Assembly: GCA_015068605.1 (NCBI GenBank) | Contig: SVKF01000001.1 | Span: 1 to 64,000 of the forward strand | DNA: 64,000 bases | Origin: Oscillospiraceae bacterium | GTDB taxonomy: Bacteria > Bacillota > Clostridia > Monoglobales > Monoglobaceae | Direction: 5' to 3' | Shown here: positions 1 through 64,000 of the stretch, piece after piece | Layout of the letters: each line of letters opens with the position of its first letter | How positions within the stretch are numbered: position 1 is the stretch's first letter | Translations under genes and position numbers: made by a program | The notes under the pieces: generated by a model | The model's input: only the letters and a program-made list of their open reading frames with translations | Database searches by the model: none | What the model was told of the DNA's origin: nothing

Positions 1-8
1 TATCACAG

Positions 9-140
9 TTTCTTTCTCTTGTCAAGTACTTTTTTCAACTTTTTTCAAAAGTTTTTTCAAAACCGTTCTATACCCTGTCCCCCTCAGGCGACAGCTTTAC
101 TATATTACCACACTTTCTCTCCCTTGTCAATACCTTTTTT
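9..140. repeat. imperfect direct repeat in T-rich intergenic DNA
   Basis: Positions 9-35 and 114-140 are similar: both read roughly TTTCT-CTTGTCAA-TAC followed by a T run. They flank a short C-rich stretch (75-92). No gene is visible in 1-159. The function is unknown; the T runs could be the remains of terminators from the gene beyond the window edge. Confidence 0.35.
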
Positions 141-159
141 AAAATTTTTTTGAAGAAAA

Positions 160-540
160 TTACAGCAATTCTTCGATGTGAAATCCTTCCTGGTGCGGTA
201 TGTGTTTTACAAGATTTGAAAACATTATAAACTCGCCGAGAAACATCTTTTTATCTTCGAGTTCTGCAAACTTTTCACTTTGCCTCAAACTTATTTCTAT
301 TTCCTCCAGCTCATTGGTTTTTATGGTCAACGCCGTCCACAGGCTCTTCTCTTCCCATATTCTGTTTATGTCTACCATACCCTCACGAACCTTATCCCAC
401 GCCTCTCTTTCCGCTTCCTCTATTATTTTCTCGGAAAGCTTTCCTATGTTGTTTCCCAATCGCATCATTGAAACGGAGTGAACTATTATTAAAACAAACA
501 AAATTGCAAATACGGTACATAAAACCAGAAATTTTTTCAA
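160..540 (-). CDS. DUF4363-like membrane-anchored protein
   Basis: A 126-residue protein with one N-terminal hydrophobic segment (about residues 4-24) and a charged helical remainder with many Glu and Lys residues. This fits the DUF4363 family, which commonly sits beside DUF421 proteins in Firmicutes. The start is probably TTG: the reading opens TTG AAA AAA TTT after a GGAAGG ribosome binding site, and lies one base after the stop of the DUF421 gene. The two genes are clearly translated together. The molecular function is unknown; by topology the helical part probably lies outside the membrane. Confidence 0.7.
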   Translation of the reverse strand: MKKFLVLCTVFAILFVLIIVHSVSMMRLGNNIGKLSEKIIEEAEREAWDKVREGMVDINRIWEEKSLWTALTIKTNELEEIEISLRQSEKFAELEDKKMFLGEFIMFSNLVKHIPHQEGFHIEELL

Positions 541-541
541 T

Positions 542-1216
542 TTATTTTTCCTTCCTTATTATAAATGAATTTCCGCCACAATCTGCGCCCATACAATATA
601 TTTCTTTTATACTGTTGATTTTATTTTCCTTCAACTTCTTCACTACCCAGTTTTTGTCAAGCCCTAACTTCATAAGACTTTTGTGATTAAGTTTTCCGTT
701 GTCTATTATTATATAGTTTAACTCCTCTTCATTTACGGGTAAATTCATATCCTTAACCGTCACAGTTTTATTTTCACCTTTAGGCAAAACACTCACATTC
801 CCATTGGTTTCTACAATAACATAATCAACATCATTAAGGCTCGACATTCCATTGTTCCTGATTATTTCCATAAGGTCATTTGCATTAAAGCGTTGCCTTT
901 CCATTTCCTTCTGATTAATTTCGCCTTTTGAATAAAGAATACTCGGTGTTCCATAAATAAGTTTTCTGAAGCCACGACTTTTGTAAGCTATAAAGGATAT
1001 TATCACTTCAAGAATCAGCAACAGGGCAATAGCCACCATTGATGAAGCAATCGGCTCGGAGCTGTCTTGAATGGGCATTGCCGCCACTTCCGATATTATA
1101 ATAGTTACAACGAGTTCAGATGGCTCCAGTTCTCCCACTTGTCGTTTTCCCATAAGTCTTATTACGCATATTACAAAAAAATAAACAATTATTGTTCTTA
1201 TAAAAGTTACAAGCAT
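542..1216 (-). CDS. DUF421 (YetF-like) membrane protein
   Basis: A 224-residue protein of the DUF421/YetF family. Three hydrophobic segments fill about the first 80 residues, with the typical stretch VICVIRLMGKRQVGELEPSE near the N-terminus; a soluble C-terminal domain of about 140 residues follows (including ERQRFNANDLMEIIRNNG). An AGAGGTGA ribosome binding site precedes the ATG. It is the first gene of a two-gene unit with the DUF4363 protein. YetF-type proteins have been linked to spore or membrane physiology in Bacillus, but no biochemical role is established, so none is claimed here. Confidence 0.85.
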   Translation of the reverse strand: MLVTFIRTIIVYFFVICVIRLMGKRQVGELEPSELVVTIIISEVAAMPIQDSSEPIASSMVAIALLLILEVIISFIAYKSRGFRKLIYGTPSILYSKGEINQKEMERQRFNANDLMEIIRNNGMSSLNDVDYVIVETNGNVSVLPKGENKTVTVKDMNLPVNEEELNYIIIDNGKLNHKSLMKLGLDKNWVVKKLKENKINSIKEIYCMGADCGGNSFIIRKEK

Positions 1217-1230
1217 ACATTCACCTCTGT

Positions 1231-1259
1231 TTTACTATTTACAATTATTAAAATAATAT
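1231..1259 (+). promoter_or_regulatory. candidate sigma-A promoter for eno
   Basis: TTTACT at 1231-1236, a 17-base spacer, then TAATAT at 1254-1259, about 70 bases ahead of the enolase start. The spacing is ideal but both hexamers are imperfect in an AT-rich region. The TTGACA at 1296-1301 is too close to the gene to be a -35 box. Confidence 0.4.
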
Positions 1260-1307
1260 ACAAAAATTTCATATTAAGAATAAAATATCTTCACTTTGAC
1301 AAAATAA

Positions 1308-2636
<1,329 letters not shown>

Positions 2637-2686
2637 GAAAGCGGCTGTATTTCCGACGACAGCAGAAAAATCCCCCGTTATGCGAG

Positions 2687-2716
2687 AAAATCGGAGACCT
2701 TCGTCCCCGATTTTTT
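2687..2716 (+). terminator. eno intrinsic terminator
   Basis: AAAATCGG (2687-2694) pairs with CCGATTTT (2707-2714); after one A-C mismatch three more pairs (GAC/GTC) close a CTTC loop. A run of six T residues (2711-2716) ends the structure. It lies 50 bases after the eno stop. Confidence 0.8.
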
Positions 2717-2738
2717 CACATAATATTCAATATTAAAT

Positions 2739-3692
2739 TTATCCGATAAGCTCTTTTGCGGCAAATGCAGCACCGACAATTCCCGCATCATTCAAAAGTG
2801 TTGCCGCCTGAATTTTTGTTTCAGGAAGAGTTCCCTTTGTGTATGAATATTTCTCGCAATACTGCCTTACAGGATTAACAAGATATTCGCCTTCTCTGCT
2901 TATTCCTCCGCCAATAACAAGAGTTTCAGGCTGGAATGTGTTAATAACATTTGTTACGCCATCTGCAACATATTTTACATATTGATCAACAACTGTTTGC
3001 GCAACCTTATCACCTTGCTTCGCCGCATCAAAGGCAGTTCTTCCGCTTACTTCACCGCCATTTTTCTTAACGATTTCATTCATAAGACTTTCAGGATGCT
3101 TTTCTATTGCCACCTTTGTCTGTCTTATAAGTGCGGTAACCGCCGCATAGGCTTCCCAGCAACCTTTTCTGCCGCAAGTACATAAAACGCCGTCAGCAAC
3201 AAGAGTTGTATGTCCCAGCTCACCGCCTGCACCGTTAAAGCCTCTGAATATTTTACCGTCAATAACAATGCCGCTCCCCACACCTGTTCCAAGTGTTATT
3301 GCAACAAAGCATTCACTTTCAACACCTGTAGCCTTATATTCACCAAGCGCCGCAGCATTTGCATCATTTTCAACAGCAACAGGAATATCAAAATATTTAT
3401 TCAGCTCTTCTCTTAACGGAACATTGTTAAACAAAAGATTGTTCGCATATACAACAATCCCGTTTTTTGCATCAATAGAGCCGGGAGAGCCGACACCAAT
3501 AGCTTTTATATCCTCCACCTTAAGTCCGGCTTTATTAATAAGCTCCATGGAAAGATCAGCCATATCTTTAACAATTTCCTGATAGTTTCTTTCATTAAAT
3601 GTCGGAGTTGAACCTTTTATTATTATTTTCGCATTATCATCAACAATCCCGATTGCGATATTTGTTCCACCCAAATCAATTCCAATATACAT
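2739..3692 (-). CDS. glk: ROK-family glucokinase
   Basis: ATP-dependent glucose phosphorylation to glucose-6-phosphate, feeding glycolysis. The 317-residue protein begins MYIGIDLGGTNIAIG (phosphate-binding loop). It carries ENDANAAALGE, LGTGVGSGIV, GGELGHTTL and the zinc motif CTCGRKGCWEAY that defines ROK kinases. An upstream ATG seven codons earlier is in frame, but the AAAAGGA ribosome binding site lies between the two, so the start at 3692 is chosen. Substrate is inferred from similarity to Firmicute GlcK; other hexoses or N-acetyl sugars cannot be excluded. It is a single gene, read towards eno. Confidence 0.88.
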   Translation of the reverse strand: MYIGIDLGGTNIAIGIVDDNAKIIIKGSTPTFNERNYQEIVKDMADLSMELINKAGLKVEDIKAIGVGSPGSIDAKNGIVVYANNLLFNNVPLREELNKYFDIPVAVENDANAAALGEYKATGVESECFVAITLGTGVGSGIVIDGKIFRGFNGAGGELGHTTLVADGVLCTCGRKGCWEAYAAVTALIRQTKVAIEKHPESLMNEIVKKNGGEVSGRTAFDAAKQGDKVAQTVVDQYVKYVADGVTNVINTFQPETLVIGGGISREGEYLVNPVRQYCEKYSYTKGTLPETKIQAATLLNDAGIVGAAFAAKELIG

Positions 3693-3812
3693 ACCTATCA
3701 CATTCCTTTTCAAAGCTCAAATTAATTGTTACCTATTAATTATATCGTATTTTTTTCAATTTGTAAATACATTTTTCCATAAAACTTTTTTATTTTTCCC
3801 TAAGACAAAAAT

Positions 3813-3839
3813 AAAAGGCAGCTTTTGAAACTGCCTTTT
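3813..3839 (-). terminator. terminator after glmM
   Basis: AAAAGGCAG (3813-3821) pairs with CTGCCTTTT (3831-3839) over a 9-base loop. On the minus strand the stem is followed by TATTTTTG, so it fits as the end of the proS-cdaA-cdaR-glmM unit. Confidence 0.8.
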
Positions 3840-3856
3840 AACATCCACTTATTAAA

Positions 3857-5206
3857 TTATCCTAATTTTTTTACAATTAAATCTGCCAAACATTTTGCTT
3901 TTTCTGTTATGAGTGACTGGTCCTTTCCTTCAATCATAACCCGAACCAAGGGTTCCGTTCCCGATGGTCTTATAAGCACCCTTCCATCACCCATAAACTG
4001 TTTTTCAATTTTTTCAATTTCCAAGCGGATTTCTTCATCCTCAAGATATTTATCTTTGTTTTCGCTTTTAACTTTTGCGTTTATCAATACCTGGGGATAA
4101 ACCTGCATTATCTGTGCAAGTTCCGATAATTTTTTCCCGGTTTCCTTAACAATGGCTGTAAGCTGCAACCCTGTAACTAATCCGTCACCTGTCGTGTTAT
4201 GTTCGAGGAAAATAATATGCCCCGATTGTTCTCCGCCAAGAGAATATCCCTCATCAAGCATTTTTTCAAGCACATATCTATCGCCAACTTTAGTCTTTTC
4301 GATATTAAGCCCGTTTTTCTCTCCCATAACGAACAAACCGAGATTGCTCATAACTGTAGCGACAACAGTATCCTTTTTCAATGAACCTTTTTTACGCATT
4401 TCCATGGCGCAAACAGACATTATTTTATCGCCGTCAACAAGTTCTCCACATTCATCGACTGCAAGAACTCTGTCTGCATCCCCGTCAAATGCCAATCCCA
4501 AATCCACCTGATTGTTTTTTACAAACTCACAAAGCTTTTCAATATGAGTGGAGCCGCAATCATCATTTATATTGATACCATTTGGCTCGTTATTTAAAAC
4601 AATAACCTCTGCACCAAGGGCTTTTAATGTTTTTTCCGCGGTAACACTTGAAGAACCGTTTGCACAATCAATAGCAATTTTCAATCCGTCAAACCTTGTC
4701 GAAACTGTCCTTTGAGCAAATTCAATATATTTGTCACAAAGTGAGTTATCATAGAATACCTCGCCTATTTTTTCATGAGTAGGATTTTTGATTTCTTCCG
4801 AATTATCAAGAATGATATTCTCGATTCTTTCTTCTGTTGCATCGCTTAATTTATACCCGAGATTGCTGAAATATTTTATTCCGTTATGCTCAAACGGGTT
4901 GTGTGATGCCGATATCATTACCCCTGCATCAAAATTCTCATGCTTAACCAAATAAGCAATCGCCGGCGTGGGGATAACCCCTGCAATAACAGCATCTGCT
5001 CCAACACTGCAAATTCCTGCGACCAATGCCGCTTCAAGCAAGCCGCCTGAAATTCTTGTATCCTTTCCGACTAAAATTCTTGGCTTATGTGTAGCTTCAC
5101 TTGCCAAAACATAAGCCCCCGCACGACCTATTTTATAAGCCAGCTCGGGAGTGAGTTCACTGTTAGCGACTCCTCTTACGCCATCAGTTCCAAATAATCT
5201 TCCCAT
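3857..5206 (-). CDS. glmM: phosphoglucosamine mutase
   Basis: Interconverts glucosamine-6-phosphate and glucosamine-1-phosphate for UDP-GlcNAc and peptidoglycan synthesis. The 449-residue protein starts MGRLFGTDGVRG, the usual N-terminus. It has the catalytic phosphoserine loop ISASHNP (Ser101), the metal loop DGDADR, the sugar loop GGEQSGH and the phosphate-binding RPSGTEPLVRV. An AGGAGG site 12 bases before the ATG decides the start; an in-frame extension of 21 codons upstream has no ribosome binding site. It lies downstream of cdaA and cdaR, the conserved partners with which GlmM interacts in other Firmicutes, but one FAD protein gene is inserted between. Confidence 0.96.
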   Translation of the reverse strand: MGRLFGTDGVRGVANSELTPELAYKIGRAGAYVLASEATHKPRILVGKDTRISGGLLEAALVAGICSVGADAVIAGVIPTPAIAYLVKHENFDAGVMISASHNPFEHNGIKYFSNLGYKLSDATEERIENIILDNSEEIKNPTHEKIGEVFYDNSLCDKYIEFAQRTVSTRFDGLKIAIDCANGSSSVTAEKTLKALGAEVIVLNNEPNGININDDCGSTHIEKLCEFVKNNQVDLGLAFDGDADRVLAVDECGELVDGDKIMSVCAMEMRKKGSLKKDTVVATVMSNLGLFVMGEKNGLNIEKTKVGDRYVLEKMLDEGYSLGGEQSGHIIFLEHNTTGDGLVTGLQLTAIVKETGKKLSELAQIMQVYPQVLINAKVKSENKDKYLEDEEIRLEIEKIEKQFMGDGRVLIRPSGTEPLVRVMIEGKDQSLITEKAKCLADLIVKKLG

Positions 5207-5270
5207 TTTTACTATCCTCCTATACATTAAGTATAGAATTATTATATGATAAATAAAAACATTTGTCAAA

Positions 5271-6845
5271 CTATATTTGAATTATTTTCATTGCAATTTT
5301 AATTCCGTCCACAGCCGCGCTCATTATTCCGCCTGCATATCCTGCACCTTCTCCGCCGGGATACAGCCCCTTAACCGACACGCTTTCCAAATTATCATTT
5401 CTTAAAATCCTGACAGGCGCCGATGTTCTCATCTCAACACCCGTCATAACTGCATCACCGCTTGAGTAATTTTTTATTTTGTTTTCAAAACTCAAAAGCG
5501 CTTCTTTTAATGTGTTTGTTATGAAATCGGGGAGACATTCCTTCATTTGGGAAAATTCCGTCTGACCCGTAAAAGATGGAAGAACTTCACCAAAACCGGC
5601 GCTCATCTTATCCTTAATAAAATCTCTTGCAAGTTGCACCGGGGCTTTGCCGTTATTGATGCTGTATGCCAATTTTTCATATTTACGCTGAAACTCAATG
5701 CCCGAGAGAGGACAATCCGACTCAAAATCAGAGGCTTTTACCGTAACAACCAAAGCGCTGTTCGCATTTACAGCAGCTCTTGCATATTCACTCATTCCAT
5801 TGACAACAAGAGCCTTTTCTTCAGAGGAAGCATTAACAACCACTCCACCGGGGCACATACAAAACGAATAACAGCTTCTTTCTTTTCCGTTATAAGTCAA
5901 TCTGTAATCAGCTGCCGGAAGCATCGGATTGTTATAATCGCTTCCATACTGCATCTTATTTATAAATTCCTGCGTATGCTCAATTCTCACACCTGCCGCA
6001 AAGGCTTTCGCCTCACAATAAACACCCTTTTTGTAAAGCATATTATATGTGTCTCTGCTACTGTGTCCTATGGCAAGTATAATTTTCTCACAAGAAATTT
6101 CTTCATTATCATTGACTATGGCAGAACAAATTTTATTATTTACGATTTTTATATCGGTCAAAACAGTGTTAAACCTTATCCGACCACCCATTTTTTCAAT
6201 TTCAAGCCTCATATTTTTAATCGTTCTTTTAAGAATATCCGTTCCTATATGAGGCTTTGCTTTATATAATATATCCGAAGGTGCGCCATGTTTAACAAAA
6301 ATTTCAAGAATTGTCCTCTGATACAAATCTCCAATACGAGTCGTCAATTTCCCGTCTGAAAATGTTCCTGCTCCGCCTTCACCAAACTGAACATTTGTAT
6401 TTTTATCAAAAATATTGTTTTTCCAGAAATTCTCAACAATTTTTGTTCTGTTGTCCACATCAGCCCCACGCTCAATTATTATAGGATTATATCCTGCTTT
6501 AGCGAGAAAATAAGCGCAAAACAAACCACACGGCCCTGTTCCCACAACAACAATTTTTCCCTTAACTTTTTTGTCCGACGCATCAACTTTAAGCTCAGGT
6601 TCTTCGTATATCTTAATATCCGCTATGCCCTTTTCTTCTATTTCAGCCTTAGTCAAGGTTGTTTCGGCTAAAACGGCGCATATATAATGAATATTATTTT
6701 TCCGTCTCGCATCAATCGATTTCCTGAATAATCGGATATTTTTCACGCAAATTCCATACTCCGAAAATTTTTCAGAAGCACACTCCAAAATATTCTTCTC
6801 TGTATGATTTATTGGCATTTTTATATTATTAAGCAAGATTTTCAT
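5271..6845 (-). CDS. FAD-dependent oxidoreductase, COG2509-like
   Basis: A 524-residue flavoprotein. About residues 98-130 hold the dinucleotide-binding fold (VVGTGPCGLFCAYFLAKAG ending in IIERG). NVQFGEGGAGTFSDGKLTTR and the C-terminal GLYPGGEGAGYAGGIMSAAVDG are typical of the uncharacterised COG2509 FAD dehydrogenases. The N-terminal ~90 residues form a small extra domain. The substrate is unknown. A GGTGAT site precedes the ATG. It sits between cdaR (41 bases upstream) and glmM (64 bases downstream) in the same direction, so it is probably co-transcribed with the c-di-AMP genes; no functional link is established. Confidence 0.85.
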   Translation of the reverse strand: MKILLNNIKMPINHTEKNILECASEKFSEYGICVKNIRLFRKSIDARRKNNIHYICAVLAETTLTKAEIEEKGIADIKIYEEPELKVDASDKKVKGKIVVVGTGPCGLFCAYFLAKAGYNPIIIERGADVDNRTKIVENFWKNNIFDKNTNVQFGEGGAGTFSDGKLTTRIGDLYQRTILEIFVKHGAPSDILYKAKPHIGTDILKRTIKNMRLEIEKMGGRIRFNTVLTDIKIVNNKICSAIVNDNEEISCEKIILAIGHSSRDTYNMLYKKGVYCEAKAFAAGVRIEHTQEFINKMQYGSDYNNPMLPAADYRLTYNGKERSCYSFCMCPGGVVVNASSEEKALVVNGMSEYARAAVNANSALVVTVKASDFESDCPLSGIEFQRKYEKLAYSINNGKAPVQLARDFIKDKMSAGFGEVLPSFTGQTEFSQMKECLPDFITNTLKEALLSFENKIKNYSSGDAVMTGVEMRTSAPVRILRNDNLESVSVKGLYPGGEGAGYAGGIMSAAVDGIKIAMKIIQI

Positions 6846-6886
6846 TTTATCACCTATAAATTAAATGAGGCGAATACCGCCTCATT

Positions 6887-7813
6887 TTAATCGTTTTTCA
6901 AATTTACGGTTACAACATTTTTTTCTGAAAGCAATGTTACGCCTTCCGGAACAACAAGTTTAACCTTTACACTTTTGTTATTCGGGGACAATTCACCCGA
7001 TATATTTTCAGTATAAATTTTGTTTATCTTTTTTTCGCTGTAAACTTCAACCGTAGATGGGGAAACACTATACTCCATCCCTGCTTCGGCACCGGAAATA
7101 ACAACATTGACAGTTTGTGTTTTTCCAACCGAGACATAAGCTGTTGATTTTTTATCGGATAGCTTAATGTGGTCATAAGCCTCATGTTTTGAATCTATAA
7201 CTTCGCCTTCATCATCTATGAGAACGATTTCGGATGAAATTTCTTTGCTTTCAGCCAAGCCATCACAGCTTACCTTAATATATGCACCTTTAACCGAATC
7301 AACATACTTTTTAGGTCCGCTAATTTCAACAGAATCAACAGAGCTTATGGTTTTGGCAATAATTGCGTAGCCTTTTTCGGTATTTCCCGTTTGCTCCACC
7401 TCGACATCGACGTTTCTTTTAATTATATCATCTATCCGAACCGAACAGACCGACTTTGAAGGCTTAATAACATTTATGTTTCTGTTAGGGCTTGACACCT
7501 TAATCTTAACATTGTCAAAATCACCGGAATCAGATATGCCCGACAAATCAAGATACGCCTCTATTTCATTTTCATCTAACCCGATAATTTCAGAACGACT
7601 TGCCTCAACCTCAACATCAATCGTTTTTATATCATGGGAGATGAGTGCTAATTTTTCCGAAAGCTCTGAGGTTTTATATTTCACCGGCACATCATCTATG
7701 GTTACTTTAATTTTAGGGTCCTCAATATAGATTACATACAACCAAACCAAAATTGCAATCAAAAAAGATACTATTTTGAGGACAGAACCTTTTGCAAAAA
7801 ACTTTTTTAACAT
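6887..7813 (-). CDS. cdaR: YbbR-domain regulator of diadenylate cyclase
   Basis: A 308-residue membrane-anchored protein. One N-terminal transmembrane segment (about residues 12-31, ending VIYIED) is followed by several repeats of the YbbR beta-rich domain outside the membrane. It directly follows cdaA, with the ATG overlapping the cdaA stop by one base. In Firmicutes CdaR binds CdaA and modulates c-di-AMP synthesis; function here is inferred from the fold and the conserved gene order. Confidence 0.92.
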   Translation of the reverse strand: MLKKFFAKGSVLKIVSFLIAILVWLYVIYIEDPKIKVTIDDVPVKYKTSELSEKLALISHDIKTIDVEVEASRSEIIGLDENEIEAYLDLSGISDSGDFDNVKIKVSSPNRNINVIKPSKSVCSVRIDDIIKRNVDVEVEQTGNTEKGYAIIAKTISSVDSVEISGPKKYVDSVKGAYIKVSCDGLAESKEISSEIVLIDDEGEVIDSKHEAYDHIKLSDKKSTAYVSVGKTQTVNVVISGAEAGMEYSVSPSTVEVYSEKKINKIYTENISGELSPNNKSVKVKLVVPEGVTLLSEKNVVTVNLKND

Positions 7814-8655
7814 CAGTCTCGCTCCCTTCTAAGGAACATAGTCCGCTTATGTGTTTTTTCCTCTTTTTTCGCGTCAAGTAATAAAATCAGCTTCTCCTCG
7901 AGGAGCTCGGGAGACAAATTCGTGATTAACTCACCATCCAAGGCAATTGAGATTTTTCCCGTTTCTTCCGAAACAATAACAACAACCGCATCCGCATCTT
8001 CCGAAAGACCAAGCCCGGCTCTGTGCCTGGTTCCAAGCTCTTTACTCAAAGACTGATTCTGTGTCAATGGCAAAAAGCAGGTTGCCGCAGCAATCTTATT
8101 ATTTCTGATAACCATTGCACCGTCATGAAGAGGTGTGTTTGGAATAAATATATTAACAATCAGTTCCGAACTGATATTGGCATTTATATCTATTCCGGTT
8201 TCAATAATTTCCCCAAGCTTATCCATGCGTTCAAAAACAATTAACGCACCTATCCGGCTTTTAGACATTGATTGACAGGCTTCAACGATTTCCTTTATAA
8301 CTTCCTCGGTTTCATGGTCATAATCTCCGTCAAAGTTTATCATTTTAGCCATTCCTTTTCTTCCAAGATGCTCCAGCCCACGCCTTAATTCAGGCTGGAA
8401 CACAATCAAAATTGCAATCAAGCCTAATTGCATTGCATTGGCAAGCAAATAATAAACAGCGTGTAAATTAGCAAAATAGCTTACCTGCATAATAACAATG
8501 AGAATTACAATACCTTTAAGAAGTTGTATGGTTTTCGTATCTCTGATAAACTTAAGCCCCTTATATATAACATAAGCAAGAATAAGTATATCCAACACAT
8601 CTGTTATTTGTATAAATGAAAGTTGATTTAACAAAATATCATAAAACTTACTCAA
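7813..8655 (-). CDS. cdaA: membrane diadenylate cyclase
   Basis: Makes cyclic di-AMP from two ATP, controlling potassium, osmotic and cell wall homeostasis. The 280-residue protein has about three N-terminal transmembrane segments (residues ~18-85), then a DAC (DisA_N) domain with the catalytic motifs LHDGAMVIRNNK and GTRHRAGLGLSE. The length is normal for CdaA. The gene begins 24 bases after proS and overlaps cdaR by one base. It is also known as dacA. The active-site motifs are intact, so it should be active. Confidence 0.95.
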   Translation of the reverse strand: MSKFYDILLNQLSFIQITDVLDILILAYVIYKGLKFIRDTKTIQLLKGIVILIVIMQVSYFANLHAVYYLLANAMQLGLIAILIVFQPELRRGLEHLGRKGMAKMINFDGDYDHETEEVIKEIVEACQSMSKSRIGALIVFERMDKLGEIIETGIDINANISSELIVNIFIPNTPLHDGAMVIRNNKIAAATCFLPLTQNQSLSKELGTRHRAGLGLSEDADAVVVIVSEETGKISIALDGELITNLSPELLEEKLILLLDAKKEEKTHKRTMFLRRERD

Positions 8656-8679
8656 AGTCAGTACTTCCCTTCTGTATAA

Positions 8680-10128
8680 TTAATATGCTTTCCCCCAATA
8701 AACCATTGCTTTTGCAGGCTTTCCGCAACAAACGCAAACATCCGATATTTTCTCCTGTTCAAACGGCATACAACGGGATGTTGCTGTTGTATCTTCTTTT
8801 ATTTTCAATTCACAAGCCTCGTCACCGCACCACATAGCTTTAACAAAACCGCCTTTTTCCATGACGCACTTTTTAAATTCCTCATAATCTGATGCTGTGC
8901 TTGTTTTTTCTTCTCTGTTTTTAAGTGCCGCCTCAAACATTTGAGTATGTATTTCACTGAGAAGCTTCTCTATTTCAGCATCAAGCTCATCCAATGAAAC
9001 AAAGCGTTTTTCACGAGTAACACGGCTAACCAAAACAGCCTGATTTTTTTCTATATCCTTAGGCCCGATTTCAAGGCGAACAGGAACTCCCATCATTTCA
9101 TATTCGCTGAACTTCCATCCCGGAGATTTATCACTGTCATCCAGCTTAACTCTATATTTTTCAGATAATGATTTATAAAGTTCATTTGCCTTTTCAAGAA
9201 CGCCTTCCTTATGCTGGGCAACAGGAACAATAGCGACCTGAATCGGAGCAACTTTTGGCGGAAGCTTAAGTCCTGCGTCGTCACCATGAACCATGATAAT
9301 TGCGCCGATAAGTCTTGTGGTTGTTCCCCATGATGTTTGATGAACATATTGAAGTTCGTTATTTTTATCTGTATACTGAATATCAAAAGCCTTCGCAAAG
9401 CCATCACCAAAATTGTGGCTTGTTCCCGATTGCAAAGCCTTTCCGTCATGCATAAGACTTTCTATTGTGTAGGTGGCTTCTGCACCCGCAAACTTTTCTT
9501 TATCGGTTTTTCTTCCCTTAACAACCGGAATTGCAAGAATGTTCTCGCAAAATTCTGCGTAAACATTAAGCATTTTTATTGTTTCTTCTTCCGCCTCCTG
9601 CGCTGTTGCGTGAGCGGTATGCCCTTCCTGCCATAAAAATTCAGCTGTTCTTAAGAAAGGTCTTGTTGTCTTTTCCCAACGAACAACATTACACCACTGA
9701 TTATATTTTTTCGGCAAATCCCTGTATGAGTGGATTACATTTGAATAATGGTGACAGAAAAGGGTTTCCGACGTAGGTCTGACACAAAGTCTCTCAGCCA
9801 GTTTTTCATTACCGCCATGAGTAACCCATGCAACTTCAGGGGCAAATCCCTCAACATGGTCTTTTTCCTTTTGCAAAAGACTTTCCGGAATAAACATAGG
9901 CATATACACATTTTCGTGTCCGGTTTCCTTAAAGCGTCTGTCCATTTCTTTTTGCATATTTTCCCAGATTGCATATCCGTAAGGCTGGATAACCATACAT
10001 CCCCTCACACCCGAATAATCGCAAAGCTGAGCCTTTTTAATTATATCTGTATACCATTGAGCAAAATCCTCATCCATAGGAGTTATTTCCTCAACGAGCT
10101 TTTTTTCATCTTTAGCCAAATCTTTCAT
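8680..10128 (-). CDS. proS: prolyl-tRNA synthetase (short, eukaryote/archaeal-like type)
   Basis: Charges tRNA-Pro with proline. The 482-residue class II synthetase lacks the INS editing insertion of the long bacterial type and instead carries the C-terminal zinc-like domain: [26 protein letters not shown] followed by CVCCGKPAK. Motif 2 ([27 protein letters not shown]) and motif 3 are seen. This type is common in Clostridia. An AAAGGAATG context precedes the ATG. It has its own promoter and probably heads the unit proS-cdaA-cdaR-FAD protein-glmM. No T-box leader is visible in the ~40 bases between promoter and start. Confidence 0.95.
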
Positions 10129-10163
10129 TCCTTTCGCATTTCTATATAATTACACATACTATT

Positions 10164-10192
10164 AGTATATGTCAAAAACCTCATTCTGTCAA
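10164..10192 (-). promoter_or_regulatory. promoter for the proS-cdaA-cdaR-glmM unit
   Basis: On the minus strand: TTGACA (10187-10192), 17-base spacer, TATACT (10164-10169), leaving an untranslated leader of about 30 bases. A near-consensus sigma-A promoter. It lies between proS and the dispersed repeat at 10229-10535, which otherwise fills this 429-base gap. Confidence 0.75.
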
Positions 10193-10228
10193 GTGAAATC
10201 AATGGATTTTTTTGTTTTTTTCACAAAA

Positions 10229-10535
10229 GGGGATGTTAAAAAACTCCGGATCGCAAGAAAAGAGGAAAAACAGCAGGGATTGAGAAAACCTTTTGTAGAA
10301 TATATCTCTGAATATACCTAAAAACAAGGGTAAAAAATCAAAAATTTTGATTTTTTAAAAATATATTATCTTTTCATGCTACGAAACAAACTTCGCCTCT
10401 CGGAGTACCTGCGTACGCCTTCGGGTAATCCAAAGCCTTGGCTTTGGCTCAGTTTGTCCGCTTTAAAGCTTTTTTCCTATCCCCTTAAAACCAAGGCGGT
10501 GTTTAAAAAGTCTTTTTGACTTTTTAAACACCGCC
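10229..10535 (+). repeat. full-length dispersed element, copy A (family 1)
   Basis: About 307 bases that recur in opposite orientation at 59736-60040 with only scattered differences. From the left: GTTAAAAAACTCCGGATCGC, an A/T-rich palindrome (about 10334-10356), inverted AAACAAACTT / CAGTTTGT flanking a 30-base core (10396-10425), an 18-base palindrome CCAAAGCC-TT-GGCTTTGG (10431-10448), CTTAAAACCAAGG, and the terminal 41-base palindrome (10495-10535). No convincing ORF or transposase is present. It lies 22 bases beyond the stop of the M18 peptidase gene, whose transcription its terminal palindrome probably ends. Confidence 0.9.
10495..10535. repeat. 41-bp palindromic repeat, copy 1
   Basis: GGCGGTGTTTAAAAAGTC, loop TTTTT, and the perfect reverse complement: an 18-bp stem. 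It is the right end of copy A and downstream of the M18 peptidase gene. Other copies start at 16774, 29629, 32008 and 59736. Confidence 0.95.
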
Positions 10536-10557
10536 TTTCGAGGTGATTTATTTCAGA

Positions 10558-11937
10558 TTAACTTTCCATAAACGCCTTATAGCCTTTATATGCCATATAT
10601 ATATCAATTTTACCTGCAATTTCATAGGGAGAATGCATTGATAAAAGCGGAACTCCGCAATCAATCACTTCCATATCGAGATTTGCGACAAACTGGGCGA
10701 TTGTACCGCCACCGCCGGCATCAACCTTCCCAAGCTCACCAATCTGCCACAAAACACCATTTTTCTCAAATAGATTTCTGATTTTTGCAACAAATTCAGC
10801 ATTCGCATCACTTGCCCCGCTTTTTCCTCTTGATCCCGTATATTTCGTCAAAAGAATACCGTGATTTAAAAACGGAGTATTATTTCTTTCCGTGGTTTCG
10901 GGGAAATTTGGGTCAAATGCAGCTCCAACATCCGCAGACAAGCAGCTTGAATTGGACAGAACATTTCTCAAATACATATCATTAACATTATTTTCCTTGA
11001 GATAGCAAATTTTTGCAAGCACATTTTCAAAATATCTTGATTGCATACCTGTGCATCCCATACTTCCTATTTCTTCCTTATCAACAAGGAGGCAAACAGC
11101 GGTTTTTTCAGGTGACTTTGCATCTATAAGTGCGCGAAGCGCCGTATAAGCGCACACTCTGTCATCATGCCCGTATCCTGCAATCATACTTCTGTCAAAC
11201 CCCAAATCTCTTGCCGGATATGCCGGAACAATTTCTATTTCACTGCTTAATAAATCTTCTTCCGTTACATCATATTTGGCATTGAGATATTTTAAAACAT
11301 TATACTTAACCTTTTCTTTTTCAGCATCATCAGCTTCAATATTTCCCAAAATAACATTAAGAAGCTCCCCCGGAACCGCCTCCCCGAGAGGCTTTTTCGC
11401 TTGTTCCTGTCCCAAATGGGGAAGTATATCGGATATGCAAAATACCGGGTCATCCTCATTGTCACCAATATTAACCTTTATCTGAGTTCCGTCCGTTTTA
11501 ACAATAATCCCATGAATGGATAACGGAATTGTCAGCCATTGAAATTTTTTTATTCCACCGTAATAATGTGTTTTAAAGTAAGCGAGACCTCCGTCTTCAT
11601 ATAAGGGGCTTGGCTTTAAATCAAGTCTTGGTGCATCAATGTGAGCCCCAACAAGATTTATTCCTTCCGACAAAGGTGCTTCACCAATCACTGCGGCGAA
11701 GATACCTTTTCCTCTGTTGACCGAATAAACCTTATCTCCGGCGCTCAATTTCGTTACGGTTTCAAGAGCAACAAAGCCTTCCTCTTCCAAAAGCTTATAG
11801 CTTTCTGTGCAAAATTCACGCTCTGTTTTAGCCTTGTTTAAATAATTTCTGTATTCCTCGCAAAACTCAAACAAAAAATCCTGCTCCGATTTTTCCAGTT
11901 TATTAAATCCATTTTCTTTTGAATATGTTAATTTCAT
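10558..11937 (-). CDS. M18-family aminopeptidase
   Basis: A 459-residue cytoplasmic zinc metallopeptidase that removes N-terminal residues from peptides, similar to the ApeA/ApeB group. Metal and catalytic segments are visible: LVGAHIDAPRLDLKPSPLYE, GYGHDDRVCAYTA, VDKEEIGSMGCTGMQSRYFE, and near the C-terminus a Gly-rich AGGGGTIAQF followed by DCGVPLLSMHSPYEI. It is the last gene of the left-pointing run polA-coaE-transglycosylase-peptidase, 13 bases after the transglycosylase stop. Substrate preference (acidic versus general) cannot be read from the sequence. Confidence 0.9.
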   Translation of the reverse strand: MKLTYSKENGFNKLEKSEQDFLFEFCEEYRNYLNKAKTEREFCTESYKLLEEEGFVALETVTKLSAGDKVYSVNRGKGIFAAVIGEAPLSEGINLVGAHIDAPRLDLKPSPLYEDGGLAYFKTHYYGGIKKFQWLTIPLSIHGIIVKTDGTQIKVNIGDNEDDPVFCISDILPHLGQEQAKKPLGEAVPGELLNVILGNIEADDAEKEKVKYNVLKYLNAKYDVTEEDLLSSEIEIVPAYPARDLGFDRSMIAGYGHDDRVCAYTALRALIDAKSPEKTAVCLLVDKEEIGSMGCTGMQSRYFENVLAKICYLKENNVNDMYLRNVLSNSSCLSADVGAAFDPNFPETTERNNTPFLNHGILLTKYTGSRGKSGASDANAEFVAKIRNLFEKNGVLWQIGELGKVDAGGGGTIAQFVANLDMEVIDCGVPLLSMHSPYEIAGKIDIYMAYKGYKAFMES

Positions 11938-11950
11938 TTTAATCTTCCTT

Positions 11951-12502
11951 TCAATATATTTCTTTATATCTTTCGTAATTTTTCATTACCTTTTCCAAAT
12001 ACTGATTTGTTTCCTCAAAGGGGGTGCTTTTAAGCCCTCCGCTTCCATCATAAAACTCCGGATTTTTACGCCATTTTTCAACATTTTCCGGACCTGCATT
12101 ATATGCCATAATAGCTAAATCGGTATTCTCGTCAAACTGCTTAACAAGTTCACTAAAATAATAACATCCTAACCTGATATTAACATCCGGTTCAGACAGC
12201 ATATCCGGAATATTATATCCAAAATTCCCTTTGTCGTTGCATTCTTTCGCCGTATCTTCCATTATTTGCATAAGTCCGACAGCTCCGGCATCCGATACAG
12301 CCTTTTCATCAAATTTGCTTTCCGTTTTTATTATCGCATACACGAGATATTTATCCAATTCATATTCCTCTGCATATTTTTCAACGCTTTCCTCATACTT
12401 AATCGGATAAAAATAACCAAGAAGAATTTTCTTTCCGCCATAGAAAAAAAACCATAAAACTGCAAGTATCAGTATGAAAACCAAAACGAGCTTTTTTTTC
12501 AT
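11951..12502 (-). CDS. lytic transglycosylase (SLT domain)
   Basis: A 183-residue exported or membrane-anchored enzyme that cleaves peptidoglycan between MurNAc and GlcNAc. One N-terminal hydrophobic segment (residues ~4-20) acts as signal or anchor. The SLT domain carries AIIKTESKFDEKAVSDAGAVG with catalytic Glu61, then LMQI and AYNAGPENVEKW. It begins 8 bases after coaE and is followed 13 bases later by the peptidase gene. In many Clostridia a small SLT gene directly follows coaE, as here. Confidence 0.93.
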   Translation of the reverse strand: MKKKLVLVFILILAVLWFFFYGGKKILLGYFYPIKYEESVEKYAEEYELDKYLVYAIIKTESKFDEKAVSDAGAVGLMQIMEDTAKECNDKGNFGYNIPDMLSEPDVNIRLGCYYFSELVKQFDENTDLAIMAYNAGPENVEKWRKNPEFYDGSGGLKSTPFEETNQYLEKVMKNYERYKEIY

Positions 12503-12510
12503 TAAACTAT

Positions 12511-13092
12511 CTAACTCCTAACTGATTCAATTATATTCTTAACCTGTTTTTGCATTTCTTCCGATGAATCATTATATATGCACAAATCTGCACATCTCTT
12601 AAACTCATCATCGCTAAGCTGCACTTTAATTCTGCTGATAACAGACTCTCTGTCTGTATTATCCCGTTTCATAACTCTGTTTATTCTGCTTTCCAAATCG
12701 GCTATAACCGCAATTTTCAAATCACACTCAATGTCAAAATCCGATGAAAACAGCAAAGGTACATCAAGAAGAATAATATCGCTTTCCGACAAGTCTATCG
12801 CCTTCCGCATTTCAGAAAAAATATGCTTGTGTGTAATCCTATTGAGCATTTCCAGCTCATTTGAATCCGAAAACACAATCTCTGCCAGTTTTTTTCTGTT
12901 TATTTCGCCATTTTCCATAATTACGGACTTGCCGAAATAATCTGCTATTTCACCGTAAGCTGCGCCATTTTTTGCTGTGACCTGCCGTGAAATCTTATCA
13001 GCATCAACAACAAAAACACCATATTTTTCAAACTCAGCACAAACCGTGCTCTTCCCTGCACCTATTCCGCCTGTTATACCAATTACTTTCAT
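12511..13092 (-). CDS. coaE: dephospho-CoA kinase
   Basis: Last step of coenzyme A synthesis: phosphorylates the 3'-hydroxyl of dephospho-CoA. The 193-residue protein begins MKVIGITGGIGAGKST (Walker A) and has VVDADKISRQV and the lid segment around VMKRDNTDRESVISRI. It follows polA by 12 bases, a common order in Firmicutes. The other CoA gene in the window, coaD, is 50 kb away. Confidence 0.95.
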   Translation of the reverse strand: MKVIGITGGIGAGKSTVCAEFEKYGVFVVDADKISRQVTAKNGAAYGEIADYFGKSVIMENGEINRKKLAEIVFSDSNELEMLNRITHKHIFSEMRKAIDLSESDIILLDVPLLFSSDFDIECDLKIAVIADLESRINRVMKRDNTDRESVISRIKVQLSDDEFKRCADLCIYNDSSEEMQKQVKNIIESVRS

Positions 13093-13104
13093 AGTATTAA
13101 TTCC

Positions 13105-15711
13105 TTACTTTGTATCAAACCAGTTTTTACCAATATTCAGCTCAACTTCAAGGGGAACTGATAACTTAACGGCATTTTCCATTTCTGATTTAAGGATTTC
13201 CCTGACCTCATCAATTTCCTCCGGACAAGTTTCAACTATCAATTCATCGTGAATCTGCAAAACAAGCTTGGACTTTAAATTTCTTTCCTTGAGTTCATTA
13301 TATACATTAACCATAGCAATTTTTATTATATCTGCGGCAGACCCTTGAATTGGTGCATTCATCGCAACTCTCTGACCAAACGCCCGGGTAATTTTATTGC
13401 CCGATTTAAGCTCCGGCATATATCTCCTTCTGTTAAAGATTGTGGAAACATAGCCTTGCTCCGTACCATTTTCTATAACATTATCAAGATACTTTTTAAT
13501 GTCGGGATAGCTTTCAAAATAATCCTCGATATAGCGTTTAGCCTCTTTAAAAGATATTTTCAAATCCTGAGACAAGGAAAATTCACTTATTCCGTAAACA
13601 ATTCCAAAATTAACCGCTTTTGCTCCCGTCCTCATTTCGGGTGTGACATCCTCAATCTCAACCTTAAAGACCTTTGCCGCTGTTTGAGTATGGACATCTA
13701 TCTTATTCAGAAAGGCATTTTTCATATTTTCATCATCTGCAATATGAGACAACACCCGAAGCTCGATTTGCGAATAATCTGCATCGGCAAAAGCTTTATC
13801 ATCTGCCGCAACGAACATCTTTCTCATTTCTCTGCCAAGAGCTGTTCTGACCGGAATATTCTGAAGATTCGGCTCTGTTGAGCTTATTCTTCCCGTTGCG
13901 GTAACAGTCTGATTGAAATTCGAATGAATTCTGCCCGTTTTGGGATTAATTACGCTTAACAGCCCGTCAACGTAGGTAGACTTAAGCTTTGCAACCCGGC
14001 GATAATCAAGAATTTCTGCAATAATCGGATGAACATCTTTAAGCTTTTCCAGTATTTCCGCATTTGTCGAATAACCGGTTTTTGTCTTTTTCCCGTGAGG
14101 CAAACCCATATCCGCAAATAATACCTCACCAAGCTGCTTTGGGGAATTAATATTGAACTCCTTGCCTGCGTAATCATATATTTTCATTGTTGAATTACGA
14201 ATCCTCTCGTCAAGCTTTTCTCCAAATTCGATAAGGGCATTTTTATCTATCAAAACCCCTTCGTATTGCATATCAGCCAAAACCTTTATAAGAGGCATTT
14301 CTATATCAAAACATAAAGCTTCCTGATTGTTTTCCTTAATCTTGCCGTAAAGAATATCATATAGCCTTTCAACACAAAACAACTCATCAGCAATTTTCTC
14401 AATAGGATTACTCTTTTCTTCATCTCCAAAATCCATCATAAGCTGCCCATCTGAATTTTCAACATCCGAGGAAATATCAACATTCGCCATTTCAAGCGCA
14501 ATTTCAGACAGATTATAACCGCTTCTTACGGGATTTATTATATATGCCCCAATCATAACATCAAAATATAATCCGTTATATTCTATGTTTTTATTCTTTA
14601 AATATATAACATCTTCCTTGATGTTATAACCTATTTTTTTAGTATGACTCTCAAAAAAACTTTTCAATCCGTCATCTGAAACATTTTCAAAATAAAAGTA
14701 TTCCTCACCATAAGCTACGCCGAGAGAGTTGCTTTCAGGATAAAAGCGATATACGGCATATTCGCTCTTTGAATTCAACAGACTATCCTCATTTGAAAGA
14801 CGGCAGGTCTTTTTGCATTTTTCGGTCTCGGGCTTTGAAGCCGCAAGATTTAATTTTGACATAAACTGTTTAAAATTAAGTCTTGTGAAAATTTCACCAA
14901 GCTCACTACCATATTCCTTTAAAGCATAGCTTTCAATATCGTATTCCCCCGGAACATTCCTGTCAATGGTGGCAAGAATTTTGCTGAGTTCCGCACTCTC
15001 TCTGCCATTACTTAGCTTTTCCCGAACGGATTTTGTTACTTCTATCTCATCAATCTTCTCATAGATATTTTCAATGCTTTTATAATTGGAAATAAGAGAA
15101 AATGCTGTCTTTTCACCAATTCCCAAAACACCGGGAATATTGTCTGAGGTGTCCCCCATAAGCCCTTTAACATCAATAAACTCGACGGGAGTAACTCCAT
15201 ATTTTTGAAAAACTGCATCATCGTCATAAACCGTGGTGGTTGTGCTGCCCATTTTGGTGATTACAAGATTTATTTTAACAAGCTTTGAGGCGAGCTGCAA
15301 ATCATCCTTATCACCTGTCAAAATATTACATTCAACCCCGCATTCCTCACATATCCTTGAAACAGTTCCAATAATATCATCAGCCTCATACCCGGGCTTT
15401 TCGAGGCAGGTTATATTCATCGCCTGCAGAACCTCTTTAATAATAGGAATCTGAACAAGAAAATCTTCGGGCGCCGGCTTTCTTTGAGCCTTATATAGGT
15501 CATACATTTTATGTCGGAAAGTTTTTTCCTTAACATCAAATGCAACACAAACCCCGTCAGGTTTTATTTCATCCAACTGCTTAAACAATATATTTAAAAA
15601 TCCGTAAACCGCATTTGTTGGCGTTCCGTCAAGAGCATTGAGCATTCTTATCCCGTAAAACGCTCTGTTTAAAATGCTGTTCCCGTCGATTATCAGAAGC
15701 TTGTTCATCAC
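13105..15711 (-). CDS. polA: DNA polymerase I
   Basis: An 868-residue repair and Okazaki-fragment polymerase. Residues ~1-290 form the 5'-3' exonuclease (LLIDGNSILNRAFYG, GYEADDIIGT, GDKDDLQL, GLMGDTSDNIPGVLGIGEKTA). Residues ~310-470 are a 3'-5' exonuclease-like domain in which no DxE motif is visible, so proofreading is probably lost. Motif A (FADADYSQIELRVLSHIADD), motif B (RTGAKAVNFGIVYGIS) and motif C (LQIHDELI) form the polymerase. Either of two adjacent ATG codons after AAAGGAGAAAG could start it. It heads the run to coaE, the transglycosylase and the peptidase. Confidence 0.96.
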   Translation of the reverse strand: MMNKLLIIDGNSILNRAFYGIRMLNALDGTPTNAVYGFLNILFKQLDEIKPDGVCVAFDVKEKTFRHKMYDLYKAQRKPAPEDFLVQIPIIKEVLQAMNITCLEKPGYEADDIIGTVSRICEECGVECNILTGDKDDLQLASKLVKINLVITKMGSTTTTVYDDDAVFQKYGVTPVEFIDVKGLMGDTSDNIPGVLGIGEKTAFSLISNYKSIENIYEKIDEIEVTKSVREKLSNGRESAELSKILATIDRNVPGEYDIESYALKEYGSELGEIFTRLNFKQFMSKLNLAASKPETEKCKKTCRLSNEDSLLNSKSEYAVYRFYPESNSLGVAYGEEYFYFENVSDDGLKSFFESHTKKIGYNIKEDVIYLKNKNIEYNGLYFDVMIGAYIINPVRSGYNLSEIALEMANVDISSDVENSDGQLMMDFGDEEKSNPIEKIADELFCVERLYDILYGKIKENNQEALCFDIEMPLIKVLADMQYEGVLIDKNALIEFGEKLDERIRNSTMKIYDYAGKEFNINSPKQLGEVLFADMGLPHGKKTKTGYSTNAEILEKLKDVHPIIAEILDYRRVAKLKSTYVDGLLSVINPKTGRIHSNFNQTVTATGRISSTEPNLQNIPVRTALGREMRKMFVAADDKAFADADYSQIELRVLSHIADDENMKNAFLNKIDVHTQTAAKVFKVEIEDVTPEMRTGAKAVNFGIVYGISEFSLSQDLKISFKEAKRYIEDYFESYPDIKKYLDNVIENGTEQGYVSTIFNRRRYMPELKSGNKITRAFGQRVAMNAPIQGSAADIIKIAMVNVYNELKERNLKSKLVLQIHDELIVETCPEEIDEVREILKSEMENAVKLSVPLEVELNIGKNWFDTK

Positions 15712-15747
15712 TTTCTCCTTTTCTTATCCGCAAAATATCCATTTAAT

Positions 15748-15776
15748 ATTATATCCTTTTTTTGCCTTTTAGTCAA
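15748..15776 (-). promoter_or_regulatory. promoter for polA
   Basis: On the minus strand TTGACT (15771-15776), 17-base spacer, TATAAT (15748-15753), about 37 bases before the polA start. Near-consensus sigma-A type. Confidence 0.75.
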
Positions 15777-15864
15777 CTATAATATCTCTAATTCATAATT
15801 CTTTTATTTCCACATATTATTATAACAGATAAAGATAAAAATTTTGTAAAAGAAAGGTATAAAT

Positions 15865-16722
15865 ATGTTTTTTATTAAATTCAGAACAATTATCATATAC
15901 ATAGCCATACTCTCTCTGTTTTTAACACTTTCAGGACTATATATTATAGCTCCGAAAACACAACATACATCATCGGGCGAAAGCATAGAAGTGCCCATAA
16001 TTATGTACCACAGCGTTTTAAAAGATAAAAACAAATCGGGAAAGTTTGTTATTACTCCCGATGATTTTGAGGCAGATTTAAAATTTTTAAAAGAAAATGG
16101 GTACACTCCTATATTTATGAGCGATTTAATTAATTTTGTCAACAATAAGTCCGATTTACCGAAAAAGCCCATAATATTAACCTTTGATGACGGTTATTAT
16201 AATAATTATCTTTATGTGCTTCCCTTACTTAAGAAATATAATATGAAATCCGTTATTTCAATCGTTGGAATATATACCGATTTATATTCTCAAAATGAGG
16301 ACAAATCCGCAGAATACGCCCACCTTGACTGGGACACCGTAAACGAAATGATGAATAGCGGATTGATAGAATTTCAAAATCATTCATACAATCTCCACAC
16401 CATGGATAATGGCAGGAACGGCTCAAAGAAAAAAATCGGCGAAAGCCAAAACGAATATGAAAAGATGCTTTCCTACGACTTAACCCTTCTTCAAACCGAA
16501 TTTTTAGAGCACACGGGCTACACCCCCACGGTTTACACATACCCATTTGGGGCTGTCAGCAAAGCATCCTATGACATAATCAAGAAACTCGGTTTTGTTT
16601 CAACTTTATCTTGCGAGAACAAAACAAACTACATTTCCCCCGGGGACACGGAAGCTTTATATATGTTAAACCGTTTTATACGACCTGCATCAAAGTCATT
16701 ACAATCTATTCTGAAAAAATAG
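15865..16722 (+). CDS. secreted/membrane polysaccharide deacetylase
   Basis: A 285-residue NodB-domain carbohydrate esterase (CE4-like). A hydrophobic segment at residues ~9-28 exports or anchors it. The domain shows IIMYHSV, the metal-binding LTFDDGYYNN (Asp108/Asp109), a second His-containing segment FQNHSYNLHTM and YPFGAVS. The likely substrate is N-acetylglucosamine or N-acetylmuramic acid of peptidoglycan or another surface glycan; the sequence does not tell which. AAAGAAAGG precedes the ATG. It is a single gene, divergent from polA and convergent with clpX, with the palindromic repeat at 16774 between them. Confidence 0.9.
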   Translation: MFFIKFRTIIIYIAILSLFLTLSGLYIIAPKTQHTSSGESIEVPIIMYHSVLKDKNKSGKFVITPDDFEADLKFLKENGYTPIFMSDLINFVNNKSDLPKKPIILTFDDGYYNNYLYVLPLLKKYNMKSVISIVGIYTDLYSQNEDKSAEYAHLDWDTVNEMMNSGLIEFQNHSYNLHTMDNGRNGSKKKIGESQNEYEKMLSYDLTLLQTEFLEHTGYTPTVYTYPFGAVSKASYDIIKKLGFVSTLSCENKTNYISPGDTEALYMLNRFIRPASKSLQSILKK

Positions 16723-16730
16723 GGTATGTA

Positions 16731-16763
16731 GCAAAATGCACCGACCACTATTTTGCGCCCATC
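16731..16763. repeat. collapsed copy of the 48-kb hairpin element (family 2)
   Basis: GCAAAATGCACCGACCAC, as at the left end of the element at 48211-48414, is joined directly to CTATTTTGCGCCCATCC, as at its right end. The middle ~150 bases are missing. This is the pattern of an internal-deletion derivative. It lies between the deacetylase stop and the 41-bp palindrome. Confidence 0.7.
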
Positions 16764-16773
16764 CTAAAGCCAA

Positions 16774-16814
16774 GGCGGTGTTTAAAAAGTCTTTTTGACT
16801 TTTTAAACACCGCC
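16774..16814. repeat. 41-bp palindromic repeat, copy 2 (probable bidirectional terminator)
   Basis: The same 18-bp arms as the other copies with loop TTTTT, located between the convergent 3' ends of the deacetylase gene and clpX. It can act as a terminator for both because each arm ends the stem near a T-rich or A-rich stretch. Confidence 0.9.
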
Positions 16815-16819
16815 ACTAA

Positions 16820-18103
16820 TTAACTTGCGTTTTTCTTTGTCGTAACTTTTTTAACTGTTCGTTTTTCAGCCTTGTAAATCTTCTGCGGTGCTTCACCGTC
16901 TGTTATACATTTCTTTGAAAAAATAATTTTTTCAAGATTACTCTCTGACGGAACTTCATACATAACTTCAAGAATAAGACCTTCAATTATGGTACGAAGA
17001 CCTCTGGCACCCGTTTTTCTTTCAATCGCTTTTTGTGCAATCGCTTCAACCGCTTCATCTTCAAACTCAATTTCAACATCATCCATTTCAAAAAGCTTCT
17101 TATATTGCTTTATAAGGGCATTTTTAGGCTTTGTTAAAATCTGCTTCAACGCATCAATATTAAGAGATTCAAGAGTTGTTACAATGGGCAATCTTCCGAC
17201 AAATTCCGGAATGAGTCCGAATTTAAGCAAATCCTCCGGCTCAACCTGACTCAAAAGCTCTCCTGCGTTTCGTTCTGTTTTGCTGATAACCTTTGCACCA
17301 AAACCAAGTGTTTTGGAAGAAATGCGACTTTCAATAATCTTGTCAAGACCTTCAAAAGCTCCACCGCAGATAAAAAGGATATTCGTTGTATCAATCTGAA
17401 TAAACTCCTGATGAGGGTGCTTTCTTCCTCCGTTTGGCGGAACAGACGCAACAGTTCCTTCAAGAATTTTGAGAAGAGTCTGCTGAACTCCCTCTCCGCT
17501 TACATCACGGGTTATCGAAGGATTTTCCGACTTTCTTGTAATCTTATCAATTTCGTCGATGTATATAATACCCTTCTCTGCTTTTTCAATATTATAATCC
17601 GCAGCCTGAATAAGCTTCAACAGAATATTTTCCACATCTTCGCCCACATATCCCGCTTCAGTCAACGCCGTTGCGTCAGCAATAACAAATGGAACATTCA
17701 TCATTTTCGCAAGTGTCTGGGCAAGAAATGTCTTTCCGACACCGGTTGGACCAAGCATCAGTATATTGCTCTTTTGAAGCTCAACATCTTCACCTGTTTT
17801 TTCCGCAAATTTAATTCTTTTATAGTGATTATAAATCGCAACAGATAAGACCTTTTTTGCATCCTCCTGACCGATAATATATTCATCAAGAAACGCCTTT
17901 ATTTCCTTTGGTTTCGGCAATTCCTCAATTTCAATTTTATCGTTTTCGGGAATATCAATATCATCCTCAAACAGTTCAAGGCACAATTCCACACATTCAT
18001 TACAGATATACACACCCGGACCTTCAATCAGTTTTTTCACCTGTTCTTCCGTTTTTCCGCAAAATGAACATCTGAATTGGCGTCTTTCATCATTGTTCGG
18101 CAT
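16820..18103 (-). CDS. clpX: ATP-dependent protease ATP-binding subunit ClpX
   Basis: AAA+ unfoldase that feeds substrates to ClpP. The 427-residue protein has an N-terminal zinc finger ([19 protein letters not shown] then CNECVELC), Walker A GPTGVGKT, Walker [10 protein letters not shown], the [19 protein letters not shown] segment, and a sensor-2 GARGLR. A basic Lys/Arg-rich tail ends it. It directly follows clpP (17-base gap) in the order tig-clpP-clpX, the standard arrangement. Confidence 0.97.
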
Positions 18104-18120
18104 ATAAAACTCCTTTTAAA

Positions 18121-18708
18121 CTATCTTTTTTCCACAATTTTATCTATTAAGCCATATTTTAAGGCTTCTTCAGCTGACATAAAATTATCACGCTCTGTAT
18201 CCATTTTAATTTTATCAAGCGGCTGACCTGTATTTTCACTCAACATTCTGTTAAGCTTATCCTTCATTTTTATAATTCTTTCTGCATGAATCTGAATATC
18301 GGTTGCCTGACCCTGAGTTCCGCCTAAAGGCTGATGAATCATTATTTCGCTGTTAGGAAGAGCAAATCTTTTTCCTTTGGCTCCGGCAGAAAGCAAAAAT
18401 GCTCCCATTGATGCCGCCATTCCCACACAAATTGTTGAAACATCCGCTTTGGTATACTGCATCGTATCATATATAGCCATACCTGCAGTTATGGAACCAC
18501 CCGGACTGTTTATATAAAGGTTAATATCCTTGTCCGGATCCTCGCTGTCAAGGAAAAGAAGCTGGGCAACGACCAAACTTGCCGTAACATCATTTACCTC
18601 GTCTGAAAGAAAAATTATTCTGTCCTTTAAAAGTCTTGAAAAAATATCATAAGACCTTTCACCACGGCTAGTTTGTTCAATTACATAAGGAATCATACTG
18701 TTGTTCAT
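18121..18708 (-). CDS. clpP: ATP-dependent Clp protease proteolytic subunit
   Basis: Serine peptidase forming the tetradecameric chamber that works with ClpX. The 195-residue protein has the complete triad: Ser100 in [12 protein letters not shown], His125 in [10 protein letters not shown] and Asp174 in [13 protein letters not shown]. Length and N-terminus ([23 protein letters not shown]) are typical. Transcribed with tig upstream, although a hairpin lies between tig and clpP and may reduce read-through. Confidence 0.97.
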
Positions 18709-18763
18709 AAAAATACCTCCTTAAAATTTTCGTCAGTTTTCGACAATTTATCAAAATTTAAAT

Positions 18764-18793
18764 CAAAGGTTAATCCCGAAGGACTAACCTTTG
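18764..18793 (-). terminator. hairpin between tig and clpP
   Basis: CAAAGGTTA (18764-18772) pairs with TAACCTTTG (18785-18793). On the minus strand the stem is followed by ATTTAAATTTTG, a weak T tract, so it may be a partial terminator or an RNA-processing site that lets tig and clpP-clpX be expressed at different levels. Confidence 0.55.
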
Positions 18794-18802
18794 TGTATAG
18801 CA

Positions 18803-20080
18803 TTATTTGCTTGTATCCGCATTATCAACAAGGAACTTAACTGTCTTTTCAACAAGCTTATTTTCCTTTAAATCTTCAGCCTTGAGATATTTCTTAACAT
18901 CATCAAGCTCCATCTTGTTTGTTTCTGCAATGTTCTTATATTCAGCTTCAACTTCCTCGTCTGAAACCTCAATATTTTCAACCTTAGCAACCTTTTCAAG
19001 AATAAGTGACATCTTAACCTTGCCTTCAGCTTCAGGTAAGAACTGAGCTTTGAGTGCATCAACTGTCATACCTGTCATTTTCATGTACTGATTAAGGTCA
19101 ATACCCTGATACTGCATCTGCATTGCAAAATCACGGATACTGTTTTCAACATTTGTATCAATCATAGCCTGCGGAATATCAATTTCAGTAGCCTCAGCAA
19201 CAGCATCTAAAACATTTTTCTCAAATTCCTGCTGTGAACGCTTTTTATTGTTTTCCTTAAGCTTTTTAGTTATATCCGCTTTAAAGTCCTCAAATGTATC
19301 AAATTCGCTGACATCCTTCGCAAATTCATCATCCAATTCAGGAAGCTCCTGCGCCTTGATTGCATGAACCTTTACTTTAAATTCAGCATCTTTTCCCTTA
19401 AGCTCTTCCGAATGATACACTTCAGGGAAAGTAACCTTAACAGTTACATCGTCGCCGATATTTGCACCAACAAGCTGGTCTTCAAATCCCGGAATAAACT
19501 GACCTGAACCAAGCTTGAGCTCATGACCTTCAGCCTTTCCGCCGGCAAATGCAACCCCGTCAACAAAGCCTTCGTAATCAATAACAACAGTATCATCTTT
19601 CTGAGCAGCTCTGTCTTCAACATTAATAAGACGGGCATTTCTTTCTCTGATTCTGTCAATTTCTGCGTTAATTTCCTTTTCGGTTGTCTTATGCGTAACC
19701 TTTTTAACCTTAACGCCTTTATACTGTCCAAGCTCAAATTCAGGCTTAACAGCAACTTTAGCAGTAAACACAACGCCTGTTTCCGCAGAAATTTCCTTAA
19801 CATCAATTTCAGGCTGTGCAACAGCTTCAATATTCTGTTCCTCTATTGCTTTATCATATGCATCAGGAAGAACAATGTTTACAGCATCTTCATAGAAAAC
19901 TTCTTTACCATAATATCTCTCAATTATAGCTCTCGGAGCTTTCCCTTTTCTGAAACCCTGAATATTAATCTTACCTACATTCTTCTTGTAAGCCTTTGCA
20001 ACTGCAGCTTCAAATTCTTCTGCACTTACTTTAAATTCAAAAGAAACCATGTTCTTTTCTGCTTTTTCTTTAGTCGCCAT
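18803..20080 (-). CDS. tig: trigger factor
   Basis: Ribosome-bound chaperone and peptidyl-prolyl isomerase. The 425-residue protein has the ribosome-docking loop GFRKGKAPRAIIERYYG near residues 42-58, a central FKBP-like domain (DTVVIDYEGFVDG, FIPGFEDQLVGANIGDDV), and a C-terminal helical substrate-binding domain. It is the first gene of tig-clpP-clpX and has a clear promoter upstream. Confidence 0.96.
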   Translation of the reverse strand: MATKEKAEKNMVSFEFKVSAEEFEAAVAKAYKKNVGKINIQGFRKGKAPRAIIERYYGKEVFYEDAVNIVLPDAYDKAIEEQNIEAVAQPEIDVKEISAETGVVFTAKVAVKPEFELGQYKGVKVKKVTHKTTEKEINAEIDRIRERNARLINVEDRAAQKDDTVVIDYEGFVDGVAFAGGKAEGHELKLGSGQFIPGFEDQLVGANIGDDVTVKVTFPEVYHSEELKGKDAEFKVKVHAIKAQELPELDDEFAKDVSEFDTFEDFKADITKKLKENNKKRSQQEFEKNVLDAVAEATEIDIPQAMIDTNVENSIRDFAMQMQYQGIDLNQYMKMTGMTVDALKAQFLPEAEGKVKMSLILEKVAKVENIEVSDEEVEAEYKNIAETNKMELDDVKKYLKAEDLKENKLVEKTVKFLVDNADTSK

Positions 20081-20134
20081 GTTTAAAAACCTCTCTAATC
20101 AATAATTTCCAATAGCACAATACTACATTTTCAA

Positions 20135-20163
20135 ATTATATCACATTATTTAAAATATTTCAA
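20135..20163 (-). promoter_or_regulatory. promoter for tig
   Basis: On the minus strand TTGAAA (20158-20163), 17-base spacer, TATAAT (20135-20140), about 55 bases before the tig start. Confidence 0.7.
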
Positions 20164-20185
20164 TAGCATATTTAATAAAAATTTA

Positions 20186-20881
20186 CTATTTTTTTAAAAA
20201 TAATGGGTCAAAATTCATATAATCACAGGAAATAAGGTTAATTTCTATATTTTCTTTGATTCCCTCATAAGCAGTTGCGTGGGAAGGACCGTGTAAATGC
20301 CCGTAAACACACCTGCTTACTCCATACTCTTTCATTATATCGATAAACTCATAATTTTCTTCGCTTAAAGGCGGATAATGCATCGCAACGATTATCTCGT
20401 CAGGAGATTTTTCCTTTGCATTTTCCAATGACAGAACAAGCCTTATTTTCTCTCTTTCAAATATTTTTTTATCTTCCCCTGTTGCGTTTGGAGTCGGAAA
20501 ATTCCAGCCTCTTGTTCCGCAGACAGCTGTTTTGTTATACATATATGCATTATTATTAAGAATTTTTATGGAATTAAAATTATTTTCTGCAAAAAATTTT
20601 TCCATTTTACTGACCGTCGTCCACCAGTAATCATGATTTCCTTTCATAATCACCTTTGTTCCGCTCAGGCTGTTTAAAAACTTAAAATCCTCATAAGCTT
20701 CTTCTATATATAGTGCCCATGATATATCTCCCGGTATTATAACAACATCGTCGGAACAAACTTTAGATTGCCAGTTATATTTTAACTTCTCTGTATAATT
20801 TTCCCATTTTGCACCAAATATATTCATCGGTTTATCCGTTCCGAACGATAAATGCAAATCAGATATAGCATATAAAGCCAT
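20186..20881 (-). CDS. metallophosphoesterase
   Basis: A 231-residue calcineurin-like phosphoesterase. Metal-binding segments are complete: AISDLHLSFG at the N-terminus, IIPGDISWA, MKGNHDYWW, VAMHYPP and CVYGHLHGPSH. Homologues in Firmicutes are soluble and of unknown substrate; phosphodiester or nucleotide hydrolysis is the general activity. It is divergent from the DUF1540 gene with about 80 bases between starts, so the promoters must overlap. Confidence 0.88.
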   Translation of the reverse strand: MALYAISDLHLSFGTDKPMNIFGAKWENYTEKLKYNWQSKVCSDDVVIIPGDISWALYIEEAYEDFKFLNSLSGTKVIMKGNHDYWWTTVSKMEKFFAENNFNSIKILNNNAYMYNKTAVCGTRGWNFPTPNATGEDKKIFEREKIRLVLSLENAKEKSPDEIIVAMHYPPLSEENYEFIDIMKEYGVSRCVYGHLHGPSHATAYEGIKENIEINLISCDYMNFDPLFLKK

Positions 20882-20962
20882 AACAAATCATTCCTTCATA
20901 GTATAGTTTTCAAAAAATGAGTCAAAATAAATTTGACTAAGAAGAAAGGAGCTGAAAAAGTG

Positions 20963-21124
20963 ATGGAAAACAATAAAACATTACAGGGAATCCTGTGCAC
21001 TGTTACAGAATGTCATTATCACACAAAAGATGACAAATGCAGTGCAAACAGCATTAAAGTTAACGGAGATTGTGCTAAAACATCCTGCGAAACAGAATGT
21101 CAAACATTTAAACCTCATTGTTAA
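20963..21124 (+). CDS. small Cys-rich DUF1540 protein
   Basis: A 53-residue protein with spaced cysteines (LCTVTECHYHTKDDKCSAN, then CAKTSCETECQTFKPHC), the pattern of DUF1540, a family frequent in Clostridia and probably metal-binding. The ATG at 20963 is chosen because AAAGGAG ends 11 bases earlier; an in-frame TTG at 20933 lies upstream of that site and is rejected. Function is unknown. Confidence 0.85.
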   Translation: MENNKTLQGILCTVTECHYHTKDDKCSANSIKVNGDCAKTSCETECQTFKPHC

Positions 21125-21130
21125 CTCCAT

Positions 21131-21222
21131 AAAAGGGCTGTAGCAAAATAATTTTGTTTTGCTACAGCCTCTTTTGGGAATGGACGCAAAATAATTTTGT
21201 TTTATTACAGCCTCTAATTTAT
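21131..21222. terminator. bidirectional terminator with tandem family-2-like hairpins
   Basis: GGCTGTAGCAAAA (21136-21148) pairs perfectly with TTTTGCTACAGCC (21157-21169) and is flanked by AAAAG / CTTTT. A second, degenerate half-copy follows at 21180-21216 (GGACGCAAAATAATTTTG then TTTTATTACAGCCTCT). The same stem recurs at 48419-48456. It separates the convergent DUF1540 and thrC genes. Confidence 0.8.
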
Positions 21223-22712
21223 TTAAGAAATTTATTTACCGCATCCAGCATTTTTGTTTTATCACAAACATTTTCAAAACGCTTTTCTTTATTCTTTAAA
21301 GATTTAAGGCTTTTTGGAATTTTTGTTCCGGAAACTTCACTTAAAAGCTCTAATAATTCAAAATCATCTTTTCCTGCCATTTCCTCATCTCTGCCAAGGG
21401 CTGAAATAACACTTGCATTGAACTTATATGGGCTCGCAGTAGATGCAATAACCGTTTTGGTATTATCCCCTGTCTGCTCTTTATACTGCTTATACACATC
21501 AACAGCCACAGCTGTGTGGGTATCAACTGTATAACCGTGTTGATTATTGGTATTATAAATCTGAACCTTTGTGAAATAATCATCACAGCATCCTGCCCAG
21601 AATAATTCCTTAATCTGCCCAAATATATCATCCGAAACAGTATATTTTCCATTTTCACGAAGCTCATTCATAAGAGCATTTACAACTTCATCATCACAGC
21701 CTGACAAATCATAAAGCAATCTTTCAAGGTTGCTGGAAATCAAAATGTCCATTGACGGTGAAATAGTTGTATGGAATTCTCTGTTTCTGTCATAAACACC
21801 TGTTTGCATAAATTCCGTCAAAATATTGTTGCAGTTTGACGCACAAATAAGTTTATTAACCGGAAGCCCCATTTTCTTTGCATAATAAGCCGCAAGGATA
21901 TTACCAAAGTTTCCTGTCGGTACACAGATATTAATTTTATCCCCTATCTGTATCTCTCCCGTATTTACCATATCGCAGTAAGCCGACACATAATAAACAA
22001 TCTGTGGTGCAAGACGACCCCAGTTAATTGAATTTGCAGAAGATAATACATAATTTTTCTTAAGGAGAGCCGCCTTTGCTTTTTCATCCGTGAAAATCGC
22101 CTTCACGCCATTTTGCGCATCATCAAAATTCCCCTGAATACCCGAAACACAAACATTTCTGCCTTCCTGCGTAATCATCTGCAATTTTTGTATATCACTC
22201 ACACCATCGCTGGGGTAAAATACCATAATCTTTGTTCCGTCAACATCCTTAAAACCTTCAAGAGCGGCTTTTCCGGTATCCCCGGATGTTGCAACAAGGA
22301 TGACAACTGTTTTTTCTTCCCCTGTTTTCTTCATTGCCGTCGTCAGCAAATGAGGAAGAATTTGAAGCGCCATATCCTTAAAGGCACAGGTTGGTCCATG
22401 CCAAAGCTCAAGAACAAACTCCGTGTCCGAAAGTTTAACAAGAGGAGCAACCTTCACGCCAAACTTACTTCTCGAATAAGCTTTTGTCGCACACGCCTTC
22501 ACTTCTTTCACAAGATAATCCGTTAAAAATTTCTTAAGAATAAAGGTTGCTCTTTCAACATACGAAGCTTTAGCAAGTTTTTTTATATCATCCATAGAAA
22601 GCTCCGGAAATGACTCCGGAACAAATAATCCACCTTCAACAGATAATCCCTGTTTGATAGCAACCGCCGATTCAACCTTCAAATTACTATTTCTCGTACT
22701 ATTATATTTCAT
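21219..22712 (-). CDS. thrC: threonine synthase
   Basis: PLP-dependent conversion of O-phosphohomoserine to threonine. The 497-residue length fits the long (class I, yeast/E. coli-like) type. The N-terminus MKYNSTRNSNLKVESAVAIKQGLSVEGGLFVPE is typical; the PLP lysine lies in GPTCAFKDMALQ, and the phosphate-binding loops are ATSGDTGKAALEGF and CVPTGNFGNILAAYYAKKMG. No other threonine genes are adjacent. It follows the small P-loop gene after a 65-base gap containing a hairpin. Confidence 0.95.
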   Translation of the reverse strand: MKYNSTRNSNLKVESAVAIKQGLSVEGGLFVPESFPELSMDDIKKLAKASYVERATFILKKFLTDYLVKEVKACATKAYSRSKFGVKVAPLVKLSDTEFVLELWHGPTCAFKDMALQILPHLLTTAMKKTGEEKTVVILVATSGDTGKAALEGFKDVDGTKIMVFYPSDGVSDIQKLQMITQEGRNVCVSGIQGNFDDAQNGVKAIFTDEKAKAALLKKNYVLSSANSINWGRLAPQIVYYVSAYCDMVNTGEIQIGDKINICVPTGNFGNILAAYYAKKMGLPVNKLICASNCNNILTEFMQTGVYDRNREFHTTISPSMDILISSNLERLLYDLSGCDDEVVNALMNELRENGKYTVSDDIFGQIKELFWAGCCDDYFTKVQIYNTNNQHGYTVDTHTAVAVDVYKQYKEQTGDNTKTVIASTASPYKFNASVISALGRDEEMAGKDDFELLELLSEVSGTKIPKSLKSLKNKEKRFENVCDKTKMLDAVNKFLK

Positions 22713-22731
22713 TAAATCACCTCAAAACAAT

Positions 22732-22760
22732 CTTAAAGGGAGCAAGCCGCCCCCTTTAAG
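22732..22760 (-). terminator. hairpin after the P-loop gene
   Basis: CTTAAAGGG (22732-22740) pairs with CCCTTTAAG (22752-22760). On the minus strand it is followed by ATTGTTTTG, a modest T tract, in the gap before thrC. Confidence 0.6.
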
Positions 22761-22776
22761 CATTATTATAAAATTT

Positions 22777-23190
22777 TTAAGCCATATACTTTTTAACAAG
22801 TTCAGTTGCAGCAGCTTCTTCTGCACTAATCATAAGAGTAAAGGAAACATTAAATTTATTTTCAAGCTTTTCAATCGCTTCAACAAACGAATCTACATTT
22901 TCCATCGTTTCATTCGGAACACTCTTGAACAAGCTGTCAACAAAGATGTGAGTCACATCAAAATCCTGAGCAATAATTCCGCTGAGCATTCCAACAAACA
23001 TATCAAAATTAGCTATATCAAAGCTTTCTGTATCAACCAGTCGTGCATTTCTGTCAATGTCGTGTATAAGTCTCTGACCTTCAGTTATACAAACAACATT
23101 CCCTTTTTCAACGTTGATAGCGTCATTAACCGCATCAATCAACTTTTTGGTTTTGCCACAGCCTTTCAAGCCAATGTAAATTTTAATCAT
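22777..23190 (-). CDS. small P-loop protein of unknown function
   Basis: A 137-residue protein starting MIKIYIGLKGCGKTKKLIDAV, with a Walker A loop (GLKGCGKT) immediately at the N-terminus and a plausible Walker B (VTHIFVDSLF) near residues 80-90. No other nucleotide-processing motif is clear. A second in-frame ATG six codons upstream is rejected because an AAAGGTGG site lies between the two. Near relatives are known to me only as hypothetical ATP-binding proteins of Clostridia. It follows pgi by 84 bases. No function is claimed. Confidence 0.75.
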   Translation of the reverse strand: MIKIYIGLKGCGKTKKLIDAVNDAINVEKGNVVCITEGQRLIHDIDRNARLVDTESFDIANFDMFVGMLSGIIAQDFDVTHIFVDSLFKSVPNETMENVDSFVEAIEKLENKFNVSFTLMISAEEAAATELVKKYMA

Positions 23191-23274
23191 AAGAAAACCA
23201 CCTTTCAAAGAATGTTTTATTCCTTTTTATATATAATAACATAAAATTTCCAAGAACACAACACTTTTTTTAAA

Positions 23275-24612
23275 TTATTTTAATCTTTCTTCCAAAATAG
23301 CCTTCTGGTCCTCATATCCGGGCTTACCCAAGAGGGCAAACATATTCTTTTTATAGCTCTCAACACCCGGCTGGTTAAACGGATTTACACCGAGGACATA
23401 ACCGCTTACACCGCAAGCCTTCTCAAAGAAATAAACAAGCTGACCCAATGTATATTCATCAAGAGCCTTAAGCTTAATAACCAAATTCGGAACCTGCCCG
23501 TCCGTGTGCGCAAGAAGAGTTCCTTCAAATGCCTTTTTATTTACGAAATCAACAGTTTTTCCGCAAAGGAAGTTGAGACCGTCAATATTATCAGCATCTG
23601 CTTCAATCGTTATATCCGTCTTGGAATTTTCAACATAAAGAACGGTTTCAAAAAGGAGTCTTACGCCGTCCTGAATATACTGCCCCATAGAATGAAGGTC
23701 TGTTGAGAAGCAAACCCCTGTCGGAAAAATACCTTTTCCGTCTTTTCCTTCGCTCTCGCCATAAAGCTGTTTCCACCATTCTGTGAAATACTGAAGCTCA
23801 GGGTCATAGTTAACAAGCATTTCTACAGACTTGCCCTGACGGTGAAGAATATTTCTTACAGCAACATACTGATAACATTCATTTGTCTTAATATCATCTT
23901 CGCTGTATAAAATCCGTGCATCATTAGCACCTTCCATAATTTTATCAATATCAGCGCCACTTACAGCAATAGGCAAAAGTCCGACAGCCGTAAGAACCGA
24001 AAATCTTCCGCCAACATCATCCGGAACAACAAAGGTTTCATAGCCTTCAGCATCCGCTAAGCTCTTAAGCGCACCCTTTTCCTTATCCGTTGTTGCGTAT
24101 ATTCTCTTTCTTGCTTCTTCTTTTCCGTATTTCTCTTCAAGATACTGTCTGAAAATTCTAAATGCAATAGCCGGCTCTGTTGTTGTTCCGGACTTTGAAA
24201 TAATATTGATCGAAACATCCTTTCCTTCTATTGTTTTTAGAAGCCCGTTAATATAGTTCGGACTGATGCTGTTTCCAGCAAAAATAATTTTTGTTTTCGC
24301 CATATCGTTATAGAACGGTCCATTGAGGAAATCAATGGCAGCCTTTGCGCCAAGATAAGAACCGCCAATACCGATAACAATAAGAACATCAGAGTCATTT
24401 CTGATTTTTTCGGCAGCCTTCTTAATTCTCGCAAACTCGTCCTTATCATAATTTTCAGGCAAATCAACCCAACCTAAAAAGTCATTTCCTTCACCTGTTT
24501 TGTTGCAAATCTGATTATGAGCATCAGAGATTTCAGATGCAATTTTATCAATTTCAGAGCAATCAAAAAACTCCAACGCCTTTTTATAATCAAATGTTAA
24601 ATTCTTGTTCAT
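23275..24612 (-). CDS. pgi: glucose-6-phosphate isomerase
   Basis: Interconverts glucose-6-phosphate and fructose-6-phosphate. At 445 residues it is the short Firmicute/Thermotoga type rather than the ~550-residue proteobacterial form. It shows [44 protein letters not shown] and the C-terminal [15 protein letters not shown]. It has a promoter in the long upstream gap. With glk and eno it contributes to glycolysis but is not linked to them. Confidence 0.96.
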
Positions 24613-24644
24613 TCCATCACCTCTAAAAAATCTTTCAATTTAAT

Positions 24645-24673
24645 ATTTTATCATATTTCCTCTCAATATTCAA
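24645..24673 (-). promoter_or_regulatory. promoter for pgi
   Basis: On the minus strand TTGAAT (24668-24673), 17-base spacer, TAAAAT (24645-24650), about 33 bases before the pgi start. Confidence 0.65.
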
Positions 24674-24813
24674 GTTTTTTGCAAAAATAATTATATGAAT
24701 TTTATTATAAAATTATTGTAAACCAAAATTCAACCTACTAATTTTTCCCAAAAAACACGCAGTTAACCCATTTTTGATTTTTATGTTTTTTCTCATTTAT
24801 AACAGCTTAACCC

Positions 24814-24843
24814 TGTGGATAATGTGGAAAACTCTGTGAATAA
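24814..24843 (-). promoter_or_regulatory. cluster of DnaA-box-like sites
   Basis: Read on the minus strand: TTATTCACA (24835-24843), TTTTCCACA (24823-24831), TTATCCACA (24814-24822). The last is a perfect DnaA box and the other two differ by one base. All lie in one orientation within 30 bases, in the otherwise featureless 341-base gap between sigH and pgi. Candidate DnaA-binding regulatory or titration site. Confidence 0.55.
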
Positions 24844-24953
24844 CTATAAAATCAAGGTTTGTCCCACTTCCCAATTTATTCCAATTTTTGACTTTTATTT
24901 CCAAAAAGCAGTCTTTAGTTTACATAAAATTATTTTTTATTCCTTGACATAGA

Positions 24954-25577
24954 CTAAATAAACTTTTCTATCTTCTTTTTCACTCGCTGTAATGCATTGT
25001 CTATTGATTTTGGGCTTCTGTTCATTATCTTTGCAATTTCCTGATAAGAAATGCCGTTTAAATACAAAGCCAAAACCTCTTTTTCGAGTTTGCTCAGATT
25101 TTGGTCGATTTTCACGCCTATATTTTCAACATTTTCTTTCCCGATAAACAGTTCTTCGGGATTAAGACATTCACTGCTGATAAGAGTATCCCCGAAAGTC
25201 TCCTCGGAATTATCATCATCAAATGTAGGTTTACTCAAAGAAATGTAGCTGTTTAAAGGAATATGCTTTCGCCTTGTTGCATTTTTTATCGCCGTCAACA
25301 CCTGCCGCTTAACACAAATTTCCGCAAAGCTCTTAAAAGATGACTGTTTGGTGTTGTCATAATCACGAATTGCTTTAAAAAAGCCAATCATCCCTTCCTG
25401 AACAACATCATCTCTGTCAGCACCAACCAAAAAATATACCCTGACAACCGATTTGACGAAATTTTTATATTTAGCCAACAAAAACTCCGTTGCATTTTTA
25501 TCACCCGTGGCCGATAATTCCACCAATTCCTCGTCAGACATATTTATGTAGTTATTTTTTTTATAAAAACTATCCAT
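24954..25577 (-). CDS. sigH: RNA polymerase sigma-H factor
   Basis: Transition-phase and early-sporulation sigma factor (Spo0H). The 207-residue protein has region 2 (EFLLAKYKNFVKSVVRVYFL, DRDDVVQEGMIGFFKAIRDYD) and the SigH-typical SSFKSFAEICVKRQVLTAIKNATRRKHIPLNSYISLSKP (shown here only as landmarks: SSFKSFAEI, RRKHIPLNSYISL). Region 4 has the helix-turn-helix KLEKEVLALYLNGISYQEIA. The start follows AGAGGG closely. It lies only 62 bases after ackA with no separate promoter visible. Confidence 0.9.
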   Translation of the reverse strand: MDSFYKKNNYINMSDEELVELSATGDKNATEFLLAKYKNFVKSVVRVYFLVGADRDDVVQEGMIGFFKAIRDYDNTKQSSFKSFAEICVKRQVLTAIKNATRRKHIPLNSYISLSKPTFDDDNSEETFGDTLISSECLNPEELFIGKENVENIGVKIDQNLSKLEKEVLALYLNGISYQEIAKIMNRSPKSIDNALQRVKKKIEKFI

Positions 25578-25593
25578 ACTACCCTCTATTAGT

Positions 25594-25628
25594 CAAACAG
25601 ACGAACACATCTTCTGTTCGTCTGTTTG
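25594..25628 (-). promoter_or_regulatory. 14-bp hairpin between ackA and sigH
   Basis: CAAACAGACGAACA (25594-25607) pairs perfectly with TGTTCGTCTGTTTG (25615-25628) over a 7-base loop. On the minus strand it is followed by ACTAATAGAGGG rather than a T run, so it is not a classical terminator; the sigH ribosome binding site begins right after it. It may be an attenuator, a processing site or a weak terminator. Confidence 0.7.
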
Positions 25629-25639
25629 AAAATGAATTT

Positions 25640-26839
25640 TTATTTGAGCAATTCCTGTGTTTCTTTCGCAATCATAAGCTCTTCGTTTGTAGGAATAACA
25701 AGAACTCTGACTTTGGATGCATCTGTCGCAATATCCATCTGCGCCCCTCTGATTGCCTTTTCGTTCTTTGCTTTATCCATTTCAATTCCGAGGAATTCGG
25801 TATTTTTAAGAATCATATCTCTTATCATAACAGTATTTTCACCAATTCCTGCTGTGAAAACAATCGCATCAACGCCGCCCATTGCGACAATGTACTGTCC
25901 AAGGAACTTACGAACACTGTAAACAAACATATCAAGAGCAAGCTGAGCCTTTTCGTTTCCGTCCTTTGCAGCAGCCTCAAGGTCACGGAAATCACTGCTT
26001 ACTCCGGAAATACCATCCACACCGGATTTCTTATTCAAAATGTTATCAACCTCTTTAAGGTCAACATCTTCCGCATCTGCAATAAACTTAACAATAGCCG
26101 GGTCAATATCACCGCAACGAGTTCCCATAACAACACCTGCAAGAGGGGTAAATCCCATTGAAGTGTCGATTGATTTTCCGCCGTCAACAGCTGTTATACT
26201 TGAGCCGTTTCCAAGATGAAAAGTAATAATCTTAAGTTCTTCCGCCGGTTTATTAAGCATTAATGCTGCCTGCTGGGAAACAAACTTATGAGATGTTCCG
26301 TGGAAACCATATCTTCTTATTTTATGCTTTTCATACATATCGTAAGGTATACCATACATATATGCTTCTTTCGGCATAGTCTGGTGGAAGGCTGTGTCAA
26401 AAACGCCAACCTGCGGAACACCCGGCATTGCTTTTTCGCAAGCTTCTATACCAATAATGTTTGCCGGATTGTGAAGAGGTGCAAGCGGAATACACTCTTC
26501 AAGAGCAGCTTTAACCTCTGAATCAATGATTGCAGACTTATTGAATTTTTCTCCGCCATGAACAACTCTGTGTCCAACAGCAGAGATTTCGTCCATACTC
26601 GAAATTACACCGTGATTTGCATCAGTAAGAGCATCAAGCACCATCTTAATGGCATCTGCATGGTCTTTCATATCCTTTTCGATAACTACTTTATCACAGC
26701 CGTTTGGTGTGTGATTAAGCTTAGATTCACCAATTCCTATTCTCTCGCAAAGACCCTTTGCCATAACCTCACTTTTATCCATATCAATAAGCTGATACTT
26801 AAGAGATGAGCTTCCTGCATTTATAACCAAAATTTTCAT
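25640..26839 (-). CDS. ackA: acetate kinase
   Basis: Converts acetyl phosphate and ADP to acetate and ATP: the energy-yielding step of acetate fermentation. The 399-residue protein begins [19 protein letters not shown], has [48 protein letters not shown] and [15 protein letters not shown]. It follows pta by 30 bases in the usual operon order. Confidence 0.97.
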
Positions 26840-26869
26840 AATAAACTCTCCTTACATATAATCATATAA

Positions 26870-27874
26870 TTACTTATTCATTGCCTGAGCCTGAACAGCT
26901 GTTATCGCAACAACCCCAACAATATCATCTGCACTGCAACCTCTTGAAAGGTCATTGATAGGCATTGCAATACCCTGTGTTATAGGTCCGTATGCTTCAG
27001 CCTTTGCAAGTCTCTGAACAAGCTTATAGCCTATATTTCCTGCATCAAGGTCAGGGAATACAAGAACATTGGCGCGTCCTGCAACAGAGCTGCCCGGAGC
27101 TTTTGATTCCCCAACACTCGGAACTATTGCAGCATCAAGCTGTAATTCACCGTCAACATTGAGTCCCGGATTCATTTCTTTGCAAATTCTTGTTGCTTCA
27201 ACAACCTTATCAACATCAGCGTGCTTTGCGCTTCCCTTTGTTGAATGAGAAAGCATTGCAACATAGGCTGTATCCTGAGCTAAAAGTTCAAAAGACTCAG
27301 CTGAACAAGCCGCAATCGCCGCAAGCTTTTCAGGGTCAGGATTTTGTTCAAGACCGCTGTCTGCAAAAATAAATGTACCGTTTGAGCCAAACTCACAATC
27401 AGGAACAACCATAACAAAGAAAGCTGAAACAAGCTTAATTCCCGGTTTTGTCTTGATAATCTGAAGACTTGGTCTTAATGTGTTTGCAGTTGAATGACAA
27501 GCCCCGGACACAACACCGTCAGCATCTCCGGCTTTAACCATAAGACACGCATAGTACATATAATCCCCAAGGGCTGTTGCCTTTGCTTCTTCGTATGTAA
27601 GCCCCTTTGATTTTCTGAGTTCAACGAAAAGATTAAGATATTCTTCTGTTTTTTCGTATGTATATGGATTTATGATAGTCGCTTTTGAAATATCGAGACC
27701 TTTACTGTTCGCTTCAACCTCCTCGGGAGTTCCAAGGATAATAATATTTGCTATATCCTCCTTAAGAACAGTTTCGGCAGCTTCAAAAGTTCTTCTGTCC
27801 ATTGATTCCGGCAAAATGATTGTTTTCTTATCAGCTTTTGCACGGGTTTTAATTGTGTCTAAAAAGTTACTCAT
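26870..27874 (-). CDS. pta: phosphate acetyltransferase
   Basis: Transfers acetyl from acetyl-CoA to phosphate. The 334-residue single-domain (short) type, with ILPESMDRRTFEAAETVL near the N-terminus, DGVVSGACHSTANTLRPSLQIIKT, and VFPDLDAGNIGYKLVQRLAKAEAYGPITQG towards the end. A GGAGG site precedes MSNFLDTIKTRA. It is first in the pta-ackA pair and has a strong promoter. Confidence 0.96.
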   Translation of the reverse strand: MSNFLDTIKTRAKADKKTIILPESMDRRTFEAAETVLKEDIANIIILGTPEEVEANSKGLDISKATIINPYTYEKTEEYLNLFVELRKSKGLTYEEAKATALGDYMYYACLMVKAGDADGVVSGACHSTANTLRPSLQIIKTKPGIKLVSAFFVMVVPDCEFGSNGTFIFADSGLEQNPDPEKLAAIAACSAESFELLAQDTAYVAMLSHSTKGSAKHADVDKVVEATRICKEMNPGLNVDGELQLDAAIVPSVGESKAPGSSVAGRANVLVFPDLDAGNIGYKLVQRLAKAEAYGPITQGIAMPINDLSRGCSADDIVGVVAITAVQAQAMNK

Positions 27875-27922
27875 TATATGATACCTCCATAAATTAAATA
27901 AACAAAATAATATAACTTAATA

Positions 27923-27951
27923 ATTATACTACGTTTTTCTAAATTTTGCAA
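27923..27951 (-). promoter_or_regulatory. promoter for pta-ackA
   Basis: On the minus strand TTGCAA (27946-27951), 17-base spacer, TATAAT (27923-27928), about 49 bases before the pta start. Confidence 0.75.
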
Positions 27952-27968
27952 GTCTTTACAGTTATTTT

Positions 27969-28535
27969 TTAAAATTTAAATATAATTCCCACTACTGCGG
28001 AAAGAGCAATAAAAACAATCGGATGGATTTTTTTAAACTTTCTCATCAAAACAAATAAAACTGCAAACAGAATTAAAGCCGGCAGATTGACAAGCTCCGT
28101 TATTTTAAAATTCACATTATTTCCAATATTCAAAATCTCCGTTTTGAACACGTCTGTAAACGCAACAGCTATCATAGCCGTTACCGCAGGTCTTATCCCG
28201 TCAAAGGCATAATTTATAAATCTGTTATTCTGAAATTTGTCAAGAATTTTTGCAATAATAAGAATTACAATCAAAGACGGCAAAACAAGTGCGATTGTTG
28301 ACACAATTCCGCCCCAGATACTGCCAAGAGCCGTAACTCCTGCGTATGTTGCACAATTAATACCGATAGGTCCCGGCGTCGATTCCGAAACCGCAATCAT
28401 TTTTGATAAATCCTCTCCGGTGAACCATTTATATTTATCGGCAATATCGTATAAAAACGGAAGTGTTGCAAGTCCGCCGCCAACGGCAAAAAGACCGGTC
28501 TTAAAAAACTCAACAAAAACCAAAATCCAATTCAT
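27969..28535 (-). CDS. chromate transporter family protein, second half
   Basis: A 188-residue short-chain CHR transporter subunit with about five to six membrane segments. The family signature is seen near the N-terminus: FFKTGLFAVGGGLATLPFL and VSESTPGPIGINCATYAG. Its start overlaps the end of the neighbouring paralogue by 4 bases. Short-chain CHR proteins usually work as heterodimers from adjacent genes, as in Bacillus YwrA/YwrB. Chromate efflux is the founding activity of the family; the natural substrate here is unknown. Confidence 0.88.
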   Translation of the reverse strand: MNWILVFVEFFKTGLFAVGGGLATLPFLYDIADKYKWFTGEDLSKMIAVSESTPGPIGINCATYAGVTALGSIWGGIVSTIALVLPSLIVILIIAKILDKFQNNRFINYAFDGIRPAVTAMIAVAFTDVFKTEILNIGNNVNFKITELVNLPALILFAVLFVLMRKFKKIHPIVFIALSAVVGIIFKF

Positions 28536-29077
28536 CTGCGCACCTTCTCTCTGCAGATACCCATTATAATCCCCGTTGCAACCGCACCTATCACTATATA
28601 AACCGAAGATAAATCAAAAAATAAGGATAGCGCAACAGTTACGGCAAATATGATAACTCCCGTTACATTTTTTATACCCGATTTCCAGAACTTTATCACG
28701 GCATTCAAAATCAACACGGCAACAGCAATCTTGATACCGTTAAATGCATTTTCAACCGCTTCCACATCCGCAAACTGCCGCAGGAACATGGCTATAATCG
28801 TAATTATAATCACAGACGGAGTGATTACCCCGAGGGTTGCAAAAATCCCACCCATAGTTTTCTTTATCTTATGACCGACAAATGTGGCAGTGTTCACGGC
28901 AATAACTCCGGGAGAGCATTGTCCCACCGCAAAATAGTTCATAACATCTTCTTCTGTTGCCCACTTTTCTTTTTCAACAACCTCCTTCTGAATCAAAGGA
29001 AGCATCGCATATCCTCCTCCGAAAGTGAATAATCCAATCTTAAAGAAAGCCCAGAATAATTTTAAAAGTTCTTTCAT
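28532..29077 (-). CDS. chromate transporter family protein, first half
   Basis: A 181-residue partner of the preceding entry. FFKIGLFTFGGGYAMLPLIQ and AVGQCSPGVIAVNTATFVG mark the CHR domain; about five hydrophobic segments follow. It is translated first and its stop overlaps the start of the second half (ATGA). The two halves together correspond to one long-chain ChrA, in which the domains are fused with opposite topology. Confidence 0.88.
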   Translation of the reverse strand: MKELLKLFWAFFKIGLFTFGGGYAMLPLIQKEVVEKEKWATEEDVMNYFAVGQCSPGVIAVNTATFVGHKIKKTMGGIFATLGVITPSVIIITIIAMFLRQFADVEAVENAFNGIKIAVAVLILNAVIKFWKSGIKNVTGVIIFAVTVALSLFFDLSSVYIVIGAVATGIIMGICREKVRR

Positions 29078-29202
29078 TTTTCCACCTTCCGAAATATTGT
29101 TTTATACATCTAACATATAATATATCTTTTTGCATATTTTGTCAATTAAAATCAGCTTAAATTCAATAAAATAAATTTTTTTAAATTTTTTTTAAAAAAC
29201 TC

Positions 29203-29231
29203 TTGCATTTTTCTAAAGTTTATGTTAGAAT
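29203..29231 (+). promoter_or_regulatory. promoter for rpsT
   Basis: TTGCAT (29203-29208), 17-base spacer, TAGAAT (29226-29231), about 50 bases before the rpsT start. Confidence 0.7.
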
Positions 29232-29282
29232 AGGAAATACTGATGTGGAAAAATATCAAATTTATATAACGGAGGTGATATT

Positions 29283-29543
29283 ATGCCTAATATCAAATCA
29301 GCAAAAAAGAGAGTTAAAGTTATTAAAACTAAGACACTTCAGAATCAGATGATTAAATCTCAGCTTAAGACTGCTATAAAGAAGTTTGAGGCTGCTCTTA
29401 ACGAGGGCAAAGAATCTGCCTCTGTTGCATATTCTTTTGTTGTTAAGAAAACAGACCAGGCTGTTGCAAAGGGTATTCTTCATAAGAATACAGCTGCTCG
29501 CAGAAAGAGTCAGTATGCTGCAATGCTTAACAAAATTGCTTAG
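29283..29543 (+). CDS. rpsT: 30S ribosomal protein S20
   Basis: An 86-residue basic protein of the small ribosomal subunit that binds 16S rRNA. It begins MPNIKSAKKRVKVIKT and has the typical ending GILHKNTAARRKSQYAAMLNKIA. A strong ACGGAGGTG site precedes the ATG. Codon use (GCT, GTT, AAG) differs visibly from neighbours, as expected of a highly expressed gene. It has its own promoter and terminator. Confidence 0.97.
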   Translation: MPNIKSAKKRVKVIKTKTLQNQMIKSQLKTAIKKFEAALNEGKESASVAYSFVVKKTDQAVAKGILHKNTAARRKSQYAAMLNKIA

Positions 29544-29551
29544 TTGATATG

Positions 29552-29580
29552 AAACTTGATGAGATTTCATCAAGTTTTTT
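29552..29580 (+). terminator. rpsT intrinsic terminator
   Basis: AAACTTGATGA (29552-29562), loop GATT, TCATCAAGTTT (29567-29577), then a run of T. It lies 9 bases after the rpsT stop. Confidence 0.9.
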
Positions 29581-29596
29581 TATTGCCCATAGAGAA

Positions 29597-29668
29597 TGTT
29601 AAAAAACTCCGTATTCCCTTAAAACCAAGGCGGTGTTTAAAAAGTCTTTTGACTTTTTAAACACCGCC
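29597..29668 (+). repeat. internal-deletion copy of the family-1 element (copy C)
   Basis: GTTAAAAAACTCCG, identical to the left end of copy A, is joined to TATTCCCTTAAAACCAAGG and the terminal palindrome (29629-29668, loop TTTT), identical to its right end. The ~235 bases between are missing. It lies between the convergent ends of rpsT and the GH78 gene and can terminate the latter. Confidence 0.85.
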
Positions 29669-29717
29669 TGTTTATATCAACAACTTACATTATATATGTT
29701 TTCTTTAAATTAATCTA

Positions 29718-31901
29718 TTAAATCCCGTAGATATATTTTCCGCCGGTCACAGTTTCAATTCTGCCGTCAGGAAGTGTTATTTTTGCAACAGTTCCATTTG
29801 GTATAACAAACTCAAAGTATACTTCGTCACCTTTATAATACCAGTAGCTTGATAATTCCCCTTGTCTCGTCTTAATTTCAGCCTTCAAAAATCCAAGTCT
29901 TTTATCAATATTAGGTTTAACGGAAATATGTTTATACCCTGCTCCGTCGGGGAAAATCTTAATTCCTGCCGCACAACCGAAAATCCAGTCATAAACCGAA
30001 CCGTATGCATAGTGATTATATGAATTCATATCCGTGCTCCAGAAAGTTCCGTCTTCCTTAACGCCGTCCCAATGCTCCCAGATTGTTGTTGCTCCGCGAT
30101 TTACAGAATACAGCCAGGACGGATATTCTTCCTGCAAAAGTAAATCAAAAGCAACATCCGCATATCCGTTTTCAGATAAGGCGTGGAGAAGATACGGAGT
30201 TCCAACAAAGCCGGTTGTGAGTTTATTCCCGTTTTCTCTGACCAATCTTGCAAGTCCATCTGCAGTTTTCTTTTTATCTGTACATAAATCAAAGTATAAC
30301 GCAATGGCATAAGCCGTTTGTGTGTTTGAAACAGGCAGCCCATCACTTATAAATCTTTCCTTAAATGCTTTAACTATATTTTTATAAAGCTCTTCATATT
30401 CCGCAACATCATAACCTAACACATTTCCGGCTTTAACCAACAAGGATGTGCTATATGCGAAATATGCCGACGAGATATAATCGTAAGGAGTTGCGCCTTT
30501 ATACGAGCCATCCTCATTGTCAAGAGCAAGCCAGTCCCCGAACTGCTTACCGCCAAGCCATAAATACTCTTCCTCACCAAAATTATGAATATAGTCAACC
30601 CACTTCTTCATACTTTCAAACCGGTTTTCAAGTATTTTTTTATTTCCGTAAGCAAGATAAATTTCCCAGGGACAAATAGTTGCCGCGTCCCCCCACCCGG
30701 AGGATACATCCTGGAGGTATCTGTTTTTATAGTTGGGCGCAAGCCAGGTAACCCCACCGTCCTCAAACTGTACTGCCGCAAGGTCTGAAAGCCATTTTTC
30801 AAAGAACTTTTCAACATCAAAGTTTATCGCCGCTGTTCTGACAAAAACCTGCGCATCACCTGTCCAGCCGTGTCTTTCATCTCTCTGCGGACAATCTGTG
30901 GGAATATCTATAAAATTGCTCTTCTGCCCCCATATAACATTATGATAGAGCTGATTAATTTTAGGATTGCCGCAAACAAAATCCCCTGTTCGTTTCATAT
31001 CCGAATGAACAACTATCGCTCTGAAATTATCAAGATTGATTTCATTCCCCGGATACTTATCAATTCTTATGTATCTGAATCCCTGCCAGCTGAATGTGGG
31101 TTTAAACACCTCAACTCCGTTTCCCGACAGAGTATATTTGGTTTTCTGTTTTGCCGTCCGAAGATTTGCCGTATAGAAATTTCCTTCTTTGTCAAGAATC
31201 TCTGCATGAGATATTTCAACAACATCTCCTGCGTTTCCGCAAGCTTTAACCTCAACATATCCGGCAAGGTTCTGCCCAAAATCAATTACTTTTTCTCCAA
31301 GGGGCGTTTCTATAAGACAAACAGGCTTAATAACCTCCTGCTCCTTAACCTTTTCTCCCTGTTGCGGAATTATCACAGCTTCAACATTTTCGTCAACAAG
31401 AGCATTACCAAGCTCACAAATTTCCACGCTTTTATCAACAGTCTCCCCGTGATAAATTGACGAGCTTACTATATATGAGCTTCTGACTTTGACATTTTCG
31501 TCAGAAACAATATTTTCCGTTGTGTCATCTTCATAAACTATATCAAGAGAGAATTTAAGACTTATATTATCAGCATAATGATTTCTTTGATTTTCACCGG
31601 CTCGCATATACCCAACCGCCCAGCCTTCGGCACATATAACGCTTAATTCTGTGTTTTCATCAATCATTTCCGTTACATCATAGCTCTGAAACTGCAGTCT
31701 CTTGTTATACTCCGTAAAATACGGCGTAAAAATTTCATCGCCAACTCTGTCCCCGTTTATGAACGCTCTGTACATTCCCATTGCCGTTATGTTTAATACA
31801 GCAGACTTAACCTTCTTATCAATCTTAAACGATTTGAAGAAATCATAACAAGCTTCTTCTCTGTTTTCAGGGGATTTAATCCATTTCGCTTTATCTATCA
31901 T
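29718..31901 (-). CDS. GH78-family alpha-L-rhamnosidase
   Basis: A ~727-residue hydrolase releasing terminal L-rhamnose from glycans or glycosides. No signal peptide is visible, so it is probably cytoplasmic and acts on imported oligosaccharides. The family landmarks are clear: MGMYRAFINGDRVGDEIFTP (N-terminal beta domain), IPTDCPQRDERHGWTGDAQVF (catalytic region), and GATTIWEHWD with NSYNHYAYGSVYDW (catalytic domain end). The ATG at 31901 is chosen because GAGGAG lies 9 bases upstream; TTG and ATG codons just before it are too close to that site. Downstream of fucI but separated by a palindromic terminator. Confidence 0.92.
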   Translation of the reverse strand: MIDKAKWIKSPENREEACYDFFKSFKIDKKVKSAVLNITAMGMYRAFINGDRVGDEIFTPYFTEYNKRLQFQSYDVTEMIDENTELSVICAEGWAVGYMRAGENQRNHYADNISLKFSLDIVYEDDTTENIVSDENVKVRSSYIVSSSIYHGETVDKSVEICELGNALVDENVEAVIIPQQGEKVKEQEVIKPVCLIETPLGEKVIDFGQNLAGYVEVKACGNAGDVVEISHAEILDKEGNFYTANLRTAKQKTKYTLSGNGVEVFKPTFSWQGFRYIRIDKYPGNEINLDNFRAIVVHSDMKRTGDFVCGNPKINQLYHNVIWGQKSNFIDIPTDCPQRDERHGWTGDAQVFVRTAAINFDVEKFFEKWLSDLAAVQFEDGGVTWLAPNYKNRYLQDVSSGWGDAATICPWEIYLAYGNKKILENRFESMKKWVDYIHNFGEEEYLWLGGKQFGDWLALDNEDGSYKGATPYDYISSAYFAYSTSLLVKAGNVLGYDVAEYEELYKNIVKAFKERFISDGLPVSNTQTAYAIALYFDLCTDKKKTADGLARLVRENGNKLTTGFVGTPYLLHALSENGYADVAFDLLLQEEYPSWLYSVNRGATTIWEHWDGVKEDGTFWSTDMNSYNHYAYGSVYDWIFGCAAGIKIFPDGAGYKHISVKPNIDKRLGFLKAEIKTRQGELSSYWYYKGDEVYFEFVIPNGTVAKITLPDGRIETVTGGKYIYGI

Positions 31902-32007
31902 TTCCAACATTCTCCTCAATGTAAAAATATGTATAATTATAACATATGATTAATTCAAATTCAAGTTTTTTATCTATAAATCCGATAAAATAATTCTGCA
32001 CAGATCA

Positions 32008-32048
32008 GGCGGTGTTTAAAAAGTCAAAGAAACTTTTTAAACACCGCC
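32008..32048. repeat. 41-bp palindromic repeat, copy 4 (probable fucI terminator)
   Basis: GGCGGTGTTTAAAAAGTC, loop AAAGA, then the matching arm with one mismatch at the loop end (17-bp stem). It is followed by CTTGGTTTTAA as in the other copies. It lies 13 bases beyond the fucI stop, between fucI and the rhamnosidase. Confidence 0.9.
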
Positions 32049-32061
32049 TTGGTTTTAAACT

Positions 32062-33864
32062 TTATCTTATATTTTTATATAACGGACCATAAGCCTGACA
32101 CGCTCTGTAATCCTGCCCTTCCTTATCCATTCCAAAGGCATTCCACGAAGCAGGTCTCATAATCTTCTCTTCGGGAACATTATGCATACAAACCGGAATA
32201 CGAAGCATCGAACAAAGTGTGATAAGGTCTGCGCCGATATGCCCGTAACTGATTGCACCGTGATTTGCACCCCAGTTATTCATCACATCATAAGCCGTCT
32301 TAAACGCACCCTCGCCTGTGCATCTCGGAGCAAACCAAGTGCATGGCCAAGTATAGTCCGTTCTCTTCCATAAAACATCTGAAACTTCATCAGGAAGATT
32401 GATTGTCCAGCCTTCCGCAATTTGAAGAACCGGGCCTAATCCTTTAACAAGGTTAAGTCTTATCATTGTCGCAGGCATTTCGCTTCTTGTTAAAAATCTT
32501 GAAGAATATCCGCCACCTCTGAAATATCCTAAATCTGCCATATTCCAGGTAGTTGCCGCCATAATCTTATCCCGGTCTTCCTGAGTCACTTCATACCACG
32601 GTTTCATCACACCGTTTCCGTTCTCATCCTTAACTTCACCGCAAGCATCAAGACAACAAGCTCCCGAATTGATAAGGTGGATAAAACCGTCTGCCTCTTT
32701 AGCCTTTCCTTCGATTTCATACCCGGTTGCTTTTTTAACCGCCTCTTCGCTCCAATATGTTCTAACATCCGCAAACATCTGCGCTCTGTTTGTTAAGAGC
32801 TTACCGAAAAGCATGCCGATTCCATTTAAAACATCATTTTCAGTTGCAAGAATATATGGTTCTCTTGCCCCGTTCCAATCAAAGGAAGTGTTAAGCATCG
32901 CCTCAGGGAAATCACAGTTAGGATAAAAATCAGTCCATTGTCTCTGACCCTGGAACCCTGCCGCAATAGCATTATGTCCAACCATTTCTTCTTCGCATCC
33001 GTCCGGAAGATTAGGATTTCCGTTCATGAGGTCTTTAATGATGCACATCATCTTAACAACAAACTCAAACTGCTCTTCCTTTTCCTTGTCTGTTTGCTGC
33101 ATTTCTTCAGGATTTTTATCAAACCCAATATTACACTTTTCTTTAGCCCATTTAAGAGCCTTTTCAAACTCATTTTTGTCATAAATTTCTTCTGTCATTC
33201 GTCTGATGATTTCAACCTCATCAACAGATTCAACTCTCATACCCAGATATTCCTCGATAAAGGCTGTGTCAATAATTGAACCTCCGATACCCATACATAC
33301 AGAGCCAATCTGAAGATATGATTTCCCTCTCATTGTTGCAGCAGCAACAGCGGCACGGCCAAATCTTAAAAGCTTTTCCTTTACATCTTCAGGGATTGAG
33401 GTATCTGTTGCGTCCTGAACATCGTGTCCGTAAATACCAAACGCAGGAAGTCCCTTTTGTGCATGGGAAGCAAGAACTGCCGCAAGATAAACAGCACCGG
33501 GACGCTCCGTTCCGTTAAATCCCCAAACACCTTTAATTGTCATTGGGTCCATATCCATGGTTTCAGAGCCGTAACACCAGCAAGGTGTAACCGTCAGGGT
33601 AATATCAACGCCCTCTTTCTTAAATTTTTCAGCACACGCCGCAGTTTCAGCAACTCTTCCAATCGTTGTGTCCGCAATCACGACTTTCACAGGCTCACCG
33701 TTTGAATATTTAAGGTTTTCCTCAAACAGCTTTGCCGCCGCCTTCGCCATATTCATTGTCTGGTCCTCTAAAGATTCTCTAACCTTAAGCGGTCCTCTTC
33801 TTCCGTCAATCGTGGGACGAATACCTATCACAGGATATTCCCCTATAAGTCTGCTTTTTGCCAT
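32062..33864 (-). CDS. fucI: L-fucose isomerase
   Basis: A 600-residue aldose-ketose isomerase converting L-fucose to L-fuculose (and D-arabinose to D-ribulose); Mn-dependent, cytoplasmic, hexameric in E. coli. It starts [31 protein letters not shown], and has CVKN-like segments typical of the family: [51 protein letters not shown] and [30 protein letters not shown] near the end. GAGGAGG 9 bases before the ATG fixes the start. The AraC gene divergent to it probably regulates it. No fucose kinase or aldolase gene is nearby. Confidence 0.93.
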
Positions 33865-33917
33865 ATATTTTTCCTCCTCGTAAATTGTAATCAAAATACT
33901 TTATTTTAATTATATAC

Positions 33918-33947
33918 TTGCAATATGGCTTTTTCTTGTGTTATAAT
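33918..33947 (+). promoter_or_regulatory. promoter for the AraC gene (fucI divergent region)
   Basis: TTGCAA (33918-33923), 18-base spacer, TATAAT (33942-33947). A short inverted repeat ACAC-N5-GTGT (33980-33992 region) lies downstream and could be a regulator site, but it is weak. Confidence 0.5.
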
Positions 33948-34039
33948 ATAAAAAAGTATAATAATTTTCAGATTTTTACACTAATTGTGTGATAATACAA
34001 ATTCAAAATATAATTTTTGTATGTTTTGCGGAGGAAAAT

Positions 34040-34885
34040 ATGATATATAATGAATTAAAACAGAGAGGGACTTTTGATTTTCCCATAGAACTTTACCACC
34101 TTGAAAAAAATCATCCAAGATATGAGATGACATCGCACTGGCATACTGAGCTTGAAATAATCAGAATATTATCGGGAGAAATCGTTGTTCGTCTTTCAAA
34201 CAATAAATATACCGCCCGTAAAGGGGACATATTATTTGTCAACCCCGAAATTGTTCATGGTGCAACTCCTGACGATAACTGCATATATGAGTGCATTGTT
34301 TTACACCTTGATATGCTTCGCACCAATGAAATGGGCTGTCACTTTTTCATTGACAGCCTTTTAAATCATGATTATATGATAAATGAATTTATATCCGCTC
34401 CGGAGAGTGACCTTTTCATTGCAACAAATCGATTATTTGATGCTATGGGAAGGAAATCCTCCGGCTATAAATTTAACGTTATCGGAGCTATATATCAGCT
34501 TTTCGGTGTCATTATCGACAACCACCTCTACTCTTCTTCATCAGTAGAAACAACCATTTCCGCAGACAAAAGTATCGCCAGACTAAAAAATGTTTTATCC
34601 TATATGAGGACAAACTTCCACAGGCAAATAACCCTTGATGATATGGCAGACAATGCCGGAATGTCGGCAAAATACTTTTGTTCTCAATTTCGGAAAATGA
34701 CAACAAAAACGCCGATTGAATATCTTAACAGCTACAGAATTGAACGAGCCGCCCGAAAACTTCTCAATAGCGACGATAGTGTTACCGATATTGCGTTTTC
34801 CTGCGGTTTTAACGATTTGAGTTATTTCATTAAGACCTTTAAATCCATAAAAGGAATAACTCCGTCAAAATTCCGCAAATCATAA
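34040..34885 (+). CDS. AraC-family transcriptional regulator
   Basis: A 281-residue regulator. The N-terminal part is a cupin-like sugar-sensing domain (HWHTELEIIRILSGEI, ARKGDILFVNPEIVHG); the C-terminal ~100 residues hold two helix-turn-helix motifs (ITLDDMADNAGMSAKYFCSQF and SVTDIAFSCGFNDLSYFIKTFK). GGAGGAAAAT before the ATG at 34040 decides the start over an earlier in-frame ATG. It is divergent from fucI and probably controls fucI and perhaps the rhamnosidase in response to a deoxysugar. Its 3' end is 2 bases from that of spoVFB. Confidence 0.9.
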   Translation: MIYNELKQRGTFDFPIELYHLEKNHPRYEMTSHWHTELEIIRILSGEIVVRLSNNKYTARKGDILFVNPEIVHGATPDDNCIYECIVLHLDMLRTNEMGCHFFIDSLLNHDYMINEFISAPESDLFIATNRLFDAMGRKSSGYKFNVIGAIYQLFGVIIDNHLYSSSSVETTISADKSIARLKNVLSYMRTNFHRQITLDDMADNAGMSAKYFCSQFRKMTTKTPIEYLNSYRIERAARKLLNSDDSVTDIAFSCGFNDLSYFIKTFKSIKGITPSKFRKS

Positions 34886-34887
34886 AG

Positions 34888-35457
34888 CTATATCAAAACG
34901 GGCTGGATTTGCTTTCCTTCTAACGCATATTTCAGCGTTTCGTCTATTCGTGACATATCCGAAATCAGCGAATTTTGTTTTTCCTTGCAATCGTCCTGAC
35001 CAAAGGGAACAAGATATATATTTTTCATATTCAGAAGGAGTCCTATATTTTTTGCGTTATTGCCAAGTCCGTCATTTGTCGATACCGCAATAACTACCGG
35101 TCGTTTATTCCGCAAATGGGACTTAACTGCAAGAGTAACAGATGTGTCCGCTATTCCGTTTGCGATTTTGGCTATGCTGTTTCCTGTACACGGAGCAACA
35201 ATAAGAGCATCCAGCAATTTTTTCGGACCAATGGGCTCAACTTCTTTTGCAGTTTCCAAAACAGCCTTGCCCGTTATATTCTCAAGTCTTAATTTATGCT
35301 CACTGCTTCTCCCGAACCGTGTGTCGGTGTTTGCGCTTATTTCAGACATAATGGGGGTTATATCATATTCCACACTCATTTGTTCGATTACCGGAAAAAT
35401 TTTACCAAATGTGCAAAACGAGCCTGTTAATGCAAAGCCAATACTTTTTCTTTCCAT
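34888..35457 (-). CDS. spoVFB: dipicolinate synthase subunit B
   Basis: Subunit of the enzyme that makes dipicolinic acid (DPA), the major spore core solute, from the dihydrodipicolinate pool in the mother cell. The 189-residue flavoprotein-like subunit begins with a Rossmann-like segment IGFALTGSFCTFGKIFPVIE and contains LIVAPCTGNSIAKIANGIADTSVTLA and VSTNDGLGNNAKNIG. It follows spoVFA by 6 bases, the standard order (also called dpaB). Confidence 0.93.
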   Translation of the reverse strand: MERKSIGFALTGSFCTFGKIFPVIEQMSVEYDITPIMSEISANTDTRFGRSSEHKLRLENITGKAVLETAKEVEPIGPKKLLDALIVAPCTGNSIAKIANGIADTSVTLAVKSHLRNKRPVVIAVSTNDGLGNNAKNIGLLLNMKNIYLVPFGQDDCKEKQNSLISDMSRIDETLKYALEGKQIQPVLI

Positions 35458-35463
35458 AATCCT

Positions 35464-36336
35464 TCACACCTCCAATTCTCTTATAATATTTATAATAGTT
35501 TCCGCAATAAAATCGCCTGCTGTATCGGGAGCAGCCTTTCCCGGAAGGGACAACGCCCATATTGTTTTCACTTTATATTTTTCCGTAATTTTAAAATTCA
35601 CACCGCCGGGTTTTGATGCAAGGTCAATAATCACAGCATCGGATTTTATCTTTTTTATTTCACTCTCATCAATCACCATTGTCGGGACTGTGTTAAAAAT
35701 CACATTATATTCGCATATTTTCTCACTTAACTCACTAAAGAAAATTCTCCCGTACCCCATTGCTCTGCAATATGCCGCATCCTTATATTTTCTGACACAA
35801 GCTGTTACGTCAGCACCAATTCCGCAAAGCATTTTAGCAAGGACTTTTCCAATTCTTCCGTTTCCGAGAATAAGAACTTTGCTTCCGTTTAAGGTAAACG
35901 GCGTTTCTCTCATCGCCGTTTCTATCGCCCCTTCAGCTGTGGGCACAGCGTTTAAAACCGCAAGCTCTTCCCTCTCAAGATAATCTATACATCGAACCTT
36001 ATAAAATTCCGTAAGCTTTTCCAATTTACTGTCTTTTTTGCCAACGAGAAGCAGCTCATTTTTCTTAATTACTTTCAGCAAATCTTCAATATAAATCGGT
36101 TTATCAAAAAACGGAGCATTAATTGTTTCACCATCTGTCGAATAAGGGAGCGGACAAATAACTACATCCGAATCAATTATGGCATCCTTAATATCTTCAT
36201 AAATTTCCACATTTTCGGAAAATTGTTTTTTATCCGCCGAAAATCCATATACTTTAATGACAGGAAATATTTCAGACAGATTGTTTACAACTCTTATCTG
36301 ACGCATATCCCCACCTATAAAACAAAGTTTTTTCAT
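35464..36336 (-). CDS. spoVFA: dipicolinate synthase subunit A
   Basis: Partner of SpoVFB in DPA synthesis; a 290-residue NAD(P)-dependent dehydrogenase-like subunit (dpaA). Seen: KLCFIGGDMRQIRVVNNL at the start, NAVPTAEGAIETAMRETPFTLNGSKVLILGNGRIGKVLAKML (cofactor-binding loop GNGRIG), and IDLASKPGGVNF. The ATG at 36336 follows GGTGGA by 4 bases; an in-frame GTG-context start four codons earlier is less likely. Expression under sigma-K is expected from other spore formers, but no clear promoter was read here. Confidence 0.93.
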   Translation of the reverse strand: MKKLCFIGGDMRQIRVVNNLSEIFPVIKVYGFSADKKQFSENVEIYEDIKDAIIDSDVVICPLPYSTDGETINAPFFDKPIYIEDLLKVIKKNELLLVGKKDSKLEKLTEFYKVRCIDYLEREELAVLNAVPTAEGAIETAMRETPFTLNGSKVLILGNGRIGKVLAKMLCGIGADVTACVRKYKDAAYCRAMGYGRIFFSELSEKICEYNVIFNTVPTMVIDESEIKKIKSDAVIIDLASKPGGVNFKITEKYKVKTIWALSLPGKAAPDTAGDFIAETIINIIRELEV

Positions 36337-36416
36337 ATATTCCACCATCCCGAAAATTATATCCTTTTACATAATATGTCATAATATGTTTTTGGTGTAA
36401 AATAACTTATCATTCC

Positions 36417-36445
36417 TTGACAAAATAAGGTTTAAGTGATAGAAT
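36417..36445 (+). promoter_or_regulatory. promoter for znuA-znuC-znuB
   Basis: TTGACA (36417-36422), 17-base spacer, TAGAAT (36440-36445), about 34 bases before the znuA start. No clear Zur operator was recognised. Confidence 0.75.
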
Positions 36446-36478
36446 TATAATGTATATTTATGTATGGAGGTCACGATA

Positions 36479-37393
36479 TTGAAAAGAATATTATCATTTT
36501 TATTTTTTATCTCAATCTGTTTAGCATTCTTTTCCTCCTGCAGTTCTCCCACTGACGAAGGATTTTCAATTGTTGCGGTAAATTTCCCCGCTTATGACTT
36601 TGCTAAAAATATCGTTGGAGACAAGGGAACTGTAACACTTTTATTGCCGCCCGGCGGAGAAAGTCACACCTATGAGCCGACCGCAAAGGATGTTATCCGC
36701 ATTTCGGAATGTGACTTATTTATATATACCGGTGGTGAAAACGATGTATGGATTGAGGATATTCTTTCCTCTCTCGACAAAAAACCACAAGCTGTTAAAA
36801 TGATGGATTTTGTTGAAATTCATCACGAAGAGGAACACGAACATACCGATTCACATTCTCATAAAATCGATGAACACATCTGGACATCTCTTAAAAATTC
36901 AGTTAAAATAATCAGCGGATTATCCGAACATATTTCTGCTGTTGATTCAAAGAACGCAAAGTATTATCACAGCAATGCAGAAACCTATATAAATAAAATC
37001 AATCGTCTTGACAAAGATTTTGAAGAAATGTTCAAAAACGCAAAACGAAACACTATTGTTGTTGCCGACAGATTTCCGTTTACCTATTTTGTCAATGATT
37101 ATGGTTTGAAGCATTATTCCGCATATCACTCGTGTTCGGAAGATGCCGAGCCAACACCGAAAATCATTGCCGAGCTTATCGACACTGTGAATAATGAAAA
37201 AATCCCGTTGATTTTTCATTTGGAGTTTTCAAACAAAACCGTTGCAACGGCTGTTTCCGAGGATACCGGAGCGGAATTGAAAGAGCTTCATTCCTGTCAT
37301 AATATCACAAAGCAACAGCTTGACGATGGGGTTACCTATCTTGACTTGATGAAACAAAACTATAAGACTTTAAAGGAGGCGGTTTACCTATGA
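36479..37393 (+). CDS. znuA: zinc ABC transporter substrate-binding lipoprotein
   Basis: A ~304-residue extracytoplasmic metal-binding lipoprotein. The signal peptide (LFFISICLAFFSSCSS) ends in the lipobox FSSC. It has LLPPGGESHTYEPTAKD, a His-rich loop EIHHEEEHEHTDSHSHKIDEH (residues ~118-140) that favours zinc over manganese, and DRFPFTYFVNDYGL. The start is TTG at 36479: GGAGG lies 8 bases before it, whereas the upstream ATG sits inside that site. First gene of an overlapping ABC operon (4-base overlap with znuC). Confidence 0.92.
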   Translation: MKRILSFLFFISICLAFFSSCSSPTDEGFSIVAVNFPAYDFAKNIVGDKGTVTLLLPPGGESHTYEPTAKDVIRISECDLFIYTGGENDVWIEDILSSLDKKPQAVKMMDFVEIHHEEEHEHTDSHSHKIDEHIWTSLKNSVKIISGLSEHISAVDSKNAKYYHSNAETYINKINRLDKDFEEMFKNAKRNTIVVADRFPFTYFVNDYGLKHYSAYHSCSEDAEPTPKIIAELIDTVNNEKIPLIFHLEFSNKTVATAVSEDTGAELKELHSCHNITKQQLDDGVTYLDLMKQNYKTLKEAVYL

Positions 37394-38097
37394 GCATCAT
37401 TCAATGTGAAAATTTAAGCATTTCTTTTAACAAAACCTCCGTTTTAAAAGACCTTTCCTTTACGGTTGAGGAGGGAGACTATTTATGTATTGTGGGCGAA
37501 AACGGCTCCGGAAAAAGCACCCTTATAAAATGTCTTTTAGGGCTTGAAGTTCCCGACAAGGGGCACATTATAACCGAGAAAAGCCTATTTGACCATATTG
37601 GTTATCTTCCTCAACAAACCTCGATACAAAGAGATTTCCCCGCAACTGTTTTTGAGGTTGTTTTGTCGGGATTTCTCAACGATTTGGGCTTTAGTATTTT
37701 TTACAGCAAAAAGCATAAGCAAACTGCCGATAAAATGCTTAAGCTGTTCGGAATATATGAAATTAAAAACAAGAGCTATCGCACATTATCGGGCGGTCAA
37801 CAGCAAAGAGTCCTTTTAGCCCGGGCAATGTGCAGCACAAAGCGACTTCTGCTTCTCGATGAACCGCTGAGCGGACTCGACCCTCTTGTGGTTTCCGACT
37901 TTTATACAATAATGCATAAGCTTAACCATATACATAAAATAACAATTATTATGGTTTCGCACTCTATATCAGAGGCTGTCCGTGAAGCAAATAAGATACT
38001 TCATCTTTGCGATGATTGCTCATACTTTTTTGGCTCAACGGAGGACTACATCAAAAGCCCTTTTGGGGAACGTTTTTTAGGGAGGACAGATAAATGA
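37390..38097 (+). CDS. znuC: zinc ABC transporter ATP-binding protein
   Basis: A 235-residue ATPase energising zinc import. Walker A GENGSGKSTL, Q-loop LPQQTS, signature LSGGQQQRVLLARAM and Walker B RLLLLDEPLSG are all present, followed by the switch His in MVSHSISE. It overlaps znuA and znuB by 4 bases each. Confidence 0.94.
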   Translation: MSIIQCENLSISFNKTSVLKDLSFTVEEGDYLCIVGENGSGKSTLIKCLLGLEVPDKGHIITEKSLFDHIGYLPQQTSIQRDFPATVFEVVLSGFLNDLGFSIFYSKKHKQTADKMLKLFGIYEIKNKSYRTLSGGQQQRVLLARAMCSTKRLLLLDEPLSGLDPLVVSDFYTIMHKLNHIHKITIIMVSHSISEAVREANKILHLCDDCSYFFGSTEDYIKSPFGERFLGRTDK

Positions 38098-38915
38098 TTG
38101 AAGCTATAAGTGCATTTTTATCATATTCTTTTTTAAGGAACGCCTTAATCGTGGGTATTCTTGTCTCTCTTTGCTGTGCACTTTTAGGTGTTTCTCTTGT
38201 TTTAAAGCGATACTCAATGATTGGGGACGGATTATCCCATGTGGGCTTCGGTGCAATGGCTGTCGCCCTTGCATTTAACTTTTCTCCTCTTTATATCGCC
38301 TTGCCCGTTGTTATAATTGCCGCATTTCTCCTCCTTTCAGTCAGCGTGAAAAGTAAGATTGGCGGAGACAGTGCAATCGCTCTCATTTCAACATCTTCTG
38401 TTGCAATCGGTGTTATGATTGTATCTATGACCCAGGGTATGACAACAGATATTTCAAGCTATATGTTCGGAAGCATTCTTGTTATGACTTCATCGGATGT
38501 GATTTTAAGCATCATTTCAACCTTGATGGTTTTGATACTTTATCTTCTTTTTTACAACAGAATTTTTGCAATCACCTTTGACGAGCCATTTGCTAAAGCT
38601 ACGGGCACAAATACAACTCTTTTCAACTCACTCATAGCAGTTTTGACCGCTGTCACGATTGTTGTGGGAATGCGAATGATGGGGGCAATGCTTATTTCAA
38701 GCTTAATTATTTTCCCTGCCCTTTCCGCATTGCGTATATGCAAAAGCTTCGGTTCTGTTGTGCTCGTTTCGGCGATTGTTTCGGTTATCGCATTCATAAT
38801 CGGTATATTCACTTCTTTTATGATTGATTCGCCTGCCGGAGCAACTGTTGTTATTTCAAATTTGGTTGTATTTATTTTATTTAACATTTACGGAAAAATA
38901 TTTCGCAAAAATTAG
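38094..38915 (+). CDS. znuB: zinc ABC transporter permease
   Basis: A 273-residue ABC-3 family permease with about seven to eight membrane segments (CCALLGVSLVLKRYSMIGDGLSHVGFG is the typical cytoplasmic loop). Completes ZnuACB. Its stop is 13 bases before the transglutaminase-like gene, so that gene is probably co-transcribed. Confidence 0.93.
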   Translation: MIEAISAFLSYSFLRNALIVGILVSLCCALLGVSLVLKRYSMIGDGLSHVGFGAMAVALAFNFSPLYIALPVVIIAAFLLLSVSVKSKIGGDSAIALISTSSVAIGVMIVSMTQGMTTDISSYMFGSILVMTSSDVILSIISTLMVLILYLLFYNRIFAITFDEPFAKATGTNTTLFNSLIAVLTAVTIVVGMRMMGAMLISSLIIFPALSALRICKSFGSVVLVSAIVSVIAFIIGIFTSFMIDSPAGATVVISNLVVFILFNIYGKIFRKN

Positions 38916-38928
38916 GAGGGGTTTTGTC

Positions 38929-40554
38929 ATGAAAAAAATCATTTCACTTATTCTTGCTCTTATTACATTTATGACTCCTATTTCATTGTTTGCATCAGAG
39001 GATGATCTTCTTTATGATGAATGCTGTGTCAGCTTTGAGGATGTTGTATACTTAAATCAGATGTTTGAAATATCTTTATTTTCAAGCGATAATACTTTAG
39101 AGGCTCGATTCGAAAACGCAAGACAGTATATCTTGAAGGAACTGAAAAATTTTAACAACTATGTTGATATTTCCGAATACGATATTCCCGTTGACCTTAC
39201 CAAAGCTTTATTTACATCTGTTTTCTTATATAATCCTGAATTATTCTATATAAATAACAGTTGCAGATACTCTTATTCTTCCTCTACCAACACCATCGCA
39301 AAATTCCTCTTTGATTTTGCTTATACTCCATCGGAATATGCCGCTCGAAAAAAGCAATTTGATGCAGAGGTTAACAAAATAACCTCCTTAGTTTCTCCGA
39401 ATATGGGTGAAATCGAAAGAGCTTTGATTGTTCATGATTATCTTGATTTGCACTGTGAATATGACACTCAGCCTTTTACCGACGAAGAAGGAAACACCGT
39501 ATATCGGGATTCATCATATCGTGCTGACGGGATTATTGTTGACAAGGTAGGTGTTTGTCAATCCTATTCCATGGCTTATTACCACATAATGAAACAGCTT
39601 GGAGTTGATACAGATTTTGTGGAGAGCACAGCTATGAATCATATGTGGAACATATTTAAGATTGACGATAACTGGTATCATGTTGACTCAACCTGGGACG
39701 ACCCTGTGCCGGACGGTTACGCATACGTTGACCACAAGCATTTCCTTGCAAGTGACGAATTAATGGGCTCCGATGAAAACAAACATTACGATTGGGTTGC
39801 AAATCATACTTGTGACGATACATCTCTTGATGACCATTTTTGGCGTAACATCAAGGGTGCAATTGCCCTTGACGGTGAAGGCAAGGCATATTACCATACA
39901 GGGTTAAAATCCTCATCCGGTAACTTCCCGTATTATTATTTTGAAATTCTTTCTCATGATCTTGATACACACGACACACAAGTATTAAAGACCGAAACAA
40001 AAAAGTACTGGTATGCATGGGACTCGAATCAATTTTATGCCGATGTTTATTCTGATGTTTCATACTATAACGGAAAACTTTATTACAATACTCCAACTCA
40101 AATTATAGAAATGGATGTAGACGGAGGCAACGAAAACCCAATAGTGACTTACGAAAATGGTGACGGATATATTTTCGGTTCAATGATAAATGACTATCTC
40201 TTATTTTTCGGGGTTGCAAAAGCCCCAAAAGATGAATGCGATGAATATTTTACATCTCTTGAAAATCGTATAGGCTATACCGTTTCAGACACAAACACAT
40301 TGGATGTATCAATTCTGAGAAAATATCTTGATTATTCCAATATTCCGGGTAAAATAATAGCAACGCTTTACGATGAAAACGATACAGTTATGGAATCCAA
40401 AATTCTTACTCTTTCGGACTGCAATATTGAGGACTTAAATTCAACCGCTACGGTTAATTTTGAAAGCGATGAAGGCAAATACATTAAGCTGATGTGGTGG
40501 GATATGAACACGCTTTCACCAATTTCCATAAACAGAATTCACTATATAAATTAA
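38929..40554 (+). CDS. secreted transglutaminase-like protein
   Basis: A 541-residue exported protein: signal peptide at residues 1-23 (ending LFASED), then a helical region and a transglutaminase-like domain with a complete Cys-His-Asp set, Cys210 in DKVGVCQSYSMAYY, His238 in NHMWNIFKI and Asp253 in WYHVDSTWDDP. The C-terminal ~270 residues resemble a beta-rich wall or protein-binding region without a recognised motif. AGGAGGG precedes the ATG at 38929; the in-frame ORF extends further upstream inside znuB but has no start signal. Such proteins may be proteases or crosslinkers of the cell surface. Why it follows a zinc transporter is unclear. Confidence 0.85.
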   Translation: MKKIISLILALITFMTPISLFASEDDLLYDECCVSFEDVVYLNQMFEISLFSSDNTLEARFENARQYILKELKNFNNYVDISEYDIPVDLTKALFTSVFLYNPELFYINNSCRYSYSSSTNTIAKFLFDFAYTPSEYAARKKQFDAEVNKITSLVSPNMGEIERALIVHDYLDLHCEYDTQPFTDEEGNTVYRDSSYRADGIIVDKVGVCQSYSMAYYHIMKQLGVDTDFVESTAMNHMWNIFKIDDNWYHVDSTWDDPVPDGYAYVDHKHFLASDELMGSDENKHYDWVANHTCDDTSLDDHFWRNIKGAIALDGEGKAYYHTGLKSSSGNFPYYYFEILSHDLDTHDTQVLKTETKKYWYAWDSNQFYADVYSDVSYYNGKLYYNTPTQIIEMDVDGGNENPIVTYENGDGYIFGSMINDYLLFFGVAKAPKDECDEYFTSLENRIGYTVSDTNTLDVSILRKYLDYSNIPGKIIATLYDENDTVMESKILTLSDCNIEDLNSTATVNFESDEGKYIKLMWWDMNTLSPISINRIHYIN

Positions 40555-40562
40555 AATTTCAA

Positions 40563-40597
40563 ATACAGTGCTTCAAATGAGGCACTGTATTTTTTTC
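40563..40597 (+). terminator. terminator after the transglutaminase-like gene
   Basis: ATACAGTGC (40563-40571) pairs with GCACTGTAT (40582-40590), followed by seven T residues. It separates the zinc/transglutaminase unit from spoVAC. Confidence 0.9.
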
Positions 40598-40642
40598 ATA
40601 TTTTTGCATAAACTAAAGCAAATTTCTGAAGGAGGAATTTGT

Positions 40643-41089
40643 TTGAGCTACAGTAAAAAAGAATATTCAGATTATGTTGAAAGAAAATCACAAAAAAGCC
40701 CTATCGTCCGCGACACAATTTCCGCATTTATTGTGGGCGGATTACTTTGCTGCATAGGTCAATTTTTCTTGAATTTATACACTAAAAATTTAGGTTTAGA
40801 TGAAGAAATCTCCAAAAGTGCAGTTTCCGTTACAATGATTTTTTTAGGCTCTTTCTTCACGGGGCTTGACCTTTATAAAAAAATTGCCAAATATGCAGGA
40901 GCAGGAACAATCGTCCCCATAACCGGCTTTGCAAATTCTATCGTGTCTCCCGCAATGGAGTTTCGTCGTGAGGGAATGATTTTGGGTCTTGCCGCAAAGA
41001 TGTTCGTTATTGCAGGTCCTGTTCTTGTCTACGGCATCTCAACGTCCGTTTTTATCGGAATAATCTATTATATTATTAAACTCTTTTAG
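40643..41089 (+). CDS. spoVAC: stage V sporulation protein AC
   Basis: A 148-residue membrane protein of the spore inner membrane channel that moves calcium-DPA. It starts LSYSKKEYSDYVERKSQKSP read from TTG at 40643, with AAGGAGG 8 bases upstream; the ATG at 40568 lies inside the preceding terminator. About four hydrophobic segments (DTISAFIVGGLLCCIGQFF, and GAGTIVPITGFANSIVSPAM). SpoVAC is thought to be a mechanosensitive channel in Bacillus. Forms an operon with spoVAD and spoVAE; sigma-G control is expected. Confidence 0.93.
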   Translation: MSYSKKEYSDYVERKSQKSPIVRDTISAFIVGGLLCCIGQFFLNLYTKNLGLDEEISKSAVSVTMIFLGSFFTGLDLYKKIAKYAGAGTIVPITGFANSIVSPAMEFRREGMILGLAAKMFVIAGPVLVYGISTSVFIGIIYYIIKLF

Positions 41090-41097
41090 GAGGATGT

Positions 41098-42123
41098 ATG
41101 AATAAAAGAATAGGAAAACAAACCGTTAAACTTACGCAACCAATTTCAATAATTTCTTCTGCAAACATTGTCGGCAAAAAAGAAGGCGAAGGCCCTCTTT
41201 CTCAATATTTTGACACAATTATGTCTGATGCAACCTGGGGAGAGAGCTCATGGGAAAAAGCTGAAAGCAAGATGCAAAACGAAGCCTTATCTCACGCAAT
41301 ACAAAAAGCAAGCTTAACTCCCGATGACATAGATTATGTTCTCGCCGGAGATTTATTAAATCAGTGCATAAGCTCAAGCTTTGCTCTGCGTGACTTATCA
41401 ATCCCATTTTTCGGCATATACGGTGCTTGTTCCACCATGGCAGAAACAATTTCTCTTGGTTCTATGCTTCTTGACGGAGATTTTGCGAAAAATATTTGCG
41501 CTGTTACATCAAGCCATTTTTGCACCGCTGAAAGGCAATACAGACAACCCCTTGAATACGGTGGGCAAAGAACACCAACCGCACAATGGACCGTCACAGG
41601 CTCCGGCTCAGTCGTTCTTTCAAAAAACGGGAATGGGCCTTATGTGACACACATAACAACCGGCAAAATAATAGATATGGGAATAAAAGATGCGAACAAT
41701 ATGGGGGCTGCTATGGCTCCTGCCGCCGCCGACACTCTTAAGGCTCATTTTAGCGATACGGGTTTTGAGCCTAATGACTATGACTTAATTTTAACCGGCG
41801 ATTTGGGAACTTTGGGGAAAGAAATACTGATTGACCTTATGATGCACGAAAAAATTGATTTAAGGGATAATTATGATGATTGCGGCTGTCTTATTTTTGA
41901 CGCAGATACTCAGGATACTCACGCCGGAGGAAGCGGTTGCGGATGTGGCGCTGTGACTTTGACCGGCTATGTTTTAAGTCTTATGAAAGAGCAGAAATTA
42001 AACAATGTTCTTTTTATGGCAACGGGAGCACTTTTAAGTCCGACCTCAACCATGCAAGGAGAAAGCATCCCCTCTGTGGCACACGCCATCTCAATAAGCA
42101 ACAATTTACACTTCGGAGGTTGA
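41098..42123 (+). CDS. spoVAD: stage V sporulation protein AD
   Basis: A 341-residue thiolase-fold protein that binds dipicolinic acid on the inner membrane of the developing spore. Landmarks are GPLSQYFDTIMSDATWGESSWEKAE, FGIYGACSTMAETISLGSML, TSSHFCTAERQYRQPLEYGG and AGGSGCGCGAVTLTGYVL. It is preceded by AGGAGG and sits 8 bases after spoVAC. Confidence 0.96.
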   Translation: MNKRIGKQTVKLTQPISIISSANIVGKKEGEGPLSQYFDTIMSDATWGESSWEKAESKMQNEALSHAIQKASLTPDDIDYVLAGDLLNQCISSSFALRDLSIPFFGIYGACSTMAETISLGSMLLDGDFAKNICAVTSSHFCTAERQYRQPLEYGGQRTPTAQWTVTGSGSVVLSKNGNGPYVTHITTGKIIDMGIKDANNMGAAMAPAAADTLKAHFSDTGFEPNDYDLILTGDLGTLGKEILIDLMMHEKIDLRDNYDDCGCLIFDADTQDTHAGGSGCGCGAVTLTGYVLSLMKEQKLNNVLFMATGALLSPTSTMQGESIPSVAHAISISNNLHFGG

Positions 42124-42125
42124 AT

Positions 42126-42479
42126 ATGGATTATATAAATGCATTTTGGGTTGGCGGATTAATTTGTGCCATTGCCCAGATTATAATTGACAAAACAAAA
42201 ATTATGCCTGCACGTATTCTTGTTTTATATGTTATTCTCGGTGCAGTTTTGGGAGGATTAGGCATATACAAATATATAGAAAATATTGGCGGTGCCGGAG
42301 CAACCGTTCCCATAATCGGATTTGGCAACACCCTTGCAAAAGGCGTTATAAAGGCTGTTGACGAAAAAGGCTTTATCGGCATTTTTACGGGCGGAGTAAC
42401 CGCAACTTCAGCAGGAATTTGCGCCGCCGTTTTCTTTGGTATGATTATATCCCTTTTCTTTAAGCCAAAAAGCAAATGA
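42126..42479 (+). CDS. spoVAE: stage V sporulation protein AE
   Basis: A 117-residue membrane protein of the SpoVAEB type, beginning MDYINAFWVGGLICAIAQIIID, with GGAGATVPIIGFGNTLAKGV matching SpoVAC-like segments. The ATG is 2 bases after the spoVAD stop. The longer in-frame ORF runs back into spoVAD and is not the gene. Only AC, AD and AE are present here, the minimal clostridial set; spoVAA, AB and AF are absent. Confidence 0.93.
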   Translation: MDYINAFWVGGLICAIAQIIIDKTKIMPARILVLYVILGAVLGGLGIYKYIENIGGAGATVPIIGFGNTLAKGVIKAVDEKGFIGIFTGGVTATSAGICAAVFFGMIISLFFKPKSK

Positions 42480-42487
42480 TATAAATT

Positions 42488-42523
42488 GGGGTGTATCAAA
42501 ATGAAATCATTTCTCTACACCCC
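42488..42523. terminator. terminator between spoVAE and aroQ
   Basis: GGGGTGTA (42488-42495) pairs with TACACCCC (42516-42523); the inner ATCA/TGAA-like bases may extend it (AAATGA...TCATTT). It lies between the convergent spoVAE and aroQ. Confidence 0.7.
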
Positions 42524-42543
42524 TTTAATCATTTCAAATTATG

Positions 42544-42975
42544 CTACTTAATATAATCAATCAAATAATCTATCGCTTCCAGATAACCATCAAATCCGTG
42601 ACCGCTGATTTGATGAATACAGCTTGCCTTTGTAACAGAGATTTTTCTGAAATCCTCTCTCTTATTTATATCGCTTATATGCACTTCAACCGTCGGAATT
42701 GAGACTCCCGAAATTGCATCCGCTATTGCATAGCTATAGTGTGTATACGCACCGGGATTTATGACAATTCCGTCGTAATTTCCAAGGGCATAGTGAATAT
42801 AATCAATAATTTCACCCTCTGAATTACTTTGCAGGGAAGTAACCTCTATATTTTTTTCCTCCCCATAATTTTCAATAAGATTTTCAAGGTCGGAAAAAGT
42901 CTGTTTTCCATATATATCAGGCTCTCTTATCCCAAGCAAATTAAGATTTGGTCCGTTTATAACAAGTATTTTCAT
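42544..42975 (-). CDS. aroQ: type II 3-dehydroquinate dehydratase
   Basis: Third step of the shikimate pathway. The 143-residue protein begins MKILVINGPNLNLLGIREPDIYG and has LQSNSEGEIIDYIHYA, INPGAYTHYSYAIADAI and VEVHISDINKREDFRK, all type II landmarks, with the catalytic Tyr and His in place. Its start overlaps by 4 bases the stop of the half-length EPSP-synthase-like gene. Confidence 0.95.
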   Translation of the reverse strand: MKILVINGPNLNLLGIREPDIYGKQTFSDLENLIENYGEEKNIEVTSLQSNSEGEIIDYIHYALGNYDGIVINPGAYTHYSYAIADAISGVSIPTVEVHISDINKREDFRKISVTKASCIHQISGHGFDGYLEAIDYLIDYIK

Positions 42976-43595
42976 TTCACACTCTCCTTAATAAGTTTAT
43001 CATATATTCTCATAAATTCATTAAATACATCGCTTTCAAATTCTTCCGTCCCCATAATCCGAAGCTCACCTTCGCACCTTGAACCTGCAACAACGAGCGC
43101 CATTGCAAGATATGGGTTATTCCACACATAAGTGCCGTCACATCTTAAAATCTGATTTCCGTTTATCAATATTCCGTCAGAGGTAATTTCCGATTTCACC
43201 CCAAGATGAGACAATTCCGAAGCAATTCCGCTTAAATTTTTGCGTTCTGACATTGGAATTCCTTTTATCCTGCTTTCCCCGTTACAAAACGCACATAGTA
43301 TCGCAATGGCAGGAAGATTGCCCGAAATATCGTCATACTCTATAATTTTTCCTGTCATATTAGCGGATTTTCTTACCTTGAAGCCATCATCAAAATATTC
43401 AACCTCGCACCCGATTTTCTCGACTGTTTCAAAAAATTCTTTATATTTATTCCTATAATCAAAATCATCACAAACACATCTTATATCATTTCCAATCGCT
43501 CCACAAACAATAAAGAAAGCGCCAAGCTCCGCATTCTTTTCCGTAATTTCCACTGTCCCTTTTATCATTTGCGGTATAACCGTAAGAACTTTCAT
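42972..43595 (-). CDS. half-length, probably inactive EPSP-synthase-like protein
   Basis: A 207-residue protein matching only the C-terminal half of AroA: FFIVCGAI, LPAIAILCAFCNGESRIKGI, LSGIASELSHLGVKSEITSDGILING and NPYLAMALVVAGSRCEGELRI align with the usual order. The key residues differ: the normal KESDR is SERKN, and the DHRxAMA segment reads NNPYLAMA. The N-terminal substrate-binding half (SKS motif) is absent. It is therefore not expected to catalyse EPSP synthesis. The start may be ATG 43595 (AGGTG 6 bases upstream) or GTG 43604. It overlaps aroQ and touches the zinc ribbon gene, so it is translated with them. Confidence 0.7.
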   Translation of the reverse strand: MKVLTVIPQMIKGTVEITEKNAELGAFFIVCGAIGNDIRCVCDDFDYRNKYKEFFETVEKIGCEVEYFDDGFKVRKSANMTGKIIEYDDISGNLPAIAILCAFCNGESRIKGIPMSERKNLSGIASELSHLGVKSEITSDGILINGNQILRCDGTYVWNNPYLAMALVVAGSRCEGELRIMGTEEFESDVFNEFMRIYDKLIKESVK

Positions 43596-43604
43596 ATCCG
43601 ACAC

Positions 43605-43997
43605 CTACTCCCCAACAAGCAATTCCTTTGCGGAATTTCCCCGTTTATTTTTAAACTTAACATCATATTCCGTTCCACATTTACAAATAACATCAAATGT
43701 AAAATTGTAAACATTATCTTCCTCTACATAAAACAGCGGTGTTTCACAGGCTTGGCACATATACCTGTTATCTTTATTATAAAGCGGTCTTTTGGGATAC
43801 TGAAGCCACGGTCTGTCACCTCTGAACAATTCAACTTCTCCTATATTTCCGCATTTACACACATAAATAATCTTTATATAGCGATAATTATACATCTCTA
43901 TTTTCCCGATAAGCAAGTCACATTCACCACAATAAACTTTTCCGCCACCGGGATGGGAAAGTCTTGATTCAGATAAATTTCTTCTTGCGCCACGCAT
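43605..43997 (-). CDS. double zinc-ribbon protein of unknown function
   Basis: A 130-residue protein with four CxxC-type pairs: CGEC (residues ~23-26), CKCG (~48), CQAC (~82) and CKCG (~107). This predicts two zinc ribbons. The stretch between, RGDRPWLQYPKRPLYNKDNRYMC, is conserved-looking but unassigned. ATG at 43997 follows AAAGGTG; an in-frame GTG three codons earlier is inside that site. First gene of a three-gene unit with the EPSP-synthase-like protein and aroQ. Confidence 0.7.
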   Translation of the reverse strand: MRGARRNLSESRLSHPGGGKVYCGECDLLIGKIEMYNYRYIKIIYVCKCGNIGEVELFRGDRPWLQYPKRPLYNKDNRYMCQACETPLFYVEEDNVYNFTFDVICKCGTEYDVKFKNKRGNSAKELLVGE

Positions 43998-44025
43998 ATA
44001 TGTCACCTTTCCACTTGCTAAAATC

Positions 44026-44054
44026 TTGTTTATATGTTATACTTCTTATATAAT
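44026..44054 (+). promoter_or_regulatory. candidate promoter for trmFO
   Basis: TTGTTT (44026-44031), 17-base spacer, TATAAT (44049-44054), about 50 bases before the trmFO start. The -35 box is weak. Confidence 0.5.
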
Positions 44055-44106
44055 AACATAAAATTTGTTAAATGTCCAATAATTTATTACAAATAAGGAG
44101 CCTAAA

Positions 44107-45405
44107 ATGAAAATTAAAATAATCGGAGCAGGTCTTGCAGGCTGTGAAGCCGCATGGCAAATTGCAAAAAAGGGTATCGAGGTTGAACTTTGGGAGATGA
44201 AGCCAAAAAAATTCAGCCCTGCACATAAAAGCGAAAATTTTGCGGAGCTCGTCTGCAGTAATTCTCTTCGTGCGGATGGAATTTTTAATGCGGTTGGTCT
44301 TTTGAAAGAAGAAATGCGAAAAATCGGTTCATTAATTATGGAATGTGCTGACGCAACAAAAGTTCCTGCCGGTGGAGCGTTGGCGGTAGACAGAGACGGT
44401 TTTTCCGCTATGGTAACCGAAAAAATCAAAAACCACCCTCTAATCACAGTAAAACACGGAGAAGTCAGCGAAATAAACGAAGATGAATATACAATTATTG
44501 CCGCAGGACCTCTTGTCTCGGATGCTTTGACAACTGAAATAAAGAGGCTCACAGGCAGCGAATATCTTCATTTTTTCGATGCCGCCGCTCCAATTGTGAC
44601 CTATGAAAGCATTGATATGACAAAGGCATTTCGTGCCGCAAGATACGGAAAAGGTGGAGACGACTATATAAACTGTCCTATGGATAAGGAACAATATCTC
44701 AATTTTTACCGTGAGCTTGCATCTGCCGAGGTTGCACAGCTTCACGAAGGAATTGACAATCCAAATGTTTTTGAAGGTTGTATGCCAATCGAGGTTATGG
44801 CAAAGCGAGGAGAGGACACAATGCGTTTTGGTCCTCTCAAACCTGTCGGGCTTACCAATCCTCACGACAATTCAAGACCTTATGCAGTTGTTCAGCTTCG
44901 TCAGGATAATTCCGACGGGACGCTCTATAATATTGTCGGTTTTCAGACTCACCTTAAATTTGGGGAACAAAAACGGGTTTTTAGTATGATTGGTGGACTT
45001 GAAAATGCGGAATTTGTCCGATATGGAGTTATGCACAGAAACACCTATATCAATTCTCCCACATTGCTTGATAACACTTACGCAATGAAGAGATTTCCGA
45101 AAATCTTTTTCGCCGGACAAATCACCGGTGTTGAGGGATATATAGAGTCTGCCGCCTCCGGAATGATTGCAGGGATAAATGCCGCAAAAAAAGTTCTCGC
45201 TGAGGACAGTCTCGTTTTATCTAACAAAACGGCACTGGGTGCACTTTCAAATTATATTTCCAACCCTTCCATAACTGATTTCCAGCCTATGAATGTTAAC
45301 TTCGGAATATTTGAGGATTTGGGAATGAAAATTAAAGACAAAAAAGAAAAAGGAGCAAAATATGCCGAAAGAAGCTTTGCCGAACTGGAAAAAGCTGATA
45401 TTTAA
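44107..45405 (+). CDS. trmFO: folate-dependent tRNA uracil-54 methyltransferase
   Basis: Methylates U54 of tRNA using 5,10-methylenetetrahydrofolate and FADH2; the Gram-positive replacement for TrmA. The 432-residue protein starts [20 protein letters not shown] (FAD loop), and has [54 protein letters not shown] and INF-type ending. An AAGGAG site precedes the ATG. Confidence 0.96.
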
Positions 45406-45445
45406 CAATTCCGGCAGAAATTTCATCAACGGAATATTACTTATA

Positions 45446-45488
45446 GAATAAAATAATGCGGTGGATTTTCCATCGCATTATTTTATTC
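45446..45488. terminator. bidirectional terminator between trmFO and the ClC gene
   Basis: GAATAAAATAATGCGGTGG (45446-45464) pairs with the complementary stretch 45470-45488 with a single G-T wobble: a 19-bp stem with a 5-base loop and A/T-rich arms on both sides. It overlaps the last codons of the ClC gene. Confidence 0.9.
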
Positions 45489-46706
45489 TTCATAAAGTTT
45501 TGAAAAAGCAAATTTCTGGCTGTTATATAAACTAAATCTGCCCGACATCATATAGCTTATACCACAGACTATCGCATAAGCAAGAATCCCGTCTGTGCCG
45601 AATATCTCAACCGCAAGCAGAACAGATGCCGCAGGACAATTAACAACACCGCAGAATAATGCAACAAACCCAAGAGCCGCAGAGAAGCCTGCCTCCAGCC
45701 CCAAAAGCGGACCAATAACACATCCAAATGTTGCTCCGATAAAGAAAGTCGGAACAATTTCGCCGCCTTTAAAGCCTGCCGCAATGGTTATAACCGTGAA
45801 AAGCATTTTCAGTATAAACGCCTCATATTGAGCTTCACCGCTCATGGCTTTTGAAATAATATCCATTCCTGCTCCGTTATAGTCATAAGACCTTACCAAA
45901 ACGGTCAAACCAACGAGCAATGCCCCTCCGATTAAACCTCTTAAATATCTGTTCGGCAAAAGCTTTTTGCTTATTTTTTCCGTCTGCTTTATGGAAGCGC
46001 AAAATATGATGCTGATTAATGCACACAAAACCGCAAGAACAATCACTTTCCCAAAAATCGTTCCGGTGAGCTCGCCCACGGAAACATTTTCAAACCTCAC
46101 AGGGGCAATGCCATAAAATTTTGAAACCAAAAATGCGGAAACCGACGATATAAGACACGGCACAAGACCTGCATAGTGGAAAACACCCACATTTGAAACT
46201 TCAAGTGCAAAAAATGCCGCCGCAACGGGTGTTCCGAACAATGCCGAAAAAACCGCACTCATTCCGCTCATAACAATAAGATGCAAATCATGTCTGTCAA
46301 GACGAAATATTTTCCCTGCGTTATACCCGATACTTCCTCCAAGCTGGAGGGCTGCTCCCTCTCTGCCTGCAGAGCCGCCAAGAAGGTGTGTTATTATCGT
46401 GCTGACAAAAATCAGCGGAGCCATAACAAGGGGAACTTTCTCCTCTGTCACCACCGAATCAATCACTCGGTTCGTATCCAATTTACCTTTCGATTTGAAT
46501 ATGTCATATAGTGCCGTTATAACAACCGCCCCAAGCGGCAACAAAAACACCAACCACAAATTTTCTCCGCGGATTTCCGTTACATAATCAACGCAAAGAT
46601 GAAAAACACTGCCAACAAAACCGCCGAGCACACCAACAACAGATGCAATAACAATCCATTTACCAAGTATCTTTATATGCTCTGCAACAGATTTCAGATA
46701 CATCAT
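45483..46706 (-). CDS. ClC-family chloride channel or exchanger
   Basis: A 407-residue membrane protein with about ten hydrophobic segments. The ClC selectivity motifs are seen as GSAGREGAALQLGGSIG (gating Glu retained, the usual Pro replaced by Ala) and GGEIVPTFFIGATFG near the C-terminal half. The retained gating Glu suits a proton-coupled exchanger. It lies 32 bases after the antiporter gene in the same direction, which suggests joint ion or pH homeostasis. Confidence 0.9.
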   Translation of the reverse strand: MMYLKSVAEHIKILGKWIVIASVVGVLGGFVGSVFHLCVDYVTEIRGENLWLVFLLPLGAVVITALYDIFKSKGKLDTNRVIDSVVTEEKVPLVMAPLIFVSTIITHLLGGSAGREGAALQLGGSIGYNAGKIFRLDRHDLHLIVMSGMSAVFSALFGTPVAAAFFALEVSNVGVFHYAGLVPCLISSVSAFLVSKFYGIAPVRFENVSVGELTGTIFGKVIVLAVLCALISIIFCASIKQTEKISKKLLPNRYLRGLIGGALLVGLTVLVRSYDYNGAGMDIISKAMSGEAQYEAFILKMLFTVITIAAGFKGGEIVPTFFIGATFGCVIGPLLGLEAGFSAALGFVALFCGVVNCPAASVLLAVEIFGTDGILAYAIVCGISYMMSGRFSLYNSQKFAFSKLYEE

Positions 46707-46738
46707 TGTTATGCCCTCCCGTTAAATTTTCCGCTTAA

Positions 46739-48031
46739 TTATTTTCCCTTACTCATCTCAAGTTTATTCTGTCGACGCATTTTAACCTCTTCAGGCATAG
46801 GATGAATATCTCCTGATGCTTTAAGCGCCTCTCTCGTTACAAGAGGACCGAAAAGCTCATATATAAGAACCGCAAAGAGGGTTATATTCCTGATAAGCGC
46901 CCCTTGTCCGGGAAGCTGATCCGCTGCAATAGTACACATTCCGAGAGCAACTCCTGCCTGGGGAAGAAGCGTAAGTCCCAGATATTTGCAAATATTCGGC
47001 TCACATTTAGAAATTTTTGCACTGGCAAATGTTCCAAAATACTTACCGATTGAACGGAATACAATATAAACCACACCAATAACAACAATCGCCCAATCCG
47101 CAAAGACACTAAGCTCAAGCTCAGCACCGCTAATTACAAAGAACAGCGCAAAAAGAGGTGATGTCCACTTATCGGTTTTCTCCATTATATCGTGAGAAAG
47201 AGGACAAATATTGCAGAAAACCGTTCCCATCATCATGCATACAAGCAAAGATGAAAATGCAATATGTACTTTCCCGATATGGAACTCAAGCATTGAAAGA
47301 GCAACCGTTATAAACACAAATGCGATTGACATATTGAGTCGATTTGTATTTGAATTAAACATCTTTTCAAGCTTTGTGAGTATCCATCCCATAACCGCTC
47401 CAAGAATAAGAGACAAACTGATTTCAATAAGGGGGTTAACAATAATAGAAACTAAATCTACAGCTCCGACAACAAGACTTTTTGCAATTCCGAAGCATAC
47501 CGCAAAAACAATTAGACCAACAGCGTCATCAAGCGCAACTATCGGCAAAAGAAGATTGGTAAGCTTTCCTTTAGCCTTATACTGACGAACAACCATAAGT
47601 GTTGCGGCAGGTGCCGTTGCTGTTGCAATAGCGCCAAGAGTCAAAATCTGCGGAACAGTTATTTTTCCCGGCATAGCAAGATACACTCCGTAAAGCGCAA
47701 GGTCAACCATAACCGTTGCAGTTATTGCTTGCAAAATTCCTATGATGGTTGCTTGTTTTCCTGTTTTCTTCAGCTCTTCTTTTCTAAATTCATTACCTAT
47801 AGAAAATGCAATAAATCCAAGAGCAACCTTTGATATGAGTGTTAATTTTTCAACATCCTCATGGTTTCTGAACCCCAATCCGTCGATTCCAAGCGCACCT
47901 ATACAGTAAGGTCCTATAAGAACCCCTGCAATTAAATACGCCGTAACCGACGGAAGCTTGAAAGGCTTAAATGCTCTTGTCATCATTAAACCTGCAAGTA
48001 ATGCAATTGAAACTGATAATAATGTTCCCAT
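46739..48031 (-). CDS. cation:proton antiporter (CPA2 family)
   Basis: A 430-residue protein with about twelve membrane segments, typical of Na+/H+ or K+/H+ exchangers: ALLAGLMMTRAFKPFKLPSVTAYLIAGVLIGP at the N-terminus (GVLIGP), ATAPAATLMVVRQY and LPIVALDDAVGLIVFAVCFG with the ion-binding Asp pair. No TrkA-N or TrkA-C domain is fused, so KefB-type regulation is absent. It precedes the ClC gene and is followed upstream by the hairpin-rich gap at 48032-48523. Confidence 0.9.
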   Translation of the reverse strand: MGTLLSVSIALLAGLMMTRAFKPFKLPSVTAYLIAGVLIGPYCIGALGIDGLGFRNHEDVEKLTLISKVALGFIAFSIGNEFRKEELKKTGKQATIIGILQAITATVMVDLALYGVYLAMPGKITVPQILTLGAIATATAPAATLMVVRQYKAKGKLTNLLLPIVALDDAVGLIVFAVCFGIAKSLVVGAVDLVSIIVNPLIEISLSLILGAVMGWILTKLEKMFNSNTNRLNMSIAFVFITVALSMLEFHIGKVHIAFSSLLVCMMMGTVFCNICPLSHDIMEKTDKWTSPLFALFFVISGAELELSVFADWAIVVIGVVYIVFRSIGKYFGTFASAKISKCEPNICKYLGLTLLPQAGVALGMCTIAADQLPGQGALIRNITLFAVLIYELFGPLVTREALKASGDIHPMPEEVKMRRQNKLEMSKGK

Positions 48032-48060
48032 AATTTTCCCTCCAAGAAAATTTCATATAA

Positions 48061-48210
48061 CAAAGCGGCTACACCGCTCGCCGCAGGTGGCGGTCGAAGC
48101 ATTTACGCTTTGTTTGCCCCTATTCATTTCGCCAAAGGCATAAATTTTGCATGGGCAATTAAATCTTGTTTTTATATGATAGGAAATATGCAATTTCCCA
48201 TCATATAAAA
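48061..48210. repeat. two stacked imperfect hairpins upstream of the antiporter
   Basis: CAAAGCG (48061-48067) pairs with CGCTTTG (48106-48112) around a C/G-rich loop containing CGCCGCAGGTGGCGG. Further on, TTTTATATGAT (48170-48180) pairs with ATCATATAAAA (48200-48210), extended inwards by GGAAAT/AATTTCC. Together with the element at 48211-48414 they fill a 490-base gap with no gene. Confidence 0.65.
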
Positions 48211-48414
48211 GGGGCCAACGCAAAATGCACCGACCACACAAAACACAAAAAGCGAATAAAAAATCATTTTAAAAAGCGTAAATGGCAAAATATGCTTCAT
48301 AAATTTCTGAATTTAAAAGTGTTTTGTGTTTTGAATAAACCTCACCTCTCGGAGTACCTATGTACGCCTTCGGGATTCGGTTTATTGGGTCTGCGCTATT
48401 TTGCGTCCATCCCC
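48211..48414 (+). repeat. 204-bp nested-hairpin element (family 2, full copy)
   Basis: Outer arms GGGG-N-ACGCAAAAT (48211-48226) and ATTTTGCGT-N-CCCC (48399-48414) pair with small gaps; ACAAAACACAAAA pairs with TTTTGTGTTTTG; and AATAAACC (48334-48341 region) pairs with GGTTTATT, presenting a 30-base tip (48345-48374). That tip is identical over 30 bases to the one in copy B of family 1 (59846-59875, reverse strand). No ORF of note. A collapsed copy is at 16731-16763. Confidence 0.85.
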
Positions 48415-48418
48415 TAAC

Positions 48419-48456
48419 GAGGCTGTAGCAAAATGAAATCATTTTGCTACAGCCTC
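48419..48456. terminator. 16-bp hairpin downstream of the ZIP gene
   Basis: GAGGCTGTAGCAAAAT (48419-48434) pairs perfectly with ATTTTGCTACAGCCTC (48441-48456). The same stem (GGCTGTAGCAAAA) is found between DUF1540 and thrC at 21136. It probably ends ZIP transcription. Confidence 0.85.
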
Positions 48457-48523
48457 AAATTTTACGCACCGAGTTATTATATCACACCTATAAAATAAAA
48501 TCAATACTTTTTTGAATTTTATT

Positions 48524-49285
48524 TTATCCTAATAAATAATCACTTATAAGCATAAGACAAAATCCCGTAAGCAACGCATAAGTTGCACCTCTTTCGCTGC
48601 CGTGGGCATGAGTTTCCGGAATCATTTCATCGCTTACAACATAAAGCATTGTTCCCCCTGCAAAGGCAAGAGCAAACGGCAATATTGCCGACGAAATACT
48701 TACCGCAAAATAACCGATAAAAGTTCCGACAATTTCAACCAAACCCGTAAGCATTGCAATCATCAGCGTCCTTTTGGGCGAAACCCCTGACGAGAGCATA
48801 GGCACGATAATAACCATTCCCTCCGGAATATTCTGAAGTGCGATACCTCCTGCAATTAAAAATGCCTGTGATGTGTTCCCCGAACCAAATCCGACTCCTG
48901 CCGCAATTCCCTCCGGGAAATTATGAATTGCGATTGCCATAACAAAAAGCAATACCTTTCCGAGAGACTTATTGTTATGCTTTTCAGTTTCACTTCCTGC
49001 AAGCTTATGAAGATGAGGCACGAGCTTATCGATAATATTAAGGCAGTAAGCCCCTACAAATATTCCCGAAACCGTAACAACAATTCCGAATTTCCCACCA
49101 TATTCAATTGACGGCAATATTAATCCCAAGACCGCCGCCGAGAGCATAACTCCTGCCGCAAAGGACAGAACAATATCCGAAAACTTATGGGACATTGATT
49201 TAAATATAAACCCTATCAATGCACCGATTACAGTTGCACCGCCAACACCCAGAGCCGTAATCAAAACATAATTCATATAAACCAC
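48524..49285 (-). CDS. ZIP-family metal transporter
   Basis: A 253-residue membrane protein with about eight segments. The ZIP hallmark is VMAIAIHNFPEGIAAGVGFGSG (metal-binding His and Glu in HNFPEG), with a second site IALQNIPEGMVI. A His-poor loop (HLHKLAGSETEKHNN) separates segments 3 and 4. It probably imports zinc or other divalent cations, complementing ZnuACB. It follows the NagD-like gene by 14 bases. Confidence 0.92.
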   Translation of the reverse strand: MVYMNYVLITALGVGGATVIGALIGFIFKSMSHKFSDIVLSFAAGVMLSAAVLGLILPSIEYGGKFGIVVTVSGIFVGAYCLNIIDKLVPHLHKLAGSETEKHNNKSLGKVLLFVMAIAIHNFPEGIAAGVGFGSGNTSQAFLIAGGIALQNIPEGMVIIVPMLSSGVSPKRTLMIAMLTGLVEIVGTFIGYFAVSISSAILPFALAFAGGTMLYVVSDEMIPETHAHGSERGATYALLTGFCLMLISDYLLG

Positions 49286-49299
49286 TCCCGTTTACTGTT

Positions 49300-50097
49300 T
49301 TATTCCGAAATCATAACAGACTCATAATATTCCTTTATGTTTTCAAAAATGAAGTCAGGCTTAATGTCGCTTTTTTCAACATCCTCCATTGTGCCCTCTC
49401 CGCTTAATACAAACGCAGTTGTGACCCCTGCATTAAATCCGCTGGCAATATCAGTATATAATCTGTCGCCGAAAATAATAGTCTCATCTTTTGAAAATCC
49501 GTATTGCTCCACCGCAAGATTTATCATTTCAGGCTGGGGCTTTCCAATAAATCGAGGTCTCCTTTTTGTTGCATTATAAAGCATTTCGCTGACAGAGCCG
49601 CAATCGGGAACATAGCCATACCATGTCGGGCACACCCAGTCTGGATTTGTCGCTATATAATCAACACCTCTGTTTAATAAAATGCAGGCATCCTCAAGCT
49701 TCTTAAAGGTAAGCTCCGTATCAAAGCCCATACAAAGACAGTCAATATCATCTTCAAGAACATCGGTTATGGGGATATTCGCTTCTTTTAATTGCTCTTT
49801 AAAGGACTCCGTTCCGAAGGTATAAATTTTATTATAAGTCCTCTTTTTCAAATCAATTATTGTTGCATTTGTGGATGTTAAAAAATCATCCGGAAAAGCC
49901 TTTATTCCAAGTGACTTTAGCTTTTCAATATACTTATCCACGCTTTTTGACGAGTTATTTGTCACAAACATATATTTTCCGCCGTTACGTTTTATATGCT
50001 CAAGAAATTCCGTAACCCCGTCAAACAAATTTTGGTCAAGATAAATTGTTCCGTCCATATCGAGAAGATAAAACTTTTTGTTTTTCAGATTTTTCAT
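49300..50097 (-). CDS. HAD-superfamily (NagD-like) phosphatase
   Basis: A 265-residue phosphatase of HAD subfamily IIA. It begins KKFYLLDMDGTIYLDQ (nucleophile Asp in DMDGT), has MFVTNNSSKS (motif 2), KPQPEMINLAVE and IIFGDRLYTDIASGFNAG (motif 4). The ATG at 50097 follows AAGGAG; the longer in-frame ORF reads back through the permease gene and is not real. The substrate is unknown (nucleotide monophosphates or sugar phosphates are typical). Confidence 0.9.
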   Translation of the reverse strand: MKNLKNKKFYLLDMDGTIYLDQNLFDGVTEFLEHIKRNGGKYMFVTNNSSKSVDKYIEKLKSLGIKAFPDDFLTSTNATIIDLKKRTYNKIYTFGTESFKEQLKEANIPITDVLEDDIDCLCMGFDTELTFKKLEDACILLNRGVDYIATNPDWVCPTWYGYVPDCGSVSEMLYNATKRRPRFIGKPQPEMINLAVEQYGFSKDETIIFGDRLYTDIASGFNAGVTTAFVLSGEGTMEDVEKSDIKPDFIFENIKEYYESVMISE

Positions 50098-50105
50098 AAT
50101 ATTTC

Positions 50106-50975
50106 TTACTCCTTCACTCTGCTTAGCATAAAAACCGCACTTAAAATCAAAACTATTCCGCATCCTGAGTAAATATCCGGCATCTGGGAATATAAAACCA
50201 TACCAAAAACAGTTGCAGACATAGGCTCGACTATCGCAAGAGCCGATGCCGTTCCTACCGGAATATTTTTGAGGGCAACCGTATAAAGAAAATACGGCAA
50301 AACACTTGTGCACACACCACAGCTTATCATCCATAAAATCGAACGAGGACTTTTCATTGCAACATCGACAATCTCTGTCGGCTTAGCAACAAATAATGAG
50401 ATTATCGCCATAAATATAAAGCAGTACATACTTGCCGTAATGGGATGACATTTTTCTCTCATCTGAATTTTTGTAAAAATATTATATGTACTGTACGCAA
50501 TACCTGCACAAAATCCCAAAACAATCCCAAAAAAGTCAAACTTAAAACCACCGATTATTCCGGAAACAAGCCCACATCCGATTATCATTGCTAAAATTGA
50601 AACCGCCTTCAGCTTCTTCAGCTTTTCTCCAAAGAACAAAACCGAATAAATCATAACGAATACGGGAGCCGTATACATAAGAACAACTGCAGTTGAAACA
50701 GATGTCATCTGCATAGACGCATAATAGCACGCCGATGTAAAAAACATTCCTATGCCACCGCCAAAATAAAGCATAAGCTCTTTAATGCTTACTTTAAACA
50801 ATTTTCTGTCGTAGAGCAAGACATATATTATCATCGTCAACGAAGCAATTGTTCCCCGTATGCAAGAAATATGTATTGAATTCATTTCGTATAGGGCAAG
50901 ATTGTTGACAAATATACAGGATGTTCCCCATAATATTCCCGCAAGAATTATATATACAAATGATATTTTTTTCAT
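50106..50975 (-). CDS. EamA/DMT-family permease
   Basis: A 289-residue transporter with ten predicted membrane segments in two EamA halves (N-terminal LAGILWGTSCIFVNNLALYEMNSIHISCIRG and C-terminal NIPVGTASALAIVEPMSATVFG). It exports small metabolites or amino acids in this family; the substrate is unknown. Followed by the phosphatase and ZIP genes with short gaps and preceded by the GH106-like gene by 35 bases. Confidence 0.88.
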   Translation of the reverse strand: MKKISFVYIILAGILWGTSCIFVNNLALYEMNSIHISCIRGTIASLTMIIYVLLYDRKLFKVSIKELMLYFGGGIGMFFTSACYYASMQMTSVSTAVVLMYTAPVFVMIYSVLFFGEKLKKLKAVSILAMIIGCGLVSGIIGGFKFDFFGIVLGFCAGIAYSTYNIFTKIQMREKCHPITASMYCFIFMAIISLFVAKPTEIVDVAMKSPRSILWMISCGVCTSVLPYFLYTVALKNIPVGTASALAIVEPMSATVFGMVLYSQMPDIYSGCGIVLILSAVFMLSRVKE

Positions 50976-51010
50976 AATTGCACTTTCAGTATATTCTCTC
51001 CATCGATATT

Positions 51011-53728
51011 TTATATTCCGGTTTCAACGAAGCAATATCCGTCATTCCACTTATCCTCATTTGCACACATATCCCAAACGCATTTTTCCTTAATGAAGCT
51101 GCTCGGGCAAACATGGTAACATTCACCCTCACTTAAATGATGCGGTCCTAACAGATTTCTCAAATTATTTATAAGCGTCAGTTCGATTTCTGTTTTTCCC
51201 GTCACTCCGAATTTTTCAAGGGGAATTCGGTTATCCGTAACGAGAACATCTTCCACACCGTTTATCTTCACTCTTACAGCATTAACGCCTTTTCTGTCAA
51301 TCAACAACACGGGATTTTCTCCAACGACATCAATCTCGGTTCTCACTTTAAGTTCACCGCAGAAGAACGGGAAGCCCTGCTGTTCAATATTTGATTTATT
51401 AATCTTTATCGGTTGGGCAACAATCGAAAAATCACCGCAAAATCTGACAGCCTTTCTGTCAAGCTTTTCCCAATTTCCGTCAGTTTTCACTCCAAAATTG
51501 CCAACGAAATATATTGCCTCGATTTCCATATCATAAACAAGCTTATTTTTTTCACTTTCAAAGGCTTTCGCCTTTTCAATATTTTCATAAACCTCTTCGG
51601 ATTGCTTAAAATCACAGTCAAAAGAAACCGTATTTTCGCCCTCTTTCAGATATTTTGCAATATCTGTTTTCTTAAAATTATAGTCAATCGCATATCCGCA
51701 CGGCGTGTTATCGATTTTCTCACCGTTTATACTGATTTCAAACTTTTCGGGAGTTTCGCAGACAAGATAAATTTCTTCGGGTACATTCTCAACCTTAAGC
51801 TTGTAATCCTGATGAATTTTAACCGGTCTCTTTAAAGCATTCGCCCGTTCGCATATATTTAAAACATATCCATCCTTTTCCTGAAGCTGACCGTCAAAAT
51901 AATAATCACATTTATCCAGCGTAATCATATTCTGCACCTTTTCAACCACTTCAAGTTCGTCACCAAGTCTGATAAAGCATTCATTTATTGTTTCAGAGGA
52001 ATTTTCGCTTCCGTCCTCAATAATCATAAGACTTCCCCAGGGCTCAAACTCATGCTCACCGTTAAAGTCCGTCAACTCTCCCGTAAATGGGTCAAGTTTT
52101 TTACCCGAAACATTGATTTTAGCCTTAATTCTTTGCGGATTTTCCTCTGTGAACATAGTGCTGTTTGCAAAGAAATGAACCCTATATCCGTCACATTCCT
52201 TCATCAAATATGTAATTTCTTCTCTGTCCGTCACGGGATTTTCAGGAAGAGCCTCCGCCTCTGTTATTGTTCCGCCTTGATTTTTAAATTCTTCAAGAAG
52301 TCTTTCCGTGTTTTCAAGCAAAAACTTTCCGCACGGATTTAAAACAACATCATAAGCACACTCACCGATTATAAGCTTCCCGTTTTCCACTCTACCGTGT
52401 CTTTCCATTAAGGTTTCATCCCCCAAATGGAAAGCAATATGTTTTTTCTCAAGCTTATCTATAACTTCGATAAATTCATAATGCAATTTTATCACAGAAT
52501 CAACATTTTTATCATCATATAATGTCCATGCGGTTGTCTGGGGATGAATAAGCAATACATTAACCTTTGCATCGCCGTTTGCAAGAATCATCCCTTGTCT
52601 TGACATTGCATCATTAAACCTTTTATATTCACTCCACCATGGCTGTTGGAGATACATAGCCGGCGGATAATCACGCTTGCGAAGTCCCCTTAAAGAATAT
52701 CCTTCAAGGTGCTGACAGAGAAGGTTTATCCCTCTTACCATTTGCCACTCATATATCCCTTTAAGCTCATCAAAGCTTACATTATGGCCGCAAAGCGCAA
52801 AGGTTTCAGATAGGATTTGCTTTCTTCCAAGCTGAGCCGAGGCTGATGAAACCTGATAAGGAGTCGGTCTCTCCTCAGGCAAAATTCTTCTGCCCAGCCA
52901 GTCCATACCCGGAATATGAAAATACTCATAATGAGGCATACAAGCCCCGTTTGAGCATAACTGACTCAAAAGATTTTCCTCACAAACAAGGTGACCTGTG
53001 AGTTTTAAGCCTCTTTCGTCACACCAATCATATATCTGCTTGCAAAAGGCATCCGAAAATAAATCCGTAACCATTTTCCAGAAAGCTATTCTTATTTTCT
53101 CGTATCCGTCAACAGGATAAAAAAGCGCAACAATATCCTCAACTAAATTTCTTCCGCAACGCTTTTTATATTCATCTTCAAAAACAAAGCTCCAGGGAAT
53201 ACCGTTTCTTGAAATCTGTGGCTCGTCCGTAAAGAATCCCGTTATTTCATTCTTATATTTTTCATAATAAGGCATATATGTTGTTCTTATAAATTCCGCA
53301 ATAACTTTTTTATCAAGAGTATCAACATAAAACGGATTTACTTCATAATAAGCCCAATAATCACCGGTTTTACCAATTACATTTTCTTTCGGCTCTTCCG
53401 AACCGATACGAAGATATTTCTGCTGATATTCAACTCCAAGACCATTTACCGCTCCGCTGCCAAAACCGCTTGGCCAGCCATTTTCGTCATAAGCCCATGC
53501 ATACATTCCATTAGCTTTTGCCTCATCTATCGCCGCTTTGACATTATCAAACCACTCATCACCCATATATTCGGTCTGAAGTCCGCCTCTTGCGTGCATA
53601 AAAAAGCCGCCGATTCCAACGCCTTGCATTTCTCTTATCTGTCTTTTTGTTTCTTCCGTTTCAAGCTTTTCATTCCAGCTCCAAAAGGGAATCGGTCTGT
53701 ATTTTTCAGGAATATTTTTAAAATCCAT
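51011..53728 (-). CDS. GH106-like glycoside hydrolase
   Basis: A 905-residue hydrolase without a signal peptide. The N-terminal third matches the alpha-L-rhamnosidase family GH106 (PF17132-like): PIPFWSWNEKLETEETKRQI, GIGGFFMHARGGLQTEYMGDEWF, and MYAWAYDENGWPSGFGSGAVNGLG. FWKMVTDLFSDAFCKQIYDW and SETFALCGHNVSFDELKG follow; the C-terminal third is beta-rich. AAGGAGAGGG precedes the ATG at 53728. Together with the GH78 enzyme at 30 kb it suggests growth on rhamnose-containing glycans, but activity on rhamnose is inferred only from family membership. Confidence 0.75.
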   Translation of the reverse strand: MDFKNIPEKYRPIPFWSWNEKLETEETKRQIREMQGVGIGGFFMHARGGLQTEYMGDEWFDNVKAAIDEAKANGMYAWAYDENGWPSGFGSGAVNGLGVEYQQKYLRIGSEEPKENVIGKTGDYWAYYEVNPFYVDTLDKKVIAEFIRTTYMPYYEKYKNEITGFFTDEPQISRNGIPWSFVFEDEYKKRCGRNLVEDIVALFYPVDGYEKIRIAFWKMVTDLFSDAFCKQIYDWCDERGLKLTGHLVCEENLLSQLCSNGACMPHYEYFHIPGMDWLGRRILPEERPTPYQVSSASAQLGRKQILSETFALCGHNVSFDELKGIYEWQMVRGINLLCQHLEGYSLRGLRKRDYPPAMYLQQPWWSEYKRFNDAMSRQGMILANGDAKVNVLLIHPQTTAWTLYDDKNVDSVIKLHYEFIEVIDKLEKKHIAFHLGDETLMERHGRVENGKLIIGECAYDVVLNPCGKFLLENTERLLEEFKNQGGTITEAEALPENPVTDREEITYLMKECDGYRVHFFANSTMFTEENPQRIKAKINVSGKKLDPFTGELTDFNGEHEFEPWGSLMIIEDGSENSSETINECFIRLGDELEVVEKVQNMITLDKCDYYFDGQLQEKDGYVLNICERANALKRPVKIHQDYKLKVENVPEEIYLVCETPEKFEISINGEKIDNTPCGYAIDYNFKKTDIAKYLKEGENTVSFDCDFKQSEEVYENIEKAKAFESEKNKLVYDMEIEAIYFVGNFGVKTDGNWEKLDRKAVRFCGDFSIVAQPIKINKSNIEQQGFPFFCGELKVRTEIDVVGENPVLLIDRKGVNAVRVKINGVEDVLVTDNRIPLEKFGVTGKTEIELTLINNLRNLLGPHHLSEGECYHVCPSSFIKEKCVWDMCANEDKWNDGYCFVETGI

Positions 53729-53786
53729 TAATAACCCTCTCCTTAAGTACAATTATAATATTTTTCATTATATCAAAGCATAATAA

Positions 53787-53811
53787 AAAAGTCAACAAAA
53801 TGCTGACTTTT
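53787..53811 (-). terminator. terminator after the radical SAM gene
   Basis: AAAAGTCA (53787-53794) pairs with TGACTTTT (53804-53811); on the minus strand the stem is followed by TTTATTATG. It ends the four-gene iron-sulfur unit and separates it from the GH106-like gene. Confidence 0.8.
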
Positions 53812-53827
53812 CTACTAAAATTTAAAG

Positions 53828-54820
53828 TTACGGACACCGCCCTATTCCCTGTGCCCAAAGACAAGCTCCGCAGGTGGGAAATTCATTATACATACAGTCC
53901 GTGTTATTTTCCAGTCTGTCATCACAGCCGTCACATATAGTGCAATCGGGGAATTCAAAATTTATCACTCTGTCACGAAAACTTAAATATTCCTCGCTGT
54001 TCCATATTCTCTCAAGGGAAATTTCATTCACGTTCCCAAAAGATTTCCCCAATACTTTCCTTTTTTCCTCATAAAAAAATGTATAGGAGCTGTGGAGAAG
54101 CTGCATACATGGCGCAACTTCTCCATTCCATTTTACAAAACAGTTGTTTTCTTCAATAAATGGACAGCTATTGAGCTTTCTCGGATAAGCTTTGTCAAAG
54201 TCCACCCGTCTCTGTTTTCCAATCAAAAATCCCGTGTCATAGCAAGATGCGTCACTTTCAAGAGGGGATGATGGGACGGCATAGCTCAAATTGATATAGT
54301 CAAATCCAATGTCATCAGCAAAATCATTGATTTTTCTCACTTCATCAAGGTTATCCCTCATAACAACATAGGTAATTCCGCTTTCGCAGTTCCCCTTGAT
54401 TTTGTGAAAATATTTAAGATTTTCGGTTATCGTGTCAAAGCGTGAGCCTATATGAATTTTCTCATAGCCCTCTCTGTCAAACCCGTCAACCGAGACCCAA
54501 AGAGTATTAAGTCCTGCATCTATAAGCATTTTAGACATTTCACAATTAAGCATTGTTGCATTGGTCAAAAGCTCTGTTTTTACACCATTTTTTGAAAAAC
54601 ACCGAACCATTTGCGATATATTTTTATGAAGCAAAGGCTCACCCATACCGCCAAACATAACCGATTTAACCAAAATATCCCCTTTTAAGATATTCTCAAA
54701 GGTTTCATCGGTCATAAACCCTGACCTCTCGTCAATCCAGTTATGACGAAAACACATACTGCAGTTTAAGTTACAGGCAGATGTTGGCTCGATATAAAGT
54801 TTTTCAATGGCATAAGGCAT
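53828..54820 (-). CDS. radical SAM/SPASM-like protein
   Basis: A 330-residue radical SAM enzyme. The S-adenosylmethionine cluster motif is at residues 16-23 (SACNLNCSMC, CxxxCxxC), followed by GGMGEPLLHKNI and LLTNATML. A SPASM-like Cys-rich C-terminus holds CPFIEENNCFVKWNGEVAPCMQ and then CTICDGCDDRLENNTDC and CGACLWAQGIGRCP. Substrate unknown. The ATG abuts the stop of the preceding iron-sulfur gene, so it is translated in the same unit as the three QueG-like genes. It might modify one of those proteins or a small molecule. Confidence 0.85.
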   Translation of the reverse strand: MPYAIEKLYIEPTSACNLNCSMCFRHNWIDERSGFMTDETFENILKGDILVKSVMFGGMGEPLLHKNISQMVRCFSKNGVKTELLTNATMLNCEMSKMLIDAGLNTLWVSVDGFDREGYEKIHIGSRFDTITENLKYFHKIKGNCESGITYVVMRDNLDEVRKINDFADDIGFDYINLSYAVPSSPLESDASCYDTGFLIGKQRRVDFDKAYPRKLNSCPFIEENNCFVKWNGEVAPCMQLLHSSYTFFYEEKRKVLGKSFGNVNEISLERIWNSEEYLSFRDRVINFEFPDCTICDGCDDRLENNTDCMYNEFPTCGACLWAQGIGRCP

Positions 54821-55747
54821 TTATTTCACATCCAGTTTCCATTCTTCTCTTGTTCTGAATTTATTTTTAAACTTTTTATTAAGAACGCCTTTTTCCTCCA
54901 GATGGATATAACAAGCCCTGTCGCAGGCATTTCCGCAAATTGATGAGATATAGCTATGCATAATCGGCGGATAATATGAAATATTATTCATAACATCCTT
55001 TGCATCCTCGGCGGAAAGCTGTTTTTCACCATTTAAAATTTCAAGTCTGTCCTCTCTGTGAGGCAGGGCATGGCTTGACATAAACGGATTTTTAGACATA
55101 TTCGCCCCTGCATAATAAGCGGCACACTGCCACGGCTCTTTCTTTTTGTCTTTTATCGCCTTACCGGGACAAGCCTTTATACATTCACCACAGTTATCGC
55201 AAATATGCGGAGTAAACTCGGGAGTTGGCTCAATTTCTGCATCGGTTAATACAAAGCAATATCTTTGAAGAGGACCGAAATCATCAGTTAAAAGCGTTCC
55301 GCTCACACCTATTTCACCAAGACCGCATTTTGCGGCGCTCTCCTCGTAATTCATCTGATATTCCGCAGATTTACCGCGATAAATCTTATTATAAAGAATT
55401 TCGGGGTTTGTGCTGTCCTCTTCCTGCATTACCACCTGATTTTTCTTTTGCGGAAGGGCAATATATCCTTCCTCCTCCAAAATTCTTGCACAGCGGAGTG
55501 CCATCATTGGCATAACAGTTTCTTCCAGAACCTCAATCGCCATTGTTGTATAGTGGTGATAGGCAGTTCCTTCCTCTATTCCTCTGTGTGTTCCTCTTAA
55601 AATTCTGTAGCCCAGACAAATAACAGACTTTGTTTCGGGAAGAATTTTAAATATCGGGTCATTTTCATCAAATCGGCTCGCAGGCGCAACACCAATCATA
55701 TCAGGACCAAGAGAGATATTTTTAAGTTCATTTATTTTATTAATCAT
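54821..55747 (-). CDS. QueG-like 4Fe-4S protein, paralogue 3
   Basis: A 308-residue protein resembling epoxyqueuosine reductase / reductive-dehalogenase-like proteins. N-terminal part: VICLGYRILRGTHRGIEEGTAYHHYT; ferredoxin-like site CDNCGECIKACPGKAI (about residues 187-202); a C-terminal Cys cluster SSICGNACDRACY. It starts in a 4-base overlap with paralogue 2 and ends against the radical SAM start. Role unknown; no tRNA-modification context is present, so true QueG function is unlikely. Confidence 0.75.
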   Translation of the reverse strand: MINKINELKNISLGPDMIGVAPASRFDENDPIFKILPETKSVICLGYRILRGTHRGIEEGTAYHHYTTMAIEVLEETVMPMMALRCARILEEEGYIALPQKKNQVVMQEEDSTNPEILYNKIYRGKSAEYQMNYEESAAKCGLGEIGVSGTLLTDDFGPLQRYCFVLTDAEIEPTPEFTPHICDNCGECIKACPGKAIKDKKKEPWQCAAYYAGANMSKNPFMSSHALPHREDRLEILNGEKQLSAEDAKDVMNNISYYPPIMHSYISSICGNACDRACYIHLEEKGVLNKKFKNKFRTREEWKLDVK

Positions 55748-56649
55748 ATTTTGCCCACCTCCTTAAGATGCTTAAAGCAAGCATAGTCACACTTTTTTCC
55801 GCAAAGACACGGCGAATAACCGTTATACATAGGCAGAAAATCAATCTGCTTGATTATTTCTCTCGCCTCTTCGGCATCAAAATGCTTATCTCCGTTTAAA
55901 ATCGCATCTCTTTCGGGATGGTCTTTTAAGAAATCCTCCGTCATAAACGGATTTGATTTGTGGGCACCTTTATAATATACCGCACATTGCCAACTGTCAA
56001 GTCCTTTTTCAGAAATTGCATTTCCAACGCAAGCTTTAATGCACTCTCCGCAATTATCACAAAGCTCCTCTTTAACCGGTTCGTCTTCTTCAAGCTCCAT
56101 ATCCGTCACGATGAAAACATATCGCATACAAGGACCATATTTAGGGTTGATAACCCTTCCGTTAAGACCTTCTGTTCCGAGTCCGCACAAAACCGCCGCC
56201 TTATTATAATCAAGAATAACTTCCGGGGCAGGCTTGCCGTCGCCCACCGATTCCGAATATGAAATCTCATAAACATCCGTTATTTCAGGATTTGCCGATT
56301 TATCCCCATCAACCTTCATATTGGGAACACTTCTCTGAAGACACGCATCATATCCTGCATCCTCAATAATTCTCGCCATTTTACATAAGAAAATCGTTGC
56401 AAGCTCTTCGTCTATGTATTTAACTCCAACCGAGGTGTAAAGATAGCTTTGATTTCCGTTTTCCATGGCTCTGTAAAATCCGCTGGGAACATAAAATCCG
56501 AAACCTATAACAGACTTTGCTTTAGGACAAATTGATACAGGATTTTTCTTTGGGTCTTCGTCTTTAAATCTCTCAATACCTGCAATTCCGCAGACTGTTG
56601 CACCATATTCTATTGCCTTTTCTTTTATAAATTGACTGTCAATAATCAT
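55744..56649 (-). CDS. QueG-like 4Fe-4S protein, paralogue 2
   Basis: A 301-residue paralogue of its neighbours. It has SVIGFGFYVPSGFYRAMENG, CDNCGECIKACVGNAI (Val in place of the usual Pro after the fourth Cys) and a C-terminal SPCLCGKKCDYACFKHL. The ATG at 56649 follows GGAGGGTGG; an ATG ten codons earlier sits before that site and is rejected. Twelve bases separate it from paralogue 1 and it overlaps paralogue 3 by 4 bases. Confidence 0.75.
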   Translation of the reverse strand: MIIDSQFIKEKAIEYGATVCGIAGIERFKDEDPKKNPVSICPKAKSVIGFGFYVPSGFYRAMENGNQSYLYTSVGVKYIDEELATIFLCKMARIIEDAGYDACLQRSVPNMKVDGDKSANPEITDVYEISYSESVGDGKPAPEVILDYNKAAVLCGLGTEGLNGRVINPKYGPCMRYVFIVTDMELEEDEPVKEELCDNCGECIKACVGNAISEKGLDSWQCAVYYKGAHKSNPFMTEDFLKDHPERDAILNGDKHFDAEEAREIIKQIDFLPMYNGYSPCLCGKKCDYACFKHLKEVGKI

Positions 56650-56660
56650 AATCCACCCTC

Positions 56661-57722
56661 CTATCTGTCCATTTTCCAAGGCTTGCCTGTTCTGAGCGGT
56701 TCTTTAAACTTCCCTTCAAGGCAACCAACTCTCTCTAAAACACTTTCACAACCTCTTATACATCCGCCGCATTTCGCCATTGCGTATCCTACCCAGCTTG
56801 GTGCATACATTTCAAAGGCTCTCGCCGCCGCAACCTCATTTTCCGGTGTCATTTCAACCTTACTCTCAATAAAATCTGCGTTTTCATCAAAAACATGAGC
56901 AGGAACAAAAGGATTATAGGCTTTTCCGCCTGCCGTGTAAAATGTGTTGCAACGCCACACATCAAGGTCGCCCCATGTACACTCTTTTCCGGCAACATTA
57001 ACCGTTACGCTCTTTGATTTATCAGTCGGAATACATCCGCCGGGGCACTCTCTTGCACACTTCATGCACATTTTGCAAAGCTTAGGTCCATCATAGAGCG
57101 GGTCAGGCTCAAGCTCTGCGTCAGTAAACAAAAATACAACTCTTTGTCTCGGGCCGAATTCGGGAGTCAAGAGCATTTTACTCCACCCGATTTCACCAAC
57201 TCCGCAGGCAACCGCACAAAGTCTGAAATGGATAAACAAATCAGGAGGGATATTCCCCTCTCTTGTTGCTCTTGTATGAGGCATTGTTCTTCTGTCACCC
57301 GTTATTCCGTTCCCCGACGAATCCATGCTGAACGCTTTTTCTTCAGGGGAATAGGTCTGCCCAAGCTTTCCGTCCATATCCGACTGAATACTTCTCGCAC
57401 CTGTGTTTCTGTAAACAAATGCTTCATAGCCTTCATCTTCAATCATTCTTCCAAGCTCATATAAAACTGCAGGCCCGAACATCTGGTTTGTTCCGCCATA
57501 AGCCATTGAGGGATACTGAAAAAACTGTGTCCCCTCCTCAATTCCTCTCTGCACTCCTCTCGGAATACGAAAAGCAAGACATATTATGCTTTTCGCATCA
57601 GGATACATAAGCTGCGGATTCCAAAGGTCGGGAGTATCGTTAAATCTGTCCATTGACCCGATTCCGCAAATGTCAGCTCCTGCCGCAAGTGCCGCTTCCT
57701 TTATCATTTTACTTGTCAGCAT
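56661..57722 (-). CDS. QueG-like 4Fe-4S protein, paralogue 1
   Basis: A 353-residue paralogue, the longest and first of the three. It shows SIICLAFRIPRGVQRGIEEGTQFFQYPSM, GEIGWSKMLLTPEFGPRQRVVFLFTDAEL, CKMCMKCARECPGGCIP (iron-sulfur site), and a C-terminal MAKCGGCIRGCESVLERVGCLEG. It is the promoter-proximal gene of the unit that continues to the radical SAM gene. Start: ATG 8 bases after GGAGG. Confidence 0.75.
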   Translation of the reverse strand: MLTSKMIKEAALAAGADICGIGSMDRFNDTPDLWNPQLMYPDAKSIICLAFRIPRGVQRGIEEGTQFFQYPSMAYGGTNQMFGPAVLYELGRMIEDEGYEAFVYRNTGARSIQSDMDGKLGQTYSPEEKAFSMDSSGNGITGDRRTMPHTRATREGNIPPDLFIHFRLCAVACGVGEIGWSKMLLTPEFGPRQRVVFLFTDAELEPDPLYDGPKLCKMCMKCARECPGGCIPTDKSKSVTVNVAGKECTWGDLDVWRCNTFYTAGGKAYNPFVPAHVFDENADFIESKVEMTPENEVAAARAFEMYAPSWVGYAMAKCGGCIRGCESVLERVGCLEGKFKEPLRTGKPWKMDR

Positions 57723-57748
57723 TTTTTACACCTCCAAAATATTATATA

Positions 57749-57777
57749 TTGACTTTAACACACAAATATAATATAAT
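57749..57777 (+). promoter_or_regulatory. promoter for the AraC/U32-like genes
   Basis: TTGACT (57749-57754), 17-base spacer, TATAAT (57772-57777), about 60 bases before the AraC start. Confidence 0.7.
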
Positions 57778-57778
57778 C

Positions 57779-57807
57779 AATACAGAAAAACAATTAAAAT
57801 CTGTCAA
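57779..57807 (-). promoter_or_regulatory. promoter for the QueG-like/radical SAM unit
   Basis: On the minus strand TTGACA (57802-57807), 17-base spacer, TGTATT (57779-57784), about 57 bases before paralogue 1. It overlaps back to back with the AraC promoter, so one bound regulator could affect both. Confidence 0.55.
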
Positions 57808-57836
57808 AAACAAACATTTTGCAAGGCGGTGATTTT

Positions 57837-58679
57837 TTGATTGCAAGAGACATAAATCCATTTATTCGTACTGCGTTTATTCATTCAAAATTTCCTCTTG
57901 ACATTTTTGTAACCTGTGCGGATTGTCGCTTATTTTATGTATTAAGCGGAGACGGTACGCTAATTTTAAAAGATAAGTCTCACGAATTTAAAAAAGACAC
58001 ATTATTCCTTTGGAAAAGCGGAACAAAATATAAATGGAAATTTTCAAAAAATAATATTCCCCGTCTCGGCATTATCAATTTTGATTACTGCCAGGATTAT
58101 CGTCATCTTTCAACGCCTATTGACCTAATTTTAAACGACTGCGAAGACGAAATTCTGACAACCCCATCTATTCGGGATGTGTCTTTGCTCAATGATAAAA
58201 TAATCCTTGACAACGCAAACGTTTTCAAAAATGACATTATGGAAATAATACAGAACTGCGAAAGCACATCTCAATTTTCAAAGGAGCTTGCAGACTCAAA
58301 TTTAAAAAGACTGATAATTAAAATTGTTCGGCATATTACGGAAAGCTCCCACTCTGTATCAAAGCTTTCGCCAATTCTTAATTATATACACGAGAATTAT
58401 AATACTGAAATATCGAATAAAGAACTATCAAAAATAGTAAATTATCACCCACATCATTTGAACCTTTTGATGAAGAAACAAATGGGGACAACTCTTCATT
58501 CTTACATAACTCAATACAGAATGACCGAGGCACTTAAGATGCTTGCAAACACAGATAAAAGCATAGAGGCAATCGCAACAGAGACGGGATACAAAAACCC
58601 CTCTCATTTTCACAAAATTTTTAAACAAACCTACGGAATAAGTCCGTCGGAATACAGAAAATCAACTAATATTATTTAG
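57837..58679 (+). CDS. AraC-family transcriptional regulator
   Basis: A 280-residue regulator; the C-terminal domain has ISNKELSKIVNYHPHHLNLLMKK and SIEAIATETGYKNPSHFHKIFKQ, the two AraC helix-turn-helix motifs. The N-terminal domain is cupin-like (LFYVLSGDGTLILKDK, KKDTLFLWKSGTKYKWKF). Start TTG at 57837 after AAGGCGGTG; an earlier in-frame TTG lies on that site. It is divergent from the iron-sulfur unit and 10 bases ahead of the U32-like gene, so it probably controls both. Confidence 0.88.
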   Translation: MIARDINPFIRTAFIHSKFPLDIFVTCADCRLFYVLSGDGTLILKDKSHEFKKDTLFLWKSGTKYKWKFSKNNIPRLGIINFDYCQDYRHLSTPIDLILNDCEDEILTTPSIRDVSLLNDKIILDNANVFKNDIMEIIQNCESTSQFSKELADSNLKRLIIKIVRHITESSHSVSKLSPILNYIHENYNTEISNKELSKIVNYHPHHLNLLMKKQMGTTLHSYITQYRMTEALKMLANTDKSIEAIATETGYKNPSHFHKIFKQTYGISPSEYRKSTNII

Positions 58680-58689
58680 GAGGACACTT

Positions 58690-59715
58690 ATGAAATTCTC
58701 AGTTGGCTATCAGGTAATGACAAATTCATCTTATATGGAATATATTGCGGAAAATAAGGAACATATTTATGAGCTTTATTTTTCCTGGGGGGATATTCCA
58801 AACGGCAGAAACAGTATGCTTTTAAACCGTGAATTATACCCATGGCAGGCACAGCAAAAACAAATTGAAGATTTGGCTTATATTTCAAAAAACGGTATAA
58901 AGCTTAATCTTCTTCTCAACGGAAACTGCTATGGTGAAAACAGTCAGGCAAGAAGCTTTTTCGTTAAAATCGGGGAAACAATCGATTATATCGCCTCCGC
59001 ATTTGGTCTTTCGTCGGTTACGACGACCTCACCGCTTATAGCAAAATTTATTCACGAAAATTTTAAAGGAATAGATGTCCGTGCTTCCGTAAATATGAAA
59101 GTCGGAAGCATTATGGGAATGGAATATATTTCCGAATATTTTGACAGCTTTTATATACAAAGGGAGCTTAACCGAAATCTTGAGAAAATTAAAGAACTTA
59201 AAAGTTGGTGCGATAAAAACAATAAAGGATTATATATGCTTGCAAACAGCGGTTGTTTAAACGATTGCTCCGCCCACACATTCCACGATAATCTTGTTTC
59301 TCACGAGGCAGATATTGCAAAAATGGATAACGCTTACGAATTTAGCGGAATTTGCCGTGAGCATCTTTCAATCGCTCATAACAGAGTGTCAATCTTAAAG
59401 GACTCAAATTTTGTCCGCCCTGAAGAAATCCGACTCTACGATGATTACTTCTGTGGTGCAAAGCTTGCCACAAGAGTCAGTCAAAATCCGATAAGAACAT
59501 TAAAAGCATACATAAGCGGCAAATACAACGGAGCCGTAACGGATTTATTAGAGCCAAACCACAGCGGAATATTCTATCCCGATATAATTGAAAACAGCAA
59601 AATTCCCGAAGGCTTTGCCAAAAAAGTTATGACCTGTGATAAAAAATGCGACACCTGCGGTTACTGTCAGAGTGTTTTAGAAGGCGCAACAATAACGCTT
59701 CCGTCCGACATATAG
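58690..59715 (+). CDS. U32-peptidase-like protein with Cys-rich C-terminus
   Basis: A 341-residue protein resembling the TIM-barrel core of U32/UbiU-type proteins: YIQRELNRNLEKIKELKSWCDKNNKGLYMLANSGCLNDCSAHTFHDNL (landmarks RELNRN and NSGCLNDCSAHTFH) and VSHEADIAKMDN; the C-terminus has CDKKCDTCGYCQ. The conserved cysteines suggest an iron-sulfur cluster rather than peptidase activity, as in UbiU/UbiV. It is co-transcribed with the AraC regulator and, by context, part of the same pathway as the divergent QueG-like unit. The function is unproven. Confidence 0.65.
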   Translation: MKFSVGYQVMTNSSYMEYIAENKEHIYELYFSWGDIPNGRNSMLLNRELYPWQAQQKQIEDLAYISKNGIKLNLLLNGNCYGENSQARSFFVKIGETIDYIASAFGLSSVTTTSPLIAKFIHENFKGIDVRASVNMKVGSIMGMEYISEYFDSFYIQRELNRNLEKIKELKSWCDKNNKGLYMLANSGCLNDCSAHTFHDNLVSHEADIAKMDNAYEFSGICREHLSIAHNRVSILKDSNFVRPEEIRLYDDYFCGAKLATRVSQNPIRTLKAYISGKYNGAVTDLLEPNHSGIFYPDIIENSKIPEGFAKKVMTCDKKCDTCGYCQSVLEGATITLPSDI

Positions 59716-59735
59716 CATAGTTTTTAATATTTAAC

Positions 59736-60040
59736 GGCGGTGTTTAAAAAGTCAAAGGGACTTTTTAAACACCGCCTTGGTTCTAAGGGGATAGGAAAAA
59801 AGCTTTAAAGCGGACAAACTGAGCCAAAGCCTTGGCTTTGGGTTACCCGAAGGCGTACATAGGTACTCCGAGAGGCGAAGTTTGTTTCGTAGCTAGAAAA
59901 GATAATATATTTAAAAAAATCAAAAAATTTGATTTTTTTACCCCTGTTTTTAGGTATATTCAGGGATATATTCTACAAAAAATTTTCTCAATCCCTGTTA
60001 TTTTTCCTCTTTTCTTGCGATCCGGAGTTTTTTAACACCC
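59736..60040 (-). repeat. full-length dispersed element, copy B (family 1)
   Basis: The reverse complement of copy A (10229-10535) with substitutions and 1-base gaps. It carries the terminal 41-bp palindrome (59736-59776, loop AAAGG), the 18-base palindrome around 59824-59841, the 30-base core (59846-59875) and the left end near 60013-60040. Its middle reads through as a short ORF that is not convincing as a gene. It sits between the convergent U32-like gene and the next gene and fills that 338-base gap. Confidence 0.9.
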
Positions 60041-60053
60041 CTCTCTTTTTGAG

Positions 60054-60689
60054 CTATTTTGCTTCTGTAAGTCTGCTATAGATTTTTTTCGCATTATTAT
60101 GTCGCTCGATAGCCTTTTGACTGTTATTTTGTTCGGTTCCCGCTTTAATGGTAACAAAGTAGTAGGTTTTTTCTTTGTCAAGCCCTAACATTCCCTTGGC
60201 ATTTTGACCTATTTCACCGGAATACTCCTTATCCATTAAAATTCCATAACCGTCATCCGTGAAATTTTTTTCATACATTTCTTCCGATAATATAAATCCA
60301 CCAACCAGACCTGAAGCAAGTGAAGTTGTGAATTTGGTTGCCACAGCCACTCCGGCTTCACTCTCGGCTGCACTTTCAGGAGGCAATCTGTAATACTCCA
60401 CTTTAACAGGATGTTCTTTCCCGTCATTAAATTCTTTGCTGAGCCACTTTGTGAAAAGCTCTTGGGTGTTTTGAGGAGTTTCTTCTTCCACACCATCGTA
60501 AACATACACGCCAATCTCCAAGTCATACTTAACCTCTGTAAGCTTATCATACGCCGTGTATCCCAACAGAAGCGCTATAACCAAAATAAAAATACAACGA
60601 TATTTATAATAATCCCAAAAATATTTTATTTTTTCAATAAATGAAAATTCTTTATATTGTTCTTTCGCAAGTTGTTTATCCTTATCCAT
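60054..60689 (-). CDS. membrane-anchored protein of unknown function
   Basis: A 211-residue protein starting MDKDKQLAKEQYKEFSFIEKIKYFWDYYKYR, one transmembrane segment (CIFILVIALLLGYTAYDKL), and an outside domain of ~150 residues with no recognised motif. ATG at 60689 follows GGAG; another in-frame ATG nine codons earlier is less supported. It follows yabQ by 62 bases, where divIC usually lies in Bacillus, but its length and shape differ from DivIC. A sporulation role is possible by context only. Confidence 0.7.
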   Translation of the reverse strand: MDKDKQLAKEQYKEFSFIEKIKYFWDYYKYRCIFILVIALLLGYTAYDKLTEVKYDLEIGVYVYDGVEEETPQNTQELFTKWLSKEFNDGKEHPVKVEYYRLPPESAAESEAGVAVATKFTTSLASGLVGGFILSEEMYEKNFTDDGYGILMDKEYSGEIGQNAKGMLGLDKEKTYYFVTIKAGTEQNNSQKAIERHNNAKKIYSRLTEAK

Positions 60690-60751
60690 CAGTATTTCTC
60701 CATTTTTTGTTTTCATAAAATTATATCATTTTAAAATCTGATTGTCAAGTT

Positions 60752-61234
60752 TTACCTCTTTTTCATAACCTGCTTTATATTTTTAAGCTTTAGTTCCGTC
60801 TTATGCTTTATGGATTTACAGCCTCTCCCCGTATACCAGATAATCACTCGGGCAGGTTTAAAAATTATCTTAAGTATCAAAATAAACGGATACAATATTA
60901 TTTTAATTATCTTTTTCAGGATTTTTATTATTGCGACAACTATTTTTGCGCCGACTTCCACAACTTTATTCCGGAAAATAAAATAATAAAGAGCCATCCC
61001 CGTCAAAATCCCAAGCCCTGTCTGAACTCGTATCTCTCCATTATTTTTTAAATATGTCACATAAAAAATAGCAACCGAACACAAGCAAACATACAGCAAA
61101 TCTATTATATTAACAATGAAATCCGGGTAACTGACAACCTTCCGGCTAATTCTTAAAGTGTCGTAAAAAAACATTATGAGGCTTCCGGATAAAACCATCC
61201 AGCAAAAATAAGGAAACTGATTTTCAAACCACAT
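60752..61234 (-). CDS. yabQ: spore cortex protein YabQ
   Basis: A 160-residue protein with about four N-terminal membrane segments (YFCWMVLSGSLIMFFYDTLRISRK, VNIIDLLYVCLCSVAIFYVTYL, LGILTGMALYYFIFRN) and a basic tail (KHKTELKLKNIKQVMKKR). This matches YabQ, required for cortex formation in Bacillus. It begins 3 bases after yabP. Confidence 0.9.
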   Translation of the reverse strand: MWFENQFPYFCWMVLSGSLIMFFYDTLRISRKVVSYPDFIVNIIDLLYVCLCSVAIFYVTYLKNNGEIRVQTGLGILTGMALYYFIFRNKVVEVGAKIVVAIIKILKKIIKIILYPFILILKIIFKPARVIIWYTGRGCKSIKHKTELKLKNIKQVMKKR

Positions 61235-61237
61235 ATT

Positions 61238-61510
61238 TTATTTAAAAAGCTTGGTGAAAAATCCGCCACGATTTATTTCTGTGTTACTGTAAACCAGAGA
61301 ATCAATCTCTCCATCTATCATCAGCTCTCCGCTTTCCGTATTAAGACGATTAATGTGCAAATTGCACCCTTTAACGGATAAAATTCCATTAACCGTGTAT
61401 ATAACAATATCGCTTTCATCAAAGCTTTCCACATCTTCAACCCCACATATACAAAGGTTCTCTCTGTTTTCCATTGTAATCTTATGCTGCATTTCCTTTT
61501 TTTCATCCAT
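61238..61510 (-). CDS. yabP: sporulation protein YabP
   Basis: A 90-residue protein of the YabP family (MENRENLCICGVEDVESFDESDIVI, LSVKGCNLHINRLN, GELMIDGEIDSLVYSN). YabP and YabQ are made in the mother cell and needed for normal spore morphogenesis. The ribosome binding site AAGGGTGAT of yabP forms the 3' arm of a strong hairpin (see 61512-61552), so translation may be controlled by structure. Confidence 0.92.
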   Translation of the reverse strand: MDEKKEMQHKITMENRENLCICGVEDVESFDESDIVIYTVNGILSVKGCNLHINRLNTESGELMIDGEIDSLVYSNTEINRGGFFTKLFK

Positions 61511-61511
61511 A

Positions 61512-61552
61512 AAATATCACCCTTAACATCTTATGTTTTAAGGGTGATATTT
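61512..61552 (-). promoter_or_regulatory. hairpin that ends mecA and covers the yabP ribosome binding site
   Basis: AAATATCACCCTTAA (61512-61526) and TTAAGGGTGATATTT (61538-61552) form a perfect 15-bp stem. Read on the minus strand it ends in TTAAGGGTGATATTTTATG; the AAGGGTGA is the yabP Shine-Dalgarno and the ATG follows directly. It could terminate mecA transcription and also lock or open translation of yabP. Confidence 0.75.
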
Positions 61553-61577
61553 ATGTGTTATATAAACAAATTATGGC

Positions 61578-62201
61578 TTATGAAAAATATGTCATAAGCG
61601 TTTCAACGGCATTTTCCTTTATCATTTCCGTTCCGTGTTCCTTTAAGACACCTTCCGTTATCGCATCCCCCGGAACTCTCCGTGAATACTCCAGCAAAAC
61701 ATTCTCCGCCTCAAAAAAATCCGTATTTTCAAAAGGAATCAGTTTCAGATAAAACATATCATTATATTTATATAAAGAGCTGTTTCCCGAATACATAAAT
61801 TTAATTTGCTGAACACAGTTGCAAATATCCTCAAAATTATCAAACCTGAAAATATTTATATTGTTGCTCTTCTTATTTTTCCTTCTTATTTTAATTTCAA
61901 GGTGATTATTTGAAAGCTTCCTGTTTTCCTGCAACAAGTCAAGAACATTTGTCTTATCATCAACCTTGCTTATTATCATAATAAAGCCATCAGAATTGGT
62001 TGGATGAGCTTCAACCAAAAGCTGGGATGTTCCGACTTTAAAGTTCACATCTTTTTCAGCCTGACGAAGAGCGAACCAAAAAAGGTCCTGCGCTTCAGGA
62101 GTGTTTTCCGTCAAATTTTTCATATCAACATTCCATATTTTAATATCCTCTTTATTTACAGTAACCTTTATTTTATTATCATTTATCTTCTCTATGTGCA
62201 C
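61578..62201 (-). CDS. mecA: MecA-like adaptor protein
   Basis: A 207-residue protein of the MecA/YpbH family: N-terminal MHIEKINDNKIKVTVNKEDI and ENTPEAQDLFWFALRQAEKDVNFKVGTSQLLVEAHP, with a C-terminal domain (ENVLLEYSRRVPGDAITEGVLKEHG). MecA-type adaptors bind ClpC and target substrates for ClpCP degradation. The start is probably GTG after AAGGTGGGGTGAATT. Whether a ClpC partner exists cannot be told from the window. Confidence 0.85.
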   Translation of the reverse strand: MHIEKINDNKIKVTVNKEDIKIWNVDMKNLTENTPEAQDLFWFALRQAEKDVNFKVGTSQLLVEAHPTNSDGFIMIISKVDDKTNVLDLLQENRKLSNNHLEIKIRRKNKKSNNINIFRFDNFEDICNCVQQIKFMYSGNSSLYKYNDMFYLKLIPFENTDFFEAENVLLEYSRRVPGDAITEGVLKEHGTEMIKENAVETLMTYFS

Positions 62202-62254
62202 AATTCACCCCACCTTTATACGCCCAAATTTAACTGAATAATATTTGTTCTTAT

Positions 62255-62283
62255 ATTATACTATAAAATATACGATTTGAAAA
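62255..62283 (-). promoter_or_regulatory. candidate promoter for mecA
   Basis: On the minus strand TTTTCA (62278-62283), 17-base spacer, TATAAT (62255-62260), about 55 bases before the mecA start. The -35 hexamer is weak. Confidence 0.5.
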
Positions 62284-62332
62284 GACTTATTTTATTCCAA
62301 AAAAAAATATTTTTTCCATACGCATTTTTCTA

Positions 62333-62361
62333 TTGAAATTTTACAAAAAGTATGATATAGT
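62333..62361 (+). promoter_or_regulatory. promoter for 6S RNA
   Basis: TTGAAA (62333-62338), 17-base spacer, TATAGT (62356-62361); transcription would start about 62368, one or two bases before CTTCCTGTGG. Confidence 0.7.
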
Positions 62362-62367
62362 ATATAC

Positions 62368-62530
62368 ACACTTCCTGTGGTGTTCGTATTAACGAAACAA
62401 ATGTAAAACCAACAAACTATCTAAGGGAACTGTTCTCCGGGTGTGGCGCACATGCCTCCCGCTATGCGGCCAGTGGACTTGTAAAGCATTCGGGACGATA
62501 CCCACCTGCCATGCAGGTTTTTACTTTTTT
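62368..62530 (+). ncRNA. ssrS: 6S RNA (RNA polymerase inhibitor)
   Basis: A ~160-nt RNA that binds housekeeping RNA polymerase and mimics an open promoter. The ends match Firmicute 6S: CCTGTGGTGTTCGT at the 5' side and CGGGACGATACCCACCTGC ... CATGCAGG at the 3' side, so the closing stem forms; AACCAACA and CCGGGTGT lie between and pair with ATACCC. The stem GCAGG is followed by TTTTTACTTTTTTT, an intrinsic terminator. It is unlike SRP RNA: the GGAAGCAGCC tetraloop region is absent. Confidence 0.75.
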
Positions 62531-62573
62531 TCGTCTACGGCATATATGGGAAGTGTTTTTTTATCTAAAAACC

Positions 62574-62602
62574 TTGACAAGTGGCAAACAATGTTATAAA
62601 AT
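62574..62602 (+). promoter_or_regulatory. promoter for rsmD-coaD
   Basis: TTGACA (62574-62579), 17-base spacer, TAAAAT (62597-62602), about 37 bases before the rsmD start. Confidence 0.75.
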
Positions 62603-62639
62603 AGAAGAGTATAAATATATTATGGAGTTACTTTGACCT

Positions 62640-63179
62640 ATGAGAATTATTTCCGGCAGAGCAAAAGGGCTCAAACTGATTGCACCAGATGGAATGGATA
62701 CAAGACCAACTACCGATAGGGTTAAGGAGTCTATATTTAATCTTCTTATTCCTTATCTTCCGGCAGGCTCTGTTTTAGACCTTTTCGCAGGAAGTGGCGC
62801 TATGGGTATTGAGGCGTTAAGCAGACATTGTGAGCATTGTGTGTTTGTGGACAATAATCGTGCTGCTCTTGATGTTATACATAAAAACATCGAAAAAGCG
62901 AGATTTTCGGAAAATGCAGATATTTTTCAGGGTGATGCTTTGTCCTTTCTCTCCTCAAGAGTTGAAGGCTTTGACATTATCTTTCTCGACCCACCATACA
63001 ACAAAGGCTTTTTAACTCCCGTTATCGAAAAGATTTTTGAAAAGCATCTTTTAAGCGATGATGGTATTATTGTATGCGAAACAGAAGTTAACGGAGAAAT
63101 ATACTCCGGTGGGGATTTCAAATGCGTAAAACAAGCAAAATACGGTAAAGTTTGTGTCTCTATATATAAATATGCTTGA
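62640..63179 (+). CDS. rsmD: 16S rRNA (guanine-966-N2)-methyltransferase
   Basis: Methylates G966 of 16S rRNA. The 179-residue protein begins [18 protein letters not shown] and has [35 protein letters not shown] (SAM-binding) and the catalytic [13 protein letters not shown]. It is the standard neighbour of coaD in Firmicutes. Confidence 0.96.
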
Positions 63180-63196
63180 TTTTGGAGTTGATTTTA

Positions 63197-63685
63197 ATGA
63201 ATATTGCAGTATACCCCGGCAGCTTTGACCCATGCACCAACGGACATCTTGACATAATCAAGCGTGTTTCCGCAATATTTGACAAGGTTATTGTTGCTGT
63301 TCTTTGCAACTCCGGCAAAACACCCCTTTTTTCCGTTGAGGAACGGGTTGAAATATTAAAAAAAGCAACATCGGATATTCCTAATATTGAAATAGTTAGT
63401 TTTTCGGGATTGCTTGTGGACTTTCTAAAAGAAAATAATGCAAAAATTGTCATAAAGGGCTTGCGTGCGGTTTCTGATTTTGAATACGAATTCCAGATGG
63501 CGCTCACTAACCGTAAGCTTTGTGACAATGTTGAAACACTTTTCATTTCCGCAAGTACGGAATATATGTTCTTAAGCTCAAGTATAGTTAAAGAAATTGC
63601 ATCATATAACGGGGATCTTTCAGGGCTTGTCCCCGATGAGCTTATCCCAATAATAAAGTCCCGTTTTGGTTTTGTTAATAATTAG
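63197..63685 (+). CDS. coaD: pantetheine-phosphate adenylyltransferase
   Basis: Fourth step of CoA synthesis: 4'-phosphopantetheine plus ATP to dephospho-CoA. The 162-residue protein has [18 protein letters not shown] (ATP-binding HxGH), [15 protein letters not shown] and [15 protein letters not shown] at 63197 follows TTGGAG; an earlier in-frame start at 63176 overlaps rsmD. Confidence 0.96.
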
Positions 63686-63712
63686 ATTTATATAGATACA
63701 GGAGGTTTTTTT

Positions 63713-64000
63713 ATGGACGCTATTGAATTGCTCGAAGAATTGGAAGATATTATCGACAAAGGTGTCTCTGTCCCGTTTTCCGGTCGCTGTCTTTTAGATA
63801 AGGACGAGCTTCTGGAGGTTCTTGCTGAGGTTAAGCTTAAACTTCCGGGAGAATTGAAGGAAGCAAAATGGATTAAAGAAGAAAGAGAAAGAATTATTGC
63901 TGATGCTAAAACCGAGGCGAATAATCTTATCAAAACTGCAAACGACCAGATAATCGCAATGGTTGACGAAAACGAAATAACAAGAAAAGCAAAGACTCAG
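63713..64000 (+). CDS. helical protein, truncated at the window end
   Basis: Starts MDAIELLEELEDIIDKGVSVPFSGRCLLDKDELLEVLAEVK after AGGAGG, 27 bases after coaD; the reading frame runs off the end of the window (96 residues seen). The visible part is charged and helical (ERERIIADAKTEANNLIKTAND). It resembles the small helical ATPase/YlmD-type proteins next to coaD in Clostridia, but I do not name a function. Confidence 0.6.
   Translation, partial: MDAIELLEELEDIIDKGVSVPFSGRCLLDKDELLEVLAEVKLKLPGELKEAKWIKEERERIIADAKTEANNLIKTANDQIIAMVDENEITRKAKTQ

What the first reader, a model, noticed from the sequence alone, without database searches (positions are those of the whole stretch)
10229..10535. Long structured dispersed element with an inverted copy 49 kb away
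About 305 bases recur in opposite orientation at 59736-60040 with conserved ends, three nested palindromes and no transposase. One copy (29597-29668) retains only both ends. This is the signature of a non-autonomous mobile element (MITE-like) or a structured RNA family. I cannot name it.
Basis: partly seen in the sequence, partly recalled or inferred. Interest (0 to 1): 0.8.

Follow-up and report, generated by a model that had tools for sequence, protein, structure and literature searches.

The report
Mobile structured repeat at gene ends
A roughly 310-base piece of DNA that folds into a conserved branched shape has spread to dozens of places in this gut bacterium and to many related Clostridia, almost always landing just behind genes; it appears in no RNA catalogue I could search, and what moves it is unknown.

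Summary
The element at 10229-10540 recurs inverted at 59733-60041 (93% identity). The window also holds a third full copy of a sister family (48211-48456) and three remnants. The genome has at least 38 copies of its structured half. Related copies occur in 45 of 291 sampled genomes of the class (28 of 181 genera), but in none of 397 others sampled from the phylum. Rfam has no match. A helix and hairpin in the right half show strong compensatory change (15 of 21 pairs; 0 of 500 shuffles equal it). The mismatches identify the minus strand as the folding one. Mobility is supported by near-identical copies at unrelated loci and by sites empty in relatives. Copies lie at gene 3' ends: 41 of 69 between convergent genes, none between divergent genes. 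They carry terminator-like hairpins. I found no target-site duplication, no resident ORF and no constant neighbour gene. Reverse transcriptase, Y1 and IS110 transposase families are not required. Best reading: a non-autonomous mobile element with a strand-specific three-way-junction fold that doubles as a bidirectional terminator, moved in trans by an unidentified enzyme. Not filed as a MITE: no target-site duplication.

The parts
10229..10540 (-). Full-length family-A copy 1 (folding sense = minus strand)
10229..10262 (-). Terminal sequence LE, GGGGATGTTAAAAAACTCCGGATCGCAAGAAAAG: 3' end of the unit in folding sense; outer stem P1 plus one strand of P2
   Evidence: the coreless copy L016 carries it inverted at both ends
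10331..10357 (.). Palindrome TAAAAAATCAAAAATTTTGATTTTTTA at the tip of P2; in relatives often a terminator-like hairpin with T-tail on the + strand
10370..10379 (-). Second strand of P2 (pairs with 10253-10262)
10378..10483 (-). Conserved structured half (covariance model R1: P3, P4, P5 and one strand of P1)
   Evidence: (E=2e-17)
10399..10425 (-). Most conserved 27-mer: hairpin P5 with its internal loop
10430..10447 (-). P4, optional and variable hairpin CCAAAGCCTTGGCTTTGG
10467..10484 (-). Right strand of outer stem P1 (AGCTTTTTTCCTATCCCC; GGGGATAGG start of the fold in minus sense)
10493..10537 (.). Terminal hairpin H0, 20-bp perfect stem, terminator-like, part of the mobile unit
59733..60041 (+). 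Full-length family-A copy 2 (folding sense = plus strand)
   Evidence: R1 match 59788-59893 (+), E=8e-18
48211..48456 (-).
   Evidence: R1 match 48328-48411 (-), E=1.6e-11
29594..29669 (.). Deletion remnant: left end joined to H0
16722..16814 (.). Chimeric remnant: family-B left end joined to family-A H0
32007..32058 (.). Hairpin-only (H0) copy

Best explanation
It is a non-autonomous mobile repeat of Clostridia. In folding sense (minus strand of copy 1) the unit is: terminator-like hairpin H0; GGGGATAGG with strand 1 of outer stem P1; long helix P3, which carries GA-rich internal loops and the near-invariant hairpin P5 (plus optional hairpin P4); helix P2 tipped by a second palindrome; strand 2 of P1, ending ..TACATCCCC in relatives. 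Shown computationally: dispersal, confinement to gene 3' ends, compensatory change in P3/P5, strand polarity, site emptiness in relatives. Inferred: (1) the fold, as single-stranded DNA or RNA, is the substrate recognised by an enzyme supplied in trans; (2) new units settle where convergent or co-directional transcription ends, because the unit brings terminators for both directions and is tolerated only there; (3) copies then decay by deletion and template switching, leaving hairpin-only remnants that can still end transcripts.
For: Copies: 89 pieces, 34 core 27-mers against 0 in the reversed-pattern control, 38 R1 matches. Range: 20/51 genomes of the order, 45/291 of the class, 1/398 in a phylum sample, that one being the own genome. 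Covariation: 14/21 pairs with double changes, 57 cells against 15.5+-3.3 shuffled; 101 distinct sequences, 98.0% of cells paired, 187 against 45.5+-5.3 (fitted alignment). Strand: 137 A.C against 20 G.T mismatches read on the + strand, i.e. G.U on minus. Mobility: five family-B copies identical over 101 bp at unrelated loci; six G568 copies nearly identical across the unit with unrelated flanks. The copy-1 site in the sister species holds a plain terminator instead, and the rpoD 3' end has the element in G049 but not in six orthologous loci read. Gene context: convergent 41, same-strand 28, divergent 0 of 69, against 13%, 72% and 15% of ordinary gene pairs. H0: mean energy of the 55 nt before the fold -17.5 against -6.4 kcal/mol shuffled. 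P2: helix of 8 bp or more in 82% of copies against 35% shuffled.
Against: No enzyme has been linked to it and no target-site duplication or circle has been seen, so transposition itself is inferred. Gene conversion between older copies could also produce identical copies. G.T pairs are tolerated in single-stranded DNA too, so RNA and ssDNA cannot be told apart. The strand count is dominated by a few columns of related sequences. Terminator activity and transcription are untested.
Confidence: 0.6

Rival explanations
1. An expressed structured RNA gene or cis-regulatory RNA that is functional for the host (a 3'-UTR stabiliser or sRNA) and has been amplified because it is useful.
For: Strong covariation, minus-strand polarity, near-invariant P5 loop, a copy kept between genes that read as purH and purD in five species of one genus.
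Against: In same-strand contexts more copies are antisense (19) than sense (9) to the flanking genes. In convergent sites little room is left for a promoter. The purH-purD copy in G019 has lost the core hairpin. Neighbour genes share no family. Absent from most relatives.
Confidence: 0.17
2. A classical MITE: a relic of a DDE-type insertion sequence with terminal inverted repeats, moved by that transposase.
For: GGGG..CCCC ends; LE and H0 arm agree at about 14 of 18 positions; coreless copy L016 with the left end inverted at both ends; near-identical dispersed copies.
Against: No target-site duplication in 26 inspected copies. The sequence most conserved between genera is the internal P5 hairpin, not the ends. 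No autonomous element with these ends was found.
Confidence: 0.15
3. A REP/REPIN-like element mobilised by a Y1 (RAYT or IS200-type) transposase.
For: Hairpin-based, strand-specific, gene 3' ends, no target-site duplication; long Y1 proteins occur in several high-copy genomes (G025, G049, G050, G009, G034).
Against: G030 (18 copies, 89% complete), G040, G051 and G001 have no Y1 match. The own-genome Y1 match reads as an IS200-type transposase. The only Y1 gene beside an element (L292) is best read as a chance insertion behind its terminator.
Confidence: 0.08

Closest known systems
Bacterial MITEs, including SPRITE/RUP/BOX of Streptococcus pneumoniae (PMC10969869)
   Same: Short, no ORF, dispersed, intergenic, nesting and chimeras; SPRITE is terminator-like
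   Different: No target-site duplication found; conserved covarying one-strand fold shared across genera; no autonomous partner found
bcr1-bcr18 repeats of the Bacillus cereus group (PMC3446304)
   Same: Interspersed intergenic repeats, some MITE-like, some with conserved secondary structure, many transcribed in UTRs
   Different: Different host range (class Clostridia); here one family combines mobility and a covarying fold; strict gene-3'-end location
GTAG/CGTC REPs and REPINs with RAYT transposases (PMC3733652)
   Same: Palindromic, high copy, mostly downstream of genes and between convergent genes
   Different: REPs are 20-40 bp hairpins; this is about 250-310 bp with a 3-way junction; Y1 genes do not track it
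HEARO / omega-RNA-bearing ORF-less elements (from general knowledge)
   Same: Structured RNA-encoding dispersed elements without ORFs
   Different: No Rfam similarity and no recurrent gene found nearby; TnpB/IscB families not searched genome-wide

Membership tests
MITE | Short (under about 600 bp), no transposase gene | tested here: met
   about 310 bp; no transposase ORF in any copy examined
MITE | Terminal inverted repeats | tested here: inconclusive
   Imperfect, about 14/18 between LE and H0 arm; nearly perfect only in coreless copy L016
MITE | Target-site duplications | tested here: not met
   None around 11 family-B, 9 family-A and 6 G568 copies
MITE | Autonomous relative with the same ends | tested here: inconclusive
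   None in the loci held; MAG contigs often break at the repeat
REP/REPIN | 20-40 bp palindrome with GTAG or CGTC tag | tested here: not met
   Unit of about 250-310 bp with a multi-helix fold
REP/REPIN | Linked RAYT transposase | tested here: not met
Rfam RNA families | Match at gathering score | tested here: not met
Group II intron / retroelement | Reverse transcriptase in host, domain V | tested here: not met
   RVT_1 absent from G000, G049, G050, G030 (assemblies 79-89% complete); no Rfam intron match
IS110 (bridge-RNA) element | IS110-type transposase in host | tested here: not met
   PF02371 absent from G025, G030, G049, G050
TnpB/IscB omega-RNA element | TnpB/IscB gene sharing the ends | not tested

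The most novel reading that the evidence does not exclude
The minus-strand fold is an RNA cofactor or template of its own mobilisation (a bacterial SINE- or bridge-RNA-like parasite) that homes to transcription terminators and replaces them, using an unknown enzyme shared by many uncultured Clostridia.
Probability: 0.15. Interest if true: 0.88.

Novelty: new variant of a known kind. Interest (0 to 1): 0.6.

Why it matters
It is a high-copy structured repeat family across at least 28 genera of mostly uncultured gut Clostridia, absent from Rfam. It ties together three things usually described apart: mobility, a strongly covarying one-strand fold and gene-end terminators. It may reshape 3' ends of transcripts genome-wide, it breaks MAG assemblies (many contigs end in it), and its P5 hairpin is a clear handle for finding the binding protein.

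Tried and rejected
RAYT/Y1 mobilisation: looked promising, weakened. Reverse transcriptase (group IIC-like targeting of terminators): RVT_1 does not track copies. Before seeing the G568 copies I read H0 as the host's own terminator, i.e. an insertion target; one search shows that hairpin and linker move with the unit. IS110/bridge RNA. Phage or plasmid carriage: no viral-contig match to the core pattern and no convincing phage or plasmid hit. Riboswitch or known RNA. Conserved neighbour gene: 265 neighbouring proteins give no recurrent family larger than five. Left ends without a core were extra tandem left ends or chance matches, not autonomous elements. Literature searches for the core sequence or an equivalent clostridial repeat found nothing.

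Full report
OBSERVATION. The two copies are real: 10229-10540 (+) and 59733-60041 (-), 93% identical end to end, with a perfect 20-bp terminal hairpin, a 13-bp internal palindrome and folding far beyond shuffled sequence (z=-7.5). The 29.6-kb remnant keeps both ends as stated. The genome (a 1.59-Mb MAG, about 83% complete, 28 contigs) holds 89 match pieces. A 27-base core occurs 34 times against 0 for the reversed pattern. A sister family (B) with different flanking sequence but the same plan has about 25 left-end copies, five of them identical over 101 bases. One family-B copy lies in the window at 48211-48456.

ANATOMY. Reading copy 1 on its minus strand: hairpin H0 (10537-10493), GGGGATAGG.. 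as one strand of outer stem P1, helix P3 with the optional hairpin P4 and the near-invariant hairpin P5, helix P2 ending in the palindrome 10357-10331, and the second P1 strand ending ..AACATCCCC at 10229. In relatives P1 reads GUGCAGA/UCUGCAC and P2 CCGCAAAAAG/CUUUUUGC. P2 pairing of 8 bp or more is present in 82% of copies against 35% of shuffles.

STRUCTURE IS UNDER SELECTION, ON ONE STRAND. On 29 diverse sequences 97% of cells pair; 14 of 21 pairs show double changes; 57 double-change cells against 15.5+-3.3 in shuffles; sliding partners by 1-3 columns destroys it. RNAalifold recovers essentially the same structure. On 101 distinct sequences (aligned to the model, hence leaning to it) 187 double-change cells against 45.5+-5.3. 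Non-Watson-Crick cells in P3/P5 read A.C on the plus strand 137 times and G.T 20 times, which means G.U on the minus strand; tandem GA mismatches in P3 and GA-rich bases in the P5 internal loop also belong to that strand. The folding molecule is therefore the minus strand, as RNA or as single-stranded DNA; these data cannot say which. Part of the asymmetry comes from a few columns in related sequences.

DISTRIBUTION. Covariance model R1 finds the element in 20 of 51 genomes of the order (1-42 copies), 45 of 291 of the class (28 of 181 genera) and, in a phylum-wide sample of 398, only in the own genome (at most nine candidates per genome were scored, so weak or few copies could be missed). No viral contig holds the pattern. 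Rfam has no match.

MOBILITY. (a) Six copies in G568 are nearly identical over the whole unit, including H0 and the linker, while the flanks are unrelated; family B behaves likewise. (b) In the sister species G001 the copy-1 site, between orthologues of the same genes, carries a plain intrinsic terminator and no element. (c) Behind rpoD (recognised by its C-terminus) G049 has the element, and six related genomes read at the same place have other terminators or none. (d) Tandem units about 120-240 bp apart, deletions between short direct repeats, A/B chimeras and an IS200-type insertion inside a copy show ongoing rearrangement. No target-site duplication is visible: left flanks tend to be A-rich, right flanks T-rich. 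Transposition is therefore inferred; gene conversion between old sites remains possible for part of the pattern.

LOCATION. Of 69 copies with clear neighbours, 41 lie between convergent genes, 28 between same-strand genes and none between divergent genes; ordinary gene pairs in the same contigs are 13% convergent, 72% same-strand and 15% divergent. Units often begin within a few bases of a stop codon. The 55 bases before the fold are strongly hairpin-forming (-17.5 against -6.4 kcal/mol shuffled, -9.5 in nearby sequence). A simple yes/no hairpin criterion in the same script did not discriminate (60/78 against 54/78 shuffled), so the energy comparison is the usable one. I infer that the unit supplies terminators in both directions.

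WHO MOVES IT. No ORF is carried. 265 neighbouring proteins show no recurrent family. In the order, RVT_1 is absent from G000, G049, G050 and G030, IS110 transposase from G025, G030, G049 and G050, and Y1 transposases from G030, G040, G051 and G001; incompleteness of MAGs limits each of these. The one Y1 gene beside an element is best read as an ordinary insertion behind its terminator. TnpB, IscB, DDE and site-specific recombinase families were not tested.

OLD COPIES. In five species of one genus a copy sits between genes that read as purH and purD (gene names from reading the sequence, not from a family search); in one (L253) the core hairpin is deleted. Copies can thus be inherited vertically and decay, which argues against an essential host function at that site.

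COMPARISON. It works like a bacterial MITE or a terminator-like repeat (SPRITE; PMC10969869), shares location with REPs (PMC3733652) and the mix of repeat and structure with bcr elements (PMC3446304). It fails the target-site-duplication criterion of MITEs and the tag and RAYT criteria of REPs, so I do not file it as a member of either.

VERDICT.

Noticed in passing
window 62369-62556 (+): 6S RNA gene, the only Rfam match in the window (83.6 bits).
   Followed up: no
L116, L117, L124, L130, L134, L151, L157, L190: A second context of the P5 core: only the hairpin closed by a T-rich/A-rich stem, often followed by a TTCTGCATC-like string, in other Clostridia; may be a minimal form or a separate RNA.
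   Followed up: partly
L301:1-340 (G000:C7) and L013: An IS200-type transposase end with its palindromic right end inserted inside copies of the element.
   Followed up: partly
L342, L344, L345, L347 (G488): Tandem arrays of two to three units, about 240 bp apart, joined end to end by a few bases.
   Followed up: partly
L293, L297, L299: Pairs of about 250-275-aa Y1-type transposase genes close together in one locus, without flanking copies of this element.
   Followed up: partly
L292:2555-3145: A RAYT-like gene whose coding frame contains the palindrome GTAGGGGCGATTCACGAATCGCCC, also seen at intergenic sites of the same genome (L256).
   Followed up: no
L248-L253: Ancient copy between genes that read as purH and purD shared by five species of one genus, decaying in one of them.
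   Followed up: partly

Follow-up and report, generated by a model that had tools for sequence, protein, structure and literature searches.

A probable new REP/MITE-like family of small mobile elements in Clostridia with a tail hairpin in the terminator slot

The palindromes that lie at gene 3' ends in the window, the 64-kb stretch of DNA analysed here, are the tail of a longer interspersed repeat. When the copies are aligned on their polar side, an element of about 270 bp precedes the palindrome, here referred to as P1, and the feature therefore extends past the coordinates first assigned to it. The repeat occurs in near-identical dispersed copies with a characteristic position at genes, its core covaries and its tail hairpin matches its own left end; both the structure of the repeat and its position are well supported. 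We suggest, with a probability of roughly two in three, that Clostridia carry here a new family of REP/MITE-like elements, small, mobile and non-autonomous, in which the tail hairpin replaces the terminator of the gene.

The arms of P1, GGCGGTGTTTAAAAAGTC, occur ten times in the window and form five inverted pairs, at 10495, 16774, 29629, 32008 and 59736, exactly where the sequence-only reading had placed them. Nine of the ten arms are exact, and the right arm at 32031 has one mismatch. The chance expectation for matches to the arm with at most three mismatches is 0.07, and ten were reached in none of 100 shuffles. Four copies have the 41 bp that had been given for all five; the copy at 29629, with its 4-base loop, is 40 bp long. 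On the polar side, the flank reads TTAAAACCAA or nearly so, and the motif that had been described as a constant ACCAAGG reads GCCAAGG at 16774. The polarity itself is real, with P1 in the plus orientation at 10495, 16774 and 29629 and in the minus orientation at 32008 and 59736, but it arises at the junction with the element and not from the palindrome.

All five copies adjoin gene 3' ends, three between convergent genes and two in tandem settings, and the neighbours agree with what had been claimed for them. Among the convergent sites, P1 at 16774..16814 (+) lies between a polysaccharide deacetylase gene and clpX, 5 nt past the clpX stop codon. P1 at 29629..29668 (+) lies between rpsT (S20) and an alpha-L-rhamnosidase gene, about 50 nt past the rhamnosidase stop and separate from the terminator that rpsT has of its own at 29551-29578. 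P1 at 59736..59776 (-) is found 20 nt past the stop of the gene at 58690-59715, which converges with the gene at 60054-60716. In the tandem settings, P1 at 10495..10535 (+; 18-bp stem, 20 bp with flanking pairs, 5-nt loop) is located between two minus-strand genes, one for an M18 aminopeptidase, whose stop it follows by 22 nt, and one for prolyl-tRNA synthetase, which it precedes, while P1 at 32008..32048 (-) is downstream of an L-fucose isomerase gene.

A complete unit runs from the left end AGGGGATGTTAAAAAACTCC through some 200 bp that contain several inverted repeats to the right end TTTTTTCCTATCCCC, the spacer TTAAAACCAA and P1. Such a unit is present twice in the window, at 10228-10535 and 59736-60041, and is reduced or absent at the other three sites. 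In the first, a full A-type element, with both ends, the branched fold, the core and the spacer, occupies 10228..10494 (+), antisense to the two genes around it, with its covarying 80-nt core at 10382..10461 (+). In the second, the full A-type element at 59777..60041 (-) starts about 12 nt past the stop of the gene at 60054-60716, in the sense orientation, and has its core at 59810..59889 (-). At 29591..29628 (+) only the two ends and the spacer of an A-type element are joined to P1, so that the unit at 29591-29668 has a collapsed interior, and beside P1 at 32008 nothing is left except the flank TTTAAAACCAA at 32049-32059 (-). P1 at 16774 is instead preceded by the two ends of a B-type element (16721..16773, +), whose start overlaps the TAG stop of the deacetylase gene (ORF 15865-16722). 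Identity to the consensus used is 89-98% for most full-length copies. The left and right ends are inverted repeats (AGGGGAT...ATCCCC), and the units thus resemble MITEs in being small and non-coding, with inverted ends and many near-identical copies.

A full B-type sister unit is found at 48210..48456 (+), with left end AGGGGCCAACGCAAAATG, core at 48331-48389, right end TTTTGCGTCCATCCCC and a tail palindrome of its own, GAGGCTGTAGCAAAATGA, at 48419-48456 (+). A B-type tail palindrome without a core is located at 21126..21179, just past a small plus-strand ORF and before the stop of 21219-22712. Immediately preceding the full B-type unit is another inverted repeat, TTTTATATGATAGGAAAT (48170-48210), whose 18-nt arms are 94% complementary. 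On contig C3, an A-type and a B-type element stand head-on with one palindrome common to both. At locus L071 (G000 C19 8799-8946), an A-type left end, folded onto an inverted and nearly perfect copy of itself, lies within a B-type left end that is truncated, an arrangement that is a nested insertion or a fold-back. The window also contains a near-perfect palindrome at 45445-45489 that is neither P1 nor B-type (21-nt arms AGAATAAAATAATGCGGTGGA, 95% complementary) and a 6S RNA gene (RF00013, 83.6 bits, E 5e-15) at 62369-62556 (+).

The draft genome of this gut bacterium (1.59 Mb in 28 contigs) carries about 35 copies of P1, of which 34 could be placed, with gene context taken from simple ORF calls on drafts at loci retrieved around the copies. 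None lies in a gene; 19 are convergent, nine tandem, none divergent, and six are unresolved at sequence ends. A stop codon is found within 60 nt in 26 of the 34. This is the placement of REP-type palindromic repeats, outside genes and near 3' ends. Among the 28 resolved copies, 19 are thus convergent and none divergent, while intergenic regions of at least 60 bp in the window are 13% convergent and 20% divergent (p about 5e-11 for the convergent excess and about 0.003 for the divergent deficit). The number 19 is conservative, since the ORF caller missed rpsT and scored the site at 29629 as tandem, and a Pfam match makes it convergent. The genome-wide count that had been proposed as a check of the 3'-end bias therefore bears it out.

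The core is found well outside this genome. It occurs in 13 of the 38 family genomes, in 14 of 51 from the order and in 53 of the 391 sampled from the class, where 30 genera carry it, and the distribution is patchy. The highest count in one genome is at least 41, per-genome counts in the large searches being lower bounds. The named matches are metagenome-assembled genomes titled Clostridia, Oscillospiraceae or Ruminococcus, and where the title gives a source it is the ruminant gut. In three other genomes, the units have abrupt ends and measure about 270-300 bp, and matches of 305-346 bp are found in a fourth. Units also follow one another head to tail in arrays that repeat about every 240 bp; the SUG1177 draft has such arrays, two or three units long and likewise spaced by about 240 bp (L269 7190-7746, L253, L279, L272 and L218), with a palindrome after the last unit. 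In phage and plasmid records no match to the element was found, and the core pattern occurs in a single contig of a viral collection (L325 1137-1165, -), which may be host sequence; an origin from phages or plasmids was therefore rejected. A search of the open-access literature returned no description of the family, which does not prove that none exists.

Genes were called on both sides of 130 elements. Of these, 65 lie in convergent, 41 in tandem-sense, 21 in tandem-antisense and only three in divergent settings, and the sense bias in the tandem settings is significant (41 to 21, p = 0.015). Sense copies with a clear left end start between -4 and +15 nt from the stop codon in 36 of 45 cases. 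In eight of nine antisense tandem copies with a clear left end, the stop of the other gene lies 71-96 nt beyond the core, i.e., roughly the length of the right end plus the hairpin. From these starts near stops and the antisense spacing, the unit occupies the slot where a terminator belongs. Orthologous copies, compared as a test of selection in place, speak neither for nor against it, since most pairs at shared genes have different subtypes, or near-identical copies from sister species.

P1 resembles an intrinsic terminator in being a stable GC-based hairpin soon after a stop. Its 18-bp stem has a folding energy of -28.7 kcal/mol, compared with -16 to -18 for the terminators of three clpX genes of relatives. 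In four relatives, clpX is followed by a stem of at least 11 bp at 3-18 nt past the stop, the place that P1 takes here at 5 nt; in several other relatives another gene is found closely downstream. Some convergent gene pairs have no space for a terminator besides P1. It is therefore likely that P1 ends transcription of a gene or a gene pair. The proposal that the palindromes are bidirectional terminators is plausible from the placement at clpX and the hairpins of relatives, although four of the five P1 copies in the window have a poor T-run. In 35 copies, the first five nucleotides after P1 are 62% T, with TTT in 19.

The tail hairpin is also related to the unit that it follows. A hairpin of at least ten pairs is present within 75 nt of the right end in 82 of 138 units, and in none of the shuffles. 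The arms vary between genomes, yet they resemble the left end of the same unit: in 43 units, the mean score of the arm against its own left end is 9.5, compared with 4.9 for shuffled left ends, and it exceeds all 300 permutations among units (mean 8.7, maximum 9.3). In the arrays, the left end of the next unit occupies the place where the hairpin otherwise stands. From this it can be speculated that the tail hairpin is the start of a next unit, folded back and copied.

Compared with shuffled sequence, the unit has a far stronger fold on either strand and when treated as DNA (z about -7), in which the left and right ends pair and enclose several arms. For a covariation test, 107 varied copies were collected with a covariance model of the 80-nt core. 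Changes on both sides are seen in 22 of 24 pairs, and the covariation score is 0.258, against 0.095 when shuffled and at most 0.063 with slid partners. The alignment was fitted to the structure and is thus biased toward covariation; however, with an effect of this size the core fold is secure. A fold preserved for the transcript would be expected to show more G-U than A-C mismatches. On the sense strand of the core, G-U and A-C mismatches number 28 and 26 when three special pairs, two mostly G-U and one mostly A-C, are excluded, and in the tail hairpins they number 30 and 45. The lack of a G-U excess points to folded DNA or arm-to-arm correction rather than to RNA, although a role as RNA is conceivable. 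At gathering scores, Rfam 15 contains no match to a known structured RNA family, and the weaker hits look like chance.

The balance of mismatches also weighs against the idea that the unit is a functional 3'-UTR RNA, i.e., a stabiliser, a processing signal or a source of small RNA, which is under selection in the transcript and only secondarily mobile. Strong covariation, the placement directly after stops and the tandem sense bias all speak for such an RNA. However, in addition to the missing G-U excess, 21 copies are antisense, many genomes in the patchy distribution have no copy at all and no Rfam family is matched, which makes this explanation unlikely. An ordinary MITE of a TIR transposase, whose terminal inverted repeats would be the ends and whose collapsed second copy would be the palindrome, agrees with the inverted ends, the similar hairpin arms and the units with collapsed interiors. 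On the other hand, there is no target-site duplication, as 56 units show no excess of shared flanking words (3.77 versus 3.62 +- 0.11 permuted), the outer arm sequence varies between genomes with the pairing kept, and a covarying interior fold is not needed in a plain TIR element; we consider this slightly less likely still.

That the units are true REP elements, moved by a transposase of the RAYT type (REP-associated tyrosine transposase), is improbable, even though they share the habit of REPs (PMC3733652) and RAYT-like genes occur in five genomes of the order, all five with elements (Fisher p = 0.0009, an optimistic value since the genomes are related). No element flanks a RAYT-like gene in these five genomes, whose drafts are incomplete, the three RAYT-like proteins tested score just under the curated cut-off, and the element-rich drafts G000 and G044 have no such gene. 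Further, there is no constant GTAG or CGTC tag, the polar flank being TTAAAACCAA here and another in other genomes. RAYT was thus rejected as the mobiliser on the basis of co-occurrence without flanking elements and of scores below the cut-off. The RAYT-like genes themselves are located in L373 (1134-1871 and 2764-3510, -), L374 (1563-2309, +) and L378 (1129-1953 and 3485-4270, -); they are paired in two genomes, and one copy is flanked by short hairpins of its own (AAAAGAGACGAC...). Identical arms repeated in inverted pairs at convergent 3' ends also recall paired uptake signals that act as terminators, as in Neisseria, but, with the exception of one truncated unit, the genome has no single arms, and the copies number about 35 rather than hundreds, so such an origin is hardly credible. 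A broader claim would be that the units form an undescribed class of structured mobile elements, widespread in Clostridia, whose movement would differ from that of TIR transposons and RAYT/REP systems and would act on folded DNA. The units would home to the terminator slot at stop codons, and snap-back copying of the left end would produce the tail hairpin and so give genes new terminators. This is rather unlikely, and we put it forward only tentatively.

In the preferred reading, a new REP/MITE-like family, each full unit comprises a left end, a branched fold with the covarying core, a pairing right end, a spacer and a near-perfect palindrome that resembles the left end. An enzyme acting in trans on the folded DNA would move the units, which would have multiplied within the genome and among Clostridia and are retained almost only beside stop codons, in the terminator slot. 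There the palindrome would most likely serve as an intrinsic terminator, perhaps in both directions, for one gene or for two, and an insertion at a gene end would therefore be harmless or useful. The earlier suggestion of palindromes spread by mobile-element ends was thus close, as P1 is the tail hairpin of an interspersed, near-identical repeat. No polymorphic insertion or empty site was observed, which counts against this reading, as do the absence of a signal for target-site duplication, the poor T-runs after P1 in the window and searches that turned up no mobilising enzyme.

If the reading is right, the terminator slot of many genes has been captured by a repeat family, which would be a natural example of terminators provided by selfish DNA. 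With the core in about one seventh of the class genomes sampled, this unnamed family would be common to many Clostridia, and its covarying core puts a search for the mobilising enzyme within reach. Many contig ends also carry near-identical copies, and the family therefore probably breaks draft assemblies of its host bacteria.

Among known systems, the REP, BIME and REPIN sequences are similar in being dispersed palindromic repeats with tandem arrays and compensatory hairpin changes, placed near 3' ends between convergent or same-direction genes (PMC3733652, PMC3116915). However, the Clostridia unit is larger (about 270-310 bp), has a branched covarying core, and lacks both the GTAG/CGTC tag and a RAYT gene flanked by copies; the survey in PMC3733652 lists GTAG and CGTC repeats in phyla other than that of Clostridia. 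The terminators built from uptake sequences in Neisseria (PMC1852404) likewise use one arm sequence in inverted pairs to form terminator-like hairpins at gene 3' ends, but the arms of P1 are not found singly, one truncated unit aside, and belong to a larger repeat unit. The structured RNA candidates from the human microbiome (PMC8040213) are also palindromic and mostly predicted to be intrinsic terminators or REP-like; the examples in the main text are from Bacteroidetes, and that text names neither Ruminococcaceae nor Oscillospiraceae. MITEs, including bcr1-bcr3 of the Gram-positive Bacillus cereus group, are small, non-coding, dispersed repeats that are folded, have inverted ends and often lie in UTRs (PMC3446304). 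In contrast to these, the Clostridia units have no target duplication that we could find, a tail palindrome matched to the left end and a position tied to stops. Because the tests for a tag, for a flanking RAYT gene and for target duplication all failed, we do not file the unit as a REP or as an ordinary MITE; nevertheless, it works like them.

Follow-up and report, generated by a model that had tools for sequence, protein, structure and literature searches.

Three Tandem Relatives of Reductive Dehalogenases and QueG Encoded with a U32-Fold Iron-Sulfur Protein and an AraC-Family Regulator in Clostridia

Introduction

The structurally known class III cobamide enzymes that have been discussed comprise the reductive dehalogenases and QueG (PMC4646009). 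DYH is the catalytic motif of QueG, and the position of Asn272 in the dehalogenase PceA corresponds to that of Asp130 in QueG (PMC4646009). The U32-fold proteins UbiU and UbiV coordinate a [4Fe-4S] cluster through four cysteines (PMC6747719). In the open-licence PMC literature we found nothing relevant that describes related systems, sets of QueG-like and U32 proteins, or DUF5696, and no pathway already assigned to homologs of the gene cluster described here, which the initial annotation had presented as a candidate undescribed system.

The cluster is centred on three tandem paralogous genes, A, B, and C (the triad), and lies in a 64-kb stretch of DNA that was analysed as a whole and is referred to as the window. 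The source genome, G000, is a metagenome-assembled genome that is 83% complete and belongs to Clostridia of a kind living in herbivore guts. In total, 18 triad loci were read from 148 related genomes and two named genomes.

Results

Organization of the Locus

The initial annotation had reported that the three paralogous genes are tightly coupled to a radical SAM gene and lie opposite a divergent AraC-family gene and a U32-like gene. We confirmed this six-gene arrangement, including the open reading frames, their lengths, and their coupling (table 1). Along the minus strand, 11 nt separate the stop of A from the start of B, B and C overlap by 4 nt, and C and the radical SAM gene are 0 nt apart; a longer frame for B that starts with TTG and extends to 56679 also exists. 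The radical SAM gene is followed on the same strand by genes for a GH106-like glycosidase, an EamA transporter, and a HAD-type protein that appears NagD-like from sequence reading. The GH106-like gene has a sigma-70-like site of its own at 53795-53767, and a scan of the 64-kb window revealed no second tile equalling the score of the operator between A and the AraC gene (described later); therefore, the GH106-like gene may be transcribed from a separate promoter and possibly lies outside the AraC regulon.

Table 1. Features of the Triad Locus and Their Positions in the Window
Feature	Position	Strand	Description
GH106-like glycosidase gene	51011-53752	-	Downstream of radical SAM gene, same strand; tie to triad uncertain
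Radical SAM gene	53828-54820	-	330 aa; SPASM; TIGR04317 relative; optional triad accessory
Gene C	54821-55747	-	308 aa; paralogue, 52-70 motif largely kept
Gene B	55744-56649	-	301 aa from ATG; paralogue, Fe-S cysteines intact, 52-70 motif degenerate
Gene A	56661-57722	-	353 aa; class III (RdhA/QueG-like) reductase, probable catalytic paralogue
Divergent promoter region	57723-57818	-	Putative tandem operator TTTGTTTTT...ATTGTTTTT, 20 bp apart, ~90 bp upstream of A
AraC-family regulator gene	57819-58679	+	N-terminal cupin-like sensor region; divergent to A
U32-like gene	58690-59715	+	U32-fold Fe-S protein; conserved partner of A
Terminator-like hairpin	59736-59776	+	Strong, 18 pairs, 3' of U32-like gene

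A, B, and C Are Divergent Relatives of RdhA and QueG

All three paralogues are divergent relatives of RdhA and QueG, which are enzymes of the base-off-cobalamin/2x[4Fe-4S] type ("class III"). Against the reductive dehalogenase (RDH) model TIGR02486, A, B, and C gave E values of 3e-17, 1e-12, and 2e-10, respectively (63.3, 48.4, and 41.1 bits, all under the 160.35-bit cut-off), and against the QueG model TIGR00276 E values of 9e-5, 2e-10, and 1e-6 (21.6, 40.0, and 28.0 bits, all under the 200-bit cut-off); these values indicate a family likeness beyond chance. The AlphaFold model of A, the one paralogue of the three that was modelled, has a pLDDT of 70 and a pTM of 0.73, with parts of the active-site loop at residues 56-73 below 50. 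Its only strong Foldseek matches are RDH, PceA, NpRdhA, and QueG structures (E values from 1e-8 to 1e-5), and the match to an RDH structure at 1e-8 identifies the RdhA fold in this moderate model; the B12 chaperone CblD ranks after the RDH and QueG structures at 1e-2. The fold suggests that A, B, and C may bind cobalamin.

Eight cysteines are conserved in each paralogue and are arranged as CX2CX2CX3C, a lone C, and three C-terminal cysteines, the latter spaced CX2CX3C in A versus CX3CX3C in B and C. In A these are C216, C219, C222, and C226 followed by C258, C318, C321, and C325, and the last ligand cysteine lies 28, 10, and 29 residues from the end of A, B, and C, respectively. The C-terminal cysteines had been taken for an extra, unusual cluster; they are indeed present, but they represent the usual second cluster in the RdhA layout, displaced by about 50 residues.

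The best family and fold matches being RdhA, A might be a true reductive dehalogenase for natural halogenated compounds, a reading that we regard as quite improbable given the 41-63 bits against a cut-off of 160, the recurrent sugar-catabolism neighbours described later, and the window itself, in which we found neither a TAT signal in the N-termini of A, B, and C nor a nearby gene for an RdhB-like membrane anchor. The dehalogenase-like pathway that had been suggested for the locus left no specific sign.

The motif RxPRGxxRGIEEGTxFxQY (residues 52-70 of A) is near-invariant in A, mostly retained in C and in stand-alone relatives of A; B has a degenerate form. Every A has N at position 106, where the stand-alone relatives have mostly N, H, or D, B has S, A, or T, and C has mostly R or K; in a very weak alignment that is gapless from a shared Gly onward, N106 of A pairs with Asn272 of PceA. 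Of the candidates in A for the active-site Tyr of RdhA and QueG, Y70 was near-invariant across all groups and Y75 was near-invariant in A and the stand-alone relatives only. Because A retains the motif and the active-site positions common to the stand-alone relatives, it is the probable catalytic member of the triad, and B is possibly a non-catalytic or electron-transfer subunit. Some distant relatives are single proteins with two such modules, which makes a physical association of the paralogues plausible.

Conservation of the Triad and of the A-U32 Pair

A-type proteins are encoded in 19 of the 148 related genomes. The complete A-B-C set is present in identical order and on one strand at 16 of the 18 triad loci; contig ends truncate the remaining two. 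In the tree, each of A, B, and C is monophyletic with strong support, and copies of the window type branch separately inside each of these clades. The window's genome and G012 carry two triads each, one of each type, and the second triad of the window's genome has diverged.

Of the 148 relatives, 15 have a strong U32 match, and every one of these also carries A (Fisher p ~3e-17); 16 of the 17 strong U32 loci adjoin A or sit one gene away, the exception being contig C22 of G012. Three triads have no U32 gene alongside, and the U32 gene of G012 is located elsewhere. Stand-alone relatives of A, some of them in tandem, are followed by a U32-like gene in Oscillospiraceae, Armatimonadota, and Kiritimatiellota. 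Some of the Kiritimatiellota relatives have a TAT-like start. Whether the paralogues occur independently elsewhere had been posed as a test of the cluster, and the outcome is divided: A-type proteins also occur alone with the U32 partner, whereas B and C are found in the triad only. The deeper conserved core is A together with the U32-like protein.

The U32-Fold Partner

The model of the U32-like protein (pLDDT 88) has the U32 peptidase 5d88 as its top PDB match at 1.8e-8, the next match being at 1.6e-4, which bears out its initial assignment. A Pfam search returned no family over cut-off for the window protein, and 12 of 18 relatives match PF01136 weakly, with a best value of 5e-4. Cysteines C80, C189, C193, and C222 are invariant in all 26 U32-like proteins compared, and 22 of the 26 carry in addition a C-terminal CX3CX2CX2C.

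The AraC-Family Regulator and a Conserved Putative Operator

The AraC gene product matches HTH_18 (85.7 bits) and HTH_AraC (67.9 bits), both over cut-off. Two direct repeats, TTTGTTTTT and ATTGTTTTT, lie 20 bp apart in the 96-bp intergenic region between the AraC gene and A. Comparable pairs are found upstream of A in other AraC-divergent triads and upstream of the U32 gene in U32-first loci, and we therefore describe the putative operator as TTTGTTTTT occurring twice, 20-22 bp apart, upstream of whichever target gene comes first, A or U32. The half-site was derived from A-first loci and later applied to U32-first loci, with shuffles that preserved base content only; a half-site pair with 16-18 of 18 matching letters is present in 13 of the 17 regions tested, and the remaining regions have 14-15. 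The pairs in these 13 regions mostly begin 85-136 bp upstream of the target gene. The proposal of an AraC regulator for the cluster thus gains a conserved operator.

The Radical SAM Gene Is an Occasional Neighbour

The product of the radical SAM gene contains radical SAM and SPASM domains over cut-off, and its best family is the tungsten oxidoreductase maturase TIGR04317, with 241.5 bits against a 380-bit cut-off. A relative of this gene in G128 adjoins an aldehyde:ferredoxin-oxidoreductase-like (AFOR-like) gene and two small ThiS/MoaD-like genes (from sequence reading). Neither an AFOR_N domain nor a tungsten oxidoreductase was found in the window's genome (83% complete), and a role in tungsten-enzyme maturation in this genome is accordingly unsupported. 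The radical SAM gene is joined to the triad at just three of the 18 loci (that of the window, C42 of G012, and C17 of G059), and the four-gene set that had been proposed as a unit was rejected in favour of the A-U32 core. A role in defence was likewise rejected: PADLOC gave no match for A, B, C, or the U32-like protein, and the radical SAM protein matches viperin models over the radical SAM domain alone.

It is conceivable that A, B, and C keep the fold and the Fe-S clusters without a cobamide and serve another enzyme, either by carrying electrons on their Fe-S clusters or as cofactor-insertion factors, with the radical SAM protein as co-maturase. The radical SAM protein is nearest to metalloenzyme maturases, B lacks the conserved motif, and model confidence is low around the presumed corrin pocket. 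We nevertheless consider such a role rather unlikely, since the strongly invariant motif in A and the stand-alone relatives, together with the pattern at position 106, suggests an active site, and since no conserved metalloenzyme target lies beside the set and the genome yielded no tungsten oxidoreductase.

Neighbouring Genes, Cobamide Supply, and Queuosine Genes

A DUF5696/GH101-like gene is present at seven of the 18 triad loci and overlaps C at five of them. One stand-alone A-U32 locus includes GH28, xylose-isomerase-like, arabinose-isomerase-like, and sugar-kinase-like genes, and other neighbours include GH2, GH3, GH28, phosphomannose-isomerase, sugar-isomerase-like, Gfo/Idh-like, and glycyl-radical genes (several from sequence reading). 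The glycosidase neighbours vary between loci and may mirror a gut life-style rather than the substrate.

In the window's genome, a gene beside a MetF-like gene encodes a B12-binding protein whose sequence suggests methionine synthase (MetH). Neither the cobalamin adenosyltransferase PF01923 nor a cobalamin riboswitch was found in this genome (83% complete). Among the scanned loci, a cobalamin riboswitch is present at one, L033, where it lies just downstream of C and is followed by a DUF4430 gene and a likely ECF S-component. This riboswitch and the MetH-like protein speak for a supply of corrinoid; control of the triad by such a riboswitch was discarded on the basis of this single case and its position.

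A QueA gene lies 56 kb from the triad in the window's genome, in which we found neither a QueG over cut-off nor a QueH (83% complete); this agrees with the earlier view that the cluster is not in the normal QueG tRNA setting. The same genes raise the possibility that QueA makes epoxyqueuosine and that A, B, and C, as distant relatives of QueG, reduce it as a non-orthologous epoxyqueuosine reductase. This is highly improbable: A occurs in only 19 of the 148 relatives, one genome carries two different triads, glycosidase-like genes and a U32 partner accompany the set under AraC control, and the translations of A, B, and C lack both the DYH motif and the C-terminal repeat domain; in addition, QueG and QueH may simply be missing from the incomplete assembly.

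Discussion

Our analysis supports the initial view of a conserved, regulated, reductive system of class III type. A, B, and C would be three co-inherited class III-type reductases, each combining a nitroreductase-like corrinoid domain with two [4Fe-4S] clusters. B no longer has the motif but retains its Fe-S ligands, and C shows partial divergence; most simply, the three proteins would form a heteromeric complex, with B, and perhaps C, relaying electrons to a catalytic A. The U32-fold Fe-S protein, the regular partner of A, may act on the same substrate or prime it. Upon binding a small-molecule ligand, the AraC protein bound to the tandem operator would turn on A-B-C or U32-A-B-C. Since the set matches neither established use of the fold, dehalogenation or tRNA modification, it probably carries out a reduction that has not been described before, most likely during the breakdown of sugars or glycosides. 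The reaction is probably a reductive cleavage at low potential (of a C-O bond, an epoxide, an ether, or similar) in a sugar- or glycoside-derived compound; a cob(I)amide that receives electrons from the two clusters would drive it, and in some lineages the radical SAM protein may serve as an accessory maturase or modifying enzyme.

From the neighbouring genes and the context of the MetH-like B12-binding protein, we give an even chance to an AraC-induced, probably cobamide-dependent reductase system for glycoside or sugar catabolism. More tentatively, and with the balance tilting slightly against it, the triad could belong to a third functional branch among the class III cobamide enzymes, in which a three-paralogue complex and a U32-fold partner with two clusters carry out a B12-dependent reduction, not previously described, during the anaerobic catabolism of sugars or glycosides. 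If true, this would extend B12 reduction chemistry by a third kind and would point to vitamin B12 being used in a new way when carbohydrates are degraded anaerobically, in a branch that spans gut Clostridia, Armatimonadota, and Kiritimatiellota and is regularly accompanied by a U32-fold Fe-S protein. The conserved operator and the tight pairing of A with the U32 gene make the system directly testable.

Comparison with Known Systems

TIGR04317 maturases are the best family for the radical SAM gene, and a relative in G128 stands beside an AFOR-like gene; however, the window protein falls under the family cut-off and its genome lacks a detectable AFOR_N domain. The U32-like protein shares with UbiU, UbiV, and their relatives the U32 TIM-barrel fold and four invariant cysteines resembling their [4Fe-4S] ligands (PMC6747719), but it differs from them in the cysteine spacing CX108CX3CX28C and in the extra C-terminal CX3CX2CX2C of most members. 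QueG (TIGR00276) has a similar core, the same fold, and two clusters, whereas A, B, and C score under its cut-off, are encoded away from queuosine genes, and lack the C-terminal helical-repeat domain after the ferredoxin module. RdhA (PceA, NpRdhA; TIGR02486) is the top sequence and fold match, with the same fold class and two [4Fe-4S] motifs in identical order; unlike RdhA, the paralogues fall under the family cut-off, carry an insertion of about 50 residues ahead of the three C-terminal cysteines, and occur as a set of three with a U32 partner under AraC control. Neither dehalogenation nor a QueG function is supported for the triad, and although its fold class is known, the system falls into neither of the known member families of that class, RdhA and QueG.

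Related loci and gene context

Besides the triad of the window, its genome holds another, diverged A-B-C triad (locus L068, on contig C28), which has an AraC gene of its own and a DUF5696 gene. QueA was found in this genome, the assembly of which is 83% complete; QueG and QueH were also looked for in this 83% complete assembly and neither was found. A single related genome (G062) has 15 A-type matches. At five loci (L104–L108) two class III-type modules are joined in one protein of approximately 755–842 aa, each module with a ferredoxin-type region of its own.

Among A-like copies from Kiritimatiellota and Armatimonadota, several carry Glu in place of one of the Cys ligands to the second cluster (ALEGAxGC), namely those of loci L046, L049, L050, L051, L052, and L037. 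The Kiritimatiellota copies at L046, L049, and L050 have a TAT-like signal start, MSRLSRREFLAS (MSRLSRRQFLAS in L049). At locus L065, a glycyl-radical enzyme with its activase is encoded upstream of the triad and U32 locus, and at L033 a cobalamin riboswitch lies downstream of the triad, ahead of genes for a DUF4430 protein and for what is likely an ECF S-component.

Positions of features in the window and at related loci
Feature	Location	Strand	Remark
6S RNA	window 62369-62556	+	RF00013 match, 83.6 bits
Diverged triad	L068 913-3840
Two-module class III-type protein	L104 2545-4860
Two-module class III-type protein	L105 1620-3950
Two-module class III-type protein	L106 2585-5113
Two-module class III-type protein	L107 2824-5091
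Two-module class III-type protein	L108 3294-5711
Kiritimatiellota copy with TAT-like start	L046 11091
Kiritimatiellota copy with TAT-like start	L049 8740
Kiritimatiellota copy with TAT-like start	L050 8765
Glycyl-radical enzyme with activase	L065 3927-6900
Cobalamin riboswitch	L033 4825-5014	+
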